A stretch of 27,513 bases of DNA, taken from positions 1 through 27,513 of the IMG/VR virus record IMGVR_UViG_3300020395_000081, one strand, 5' to 3'. The notes under the pieces were generated by a model. That model made no database searches. It was not told where the DNA came from and was given only the letters and a program-made list of their open reading frames with translations. The translations under genes and the position numbers were made by a program. The DNA is from a virus. Below, one piece after another: positions 1-27,513 of this stretch (position 1 is its first letter; every line of letters begins with the position of its first letter).

Positions 1-1
1 T

Positions 2-1507
2 GCTACAACAGGAGTATGTGGTGTATTAGATTTAATTTTATCTGCACCTTATTATATCGATCCTGATTTTTTTGAAGTAGATCCTGGTAATAGGTTAAGG
101 AAGCGTTGGGATGGGACTACCGTTCCTGTAGAATCTGTAGCAAGGAGTTGGTGGCAGAATGAAAATACTTCATCTAGATCGGCAAAGTATGTAAGTACAA
201 ATATATCTGGTGGAGCTGCTGTTATAGGAAGTAAGGAAGATTTTGGTACAATAGCTGTCTCAAATAATTATACAGAAGCAACACATAATGGTGATATTGA
301 TACTTTACATACAGGAGAATATAATGGTTCTGTAGCAACTCATGGTACTCCGTGTATGTCACAAGCATTTGGAAAAACTCACGGATGGGCTTATAATTCT
401 AATAAGTGGTTTATTAGTGTTATTTGGGCTAGTGGAGCAATAGGTACAAGCATATTATATGAAATATTAAAAGTTTTTCATGATTTAAAACCAAATAGAA
501 CATCTGATAATACAAAGAATCCAACAATAACAAGTAATAGTTGGGGTAGTACACGGTCTTTTTATAATAATTCTTATGCTTATTTTCGTACTGATGGTGA
601 TGGAACTGGTGAAGAAACAATTAGTGTGTCGGGTTCAAGTGTCAGTTCACCAGAATGGTTAAGATATTTTTCTTCTGGTAATAAACATGCTAGATGGTAT
701 CCACCTACAGATTCTACAATGGTTGAAGGTGCAACAATGCTTGATTCTGGAGTGATATGGTGTGGTTCTTCGGGAAATAATAATAATCAACAGGTTAAGG
801 GTGATCATCCAAATTATAATAATTATGTAAGTACTAATTCTTCTAGAACTTTAGCAGATGCAGAATCACAAGGACTTATGGTTAATCGTGTTGGAAATCC
901 TAATTGCATTGGATGTGTATCAAATTATAATAATACTGGAGTAGATATATATCGTACATTTAACGTTGGTGCTCTTGATGATGATACTGTTAATGATTCA
1001 GGTACTTATAGGGAACAGAAAGCAACCTATAGTAATATGGGAAATGCTGTAGATTTTTATACAATTGGTGATGGTTCTATTGGTGCGAAGGGAGGACCAG
1101 GAACTGGTTATAATAGAAATGATTCAAGTTATAGATTAGATTCAAATTATAATATCGTATTATCAGGTGGAACATTATCCCTTACATCACAAGATAAATT
1201 TTTTAGTGGAACAAGTTCTGCCTGTCCTGTTGGTGCAGGATTATTTGCTACCAAGATGCAGCACAATAGAGATTGGACTTGGAGTGATCTTAAAGATTGG
1301 TTAGAGGATGAGGTTACTAATCAACCTAGTGATGCACTTTTCTTTCAAGGAACTGAGGCTACAACATCAAGTGATTCTAATTGGAATTCTACTAGAAATC
1401 TACAAGGTGGTGATAGAAAGGTTCTTTGGGATGCTCGTAGTGTATCTATATACACTATCTCTGGACCTTTAGATATTACTGGTTCGTCATTAACCATTAC
1501 AACATAA
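2..1507 (+). CDS. Subtilisin-like serine protease (peptidase S8), 5'-truncated by window edge
   Basis: The frame is open from base 2 with no stop, so the gene begins left of the window and the ATG at 356 is internal. 501 residues are visible. Counting from base 2, the subtilase motifs occur in order: a probable catalytic Asp10 in GVLD followed by an IDPDFF segment, catalytic His114 in HGTPCMSQAFG, oxyanion Asn259 in SSGNNN, and catalytic Ser405 in GTSSACPVGAG. The Asp-His spacing of about 104 residues is longer than usual, so there is probably an insertion and the Asp is the least certain assignment. The C-terminus is polar and Ser/Thr-rich and shows no anchor. The next gene is a collagen-like fibre, and all following genes to 14.5 kb are fibre genes or their accessories. 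A tail-associated protease that matures fibres or degrades host surface protein is therefore an inference. The S8 family assignment is firm; the target is unknown. Confidence 0.88.
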   Translation, partial: ATTGVCGVLDLILSAPYYIDPDFFEVDPGNRLRKRWDGTTVPVESVARSWWQNENTSSRSAKYVSTNISGGAAVIGSKEDFGTIAVSNNYTEATHNGDIDTLHTGEYNGSVATHGTPCMSQAFGKTHGWAYNSNKWFISVIWASGAIGTSILYEILKVFHDLKPNRTSDNTKNPTITSNSWGSTRSFYNNSYAYFRTDGDGTGEETISVSGSSVSSPEWLRYFSSGNKHARWYPPTDSTMVEGATMLDSGVIWCGSSGNNNNQQVKGDHPNYNNYVSTNSSRTLADAESQGLMVNRVGNPNCIGCVSNYNNTGVDIYRTFNVGALDDDTVNDSGTYREQKATYSNMGNAVDFYTIGDGSIGAKGGPGTGYNRNDSSYRLDSNYNIVLSGGTLSLTSQDKFFSGTSSACPVGAGLFATKMQHNRDWTWSDLKDWLEDEVTNQPSDALFFQGTEATTSSDSNWNSTRNLQGGDRKVLWDARSVSIYTISGPLDITGSSLTITT

Positions 1508-1520
1508 ATAATTAATAAAA
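1504..1520 (+). promoter_or_regulatory. Putative late promoter (ATAAATA box)
   Basis: An ATAAATA box overlaps the stop of the protease gene and is followed by an A/T-rich segment ending AATAAAATA. It lies 21 nt upstream of the next ATG. It resembles the T4 late promoter TATAAATA, but the second half is less like the ACTAAAAATA seen at the other fibre genes. Confidence 0.45.
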
Positions 1521-1524
1521 TATC

Positions 1525-3267
1525 ATGGCAGAGAAGAGTTTTGGTGCAAAGAAAATAAAATTAGATGGTTCTGGAACTCCTACCATTCAAAGTCCTGGTA
1601 GTTTAAATTTAAATGCAGTTACTGTTGGTATTAGTACTGACCTTACAGTTGGTGGCAGTTTAAACGTTACTGGAATAACTACAACAACAGGACTAAAAGT
1701 AACTGGTTTCTCTACATTTGTTGGTGGCATACAATTAGATAGTACACTTAAAGCAAATAGTCAGGTAGGTGCTGCAGGTTCTGTTCTTTCTTCTACTGGT
1801 TCAGGATTAAATTGGGTATCACCATTAACAGGACCACAAGGTGCTCCTGGTGCACAAGGTGCTGCTGGTGCTCAAGGTGCTCAAGGTGCACAAGGTGCTG
1901 CTGGTGCTCAAGGATATCAAGGAGTTCAAGGTGCTGTTGGAGCTCAGGGTGCAGTAGGAGCACAAGGTGCTCAAGGTAGACAGGGTGCAGTAGGTGCTCA
2001 AGGTGCTACTGGTGCTCAAGGTGTTCAAGGTGCTCAAGGTGAACAGGGTGCTCAAGGTAAACAAGGTGCTGCTGCAGCTGCTGGTGCTCAAGGTGCTCAA
2101 GGTAGACAGGGTGCTCAAGGTGAACAGGGTGCTACTGGTGCTGGTGGAGGAGCTGGTGCTCAAGGTGCTCAAGGTAGACAAGGAGCTCAAGGTGAACAAG
2201 GTGCTGCAGCTGCTGCTGGTGCTCAAGGTGCTCAAGGTAGACAAGGAGCTCAAGGTGAACAAGGTTCTGGTGGTTCTGGTGGTGCTCAAGGTGCTCAAGG
2301 TAGACAAGGAGCTCAAGGTGAACAGGGTGCAGACGGTGGTGGTGGTTCTCCAGGTGCACAAGGAGCTCAAGGTGAACAAGGTGCTCCAGGATCTGATGCA
2401 GGAAATGCTGGTACAGTAACAGTTAGAACTGATAGTGGTGATGCATATCACAATTTAGTATTTGTTGATAGTTCTACTGATAATCAGCAACAAACCCTTA
2501 AAATGGATGATGAGACTAGTAGATTGCAATGGAATCCTAATGATGAAACACTTATAGCATGGAATGCTGCTACTCGATACCATTCAGATTGGAGTGGTAA
2601 TGCTGGTACTGCTGGACAGGTTCTTACATCTCAAGGCAGTAATCAGTGGTCATGGAGTAATGTTGGTGATTTAGCTGGTGGTATTCCAGCAGGTGTTATC
2701 GTCTTATGGTCTGGTTCAGCAGCATCTATTCCTACTGGATGGACTTTATGTGATGGTAATAATTCCACACCAAATTTAGTTTCTAAGTTTGTTGTTGGTG
2801 CAAAATCAGCTACTGGAGATACTACATATCCAGGTGTTAGTGTTGGTGCACAAGGTGGTACTGCTACTGGACAGACATTTCCTCATACTCACTCTGATGG
2901 TAACTATGGAACTAATAATCCTGGTAATCACACTCATAGTGATGGTAATTATAATACAAATGAAACAGGTAGTCACCAACATGGTTTTAAAGCAACATGG
3001 AGAGCTGGTGATGAAGTTGGTTGGAATACTTCCAATAAAACTTTTGTTGGAGACAATGCAGGTACTTCTGAATGGGCGATTTATAATAACCATTCAAGAA
3101 TTCAATCTGCTGGTAATCACACACATAATGTAACTGGTAATTCTGGTTCTAACGGTGGTCACACACATAATGTAACTGGTAATTCTGGTAGTCCTAATGA
3201 TTCAGTCTCTGCACTGAATCAAAACTTGCCACCTTACTATGCTTTATGCTATATTATGAAGACTTAA
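1525..3267 (+). CDS. Collagen-like tail fibre with C-terminal tail-collar domain
   Basis: A 580-aa structural protein. Residues 1-100 are beta-rich fibre sequence (GIST, TVGGSLNVTG, TGFSTF). About residues 103-290 are Gly-X-Y collagen-like repeats dominated by GAQ, with EQG and RQG triplets and glycine-rich breaks ([28 protein letters not shown]). From about residue 386 there is a phage tail-collar domain (PAGVIVLWSGSAASIPTGW, then LCDGNN). A histidine-rich region with repeated HTHSDG and HTHNVTG follows. The C-terminus PPYYALCYIMK is typical of collar/short-tail-fibre proteins of the T4 gp12 type. The His repeats suggest metal-coordinated trimer packing as in T4 gp12, but this is inference. 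X-Pro-Gly sites occur at [12 protein letters not shown] and GAPGSD, where a prolyl hydroxylase could act. Two such oxygenase genes follow directly. Confidence 0.9.
   Translation: MAEKSFGAKKIKLDGSGTPTIQSPGSLNLNAVTVGISTDLTVGGSLNVTGITTTTGLKVTGFSTFVGGIQLDSTLKANSQVGAAGSVLSSTGSGLNWVSPLTGPQGAPGAQGAAGAQGAQGAQGAAGAQGYQGVQGAVGAQGAVGAQGAQGRQGAVGAQGATGAQGVQGAQGEQGAQGKQGAAAAAGAQGAQGRQGAQGEQGATGAGGGAGAQGAQGRQGAQGEQGAAAAAGAQGAQGRQGAQGEQGSGGSGGAQGAQGRQGAQGEQGADGGGGSPGAQGAQGEQGAPGSDAGNAGTVTVRTDSGDAYHNLVFVDSSTDNQQQTLKMDDETSRLQWNPNDETLIAWNAATRYHSDWSGNAGTAGQVLTSQGSNQWSWSNVGDLAGGIPAGVIVLWSGSAASIPTGWTLCDGNNSTPNLVSKFVVGAKSATGDTTYPGVSVGAQGGTATGQTFPHTHSDGNYGTNNPGNHTHSDGNYNTNETGSHQHGFKATWRAGDEVGWNTSNKTFVGDNAGTSEWAIYNNHSRIQSAGNHTHNVTGNSGSNGGHTHNVTGNSGSPNDSVSALNQNLPPYYALCYIMKT
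1831..2400 (+). repeat. Collagen-like coding repeat (9-bp unit GGTGCTCAA)
   Basis: In-frame tandem array of roughly 9-bp units, mainly GGTGCTCAA (Gly-Ala-Gln), with variants GGTGAACAA, GGTAGACAG and GGTGCTGCT. Higher-order units recur, such as [16 protein letters not shown] four to five times. Synonymous codons are strikingly uniform, as expected for expansion by slippage or unequal recombination. The opposite strand is also open, but only as a low-complexity shadow. Confidence 0.9.
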
Positions 3268-3276
3268 ATTAATTAT

Positions 3277-3843
3277 ATGAATTTTGATGATTTAATTTAT
3301 GTAATGCAAAATCAATTGGATAAAGATTTTTGTGAACATGTTATTGAAAAATTTAATAAAGATGAGGGTAAAGTTGAAGGAGTTATTGGTAGAGGTGTAG
3401 ATACATCTATGAAACAATCGATGGATCTTTATATTACTGAAAGAGAAGGATGGGAAGAAGAAGACGATATATTTTACAAATCATTAAGTAAAAATTTAGA
3501 ATCTTATATGGACTGGCTTTCAGCACCATATGATCATTTTGCTGGTAATTATCCTAGTGAAGATACTGGGTATCAGTTACAGCATACAAAACCTGGAGGA
3601 TTTTATAAGTATCATCATGATCAAATGGGAACTAGAAGACTTACTTTTATTTGGTATTTGAATGATATTATTGAAGGAGGAGATACTGAATTTTCTAGTG
3701 GATTGAAGATTCAACCAGAAACAGGAAAGATTATAATATTTCCAGCATTATGGCCTTGGGTTCATAGAGGAAATCCACCTAAATCTGAAAATAAGTATAT
3801 ATGTACGGGATGGATAAGATCTACAGATGATAAAAATTTATGA
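3277..3843 (+). CDS. 2-oxoglutarate/Fe(II) oxygenase, prolyl-4-hydroxylase-like (copy A of tandem pair)
   Basis: 188 aa, the usual size for small phage or bacterial P4H-type dioxygenases. The double-stranded beta-helix core is visible: HxD at His113-His114-Asp115 in YKYHHDQ, the strand RLTFIWYLND, the GGDTEF turn, distal His163 in WVHRGNPP, and Lys173 in NKYICTGW as the likely 2-oxoglutarate carboxylate ligand. All three iron ligands are present, so the enzyme should be active. The family couples oxidative decarboxylation of 2-oxoglutarate to hydroxylation of a protein side chain or small substrate. The start lies 9 nt after the collagen fibre gene with no Shine-Dalgarno, and the stop overlaps the next gene by ATGA, so the two oxygenases are translationally coupled. 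A fibre-modification role is suggested only by position. Confidence 0.88.
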   Translation: MNFDDLIYVMQNQLDKDFCEHVIEKFNKDEGKVEGVIGRGVDTSMKQSMDLYITEREGWEEEDDIFYKSLSKNLESYMDWLSAPYDHFAGNYPSEDTGYQLQHTKPGGFYKYHHDQMGTRRLTFIWYLNDIIEGGDTEFSSGLKIQPETGKIIIFPALWPWVHRGNPPKSENKYICTGWIRSTDDKNL

Positions 3844-4430
3844 ATTTTGAAACTGTTAAGAAAATTGAGAAATTTTCTGACTTTGTATATTCTATAGATG
3901 ATGTTCTTACAGAGTCCTTTTGCAAACAAGTTATCGATAAGTTTGAAAATGATGAAAGTCAAGTTGATGGTATATTTCGTGTCAATGGACAAGATAAATT
4001 AATTCCAGAACTAAAAAAATGTAAGGAAATTTATATCACAGAAAAAAGTGATTGGAAAGATGAGGATGATATTCTTTATAATTCTTTATCTAAAAATTTA
4101 GAATCTTATTATGCTTATTGTAAACAATATTTTTCTGGATTATTTAATTATAATACAAATGATAGTGGATATAATATAAAAAAATATAATGCTGATGATG
4201 ATTATTATCATTGGCATCATGATTCAGCAGAGAAAAGACAGATACTTTGTATATGGTATCTAAATGATAATTTTGAAGATGGTGAGACTGAATTGATAGA
4301 TGGAACAAAGATACAACCTAAAACTGGGAGGTTAGTTTTTATACCTGCAACATGGAATTATATTCATCGTGGAATACAACCGAAGAATGGAGATAAATAT
4401 ATTGTTACTACTTGGATTCAATCTAAATAA
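3840..4430 (+). CDS. 2-oxoglutarate/Fe(II) oxygenase, prolyl-4-hydroxylase-like (copy B of tandem pair)
   Basis: 196 aa, a diverged paralogue of the preceding gene. It shares the N-terminal MNF..., the central block (DDI-Y-SLSKNLESY) and the core. The iron ligands are His126-His127-Asp128 in HWHHDS and distal His176 in YIHRGIQP; Lys186 in DKYIVTTW is the likely 2-oxoglutarate ligand. The strand LCIWYLNDNFEDGETEL matches copy A. The ATG overlaps the upstream TGA (ATGA), giving translational coupling. The extent of divergence between such close neighbours suggests an old duplication with different substrates rather than redundancy. Its stop codon is embedded in the putative late promoter of the next fibre gene. 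Confidence 0.88.
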   Translation: MNFETVKKIEKFSDFVYSIDDVLTESFCKQVIDKFENDESQVDGIFRVNGQDKLIPELKKCKEIYITEKSDWKDEDDILYNSLSKNLESYYAYCKQYFSGLFNYNTNDSGYNIKKYNADDDYYHWHHDSAEKRQILCIWYLNDNFEDGETELIDGTKIQPKTGRLVFIPATWNYIHRGIQPKNGDKYIVTTWIQSK

Positions 4431-4439
4431 CTAAAAATA
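4423..4439 (+). promoter_or_regulatory. Putative late promoter CTAAATA-ACTAAAAATA
   Basis: The 17-nt sequence CTAAATAACTAAAAATA contains the stop codon of the upstream oxygenase. It begins 26 nt before the GTG start of the next fibre gene. The same sequence and spacing recur before the fibre genes at 8513 and 11829, and nearly so at 20544. The first half resembles the T4 late -10 box TATAAATA, recognised in T4 by the gp55 sigma factor. Confidence 0.65.
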
Positions 4440-4448
4440 TTTTTATAA

Positions 4449-6845
4449 GTGGCAGCTCTTAATTTTCCTAACAATCCAGCACTGAATGACATATACCATG
4501 CCAATGGATCTTCATGGAGATGGGATGGTAGTAGATGGAGAAGAATTCCAGATCCTGGTGCTCAAGGTGTTTCTGGTCCTCAAGGTGCTCAAGGTGCTCA
4601 AGGACATCAAGGACATCAGGGTGTAATAGGAGTACAAGGAAATCAAGGATATCAAGGAGTTCAAGGTGCCAATGGAAATATAGGTGCTCAAGGTGCTGCT
4701 GGTGCTCAAGGTGCTCAAGGTGCACAAGGTATTCAAGGTGCACAGGGAAGACAGGGTGCACAGGGTGAAGTAGGTGCTCAAGGTGCTGCTGGTGCTCAAG
4801 GTGCTCAAGGTGCTACTGGTGCTCAAGGTGTTCAAGGAGCTCAAGGTGAACAGGGTGCTCAAGGACATCAGGGACATCAAGGTGTTCAAGGTGCTCAAGG
4901 AAGACAGGGTGCTCAAGGTGAACAAGGTGCTACTGGTGCACAAGGAGTTCAGGGAGCTCAAGGTAGACAGGGTGCAGAAGGAAACTTTGGTGGAGTAACT
5001 TTTGATTATACATTTAAAAGTGCTACATCAGATTCTGATCCTGGTAATGGTTGTTTAAGAATTAGTGAAAGTACATTTAGTGGTGCATTGACACTTTATA
5101 TTGACGATGCTGATGATAATGGTACTAATATAGAAACATATTTGAGAACTATTGATGACTCTACATCTACATTAAAGGGGCATTATAGAATATCTAATAA
5201 GTCTAATTCAGATGATTTTGCAATATTTTCTATCACTGGTTCAAGTACAGAAGCAACTGGATATCATAAAATACCTTCTAGTCATATAAGTGGTGTTACA
5301 TCTTTTAGTGATAATGAAGACATAATCATAACTTTTGCTAGAACTGGTGATAAAGGAGATTCTGGTATTGCTGGTGCTCAAGGTGCTCAAGGTGAACAGG
5401 GTGCTCAAGGTGAACAAGGTGCTACTGGTGCTCAAGGTGTTCAAGGTGCAGTAGGTGCACAAGGTGCTACTGGTGCTGCTGGTGCTCAAGGTGCTCAAGG
5501 TGAACAGGGTGCTACTGGTGCTGGTGGAGGAGCTGGTGCTCAAGGTGCTCAAGGTGAACAAGGTGCTACTGGTGCTGCTGGTGCACAGGGTGCTGTTGGT
5601 GCTCAAGGTGCTACTGGTGCTCAAGGTGTTCAAGGTGCTCAAGGTGAACAGGGTGCTCAAGGTGAACAAGGTGCAGCAGGAAGTCAAGGTTCAACTGGTT
5701 TAACAGATGGTCCTTATGGTGCTCTTGCAACTTATACTCATGATGACCAATCAACTATAAGTTGGGATTCTACACATCAGGCAATGAAATTGTTACCTGA
5801 TGGTGATAATAGTATTGGAGCAGCATTTCCTGCTTGGCGTGTTAATTTAGCATCTGGAGAAACTCATCAGGTATCAGTTAAATATAAGGCATCTACAGGA
5901 AGTGGTAGTGGATTTTATGCAAGAATTTATGAATATGATAATGATTTACCTGATGGTAAATTAGCAATATCAAATGAGGCAACAAACTCTCTAGTTCAAG
6001 AAGATTCAAGAAAAAGGCATACTTGGAGAGAAAATCAAGCAATAACTACTACTTGGGACACTACAGAAATTACATATACTCCTCATGCTAGTGCTAAATG
6101 GGCATCCATAGTTGTCCTTAATTGGAGTGGAATGGGTTCTAATGCACTTTATATTAGAGATCCAATTCATCAATTAATCGGTTCTTCTGGTGGAGTAGGT
6201 GCTCAAGGTGCTCAAGGTGAACAGGGTGCTCCAGGTGCTCAGGGTTCTGGTGGTTCTGGTGGTGCTCAAGGTGCTACTGGTGCTCAAGGTGCTCAAGGTG
6301 AACAGGGTGCCCCTGGTTCTGGTGGAGGAGATGGTGCTCAAGGTGCTACTGGTGCTCAAGGTGTTCAAGGTGCTCCTGGTGCACAAGGTGCTGCTGGTGC
6401 TCAAGGTAATCAAGGAAGACAGGGTTCTCAAGGTAGACAAGGTTCTCAAGGTAGACAAGGTGCTCAAGGTAGACAAGGTGCTCAAGGTAGACAAGGTGCA
6501 ACTGGTCCTAGTCATTTAGTAGCACATGGTTATTGGAATAGTAGTTTAGGAAATAATTATAATATTTCAAGTACTAGTGGTAGTTTTGCTAATGACGACC
6601 AAAATGATGCTTATGATGGTGGGGTTCGATTTAATTTGAGTAGTGGAACCGATGAAGCTCCTTACGCTGTTGTTGCAAGTGGAAGACACGCTGGAGATGG
6701 TGGCATTACTAACCTTTCATTACATGCCAGAGAGATACAAACTAGTGGTTTTAGACTTGGTGGTTATAGATATATGGATGGTGGTGATAATTCTAATTAT
6801 TGGACTTACCCAAGTCAAGTTTCCTTTATAGCAATGGATGATTAA
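4449..6845 (+). CDS. Large collagen-like tail fibre protein (GTG start)
   Basis: 798 aa. GTG is chosen as the start because it aligns the N-terminal module of about 32 residues (NFPN.P..ND, then [13 protein letters not shown]) with those of the fibres at 8513 and 11829. Three collagen-like blocks (about residues 37-178, 308-418 and 583-687) alternate with globular segments at about 179-307 and 419-582. The first insert contains a K.GHYRISN segment; the second resembles a carbohydrate-binding-like beta sandwich ([16 protein letters not shown]...), which is only an impression. The C-terminal domain of about 110 residues ends [10 protein letters not shown] and probably forms the tip. Several collagen breaks ([18 protein letters not shown]) are shared with the fibre at 1525. 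X-Pro-Gly occurs three times as GAPG, at block edges. No collar or S74 domain is seen. Confidence 0.88.
4557..4983 (+). repeat. Collagen-like coding repeat, block 1
   Basis: Tandem 9-bp units GGTGCTCAA with variants GGACATCAA/G (Gly-His-Gln), GGTGTTCAA and GGAAGACAG, keeping Gly-X-Y in frame. HQGHQGV and [11 protein letters not shown] units recur within the block. Confidence 0.88.
5371..5690 (+). repeat. Collagen-like coding repeat, block 2
   Basis: Same 9-bp unit family. It includes a glycine-rich break (GAGGGAGAQ, near 5518-5541) encoded almost identically in the fibre gene at 1525 (near 2138-2161). Confidence 0.88.
6196..6510 (+). repeat. Collagen-like coding repeat, block 3
   Basis: Same unit family. 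It ends in a nearly perfect run of five to six GGTAGACAAGGT(G/T)CTCAA units ([12 protein letters not shown]), the most homogeneous array in the window and therefore probably the youngest expansion. Confidence 0.88.
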
Positions 6846-6847
6846 TC

Positions 6848-7435
6848 ATGACAAACATTCCATCACAAGTAGTTATTTTTGAGAATCCTAATCATGGTAC
6901 AATAGGTACTAGTGTAGGGATAGGAACTACTGTTCAACATTGTCCCTTACCAAAAATTCTTTGGACAAGTCCTAATTGTGGATTAACTACAGTACAGATT
7001 GCTGCAAAGGATATTCCTTCAGGTTGTAAATATGAAATTATTAATGAAAGTGCTATACAGGATTATTTTGAAGTTGGAATTGGATCTACAGCTCTTTTAT
7101 TTCAAAGAGCAATCACTAATTATGATTTCGATACAAAACAGTCTACCTATGATTTAACTATGGCAAAAAAGGTTGCTCATAGGAAGAGACGTAATAGAAG
7201 GTATTGTGAATTTGCTCCTCATGATGCTGTGGTATCAACAGCAATACCAGGTACATCAGATGCAGCAGAAGCATCCCGTGCTTTATTAAGAACAAAATAT
7301 ACTACAATGCAGACAGAAATAGATGCAGCATCTACAATTGATGAATTATATGCTATAATGGAAAAATATCCAAGGCAGATTATACCCCCAGAAGCAAAAA
7401 ACTCTGGTTTTGAAAGATGGTCGCCAGAGGCATAA
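6848..7435 (+). CDS. Protein of unknown function in fibre cluster (195 aa)
   Basis: I do not recognise a family. The ATG lies 2 nt after the fibre stop (TAATCATG), so translation is probably coupled. The N-terminal half is beta-like with fibre-type turns (GTIGTSVGIGTT, GIGSTALLF). A strongly basic stretch lies in the middle (KKVAHRKRRNRRY, about residues 114-126). The C-terminal third looks helical (LRTKYTTMQTEIDAASTIDELYAIMEKYP), followed by a Pro-rich tail. No signal peptide or membrane segment is visible. Position directly after a fibre gene is where T4-like phages often place fibre-assembly chaperones, and a helical C-terminus would fit, but this is speculation. Confidence 0.7.
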   Translation: MTNIPSQVVIFENPNHGTIGTSVGIGTTVQHCPLPKILWTSPNCGLTTVQIAAKDIPSGCKYEIINESAIQDYFEVGIGSTALLFQRAITNYDFDTKQSTYDLTMAKKVAHRKRRNRRYCEFAPHDAVVSTAIPGTSDAAEASRALLRTKYTTMQTEIDAASTIDELYAIMEKYPRQIIPPEAKNSGFERWSPEA

Positions 7436-7458
7436 TATAGTTTATTATTTTTTAAATT

Positions 7459-8067
7459 ATGAATGTTGAAAAAATTGAAATAGATGATGAAAGAGAAATT
7501 GTTATTATAGATGATTCTGTTAATATTGGTACGATTAATAATTTATATTATGATTGTTGTCAACTACCTTATAGAATAGAGAATTCTAGTGTTGCTGATA
7601 TTCAACGTATATGTGATCGTAGATTAAAATGTGTTTTACCTGATGAGAATCCAATGACATCTATGTTATTGGAAGAAAACTCTGAATCTCTTAAGGCTAT
7701 AAAAAAATATATTTCTAATGATGAATATGCATATGTTAGAGGATATGTAAATTTGGGATTACATTCAGATGTTTCGCAAGTTCATACTGATGATAGATGT
7801 AAAAATAAAACTTTATTATATTATGCAAATAAAAATTGGGAGATGAATTGGGGTGGAGAAACTGTTTTTTATAATGATAAAGGAACAGATTATGTTGAAG
7901 CTATTCCATATGTTCCTGGAAGAATAGTAATTTTTGATGGAAGAATACCTCATAGAGCAAACCCTATGAATATGAGATTATCACCTACATATAGATTTAC
8001 TGTTGCTTTGAAATTTCATGAAAAAAATGAACCAAAATTGATAAAGTATGATGAAAAGATTATCTAA
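7459..8067 (+). CDS. 2-oxoglutarate/Fe(II) oxygenase (third copy, Arg-type 2OG ligand)
   Basis: 202 aa. The core is recognisable: HxD at His109-Thr110-Asp111 in QVHTDD, the GGETVFY turn after NWEMNW, YVPGRIVIFDGRIPHRANP with distal His165, and Arg179 in YRFTVALKF as the probable 2-oxoglutarate ligand. The Arg in place of Lys, and a different N-terminal half (about residues 1-95), place it in a different subgroup from the tandem pair at 3277/3840. Its substrate is unknown. The 3' end overlaps the next gene by 20 nt in another frame, implying coupled expression. An ATG after AT-rich DNA without a clear Shine-Dalgarno is used. Confidence 0.87.
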   Translation: MNVEKIEIDDEREIVIIDDSVNIGTINNLYYDCCQLPYRIENSSVADIQRICDRRLKCVLPDENPMTSMLLEENSESLKAIKKYISNDEYAYVRGYVNLGLHSDVSQVHTDDRCKNKTLLYYANKNWEMNWGGETVFYNDKGTDYVEAIPYVPGRIVIFDGRIPHRANPMNMRLSPTYRFTVALKFHEKNEPKLIKYDEKII

Positions 8068-8494
8068 TCCATTAAATTTATTACCTGGAGAAAAATCTAA
8101 CTTTGATTTTGATATAATATACGGAGATTGGAGACTTCATGAAATATCTTCTGATCCTTTAGTTTTAAGGTTGGTAGATTTAATTCCAATATTAAAGGAT
8201 AAATCTTTTAAGTTAGTTAAATTGGATGAAATTGCTTGGAAAGGATTTGATTTAGGTTTAGATCAACGTGCGGATAATTGCCCTTGTTGTAATGGAATGC
8301 GTTTTAAAGATGCTGATTCAACTATTGCTGGTATATTACTTGAAGGAACTAATAATCCTGCTGGAAGAAAGTATAGATGTATTGATGGAAAGCATCGTAT
8401 AGAAGCATTATTATCATATGAGATAAAAACAGGAATATTTTATAAATTAACTTTAGATGATATTAGAAACCATTTAATGAAATATGATAAATAA
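8048..8494 (+). CDS. Small protein with ParB/sulfiredoxin-like IDGKHR motif and Cys cluster
   Basis: 148 aa; starts at tandem ATGs inside the end of the oxygenase gene. Residues 112-117 (IDGKHR in YRCIDGKHRIEALL) resemble the conserved phosphate/nucleotide-binding motif of ParB-like and sulfiredoxin-fold proteins (typically DGxHR). A Cys cluster at residues 78-81 (CPCC) within RADNCPCCNGMRF could bind metal or be redox-active. No helix-turn-helix is evident and no ParA-like gene is nearby, so plasmid-type partitioning is unlikely. The ParB-fold call rests on one short motif. Coupling to a 2OG oxygenase makes a role in the same modification process possible, but this is inference. Confidence 0.6.
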   Translation: MMKRLSNPLNLLPGEKSNFDFDIIYGDWRLHEISSDPLVLRLVDLIPILKDKSFKLVKLDEIAWKGFDLGLDQRADNCPCCNGMRFKDADSTIAGILLEGTNNPAGRKYRCIDGKHRIEALLSYEIKTGIFYKLTLDDIRNHLMKYDK

Positions 8495-8503
8495 CTAAAA
8501 ATA
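8487..8503 (+). promoter_or_regulatory. Putative late promoter ATAAATA-ACTAAAAATA
   Basis: ATAAATAACTAAAAATA overlaps the stop codon of the upstream gene and begins exactly 26 nt before the fibre ATG at 8513, the same sequence and spacing as at 4423. No Shine-Dalgarno lies between it and the ATG. Confidence 0.68.
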
Positions 8504-8512
8504 TTATTATAA

Positions 8513-11419
8513 ATGGCAATAAATTTTCCCAATAGTCCGTCAGTTAATGATATTCATGTTAGTGGTGCTAATAGATGGCAGTGGAATGGATCATCATGGA
8601 CGAGAATCGGTGGTGTAAATTCTGATTCTGACACTATAAATTCGTCGAACGATAATTCAACAACAACTCTGTATCCAGTTATGGTTTCTGGTACAGGAGA
8701 TCAGACTGCAAAGATATCAACAACTGCGACTAAAAATATATCTTTTGATGCTTCTGAGGGAGATTTAACAGTAGGTGGTAATATATCTGTTGGTGGAACT
8801 GCTACATTTACTGGTAGTATTTCTGTTGGTGGAACAGTAACATACGAAGACGTAAAGAATGTAGATTCACTTGGTATTGTAACTGCTAGAGCAGGTGTCA
8901 TTGTAACTGGTAATCTTGATACTGATACTTTAAATGTATCTGGTGTATCAACAGTCACTGGATTGGGTGCAACTGATATAAGTGTATCTGGTATTGTAAC
9001 TGCTGCTTCAGGACAATTAATATCTGGTGTGGGAATTGAAACTGGTGGAACAGTCATAGGATATGCTGCCACTATGATCCATTTTAGAGGACCAGGTGTT
9101 AGTACAGCGTATTTTAGTCCTACTACTGGTGTTGGTACTGTTTATTTCCAAGGTGGTGGAGGTTCTGCTTCTGTAAGTATTTCAGAGAGTGCACCATCAA
9201 GTCCATCTGCTGGAGACATGTGGTGGGATAGTGATGTTGGTAATTTACAAATTTATTATACAGACGCTAACTCATCACAATGGGTAACAGCAAATAATGC
9301 TGGACCTCAAGGACCACAGGGTGCTCAAGGTGCTGCTGGTGCTCAAGGTGCTCAAGGATATCAAGGTGTTCAAGGTTCTGTTGGTATTGCATCATTAACT
9401 ATATCAACTGGAGCACCAAGTAGTCCTGCTGCTGGAGATATGTGGTGGGATAGTGATGATGGAGATTTGCATTTATATTATAATGATGGAAATAGTTCTC
9501 AATGGATAAACATTAATGCTGGTTCAGCAGGTGCTCAAGGTGTTCAAGGTTCTACTGGTTCTACTGGTGCTGCTGGAGCTCAAGGTGCTGCTGGAGCTCA
9601 AGGTGCTGCTGGAGCTCAAGGTGCTCAAGGTGCTACTGGTGCTCAAGGTGTTCAAGGTGCTTCGGGTATAACAACTGCTATTTCATCAGGTAATTCTGCT
9701 ATTAGATTTGATGGTAGTCATGATGTCAGATTTATTAGTTCTGGTACTACAAGATTTTATATGGATAGTGATCAATTCATTATAGGTGGTGATAGCGATT
9801 GGTCTCATAATGCATTTTATGGCCCAGATAATAATTGGAGTTCTGATCTTTTCATAGTAGGAAGAGTAGGTGGTGCTTCACAAGTAGCATCATTTGCTCA
9901 GTTCCAAAATAATGATCTTCCTTGTGAGATTGCTATTCAGAAATCTAGGAGTAATACTTACGGTAGTGCTCAAACAGCTGTTGCTATTGGTGATACTATA
10001 GGTGGTATTGTATTCAATGGAGCAGCAGGTAATGCGATGAGACAAGCTGGTGCCATTATGGGTGCTGTAGCTTCAACGGGAACTGTATCTGGTTCAAGTC
10101 TTCCATCAGAACTTCAGTTCTGGACAAACTCTAATGGTGCAGTAGTACCAACAAAGAGGGTTACTATCGACTCTTCAGGTAAAGTTGGTATCAATGAGGC
10201 AACTAATATAAATGGTAGACTTCATGTTCAGCACGATGCCCTTGCAGAAAATATTTATTATGCGACAAGATATAATGACCAAGCGAATGATAAACCAATA
10301 TTTGCAGTCACTGAAGCACAGATGAGGGGAATGACTGCTAGTGGTCTTGTGATGGGTAATCATAATAGAGATATTCATATTGGTCCTGGTTTTAATAGCA
10401 GTGGTGTTATAGATACCGCTAATGCTTTAGGACTTCGTATCAAATCAAATGGTTATGTTGGTATTGGAAGTGAGGTTCCAGGTGAAGTATTAGATGTTAA
10501 TGGAGCTATTAGATCACTAGCAAATAATTATACTACAATGGCAGCGACATTTGATGCTAGGTATGATGCAACTCATTTACTATCATTAACTGTTAATCAT
10601 AATAGTAGTACTGCACAAGAAGTTCTTGGAACATGGGCAGATAGTGGTGGTTCTAGTCCAAGGACAGTTATAAATGCGTCGAATGGGTGGAAACTTGGTG
10701 TCGGAATAAATGCTCCTGGATATAAATTACATGTAAGTGAATCTACATCTGCTGTTGCAAGATTTGAAAGAACTGGTGGAGCATGGGCAAAGGTAGATAT
10801 TAAAGCAGGTAGTAGTAGTGGAAATTCATATCTTACATTTAGTGATAGTGATGCATCTGAAGTTGGTGCGATTAATTATGAACATAGTGATAATAGTTTA
10901 AGATTTGAAATTGGTAGTGAAAGAGTTCGCATTACAGATAATGGATTGAGTGGAAATATTGTTGAGAAATGGCTTGATTTTGGACTTACTTACTATGATG
11001 GTAGTAGTTGGGTTGATAATGGTGCAGGGCAACAAAATAGAAATGCTCCTAGTATTAATGCTGATAATATGGTAACTCGTTTTGTTTTTGCTACTTCACC
11101 TTATCATCGTGATTTCCAATACTGTCAATTTTGGTTTGGTGAAGCTGGTAATGTAGGTGGTAATGTATTTGATATTGATTTTACAGTTTATCATAATACT
11201 CCTGCTGGAGGATATTCATCTAATAATAGTACATTCACTAAAGATTTGAACGCATTTTCTAATGGTAAAGTTGATAGACTGCTATTTCATGATGACATGC
11301 CTACAATTGCTGCAAATTCAATGGTTCAGGTAAATATGGACTGGACAGAGAATACAAATGGAGCAACGTGTCATTGTCATGGTATTGTAATTAGAGAATG
11401 GACAGTAGCACATTCATGA
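8513..11419 (+). CDS. Large tail fibre protein with short collagen-like blocks
   Basis: 968 aa. The N-terminal module of about 32 residues (NFPNSPSVNDIH, then WQWNGSSWTRI) is shared with the fibres at 4449 and 11829. Residues about 60-225 are repetitive beta fibre (VGGNISVGGTATF, SGVSTVTGLG). Two copies of a compact module (SSPSAGDMWWDSD / SSPAAGDMWWDSD, ending SSQW) flank the first collagen block. A second collagen block (about residues 340-383) contains a threefold GAAGAQ unit. The long C-terminal part has 'RVTIDSSGKVGI' and 'ERVRITDNG' shaft repeats. The final domain of about 130 residues is rich in aromatics and His (HDMPTIAANSMVQVN, ending EWTVAHS) and is probably the receptor-binding tip. 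No S74 or collar domain is seen. Confidence 0.87.
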   Translation: MAINFPNSPSVNDIHVSGANRWQWNGSSWTRIGGVNSDSDTINSSNDNSTTTLYPVMVSGTGDQTAKISTTATKNISFDASEGDLTVGGNISVGGTATFTGSISVGGTVTYEDVKNVDSLGIVTARAGVIVTGNLDTDTLNVSGVSTVTGLGATDISVSGIVTAASGQLISGVGIETGGTVIGYAATMIHFRGPGVSTAYFSPTTGVGTVYFQGGGGSASVSISESAPSSPSAGDMWWDSDVGNLQIYYTDANSSQWVTANNAGPQGPQGAQGAAGAQGAQGYQGVQGSVGIASLTISTGAPSSPAAGDMWWDSDDGDLHLYYNDGNSSQWININAGSAGAQGVQGSTGSTGAAGAQGAAGAQGAAGAQGAQGATGAQGVQGASGITTAISSGNSAIRFDGSHDVRFISSGTTRFYMDSDQFIIGGDSDWSHNAFYGPDNNWSSDLFIVGRVGGASQVASFAQFQNNDLPCEIAIQKSRSNTYGSAQTAVAIGDTIGGIVFNGAAGNAMRQAGAIMGAVASTGTVSGSSLPSELQFWTNSNGAVVPTKRVTIDSSGKVGINEATNINGRLHVQHDALAENIYYATRYNDQANDKPIFAVTEAQMRGMTASGLVMGNHNRDIHIGPGFNSSGVIDTANALGLRIKSNGYVGIGSEVPGEVLDVNGAIRSLANNYTTMAATFDARYDATHLLSLTVNHNSSTAQEVLGTWADSGGSSPRTVINASNGWKLGVGINAPGYKLHVSESTSAVARFERTGGAWAKVDIKAGSSSGNSYLTFSDSDASEVGAINYEHSDNSLRFEIGSERVRITDNGLSGNIVEKWLDFGLTYYDGSSWVDNGAGQQNRNAPSINADNMVTRFVFATSPYHRDFQYCQFWFGEAGNVGGNVFDIDFTVYHNTPAGGYSSNNSTFTKDLNAFSNGKVDRLLFHDDMPTIAANSMVQVNMDWTENTNGATCHCHGIVIREWTVAHS
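9301..9390 (+). repeat. Short collagen-like coding repeat
   Basis: About 30 residues of Gly-X-Y ([20 protein letters not shown]...) encoded by the 9-bp unit used in the neighbouring fibre genes. Confidence 0.8.
9529..9666 (+). repeat. Collagen-like coding repeat with triplicated 18-bp unit
   Basis: Contains three consecutive near-identical 18-bp units GGAGCTCAAGGTGCTGCT (9572-9625 region) between single GAQ/GVQ units, a sign of local duplication. Confidence 0.82.
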
Positions 11420-11452
11420 TGTATATACATAAAATATTAGGAGTATAAAATT

Positions 11453-11788
11453 ATGATTAGCACTTCACATGTAGAATATGTTTTTGAATTATCCAAATTG
11501 GTGCCGACAACGGATATTCACAAAAATCTTAGAGCAGCAGGTTATCCACTACATTCATCGCATGTATCTGATACACTTCCCACTTTATCTTTTCAAAGTC
11601 CTGATGGTATAAGAAGACCGATAAAAACTTTTAATCATGGTAATGCTGGTATTGCTACTCATAAATTATATGTTTGGTTTGATGGAGAGCAATCGGATGG
11701 TGATTTGACTGCTATCTTTAACAATATAACTGCATCTGTAAACTCTTTTGATCCAACAGATGCTAAATGGGAAGGTTTACCTTTTTAG
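11453..11788 (+). CDS. Protein of unknown function (111 aa) between fibre genes
   Basis: I do not recognise the family. One of few genes here with a good Shine-Dalgarno: AGGAG at 11439-11443, 9 nt before the ATG. The protein is a compact soluble sequence with mixed predicted alpha/beta character (VEYVFELSKLVPTTDIHKNLRAAGYP; THKLYVWFDGEQSDGDL) and no membrane segment or Cys. Located between two large fibre genes, it could be an accessory structural protein or chaperone. The own ribosome-binding site suggests its expression is set separately from the fibres. Confidence 0.7.
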   Translation: MISTSHVEYVFELSKLVPTTDIHKNLRAAGYPLHSSHVSDTLPTLSFQSPDGIRRPIKTFNHGNAGIATHKLYVWFDGEQSDGDLTAIFNNITASVNSFDPTDAKWEGLPF

Positions 11789-11802
11789 ATACAATAGTCT
11801 TC

Positions 11803-11819
11803 ATAAATAATCAAAAATA
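11803..11819 (+). promoter_or_regulatory. Putative late promoter ATAAATA-ATCAAAAATA
   Basis: ATAAATAATCAAAAATA begins 26 nt before the ATG at 11829, as at 4423 and 8487, with two changes in the downstream half. Unlike the others it lies in true intergenic DNA rather than over a stop codon, which argues that it is conserved as a signal and not as coding sequence. Confidence 0.66.
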
Positions 11820-11828
11820 GTAATATAA

Positions 11829-14543
11829 ATGGCTGCTGTTAATTTTCCAAATAGTCCTAGTGTAAATGATACCCATACATCGAGTGGAAGTACTTGGAAG
11901 TGGGATGGAACAGTTTGGCAAAGATTAGGAGTAGCAGGACCACAAGGTGCTCAGGGAGTTCAGGGTGCTACAGGATCTGGTGGTGCTGCTGGTGCTCAGG
12001 GTGCTCAAGGTAGACAAGGTGCTACTGGTTCTAATGGTGCTGCTGGTGCTCAAGGTGCTCAGGGACATCAAGGAGTTCAGGGTGCTGCTGGTGCTCAAGG
12101 TGCACAAGGAGTTGTTAGTGATGCTATTCAGAATACTAAGGCAGGTACTAATGCAGGTGGTAATTTTTCTGGTAGTAATCCTACAGGAAATACTTTATAT
12201 GGATGGGGTGCAGGACAAGCACTTACGACTGGGGCTGAGAATGTTTATATAGGTCATTTGGCAGGAAAAGCATCAGATGGTCAAAGTCGTAACATTGGTA
12301 TTGGATATAGTGTTTTACAGGCAAATAATGGTGGTGGAAATAATGTAATGATTGGACAGGAGGTAGCTGTTAATGCTACTGATGTTCAGAATTCAATTTG
12401 CATAGGTGATAGAGCTGGGTATTGGGGTATTAGTGATTATGCTGTCGTTATTGGTAAATCTGTAGGTTATAGTAATCCTAATGATCACACTATAGCTATT
12501 GGTGAACAGGCAGGATACTCTAATGCTGGAGAACATTGCATAAGCTTAGGATACCAAGCAGGATATAATAGTGGTGGTAAGTATGGTATTAATATTGGAT
12601 ATAATGCAGGATATTCACAGAGTAGTAACAATAAAGGTAATGTAGCAATAGGATACCATGCACTTAAACATGAAAATGGTAATGAGTATTGTGTTGGAAT
12701 TGGAAATAGTTGTTATCTTCCCATTAAAGGTGAGAATACAGGAGCATCAGATAATCAGTTAGTTATTGGTGTTGGACATACCGCATGGATAGTTGGTACT
12801 AAGAATTATAATGTTGGTTTAGGTGTTACTAATCCATTTGGTCCACTTGAAGTTCAGAGGAATGGTGTTCCAGCAATCATATCAAATTATAATAATTCAA
12901 AACACATTTCAATGAGTGTTGGTGGAAGTGGTGGTGGATGGGCTCAAACTACTGGACAACATTTTGCTTGGTCTCATCAACCATATGCAGATAGAGGAAC
13001 TGATAATAATTTAACAGTAAGACTTCGCATCAACTCAGGTGGACAATTATGTTTAGGAACAACTAGTGGGCCAGGAGAAATAGGTTTATATCTAGGTGAT
13101 GGAACTAATCCAGCAGGACATATCTATGCTAATGGTACACATCATATGTACATATTAGCAAATGCTTATTATAATGGTGGTTGGAAGTATCTAGGAAATG
13201 GTGAGGCAAACTCATTAACCTTGCAGGATGGTAATTTTGTCTTTCTCAATGCATCAACAAATAGTAGTGGTGCAGGACAGGCAGTAACTTGGTCAGAAAA
13301 AGTTCGCATCACATCAGGTGGATCTCTTATTGTTGGAAATCAAACCTCTACAAATTATAAATTATGCGTATCAGAAGCTGCACATACAAGGATTGAAGTT
13401 ATTTCTACAAGTAATAATTCTTCTGGATTGTGGTTAAAGACATTTAGTGGTGGCAGTATTGTTTCTCAATCAACTATCAGAACAAGTAATGATGGTAATT
13501 TAGAACTTTATGCAGGTACAAGTAGTGAAATGAGGAGATTTTGGATTGATGCTACTAATGGTGCGTATCTCCAAGGAACTTCTCATACTAATTTTGAAGT
13601 AAGATCTAATAGTGCATCAACGAAAGCTATTATTCAAACAGTACAGGATAGTGATGTAAGGATAGGAGCATCAACAAATCATCCTCTTGCTTTATATGCT
13701 GGAGGACTTGAAAAAGTTCGCATCACAACGGGTGGTAAGGTTGGTATAGGAATTCAAACTCCTTTCTCCAGACTTCAATCTGGTGGTCATACCTTTAGTG
13801 GTGGGTATGGAATGTATGCCGATAGTAGAGTTGGGATGAGTAATCATGGAAGTCTTACAGGATTAATGCTTGCAAGTACATATAATGATTCAAATCATCC
13901 AGAGTATGGTCTTGTCTTTGTTCAAGGTCCAACTACAAGTTCTTATAATGTATGGAGTATTTCACCTGATGGTCCTGCGAAAGGAAATAGTTTAAATTTA
14001 CATTACGGAGCACAGAATACAAATATCCACCAACCAGCTAATAGAAAATTTGAGTTTACAGGTGGTGGTTATCTTTTAAAACCAAATCATCCATGTTTTA
14101 GGGCAGGATTAAGTGCTAATGCAAGTGTTGCTAATGGAGGAGTTGTTATATTTGGTGATACATCAAGTGATGCAGGACATTTCAATAGGAATGGATGCTA
14201 TAATGCTAGTACAGGTAAGTTTACTGCACCTGTAGCTGGTATCTATGAGTTTACTGTTAGTGCTATAATAATGAATATATCTGATGGAACTGACATGACA
14301 GATTGTTTCTATTTAATGTACCAACCTAGTGGTGGTACTGGTATAAGAATTGCATATTCAAATAGAAGAGGAGAATATATTGCTGATGAAACTGGTAATG
14401 CTGGATATTATAATGATTGGTTGGTAGGGTGTATGGTTAATATGGCTGCAAATTCAACTGTCTGGGTTGAAAATAAAAAAAGAACTCATACTTGGCATGG
14501 TAATTCAGATTACTGTTGGTTAACAGGTAAATTGATAGCATAA
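11829..14543 (+). CDS. Tail fibre with collagen-like neck, YadA-like head repeats and C1q-like tip
   Basis: 904 aa. Residues 1-32 are the shared N-terminal fibre module (NFPNSPSVNDTH, then WKWDGTVWQRL). About residues 37-94 are collagen-like ([23 protein letters not shown]). About residues 139-294 contain nine or more repeats of the type (N/A)-x-x-IG-x-x-A-G-(Y), for example CIGDRAGYW, AIGEQAGYS, SLGYQAGYN and NIGYNAGYS. This is the left-handed beta-roll pattern of trimeric autotransporter (YadA/Hep_Hag) heads. A shaft follows with 'KVRITSGG' and 'KVGIG' repeats. From about residue 756 the sequence matches a C1q-like jelly roll (KFTAPVAGIYEFTVSA, VNMAANSTVWV, ending CWLTGKLIA). Both assigned folds are trimeric, as is collagen, so a homotrimeric fibre with a C1q-like receptor-binding tip is likely. 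Confidence 0.88.
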   Translation: MAAVNFPNSPSVNDTHTSSGSTWKWDGTVWQRLGVAGPQGAQGVQGATGSGGAAGAQGAQGRQGATGSNGAAGAQGAQGHQGVQGAAGAQGAQGVVSDAIQNTKAGTNAGGNFSGSNPTGNTLYGWGAGQALTTGAENVYIGHLAGKASDGQSRNIGIGYSVLQANNGGGNNVMIGQEVAVNATDVQNSICIGDRAGYWGISDYAVVIGKSVGYSNPNDHTIAIGEQAGYSNAGEHCISLGYQAGYNSGGKYGINIGYNAGYSQSSNNKGNVAIGYHALKHENGNEYCVGIGNSCYLPIKGENTGASDNQLVIGVGHTAWIVGTKNYNVGLGVTNPFGPLEVQRNGVPAIISNYNNSKHISMSVGGSGGGWAQTTGQHFAWSHQPYADRGTDNNLTVRLRINSGGQLCLGTTSGPGEIGLYLGDGTNPAGHIYANGTHHMYILANAYYNGGWKYLGNGEANSLTLQDGNFVFLNASTNSSGAGQAVTWSEKVRITSGGSLIVGNQTSTNYKLCVSEAAHTRIEVISTSNNSSGLWLKTFSGGSIVSQSTIRTSNDGNLELYAGTSSEMRRFWIDATNGAYLQGTSHTNFEVRSNSASTKAIIQTVQDSDVRIGASTNHPLALYAGGLEKVRITTGGKVGIGIQTPFSRLQSGGHTFSGGYGMYADSRVGMSNHGSLTGLMLASTYNDSNHPEYGLVFVQGPTTSSYNVWSISPDGPAKGNSLNLHYGAQNTNIHQPANRKFEFTGGGYLLKPNHPCFRAGLSANASVANGGVVIFGDTSSDAGHFNRNGCYNASTGKFTAPVAGIYEFTVSAIIMNISDGTDMTDCFYLMYQPSGGTGIRIAYSNRRGEYIADETGNAGYYNDWLVGCMVNMAANSTVWVENKKRTHTWHGNSDYCWLTGKLIA
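11937..12111 (+). repeat. Collagen-like coding repeat
   Basis: About 58 residues of Gly-X-Y encoded by the GGTGCTCAA-type unit. Two glycine/asparagine breaks (GSGGAAGAQ, GSNGAAGAQ) divide it. Confidence 0.85.
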
Positions 14544-14552
14544 ATCAACTGG

Positions 14553-14581
14553 TTGACAAAATCCTTAGTGTCATATATAAT
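14553..14581 (+). promoter_or_regulatory. Consensus sigma70-type promoter (TTGACA-17-TATAAT)
   Basis: TTGACA at 14553-14558 and TATAAT at 14576-14581 with 17-bp spacing, a perfect match to the bacterial vegetative consensus. Predicted start is near 14588, giving a leader of about 16 nt that carries AGGGA at 14593-14597 before the ATG at 14604. It stands within the late fibre cluster, where the other promoters are late-type. Confidence 0.85.
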
Positions 14582-14603
14582 GTTGGAATTATAGGGATTT
14601 CCT

Positions 14604-14786
14604 ATGTCTGATGAATTTTTGACGAAGTGTGTAATCGATACGTTAAGACGTACCGTTTACATATATTCTAGTGAGGGTGATAAAAAAACTATAGAATGTG
14701 ATACAGTAGATGAATTTATGAATGTTTTGCAATTTGTTCGTACAACAGCAGATGAGGATATCATATCATATGCGGAGCCAGTATGA
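14604..14786 (+). CDS. Small protein of unknown function, first gene of early-promoter microcassette (60 aa)
   Basis: 60 aa, no family recognised. The sequence alternates strands and a helix (CVIDTLRRTVYIYSSEGD, then TVDEFMNVLQFVR) and is acidic overall with Cys at 9 and 32. That pattern fits a small folded alpha/beta protein rather than a leader peptide. It sits directly behind a consensus sigma70 promoter with a Shine-Dalgarno-like AGGGA 6 nt upstream. Its stop overlaps the next start (ATGA). Expression with the early gene class, unlike the adjacent fibre genes, is inferred from the promoter. Confidence 0.72.
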   Translation: MSDEFLTKCVIDTLRRTVYIYSSEGDKKTIECDTVDEFMNVLQFVRTTADEDIISYAEPV

Positions 14787-14914
14787 GTGAAGACGAATTG
14801 AGAAGATTGGAAAATCTTCATGATGATTATCGTCGTCAGGTTAAAGAAGATAAAGAGTCTGATGAAGAAGAATGGATTCGTCTTCAAAGAACTGGGGGTG
14901 GTGCAGAGACATAA
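14783..14914 (+). CDS. Tiny highly charged protein (43 aa), second gene of microcassette
   Basis: ATG overlaps the stop of the 60-aa gene by ATGA. 43 codons end in TAA at 14912-14914. The protein is almost entirely charged helix: acidic and basic residues alternate (EDELRRLENLHDDYRRQ, then EDKESDEEEWIRLQR) before a short Gly-rich tail. This would suit a coiled coil or a binding peptide acting on another protein. No known family is recognised. Translational coupling and the shared promoter support that it is real despite its length. Confidence 0.62.
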   Translation: MSEDELRRLENLHDDYRRQVKEDKESDEEEWIRLQRTGGGAET

Positions 14915-14921
14915 TCTCTGC
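14903..14921 (+). terminator. Perfect 7-bp hairpin over the microcassette stop codon
   Basis: GCAGAGA (14903-14909), loop CATAA, TCTCTGC (14915-14921). The stem spans the stop codon of the 43-aa gene. No T-run follows, so it is not a standard intrinsic terminator. It could attenuate, protect or mark an RNA 3' end. A late-type CTAAATA box begins 5 nt downstream. Confidence 0.45.
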
Positions 14922-14925
14922 CTAA

Positions 14926-14932
14926 CTAAATA
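14926..14932 (+). promoter_or_regulatory. Possible late promoter box CTAAATA
   Basis: CTAAATA lies 39 nt upstream of the start of the giant fibre gene, immediately after the hairpin. It lacks the ACTAAAAATA second half and the usual 24-26 nt spacing; a loosely similar GAACATAGAAATA follows. Confidence 0.4.
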
Positions 14933-14964
14933 GAACATAGAAATATTTTGGCAAAAATAAAACG

Positions 14965-17900
14965 ATGCCTCTTAATAAGCTAGAGAATTTTATAAAGAAT
15001 ACTGAGGGTCGTATTCTTTATGTTAATCCAAATGATCTTGATTCGACTGATGCTATCGAGAATCAAGGTAATTCACTGACTCAACCTTTCAAAACTATTC
15101 AGAGAGCATTGTTGGAAGCAGCAAGATTTTCTTGGGTGAAAGGTAATGATAATGATTTAATAGAAAGAACAACAATACTTTTATATCCAGGTGATCATAT
15201 AATTGATAACCGTCCAGGATTTGGTATTAAAAAGGTATCAAATGTCGCTAAAGCAATATCACCTGCAGGACAAGAATCTAATGCTAATAGTACATTATCC
15301 CTCAAACCAGATTCTAATTTCGATTTAACGCAAGAAGATAATATTCTCTATAAGTTTAATAGTGTTTATGGTGGTGTTGTTGTACCTAGAGGTACTTCAA
15401 TTGTTGGACTAGATTTAAGAAAAACAAAGGTACGTCCAAAATATGTTCCAAACCCTACTGATGATACATTAGGTTCATCTGCTATCTTTAGAATTACTGG
15501 TGGTTGTTATTTCTGGCAGTTCACCACATTTGATGGTGATGAAGATACTAAAGTATATACTGATAATAAAGATTTTACTGATGCTAACCAAGCAACCCCT
15601 ACATTCTCTCACCATAAATTATCAATTTTTGAATATGCTGATGGTATCAATAATCCTTCAGGATATGATTTAACTGACTTAGAACAATATTATAGTAAGT
15701 TATCTAACGCATTTAACGTTGCATCTGGTAGAGATGTTGATCAAAAATATCCAGCACTTCCTGGTGGATTTGCACCAAAACGTGCTGAGTATGAAATTGT
15801 TGGTGCATTTGCAACTGATCCGATTGGTATTACTAATATTATATCTGGTAATGGTTCAACACCTGGTACAGTTGTTACAGTTACAACTTCTACTGCTCAT
15901 GGATTAAATGCTGGTACTCCTATTAAGATTAGAGGGGTTGGTGTCGCTGATTATAATATTTCTACCGTAGTTACTGATATTAGTGCAAGTAATGATAATG
16001 TATTTACTTATGCATTGCCATTAGTTAGAGCAAACTTACCAGCATCACCTAGTGCTTCTGGTGCTACAGTTACGATTGAAACCGATACTGTATCTGGTGC
16101 TTCACCATATATCTTTAACTGCTCTTTACGTTCTGTATGGGGTTTGAATGGTTTATTCGCTGATGGTGCAAATGCCACAGGTTTCCGTTCAGTTGTTGCT
16201 GCACAGTTTACTGGTGTATCACTACAGAAAGATGATAGAGCATTTGTTAAGTATAATCCTACAAGTCGTACTTACAACGAGATATCAACAACTAAGGTAA
16301 CTGGTTCTGCACTTGCTAGTGGTTCTTCTTCTACTAATGCTGATACAGTTTATCATTTAGATAGTGATGCCATCTATAAGAATGATTGGGAAACTATTCA
16401 TATTAAGGCAACCAATGATGCTGTTATGCAGTTGGTTTCTATCTTTGCGATTGGTTATACCCGTCACTTTGATGTTAGAACGGGTTCTGACTATAGTTTA
16501 ACGAACTCTAACTCCAACTTCGGACAACTATCATTAGTATCTACTGGATTTAAGAAGAAAGCATTTACTAAGGATGATAAGGCATATATTACATCTATTA
16601 TTACTCCAAGAGCAGTTACGACAGCAGAGGAGTCTCTTGATTGGCAAGGACTTGATATAGCAAAAACTGTTCAAGTTGGTTTTTCAAGTCATCTATATCT
16701 TTATGGATATGAGAGTGAAGATATTAAACCACCTTCAGTTCTTCAGGGATATAGAGTTGGTGCAAAAGTTAATGACTTAATTTATATTGATGATAATAAT
16801 ACAGTACCACAAACATTTTCTGCTTCTATTAAGATGGTGGATAAGTTACCAACTAATGGATTATCTACTGTATCTTATGGAAATTACAGTTCATTCAAGA
16901 AATATGCAGTTACTAATGTAGCAAGTAACGTACTTACGATTGGATCTCATGAGTTGGTAACTGGTGAGAAGATTAAGGTTGTTGCTGATGATGGTGATTT
17001 ACCAGAAAATCTTGAGGCACATAAAACATACTATGCGATTGTAGCAACTCCTAATAGTATTAAACTTGCATCATCTAAAACAAATGCAAGTACTAATACA
17101 GCAATTACCATATATTATTCTGGTTCTAAACTAAATGTTTTAAGTAGAGTATCTGATAAGCAATCTGGTGACTTAGGACATCCAATTCAGTGGGATAGTA
17201 CTAATAGTCAGTGGTATATTCATGCTGATGAAGGTAATGCTATCTACTCAACATTTGTTACACAGGGTGTAATAGGATTTGGAACTGCAACTACAAAACC
17301 TTCATACATTAAGAGGGTTGAGGATACGAGAAGTCTTGACGAGAAATTATATAAGTTAAGAGTTGTTATACCAAAAGAATTTGATAATACAAAGAATCCA
17401 GAGGAAGGATTCATCATTCAGGAATCTAGTAATACAGGATTCCGTAGTGATACTGACTCAGCATTAATTAATTCTACTTCAGTAAATGCAATTCTTGATG
17501 GTGAGGATTATGATTACAATAGAAATCCAAGATTTATTAATAATTGCACTGAGGCATCAAGCACTGTTACTGTTGTTTCTGAGCAACCTCATGGTTTAAA
17601 TGCTTGGGATCAGATTATAGTTAAGAATGTAACTAGTAATGGAAATGTCACTGGTGCAGGAAACTCTGGATATAATGGAACATTTAAGGTAAGTGGAATT
17701 ATAGATGATAAAACATTTACATATTCAACAACTGATGTTAATGGTGTTGTTCATATTACAGGTAGTGCTTTAACTAATGATATAACTTCTAGAACAACTT
17801 CTTTACCTAGATTTGAAAGAAATGATTGTCAGGATAATTTCTACATTTATAGAAATGAAGTAATCACACCATACAATAAAGATGTTCAAGATGGTGTTTA

Positions 17901-20520
17901 TCATCTATATGTTTTAAATGCAGGTAATAAAGTTGGTGTAGCATTTACCAATGTGGGATATAGTCAGAATGTAACTGATTTATATCCACAACAGGATAAG
18001 GATAATCCTGATGCCAACCCTAATGCAAGTAAAACTTATGCAAGTCGTTCTCCATTAGGTGAAGTTACAACTGATGATTTAAGAAACAGTCTTACAAGAG
18101 AATCTGTTGATAAGTTACTTACTAACTTCCATATCGGTAATACTATTACTGGTGTAACTACATCATTTGCCACAACAATAAAAGGAACTGCGACTCTTAC
18201 ATTTGCTAGGAATCATAACTTAAGTGGTATTGTTACTGCTACGATTGCTAGTGGTGGTTCTGGATATACAAATGGAACATATCGTAATGTTAAAGTATTT
18301 GATAATAATTCATCCGTTTGGGATGGTGCATTAGCAACAGTTGTTGTAGCAGGTGGAGCAGTTACTAATGTTGATATAACTTCTGGTGGTTCTGGATATG
18401 GTGCAGAGAATTTAGATTTGGATTTATCAACTACTGGAACTGCTGCTGATATTACTACTACTCTTTCTGGCATTTCAACTGTTATTGGTAACACAGTTCA
18501 GGTTACTGGTATCGGTACAACTGCTGGTGGACATTATAGAATTACTTCTGTACCACAAAAGAATCAGGTAGCGATTGGTATTAGTAATTTAGATCCTAGT
18601 ATTTCTGTAGGGCAATATGTAATTAATGTTGGGCATGAGATTAAGACACGTAGTACAACTTTCTGGGGTACTCATCAAACAGTTAATACAAGAACTGCTC
18701 ATGGACTATCTGCAGGAAATAAAGTTAGTCTTATAGATGACAATAATCGTAATAAAGGTGATTATATAATTGGTTCTGCTGGACTTGGAACAGATACATT
18801 TAGAATTTATCCTGATTCAGTAGTATCTTCTAGTTATATCTTGAAGCATGGATTATCCGATAATGATAAATCATCTGATGATGAAGGTGAGAATCTAGGT
18901 GCAAGAGGTTTCTACTTCTATGGTAATGAGAGATATACTCTAGTTACTGCTCTTACAACTGCATCATCTAACGTTAAAGTACAACTTCATGGTGTTGATG
19001 GTTCAACTGTATCGAGATTTGAATTAGGTTCATACATCCAGGTTGATGATGAGATTATGAGAGTCATATCTAATAAATTATCTGGTTCTTATGATGATGA
19101 GATTTGGGTTATTCGTGGTTCATTGGGTACATTACAACAAGCACATGCTGCTGGTTCATTAATCAAGAAGATTACACCAAGACCAATTGAATTCCGTCGT
19201 CCATCTATCATTCGTGCTTCTGGACATACATTTGAATATATTGGTTATGGTCCAGGTAACTATTCAACTGGTTTACCACAGGTTCAGGTTAAGACATTAA
19301 CTGAGGATGAGGATTACTTAGCACAGGCACAAGAAAGAGATTGTGGTACTGTTGTTTATACTGGTATGAATAGTAAGGGTGACTTTATTATTGGTAATAA
19401 GAAAATCAATTCTGCTACTGGTAAAGAGACTACATTTGATATTCCAGTTCCAACTGTAACAGGACAAGATCCTGCTAGATTATCTGTTGTCTTTGATGAA
19501 GTTGTTATTAAAGAGAGACTACTGGTTGAAGGTGGTAACTCTAATACAATTCTATCTGAGTTTGATGGTCCAGTCAATTTCAGTCAAAATGTTAAGATAA
19601 ATGGTGATCTCACTCTTAAGGGTAGACTGAAACAGAGTAGTGTACTTATCATCACTAACCTTACACAATCTAATGATATAGATGAAGGTGCATTACAGGT
19701 TTATGGTGGTGTTGGTATTAAGAAGAATCTTAATGTTGGTGGAACACTAACTGGTACTGGTGCTACATTCACTGGTAATGTAAAAGGTGTTAATGGTGAA
19801 TTTAGTGGTGCTGTAACAGGAACAACTGCTACATTCAGTGGTGCATTATCAGCAACCACAGGTGCATTCAGTAGTAATGTTACCGTTGGTGGAACATTAG
19901 ATGTTACTGGTGATATGACATCTACTGGTGGTATATTTGGAAACATTCGAGTTGGTGTTACTGGTGATAATGAAATTGATACAACATCTGGAAATTTAAC
20001 TATAGATTCTACTGGTGGAACAACAACTGTTGATGATACATTAGTTGTTAGTGGAAATCTAGATGTCAACGGTACTGGAACACATACCCTTGCTGGACCT
20101 CTTACTGTTTCTGGTAATATAACTGGAAATAGTGGTGTCATTAACATGACTGGTAGTGGAACCAACCAACTTGGTGGACCACTTGAAGTTAGTGGAGAAA
20201 TTAAAGCACTTGGTGCTGATATTATTGCCTTTGCATCTTCTGACGAGAATCTAAAGGATAATATTACTATTATACCTAATGCTCTTGATAAGGTTAAAGC
20301 AATTTCAGGTAATACATTTACTTGGAAAGATACTAGCACAGTTGCCTTACCTGGTATGGATGATACTGGTGTTATTGCACAGCAAGTAGAGGCACTTGGA
20401 TTACCTGGAATAACAACAACTAGACCTGATGGAACAAAAGCAGTTCGTTATGAGAGATTGGTTCCTGTATTAATAGAAGCAATCAAAGAACTATCTGCAA
20501 AAGTAGATGCTCTGTCCTAA
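14965..20520 (+). CDS. Giant tail fibre/tailspike-like structural protein with C-terminal S74 intramolecular chaperone
   Basis: 1851 aa. Residues about 16-60 (ILYVNPNDLDSTDAIENQG, then PFKTIQRALLEA) have the look of the entry to a right-handed beta-helix (G..PFKTIQxA), as in tailspikes. Four copies of a small module with core HGLxxGxxI lie at His312, His662, His876 and His1246 (second copy HEL). Two GGSGY motifs flank about residues 1095-1145. After about residue 1585 comes a shaft of VGGTLTGTGATF-type repeats. The C-terminal 93 residues match the peptidase S74 chaperone of endosialidase-type fibres: Ser1759-Asp-Glu-Asn-Leu-Lys1764 gives the Ser-Lys spacing of the autocleavage site, followed by GVIAQQVEALGLP and YERLVPVLIEAIKEL. 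The chaperone should drive trimerisation and then cut itself off before Ser1759. The start ATG follows AT-rich DNA without a Shine-Dalgarno. Confidence 0.9.
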   Translation: MPLNKLENFIKNTEGRILYVNPNDLDSTDAIENQGNSLTQPFKTIQRALLEAARFSWVKGNDNDLIERTTILLYPGDHIIDNRPGFGIKKVSNVAKAISPAGQESNANSTLSLKPDSNFDLTQEDNILYKFNSVYGGVVVPRGTSIVGLDLRKTKVRPKYVPNPTDDTLGSSAIFRITGGCYFWQFTTFDGDEDTKVYTDNKDFTDANQATPTFSHHKLSIFEYADGINNPSGYDLTDLEQYYSKLSNAFNVASGRDVDQKYPALPGGFAPKRAEYEIVGAFATDPIGITNIISGNGSTPGTVVTVTTSTAHGLNAGTPIKIRGVGVADYNISTVVTDISASNDNVFTYALPLVRANLPASPSASGATVTIETDTVSGASPYIFNCSLRSVWGLNGLFADGANATGFRSVVAAQFTGVSLQKDDRAFVKYNPTSRTYNEISTTKVTGSALASGSSSTNADTVYHLDSDAIYKNDWETIHIKATNDAVMQLVSIFAIGYTRHFDVRTGSDYSLTNSNSNFGQLSLVSTGFKKKAFTKDDKAYITSIITPRAVTTAEESLDWQGLDIAKTVQVGFSSHLYLYGYESEDIKPPSVLQGYRVGAKVNDLIYIDDNNTVPQTFSASIKMVDKLPTNGLSTVSYGNYSSFKKYAVTNVASNVLTIGSHELVTGEKIKVVADDGDLPENLEAHKTYYAIVATPNSIKLASSKTNASTNTAITIYYSGSKLNVLSRVSDKQSGDLGHPIQWDSTNSQWYIHADEGNAIYSTFVTQGVIGFGTATTKPSYIKRVEDTRSLDEKLYKLRVVIPKEFDNTKNPEEGFIIQESSNTGFRSDTDSALINSTSVNAILDGEDYDYNRNPRFINNCTEASSTVTVVSEQPHGLNAWDQIIVKNVTSNGNVTGAGNSGYNGTFKVSGIIDDKTFTYSTTDVNGVVHITGSALTNDITSRTTSLPRFERNDCQDNFYIYRNEVITPYNKDVQDGVYHLYVLNAGNKVGVAFTNVGYSQNVTDLYPQQDKDNPDANPNASKTYASRSPLGEVTTDDLRNSLTRESVDKLLTNFHIGNTITGVTTSFATTIKGTATLTFARNHNLSGIVTATIASGGSGYTNGTYRNVKVFDNNSSVWDGALATVVVAGGAVTNVDITSGGSGYGAENLDLDLSTTGTAADITTTLSGISTVIGNTVQVTGIGTTAGGHYRITSVPQKNQVAIGISNLDPSISVGQYVINVGHEIKTRSTTFWGTHQTVNTRTAHGLSAGNKVSLIDDNNRNKGDYIIGSAGLGTDTFRIYPDSVVSSSYILKHGLSDNDKSSDDEGENLGARGFYFYGNERYTLVTALTTASSNVKVQLHGVDGSTVSRFELGSYIQVDDEIMRVISNKLSGSYDDEIWVIRGSLGTLQQAHAAGSLIKKITPRPIEFRRPSIIRASGHTFEYIGYGPGNYSTGLPQVQVKTLTEDEDYLAQAQERDCGTVVYTGMNSKGDFIIGNKKINSATGKETTFDIPVPTVTGQDPARLSVVFDEVVIKERLLVEGGNSNTILSEFDGPVNFSQNVKINGDLTLKGRLKQSSVLIITNLTQSNDIDEGALQVYGGVGIKKNLNVGGTLTGTGATFTGNVKGVNGEFSGAVTGTTATFSGALSATTGAFSSNVTVGGTLDVTGDMTSTGGIFGNIRVGVTGDNEIDTTSGNLTIDSTGGTTTVDDTLVVSGNLDVNGTGTHTLAGPLTVSGNITGNSGVINMTGSGTNQLGGPLEVSGEIKALGADIIAFASSDENLKDNITIIPNALDKVKAISGNTFTWKDTSTVALPGMDDTGVIAQQVEALGLPGITTTRPDGTKAVRYERLVPVLIEAIKELSAKVDALS

Positions 20521-20536
20521 TAAATAACTAAAAATA
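20520..20536 (+). promoter_or_regulatory. Putative late promoter ATAAATA-ACTAAAAATA
   Basis: ATAAATAACTAAAAATA, identical over 17 nt to the one at 8487, begins at the last base of the giant fibre gene and 24 nt before the ATG at 20544. Confidence 0.68.
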
Positions 20537-20543
20537 CCATAAG

Positions 20544-22505
20544 ATGGCGAATATCAGAAAGACTTTCAACTTCCGAAACGGAGTACAAGTTGATGAAGAC
20601 AATTTTATAGTAGATTCACTGGGCAAGGTGGGAATCGGAACAACGGTTCCCAACCAGATGATAGATTGTCGTGGTAATGCAAAGGTTGTTGGTATATTAA
20701 CTTCACAGAGTTTAGAAACTAGAAATGTAAATATTGCTGGTGTAACTACAATTAGTGGAAATACTCATGTAGGTTCTGCTATTACAATGTACCCTGTTAC
20801 TGGTATCATTAGTGCAACACAAATACATGGAGATGGAAGAAATCTAATAAACATTCCTACATCACAGTGGACAGATATAAATGCAGGATTAGGACATACA
20901 AGTATATACAACGAGGGATTTGTTGGTGTATCAACTAATGATCCAAGATTTACATTGCAAGTTGGTGGTAATAATGATTTAACTACATTTGCTAATGGAG
21001 TTGGTATTAACTCTAGTGGTAATATTGTAGCAACTGGTGTAGTTACAGCAACTACTTTTAAAGGAGATTATCAAGGTTCTCTTGTTGATGCTACAATCGT
21101 TGATGCTGAAGGATTGGTAGTATCAGGTGTATCTACAATAAGTGGAGTTAGTATTAATAGTGGACATGCAAGTGCTCTTTCTGTAGGAAGTACAAACTTA
21201 AATGTTACTGGTGTTTCTACATTTGGTGGTACTTTAGATGCAAATGGTGATGTTGATTTAGGTTCAACTGCCTCTAATACTATAACTTTTAATGGTGATG
21301 TTGATTCTGCGATTATTCCTAATGCAGATAATATTCGTGGTTTAGGTGCTAATGGTGCAAGATGGAGTACACTTTGGGTTAATCAAAATAATTCATCTCT
21401 TCTTAATGTAAGTGGAGTTTCAACATTTACTGGTAATATTGATGCTAATGGGGATATAGATGTTGATGGACATACAGAATTAGATAATGCGAATGTATCT
21501 GGAATCATAACTGCTGTTAATGCTAAAGTATCTACTAAGTTAGATCTTGGTGATGTATCCTCACAAGGTATTAGTACATCAACTCCACAGAGTGAGTTGC
21601 ATGTATTTAATTCTGGTATTTCATCTGTTCTTATCGAGAGTGGAAGTAATGAGTCTGTTGTTACATTAGGAAGAAACACTAATGGACAAACCTCTGGTGC
21701 TATTAGATATGGTAATAAGAGTGCTGGATTCCCATATAGTAATGAAGATGCTCTAGATATAATCAATTATGGTGTTGGTAATGTAAACTTCTATCTAAGT
21801 GGCGGTACTACTGCTGGAACAGGAGACTTCCATTGGAATTATAGAGCGAATAGTGCACGTTTGATGACACTAACTAATGATGGTAAGTTGGGTATTGGAA
21901 AAACTGTACCAACAACTAATTTGGATGTGGTTGGTACTGGTGCATTTACTAGTAATGTAAGTGTTGGTGGTAATTTAAGTGCTACTGGTAATATAAGTCT
22001 TGATGGTGTATTAGATGTCTCTGGATCTGGTGGATTAAAAGCAAATATACTTTCGACTAATGATGATTTAATAGTTTCTCCAGGTCCTAATGTTGCAGGA
22101 GCAATCGTTAATGCTAATGTTAATTCTGCTGGTATTTCGACTATTCAAACATTAAAAGTAAATGGTACTCTTGGTATTAAAACTGATAATTTAATTAACA
22201 ATATAGTTCTAGTTCAAGGTCCATCCGTCTCTGATATTAATGGAGATTTTAGATTTAGTGTTACTGATAAAGGGCATATAGGTGTTGGAATAGCATCAGC
22301 ATTATGTACTGCTGACTTTGCAGGTATTGGTAATACTTATAGACATTATATGAGACCACCACATCTCACTACTGCAAACAGAGCAGTAATGCAAGCAGAG
22401 GCAGAGTCAGGTGCTTTAGAGGGTGCTATGATATATAACACCTCTACTAATAAGATGCAGTTTTATAATGGTACAGCATGGGAAACAATAACTAGTTCTA
22501 CTTAA
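20544..22505 (+). CDS. Tail fibre-like structural protein (653 aa)
   Basis: The N-terminus FNFRNGVQVDEDNFIVDS followed by GKVGIGTTVPNQ is a beta-rich fibre module. The body consists of repeated short strands with GVSTISG, GVSTFGGTLDANGDVDL and VSGIITA units, typical of phage fibre shafts, in the same style as the end of the preceding giant fibre. A second 'KLGIGKTVPTTNLDVVG' repeat near residue 450 suggests an internal duplication of the GIGT-P module. The C-terminal segment (GAMIYNTSTNKMQFYNGTAWETI) is a common phage fibre end module. No collagen, collar or S74 domain is present, so it may need a partner for folding, possibly a neighbour. The next gene begins 2 nt after its stop. Confidence 0.85.
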   Translation: MANIRKTFNFRNGVQVDEDNFIVDSLGKVGIGTTVPNQMIDCRGNAKVVGILTSQSLETRNVNIAGVTTISGNTHVGSAITMYPVTGIISATQIHGDGRNLINIPTSQWTDINAGLGHTSIYNEGFVGVSTNDPRFTLQVGGNNDLTTFANGVGINSSGNIVATGVVTATTFKGDYQGSLVDATIVDAEGLVVSGVSTISGVSINSGHASALSVGSTNLNVTGVSTFGGTLDANGDVDLGSTASNTITFNGDVDSAIIPNADNIRGLGANGARWSTLWVNQNNSSLLNVSGVSTFTGNIDANGDIDVDGHTELDNANVSGIITAVNAKVSTKLDLGDVSSQGISTSTPQSELHVFNSGISSVLIESGSNESVVTLGRNTNGQTSGAIRYGNKSAGFPYSNEDALDIINYGVGNVNFYLSGGTTAGTGDFHWNYRANSARLMTLTNDGKLGIGKTVPTTNLDVVGTGAFTSNVSVGGNLSATGNISLDGVLDVSGSGGLKANILSTNDDLIVSPGPNVAGAIVNANVNSAGISTIQTLKVNGTLGIKTDNLINNIVLVQGPSVSDINGDFRFSVTDKGHIGVGIASALCTADFAGIGNTYRHYMRPPHLTTANRAVMQAEAESGALEGAMIYNTSTNKMQFYNGTAWETITSST

Positions 22506-22507
22506 TT

Positions 22508-23899
22508 ATGACTATTAAAGCATCTGGTGGTTCTAATAATTTAAGATTCTCTGAGATAGAATCAGAATTTGGGGAAAATCCTCAAAGGAGTTTAGGTGAT
22601 TATAGAGTTAGTGAAAACAATGGATCATTAAGTAATATGCCATTAGATACTGGTATTCCTCAGTCTGGGCAGATAAAATTTAGTGATTTTTATAGTAAGA
22701 AATTGAATATAGTTGTTGATCTTCATAGTGGTTCTACAGAAAATCGTAGAATTGCTAGGGATCATAAGTATAATTCTAGTGCTACATCTACTGGACAAAG
22801 TAATGGTAATTGGAGAGTAGTTGGTGGATTTAGGAATAGACCAACTGATAGTGGTGAAGCACCAACTGGTGGAGTGCGTGGCAAGAAAGTATTCATTAAT
22901 GTGAATAAGACTCTTGGTTCAAATTCATCTAGTACCCAAACTAGATGTGCATTAAGAACTGGTAGTTGGCAATCAGAAACAGATTTGGTTGTTGATATTG
23001 GTGGAGAAGGAAAAATTTATGGAGGAGGTGGTGCTGGTGGTAAAGGAGATTCTAAAGAGGGTCCTTCTGGAATAAATGGTGGTAATGGTAATAGTGCATT
23101 AGGAATTACATATAGCGGAACTACAGTAAATATTGCTAGTGGTGGACTTATTTGTATGGGATATGGTGGTGGTGGCGGTGGCGGTACTGGATATAATAAA
23201 GATAGAGGACATCCACATAGATATGGTTCTGGATCTGGTGGTGGCGGTGGTGCTGGACTTCCTGGTGGTGTAGGAGGAGAAAAAACCAATACAGATGCTA
23301 CTGGAGAGACTGGAACAGATGGAACTGCTGGATCACTTCCTGATTTCTCTAATTCTTCACGTCCTACAGGTGGTGGAAGAAGTGGAGCACCAGCATACAA
23401 TAGTCATTGGTGGGAAGCAAGAGGTGGTTTAGGTGGTGTAGGTGGTCCAGGTGCTTATCAGAAATATAGGAATGTTAGATCTGGTAATCCCACTCTTGAG
23501 GGTGTGATAGGAAGTTCGAGTTTCAGTGGAGGTGTTACAACCTTCAATACAACAGAGAATGATGGAACTACAGGTTATGGACACGCATTTAGTGTAGGTG
23601 ATACATTCTCAGTAGCGAACACTAGTGGTAATATTATAGGAACCTTTACTGTTGCAAGTACTCCTAGTAATACTCAATTTACAGCAAATACTGGTAGTCA
23701 ATTAGTAAATCCTAAGTATATTCAACTCCATTATACTGGTCCTGAAAATGGATGGAAAGGAAACCAAAATGGTGCTGGTGGTGGTACTGCTGGTTCTAAT
23801 GGAGCAGCAATTCGTAGAACTTCAGGTATATCTGTTACTATAAATGGTGACAATTCTAATACAGTTAAAGGTAGTAAAACTGCTACAGGGGTTTCATAA
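22508..23899 (+). CDS. Glycine-rich adhesin-like tail protein
   Basis: 463 aa. The N-terminal domain of about 70 residues ends in GQIKFSDFYSKK, a motif of marine phage fibre-tip proteins. From about residue 165 there are several poly-glycine blocks (GGGGAGGKGD, GYGGGGGGGTGY, SGGGGGAGLPGGVGG, GGRSGAPAYN, GGLGGVGGPGAY). These are separated by variable loops, an arrangement like the polyglycine-II sandwich of T-even gp38 adhesins. An insert at about residues 330-400 contains GHAFSVGDTF, similar to the HGLxxG modules of the giant fibre. A last Gly-rich block (GAGGGTAGSNGAA) precedes the C-terminus. The start is 2 nt after the previous stop. Function as receptor-binding tip is inferred from composition, loops and its position at the end of the fibre cluster; I cannot show direct homology to gp38. 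Confidence 0.78.
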   Translation: MTIKASGGSNNLRFSEIESEFGENPQRSLGDYRVSENNGSLSNMPLDTGIPQSGQIKFSDFYSKKLNIVVDLHSGSTENRRIARDHKYNSSATSTGQSNGNWRVVGGFRNRPTDSGEAPTGGVRGKKVFINVNKTLGSNSSSTQTRCALRTGSWQSETDLVVDIGGEGKIYGGGGAGGKGDSKEGPSGINGGNGNSALGITYSGTTVNIASGGLICMGYGGGGGGGTGYNKDRGHPHRYGSGSGGGGGAGLPGGVGGEKTNTDATGETGTDGTAGSLPDFSNSSRPTGGGRSGAPAYNSHWWEARGGLGGVGGPGAYQKYRNVRSGNPTLEGVIGSSSFSGGVTTFNTTENDGTTGYGHAFSVGDTFSVANTSGNIIGTFTVASTPSNTQFTANTGSQLVNPKYIQLHYTGPENGWKGNQNGAGGGTAGSNGAAIRRTSGISVTINGDNSNTVKGSKTATGVS

Positions 23900-23911
23900 T
23901 ATATTATTTTG

Positions 23912-23920
23912 TGATATAAT
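23912..23920 (+). promoter_or_regulatory. Putative extended -10 promoter (TGATATAAT)
   Basis: TG-A-TATAAT at 23912-23920, just after the adhesin stop and before the oxygenase pair. No good -35 is visible; TTTCAT at 23892 is the closest. Predicted start is near 23927. It marks the shift from late-type to sigma70-type signals. Confidence 0.55.
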
Positions 23921-23946
23921 ATTAATGATGATTGATAACATCATTT

Positions 23947-24531
23947 ATGAAGGAAGTTAAATGTAATAGAACTGATTTTATATCAATATACGAGGATGTT
24001 TATACTCAGGAAGAGTGTAAGAGTTTGATGGATTATATTGATTTGTTAGAAGAAAGAACTATTTTAGTGGATGAAGGCGAGAAAGAAAAACATCTCCTCG
24101 AACATTATAGTTCTAATTTAGCATTAAAATATGATTTACCTGCATGGAGTTGGATTAGTCAAAATATTTCTTCTAATCTTAAAACTTGCATACAGAATTA
24201 TTTGGATACTTTTAGTGTTTTGAATAGAGAAAGATATTTTTGTTTAGACTTTAAAGTAAAAAAGATTCCAGCAGGAGGAGGATTTCATAATTGGCATTAC
24301 GAGGATTGTGGAGTAGAAGAATCGAGAAGAGTCCTTGTAATTCAAATATATCTTAATGATGATTTTGAAGGAGGAGAAACAGAATATCTATATTTTAATA
24401 AAAGAATTAAACCAAAGGCAGGTTCAGTAGCAATATACCCTGCTGCATTTACACATACTCATAGAGGTAATCCACCTATAAATGGAACGAAATATATTAT
24501 AGGATCTTGGGCATTATTACAATCAAAATGA
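23947..24531 (+). CDS. 2-oxoglutarate/Fe(II) oxygenase, prolyl-4-hydroxylase-like (fourth copy, HxE variant)
   Basis: 194 aa from ATG 23947. A TTG five codons upstream is possible but less likely. The core resembles copies A and B: WHYED with His117-Tyr118-Glu119, VLVIQIYLNDDFEGGETEY, distal His172 in HTHRGNPP, and Lys182 in TKYIIGSWAL as the 2-oxoglutarate ligand. The iron site is HxE rather than HxD. Glu is tolerated in some family members, so activity is plausible. An alternative reading with Asp120 as ligand would break the normal spacing. Its stop overlaps the start of the next oxygenase (ATGA), the second tandem oxygenase pair in the window. An extended -10 promoter lies 27 nt upstream of the ATG, suggesting a time of expression different from the fibre-linked copies. 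Confidence 0.86.
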   Translation: MKEVKCNRTDFISIYEDVYTQEECKSLMDYIDLLEERTILVDEGEKEKHLLEHYSSNLALKYDLPAWSWISQNISSNLKTCIQNYLDTFSVLNRERYFCLDFKVKKIPAGGGFHNWHYEDCGVEESRRVLVIQIYLNDDFEGGETEYLYFNKRIKPKAGSVAIYPAAFTHTHRGNPPINGTKYIIGSWALLQSK

Positions 24532-25166
24532 GTATGGAAAACCTTAATGTAGATAGACTTCTTGAACCTTTTCCTCATTTGATAATTAAAAATTTTTATA
24601 ATTCAAATGAGTTAGAATTGATTTGGGAAGAACTTAAGTTTTATACTAAACCAGGAAAACTTTTGACAGCAGAGAATTTTGGTGGAGTTGTGGGTTCCAC
24701 TAATTCACATGCTCTGGCATTGGATGAAGTTTATGGTACTAATAAATTTAGAATATTATCTAATATTCTAACAGTCAATAGAAAATTATTTGATAAAGAA
24801 ATACTTGAAGTATTTTCAAATACACATGATTGTTGTGGTATAGCAAGACATTCTAATTATGATATTACTAAAGTGAGATATTACCATGATGAAGAGTATT
24901 ATGATCCACATACAGATTCACCGTTTCATTTTCTAGCATTTTCTTATTTTTATAAAGAACCTAAGAAATTTACTGGTGGTGAAGTATATTTTCCTGACTA
25001 TGATTATGAGTATGCTTGTGATAATAATTCTATGATTATATTACCAGGTTGGGTTAAACATGGAGTCAAGAAGGTAAGTATAAGGGATTCAGACTATTAT
25101 GATGGGCATGGTAGATATTGTATTTCTAGTTTCTTTGGGTGTAATGATAGTAAGTCAAAATCTTAA
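24528..25166 (+). CDS. 2-oxoglutarate/Fe(II) oxygenase (fifth copy)
   Basis: 212 aa from the ATG that overlaps the previous TGA. A second ATG two codons later would also work, and a TTG upstream would extend into the preceding gene. Motifs: HxD at His128-Thr129-Asp130 in YYDPHTDSPFHFLAFSYFY, then FTGGEVYFPDYDYEYACDNN, distal His178 in LPGWVKHGVKKV, and Arg196 in GRYCISSFFG as the likely 2-oxoglutarate ligand. It is closer in type to the copy at 7459 (Arg ligand) than to its neighbour (Lys ligand). Thus both loci pair or neighbour Lys-type and Arg-type enzymes. The substrate is unknown. Confidence 0.86.
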   Translation: MSMENLNVDRLLEPFPHLIIKNFYNSNELELIWEELKFYTKPGKLLTAENFGGVVGSTNSHALALDEVYGTNKFRILSNILTVNRKLFDKEILEVFSNTHDCCGIARHSNYDITKVRYYHDEEYYDPHTDSPFHFLAFSYFYKEPKKFTGGEVYFPDYDYEYACDNNSMIILPGWVKHGVKKVSIRDSDYYDGHGRYCISSFFGCNDSKSKS

Positions 25167-25226
25167 ATCTTATAAGTAACTCTGTAGGGGTTTAAGGGAC
25201 ACACTATAATATTTTAAAGGAACCAG

Positions 25227-25255
25227 TTGCAAAACTAATATGAACCTGTTATAAT
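25227..25255 (+). promoter_or_regulatory. sigma70-type promoter (TTGCAA-17-TATAAT)
   Basis: TTGCAA at 25227-25232 and TATAAT at 25250-25255 with 17-bp spacing. Predicted start near 25262 is directly at the methyltransferase ATG (25263), so the transcript may be leaderless. A second TATAAT at 25205-25210 lacks a good -35 and might give a longer leader. Confidence 0.72.
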
Positions 25256-25262
25256 CGTTGTT

Positions 25263-25889
25263 ATGGGAAAGAATTTTAGTGCTAATAACACTACAGACAG
25301 AAGAAAGCAAACAGACTTCTATGAGACACCTTACAGTCTTACTAGGAAGTTTCTTGATGTAGAGAAGTTTGATAAGTCTCTATCAGTATGTGAACCTGCT
25401 TGTGGCAAGGGTGCAATTACAAAGGTATTGAATGAGTATTGGGATAAAGATTTAATTACATCATACGATCAAGAAGTAAATTTCTTATGGGAGACTGGTA
25501 ACTATAATTCTGTTATCACAAACCCACCATATACTACTGCATTGCAGTTTATTGATAGAGCAAAGAGAGTAGCAACAGAGAAGTTTGCATTTCTCTTACC
25601 ATTATCATATTTGCATGGGAAGCAGAGATATGATGAGATTTACTCAGACAGAGAGTACGGACTCAAGAAAGTATATGTCTTCACTAGGTATCCCATGTTA
25701 GGTGAAAAATTAAGAGAAGATGGCAAGTATAGAACTGGGATGATGGTATATGCGTGGTTCGTATGGGAGAATGGACATTCTGGTTTACCTATGATAGACT
25801 GGTTGGACAACAACGAGGATGTTCTATCCAAAAAAGATATAGAAAAAACAGAGGTGTTGACAGATAATCCATTGAGTGTTATGCTATAA
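25263..25889 (+). CDS. Orphan N6-adenine DNA methyltransferase
   Basis: 208 aa. S-adenosylmethionine-binding motif I is CEPACGKGAI (about residues 43-52), and catalytic motif IV is NPPY at residues 87-90, diagnostic of N6-adenine (or N4-cytosine) amino-methyltransferases. The upstream DFYETPYSLTRKF is common at the N-terminus of phage adenine methylases. Motif I before motif IV in a short chain without a clear target-recognition domain suggests a small, possibly relaxed or short-site enzyme. No restriction endonuclease gene is adjacent, so it is an orphan, which may protect phage DNA from host restriction or adjust phage DNA transactions. It has its own sigma70-like promoter, fitting early expression. 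Confidence 0.85.
   Translation: MGKNFSANNTTDRRKQTDFYETPYSLTRKFLDVEKFDKSLSVCEPACGKGAITKVLNEYWDKDLITSYDQEVNFLWETGNYNSVITNPPYTTALQFIDRAKRVATEKFAFLLPLSYLHGKQRYDEIYSDREYGLKKVYVFTRYPMLGEKLREDGKYRTGMMVYAWFVWENGHSGLPMIDWLDNNEDVLSKKDIEKTEVLTDNPLSVML
25857..25885 (+). promoter_or_regulatory. sigma70-type promoter (TTGACA-17-TATGCT) inside methyltransferase 3' end
   Basis: TTGACA at 25857-25862 and TATGCT at 25880-25885 with 17-bp spacing, overlapping the last codons of the methyltransferase. Predicted start near 25892 would transcribe the ParB-like gene and the 18-codon ORF before it. Confidence 0.6.
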
Positions 25890-25905
25890 GCATCAAGTCC
25901 CAGAT

Positions 25906-25962
25906 ATGACTTTAAACTATGCCTCTAGTCGTGATCCTGCAACATGGAAAAAGAGACGCTAA
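25906..25962 (+). CDS. Possible 18-codon leader peptide overlapping the ParB-like gene
   Basis: ATG 25906 opens MTLNYASSRDPATWKKRR and stops at 25960-25962, in a different frame from the overlapping ORF that starts at 25919. It lies about 14 nt from the predicted transcript start. The peptide has a reasonable helix-like composition, but nothing proves translation. It could be a leader peptide, or the true coding frame of this segment if the ParB-like protein begins at 25997. Confidence 0.25.
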   Translation: MTLNYASSRDPATWKKRR

Positions 25963-27028
25963 AATAAGCGGAGATGAGATCCGCACCCATAAACAAATGA
26001 CTCCTATAGTCAATGCACTGAGAAATACGGTGCAAACTTTAGTAGCAATCGCAGAGGTTGTTACTGGATTTGCTATCAATGTTAGAAAGCAAGTCAAAAC
26101 AAAAATTACAAAAGATTTCTTTACTCCCATCACCTATGTTAAAGTAAAGGATCTATTAACTGATAGCAAATATCAGAGACTTATAAACGAGCAGTTTATT
26201 AAGAAAGCAAAGGGATTTAATCCTGATCTTGCACGTCCCCTTGTCGTTGCTATACGTCCTGAAGAATTAGGTGGAGAATATGTTATTGTTGATGGACAGC
26301 ATACTGCATGTTTAGCAGCAGTTTATCTTGATGGTGATGGAGAGCAAGAAATTCCTTGTCAGATTCCAGAGATTCTTCAACATCCTGAAGATAGAACTCT
26401 TGAAGAATGTATTCAAGTAGAATCTGATTTCTTTGATAAACTTAATTATCTTAGAAATAATCCTAGTGCCATTGCTAGATTAAGAGCAGGTGTAGCACGA
26501 AAGGATAAGAAGGCACTTGAATGGGAAGCAACATTTAAATCCATAGGTATTCATGTAGAAAAGGTTGGTGATCCTGATGGACATGAAGTTTATGGACTTT
26601 CTAAACTTAAAACTTGTATTAATAAGTATCGCAACACACATACAAGTCAAGCAGTTGAAACTTATGCTAATACCATAAAATATACAACTTCTGAAGCATG
26701 GAATAATCCCTTACAAGGTGGTTTAGTTTTAGGACTAGCAGCAGCATATCATTTTGCTGATAACTATGCTGGAGATGGAGCAACAAAGGATGGATTTATA
26801 GAATTCCTAGAGAATCATCTTAAATTAAAAACACCTAAAGAGTGGACAGAGAAAACATCTGGAGTTATCATGGACATATTAGTTGTCGAAGATAAACTGA
26901 TTGATAGTTACAACTCTGCTGTTGGATTTGGAGTGATTAAAGCACCAAAGATTGGTGCGAAAAGGTTGGAATCTTGGAAAGCAGATCCTATTCATGCCAA
27001 AGGTAGCAAGGATAACAATGATGATTAA
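25919..27028 (+). CDS. ParB-like-domain protein of unknown role (369 aa)
   Basis: About residues 70-150 form a ParB/sulfiredoxin-like domain: ITYVKVKDLLTD, then ARPLVVAIRPEE and VIVDGQHTACLAAVYL, with the DGQHT motif in place of DGxHR. The remainder (about residues 155-369) is mostly helical with no recognised family; it has LRAGVARKDKKALEWE and a charged C-terminus ending DNNDD. Phage proteins with this domain can be nucleases, nucleotide-dependent regulators or DNA-modification factors; no choice is possible from sequence alone. The first 26 residues differ in base composition from the rest, and ATG 25997 (residue 27) is an alternative start. The gene is followed by a strong intrinsic terminator and lies between a DNA methyltransferase and a helicase, consistent with a DNA-related role. 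Confidence 0.7.
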   Translation: MPLVVILQHGKRDAKISGDEIRTHKQMTPIVNALRNTVQTLVAIAEVVTGFAINVRKQVKTKITKDFFTPITYVKVKDLLTDSKYQRLINEQFIKKAKGFNPDLARPLVVAIRPEELGGEYVIVDGQHTACLAAVYLDGDGEQEIPCQIPEILQHPEDRTLEECIQVESDFFDKLNYLRNNPSAIARLRAGVARKDKKALEWEATFKSIGIHVEKVGDPDGHEVYGLSKLKTCINKYRNTHTSQAVETYANTIKYTTSEAWNNPLQGGLVLGLAAAYHFADNYAGDGATKDGFIEFLENHLKLKTPKEWTEKTSGVIMDILVVEDKLIDSYNSAVGFGVIKAPKIGAKRLESWKADPIHAKGSKDNNDD

Positions 27029-27050
27029 TCCACTTTCATAACTGTCACAC

Positions 27051-27073
27051 AACCCCCGAAAGGGGGTTTTTTT
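27051..27073 (+). terminator. Intrinsic (rho-independent) terminator
   Basis: Stem AACCCCC (27051-27057), loop GAAA, stem GGGGGTT (27062-27068), then further T residues to 27073. A strong GC stem with a stable tetraloop and U-tract in an AT-rich region, 22 nt after the ParB-like stop. It closes the early unit. Confidence 0.93.
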
Positions 27074-27074
27074 A

Positions 27075-27083
27075 TGTTATAAT
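27075..27083 (+). promoter_or_regulatory. Putative extended -10 promoter (TGTTATAAT)
   Basis: TG-T-TATAAT directly after the terminator; no -35 match, since that position falls in the terminator stem. Predicted start near 27090 gives a leader of about 17 nt to the helicase ATG. Terminator and promoter back to back make this a clear transcription unit boundary. Confidence 0.62.
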
Positions 27084-27106
27084 ATATCCATACTAAAGAT
27101 TATGAC

Positions 27107-27513
27107 ATGCAGTTACGCCCACATCAGGTAGAAGCGATTACAGCATTAAGTGAGAACGATAAAGGACAAGTTATAGTACCCACAGGAGGCGGTAAGACTC
27201 TTATTGCTATCAATGATGCTTGCAATCAGTTTGAAGATGGATGTAAAACACTTGTAGTAGTTGCCCCACGCATCCTGTTAGCAGAGCAATTAAGTTCTGA
27301 GTTCATGGAAGTACTTGGGAGTCAATTCAATGATGTTTCTATGATGCACGTTCATAGTGGTAAGTTCAAGAATATATTCAGCACCACTCAACCGTCTTGC
27401 ATAAAAGCATTTACAGAAGTATCTACAGATAATCAAATTATCTTTACAACATATCATTCACTCCATAAGATTGTTGAGTCTGGTATTGATGTGGATACAA
27501 TCTATTTTGATGA
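27107..27513 (+). CDS. SF2 DEAD/DEAH-type helicase, 3'-truncated by window edge
   Basis: 135 complete codons are visible; the gene runs off the right edge. The N-terminus MQLRPHQVEAI is a Q-motif-like start of SF2 helicases. Walker A VPTGGGKT is at residues 24-31, motif Ia-like APRILLAEQL at about 53-62, and a TTYHSLHKI segment precedes the DE of motif II (YFDE), where the window ends. This pattern fits the Rad3/UvsW/type III restriction 'ResIII' branch of ATP-dependent DNA helicases. Many T4-like phages encode UvsW-like enzymes for recombination and replication restart, but equating it with UvsW needs the missing C-terminal half. ATG 27107 is chosen because it opens directly into the Q-motif; ATG 27102 is out of frame. 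Confidence 0.85.
   Translation, partial: MQLRPHQVEAITALSENDKGQVIVPTGGGKTLIAINDACNQFEDGCKTLVVVAPRILLAEQLSSEFMEVLGSQFNDVSMMHVHSGKFKNIFSTTQPSCIKAFTEVSTDNQIIFTTYHSLHKIVESGIDVDTIYFD

Follow-up and report, generated by a model that had tools for sequence, protein, structure and literature searches.

The analysed DNA, a 27.5-kb stretch (27,513 nucleotides) referred to here as the window, is of T4-like cyanophage origin, with a giant fibre gene that shares 75.5% DNA identity with its counterpart in Prochlorococcus phage P-SSM2. Between an upstream fibre-like gene and this giant gene lies a compact cassette of two small genes, encoding proteins of 60 and 43 amino acids (aa), together with a sigma-70 promoter, a hairpin and a T4-type late promoter box (Table 1). 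Both reading frames were found where the preliminary description had placed them, joined by an ATGA overlap. Long homology between the window and its closest relative, contig L009, begins only at position 14529, at the end of the upstream fibre-like gene, and cassette and fibre gene are therefore one module. No tRNA genes were found in the window, and an Rfam scan returned nothing above threshold. Short repeats at 1992–2398, 5381–6380, 9521–9667 and 11945–12042 are common to several structural ORFs and L009, and their sequences are consistent with collagen-like Gly-x-x repeats.

Table 1. Features of the two-gene cassette and its flanks, in window coordinates.
Feature	Position	Strand	Basis
Upstream fibre-like gene	11829–14543	+	Context
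Sigma-70 promoter, TTGACA-17-TATAAT	14553–14581	+	Consensus match; conserved in relatives
60-aa gene, DUF7294 (PF23966) / PHROG_662, predicted β-β-β-α-β fold	14604–14786	+	Pfam, PHROG, AF2, tblastn
43-aa gene, ATGA overlap with 60-aa gene; predicted helix and flexible C-terminal tail	14783–14914	+	ORF, L009 comparison, AF2
Codons of C-terminal tail EEEWIRLQRTGGGAET of 43-aa gene	14864–14911	+	Recurrence in ~40 IMG/VR contigs; intermediates to Phd-like tail
Perfect 7-bp hairpin over stop codon of 43-aa gene	14903–14921	+	Terminator-like position, without T-run
CTAAATA, T4-type late promoter box of fibre gene	14926–14932	+	Conserved spacing to fibre ATG
Giant fibre gene, late, downstream context	14965–20520	+	75.5% DNA identity to P-SSM2 fibre gene

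The promoter comprises TTGACA at 14553–14558 and TATAAT at 14576–14581, separated by a 17-nucleotide spacer. It is the sole 12/12 sigma-70 match in the scanned region and, as the preliminary description had it, a perfect one; no other exact match occurs in the window, where shuffling predicts 0.17. The element is conserved: upstream of the DUF7294 gene, the family of the 60-aa protein, 120 of 131 distinct regions contain a sigma-70 match scoring 10/12 or better (53 perfect), compared with 2.8% of dinucleotide-shuffled controls. Judged from this promoter, the cassette would be expressed early or in the middle period. We read “early” in this broader sense because P-HM2 expressed its auxiliary metabolic genes in the middle cluster (PMC5082946), and genes of this class are also carried in the DUF7294 island of other phages. 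In many relatives (e.g. L003, L231 and L239) the −10 box is followed by a leader motif, GGTAATCAA, which appears at DUF7294 promoters and at the PHROG_552 promoter of a second genomic slot described below. Of 12 complete cyanophage genomes, 6 hold exact matches to promoter plus motif, eight in all, and a reversed control gave 0. The window (compare 14582–14603) is without this motif.

Downstream of the cassette, the predicted late-type box was also recovered. CTAAATA occurs just twice in the window, against 8.9 copies expected, and [CA]TAAATA lies ~35–44 nucleotides before the fibre ATG in all 58 distinct starts, a T4-type late promoter at a near-fixed distance from its late gene. With the sigma-70 promoter kept in 120/131 relatives and the late box in 58/58, two promoter classes meet at the junction of cassette and fibre gene. 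This supports the earlier view of a self-contained unit whose promoter class is unlike that of its late neighbours. T4-type late and sigma-70 early promoters are both known from cyanomyoviruses (PMC3037559) and occupy their expected places here; the window departs from that usual layout in having an early-type unit inside the late fibre cluster, and is otherwise unremarkable.

The 7-bp hairpin over the final stop, GCAGAGA-CATAA-TCTCTGC, is perfect as described (folding z = −2.1). Such hairpins are not rare, with 25 in the window and 11–22 in each of five random sequences, and this one, having no T-run, lacks the canonical form of an intrinsic terminator. At the same spot, just before the late box, a canonical hairpin-plus-T terminator stands in L024, L048, L075, L077 and L087. 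We rejected the hairpin as a universally conserved element, its median z being −0.05 over 81 relatives, with only 12 below −2.

The 60-aa protein matches Pfam DUF7294 (PF23966) over residues 1–60 (E 3.9e-21; 75.3 bits, against a curated cutoff of 27) and PHROG_662 (E 1.7e-17), and its gene has the family's site upstream of the giant fibre gene. By sequence it is thus a member of an already known family, the “T4-GC 29” of cyanomyoviruses, which also precedes the fibre gene in P-SSM2 (T4-GC 29 then 30), S-SM2 and P-HM1. By tblastn (E ≤ 1) the protein has hits in 44 or more phage records, which without exception are cyanophages or marine single-cell viruses; the P-SSM2 copy was picked up only with a divergent query. 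More than 570 IMG/VR stretches encode the family. In deposited S-8S53, S-8S55 and S-8S56 (H13–H15) and S-BM3 (L092:4001–4180), the gene was left unannotated.

In the annotated cases that we read, DUF7294 follows genes of the tail/baseplate region and precedes the giant fibre gene. The next gene is the fibre gene itself in P-TIM68 and P-SSM2; in P-HM1 an acyl carrier protein gene and cpeT intervene, in S-SCSM1 cpeT, in S-CAM9 tRNAs and a 2OG oxygenase gene, in other phages small genes without assigned role, and in many phages a gene for a Phd/YefM-like antitoxin. Because the genes that come after it differ between phages, DUF7294 is the constant leader of an island with changing contents. Neither its conserved sigma-70 promoter nor its position as leader was described in the sources that we searched. 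An AF2 model of the 60-aa protein (pLDDT 87.7) has a β-β-β-α-β order, and neither Foldseek nor VIA searches gave a confident structural relative. Candidate relations to the FtsH periplasmic domain (best Foldseek E only 0.012) and to a large-subunit ribosomal protein (best VIA Z 6.1) were rejected, as both fall in the range of common arrangements.

The 43-aa gene encodes an identical protein (100%) in L009, with six synonymous and no nonsynonymous changes, whereas random change would be synonymous in ~19% of cases; it is therefore a real gene, and one readily overlooked by annotation, as had been suspected. In the same close pair, 4 of 20 changes in the DUF7294 gene are nonsynonymous, against 0 of 6 here. 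That the whole cassette exists and that its genes are coding we consider close to certain. By AF2, residues 3–37 of the 43-aa protein form a helix with a flexible C-terminal end; the helix is charged and ends in the tail EEEWIRLQRTGGGAET. No match to Pfam or PHROG_375 was obtained, and the predicted single helix takes the place of a Phd/YefM (PF02604) N-terminal fold.

The tail belongs to a wider family. We searched IMG/VR for DNA encoding the final residues TGGGAET followed by a stop codon, and found 32 stretches, ~30 of which end in [DE]xEW[IVL]RxQ[RT]TGGGAET. The E, W and Q outside the search pattern are invariant while the codons differ, so it is the protein that is conserved. With a second pattern, drawn from the upstream half of the tail, we retrieved largely the same contigs, plus tails ending AEN and CES. 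In all, the EEEWIRLQRTGGGAET-type tail recurs in ~40 contigs of uncultured marine phages, on several N-terminal parts and in at least two genomic slots. The tail-bearing N-terminal parts include the types (L)ERLHDDYR, SFDGCYNYKKLKEEGLV and LLREVVGDDK, each found in more than one slot. Slot A is the position after DUF7294 and slot B that before the PHROG_552 gene (MTLTSKFKKDL...), so the family also occurs away from DUF7294. Many slot-B tail genes among L104–L133 end in a final codon and stop (ACTTGACTT) that also supply the −35 box for the sigma-70 promoter that follows. A third slot is what we take to be the cobS/gp45 neighbourhood. There, L115, L124 and L134 carry a TGGGAET tail on an N-terminal part of CYNY type (below), upstream of a ~358-aa gene; two genes on is a protein that presumably resembles the gp45 clamp.

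The strict tail pattern matched at most once per record in 16 complete or long records, and a looser one, applied to 21 records, matched once in each of six. The AG-345-O18 virus, known from a single particle, has a tail gene in slot B (L099, MH319757), and in slot A its DUF7294 gene is followed directly by the fibre gene (L006, MH319758), as would be expected if each genome has one tail gene. When three family members were compared with named phage records by tblastn, AG-345-O18 and AG-341-P01 were the only hits beyond chance; matches to MW202545 and an Acinetobacter phage were rejected as chance. A pattern for the tail is absent from a GTDB set of 84,980 bacterial and archaeal genomes, a result limited by the pattern used. 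The TGGGAET contig AG-341-P01 (L100) stems from the AG-341 plate of the Prochlorococcus sort gate (PMC6122165), and Prochlorococcus is thus the probable host of this one tail carrier.

A classical Phd/YefM antitoxin contacts DNA through its N-terminal fold and uses its C-terminal stretch to bind and neutralise the toxin. The slot-A Phd/YefM-like proteins of many phages belong to PHROG_375 and end in ADD[DE]LIRIHTELNNEAS or similar. The S-SKS1 protein falls just below the PF02604 cutoff; full-length antitoxins of S-WAM2 and S-MbCM7 reach it, with tails EEEWYNMFNNHDDAS and DADWENMMTTHDDAS, respectively. A search with a Phd-tail pattern returned 46 stretches, and wherever the context was readable, Phd-like proteins with ADDELIRIYTDHNEAS-like tails sat in slot A or slot B. 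The slot-B gene was confirmed in cultured SynMITS9220M01, S-SM2 and Bellamy. These are the slots of the 43-aa family, and the two kinds of tail are bridged by intermediates, obtained by searching with the LHDDYR family. In slot A, this one N-terminal part carries the graded series DDEIIRIHTTHDDAG, DDEIVRIHTEENNDGC, EDEFIILHTRGGSAES and EEEWIRLQRTGGGAET, with the bridging tail EDEFIILHTRGGSAES found in L298. A second N-terminal part, F[DE]xCYNYxKL (CYNY), likewise occurs with both tail types, L287 ending in DDEIVRIHTTHNDGP. The distance from tail to stop codon is nearly equal in both families.

Scored on a Phd-tail profile, TGGGAET-type tails have a median of 6.7, against a 99.9th percentile of 4.6 for 23,603 background C-termini; a simple pattern served as the Phd test in this survey, which makes its head classes and slot counts approximate. 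The window's own tail scores more weakly, in the top 0.3% of C-termini, and direct hhalign comparison of the two families is weak (probability 2.2), though in register; the antitoxin link therefore rests on the intermediates and the shared slots. From these and the profile enrichment, we consider it likely that the tails of the 43-aa family and the Phd-like antitoxins are homologous, and that the 43-aa protein carries the C-terminal tail of the cyanophage Phd-like subgroup. A Phd-like alignment scan of the GTDB genomes, limited by its pattern, gave 105 matches and no confirmed relative; plasmids likewise yielded no confirmed relative of the phage Phd-like proteins and no source of the tail.

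The Phd-like proteins are themselves orphans, with no toxin gene adjacent, and no cognate toxin gene lies beside the 43-aa gene, whose neighbours are DUF7294 and the fibre gene. Orphan Phd-like antitoxins of cyanophages are already known and annotated (PHROG_375; “Phd-like antitoxin” in RefSeq for S-SM2, Bellamy and S-WAM2). YefM of cyanophage S-CREM1 is among them, and a counter-defence role has been proposed for such a phage-encoded antitoxin (PMC9964418). The 43-aa protein shares with this group the tail, through intermediates, the two slots and the toxin-less setting; it differs in having a charged helix instead of the Phd/YefM fold, and a diverged WIRLQRTGGGAET-type tail. As far as the sources searched show, headless tail-bearing relatives, modular N-terminal parts and slot equivalence with antitoxins are undescribed.

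We propose that the unit is a mini-operon of the early or middle class, transcribed through host sigma-70 and set within the late tail-fibre region, and that the 43-aa protein is a headless antitoxin, so called because the Phd/YefM fold is missing while the toxin-binding type of tail is kept; we put the probability of this reading at about 0.5. Host sigma-70 would drive DUF7294 and the 43-aa gene together. Through its tail, the 43-aa protein may then bind whichever host protein the full Phd-like proteins of other phages bind, and binding would block that protein without DNA binding or autoregulation. Transcription of the downstream fibre gene would start later, at the T4-type late box of that gene. 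The relationship between the tails is well supported, and a neutralising role is more tentative, falling somewhat short of even odds. The partner may be something other than a known toxin, given that no type II toxin–antitoxin pairs were found in Prochlorococcus (PMC5498466), whereas AG-341-P01 was recovered from a plate sorted for Prochlorococcus. Phages do carry antitoxin mimics that act against toxin–antitoxin defence, such as T4 Dmd, and the likeness of the 43-aa protein to these lies in its proposed role, that of a small phage protein neutralising a host toxin. The preliminary description had suggested a host-takeover or anti-host function; the antitoxin-like tail turns this into a specific candidate role for the 43-aa protein, and DUF7294 proves to be a known family.

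The tail could instead be a portable tag, such as a degron or a ribosome, RNA polymerase or protease-adaptor motif, that leads several small unrelated phage proteins, the Phd-like ones among them, to one partner in host or phage. Its constancy while the N-terminal parts change would suit a tag, the ceiling of one match per genome among the 16 complete or long records agrees with there being one dedicated partner, and no type II toxins have been reported in Prochlorococcus (PMC5498466). In Phd-fold proteins, however, the tail occupies the toxin-binding position of an antitoxin, and its slots are common to bona fide Phd-like genes; we regard a tag as unlikely, if worth keeping in mind. A generic takeover cassette, with DUF7294 as the active protein and the 43-aa gene as an accessory or translational passenger, seems a little less likely again. 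DUF7294 is indeed fixed in the island while the second gene varies or is absent, but it is the 43-aa gene that is free of nonsynonymous changes in the one close pair compared, and in slot B its family is present with no DUF7294 beside it. It is decidedly improbable that the 43-aa family has no kinship with the Phd-like proteins, with convergent tails brought together by common insertion hot-spots: the low hhalign probability, the differing N-terminal folds and the tRNAs, cpeT and other genes received by slot A would agree with this, but the graded intermediates on one N-terminal part in one slot, the near-equal spacing to the stop codon and the enrichment over background C-termini argue against it. 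Chance ORFs beside a chance promoter in the fibre cluster, to which the commonness of 7-bp hairpins might lend itself, are already refuted, since the promoter, both proteins and the late box are conserved across the relatives to which the preliminary description had pointed as a synteny check.

Under the headless-antitoxin reading, an overlooked 43-residue ORF becomes a member of a family with a recognisable short tail, tied to the orphan antitoxins of cyanophages. We speculate that this is a portable target-binding tail, held in common with Phd-like antitoxins, that marine T4-like phages shuffle between several slots and between N-terminal parts, of which three or more are unrelated; each genome would apparently carry a single copy, and the phages concerned would include those of hosts without known toxin–antitoxin pairs. 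If so, and we hold this no more than tentatively, the tail marks a host protein that these phages must bind. The 16-residue tail peptide could serve as bait for fishing out that target, and a toxin-like or defence protein in Prochlorococcus would expose a defence so far undescribed. The DUF7294 locus itself offers variable cargo a conserved slot with an early-type promoter inside the late region, in cyanophages of the sea that carry hundreds of tiny genes without known use.
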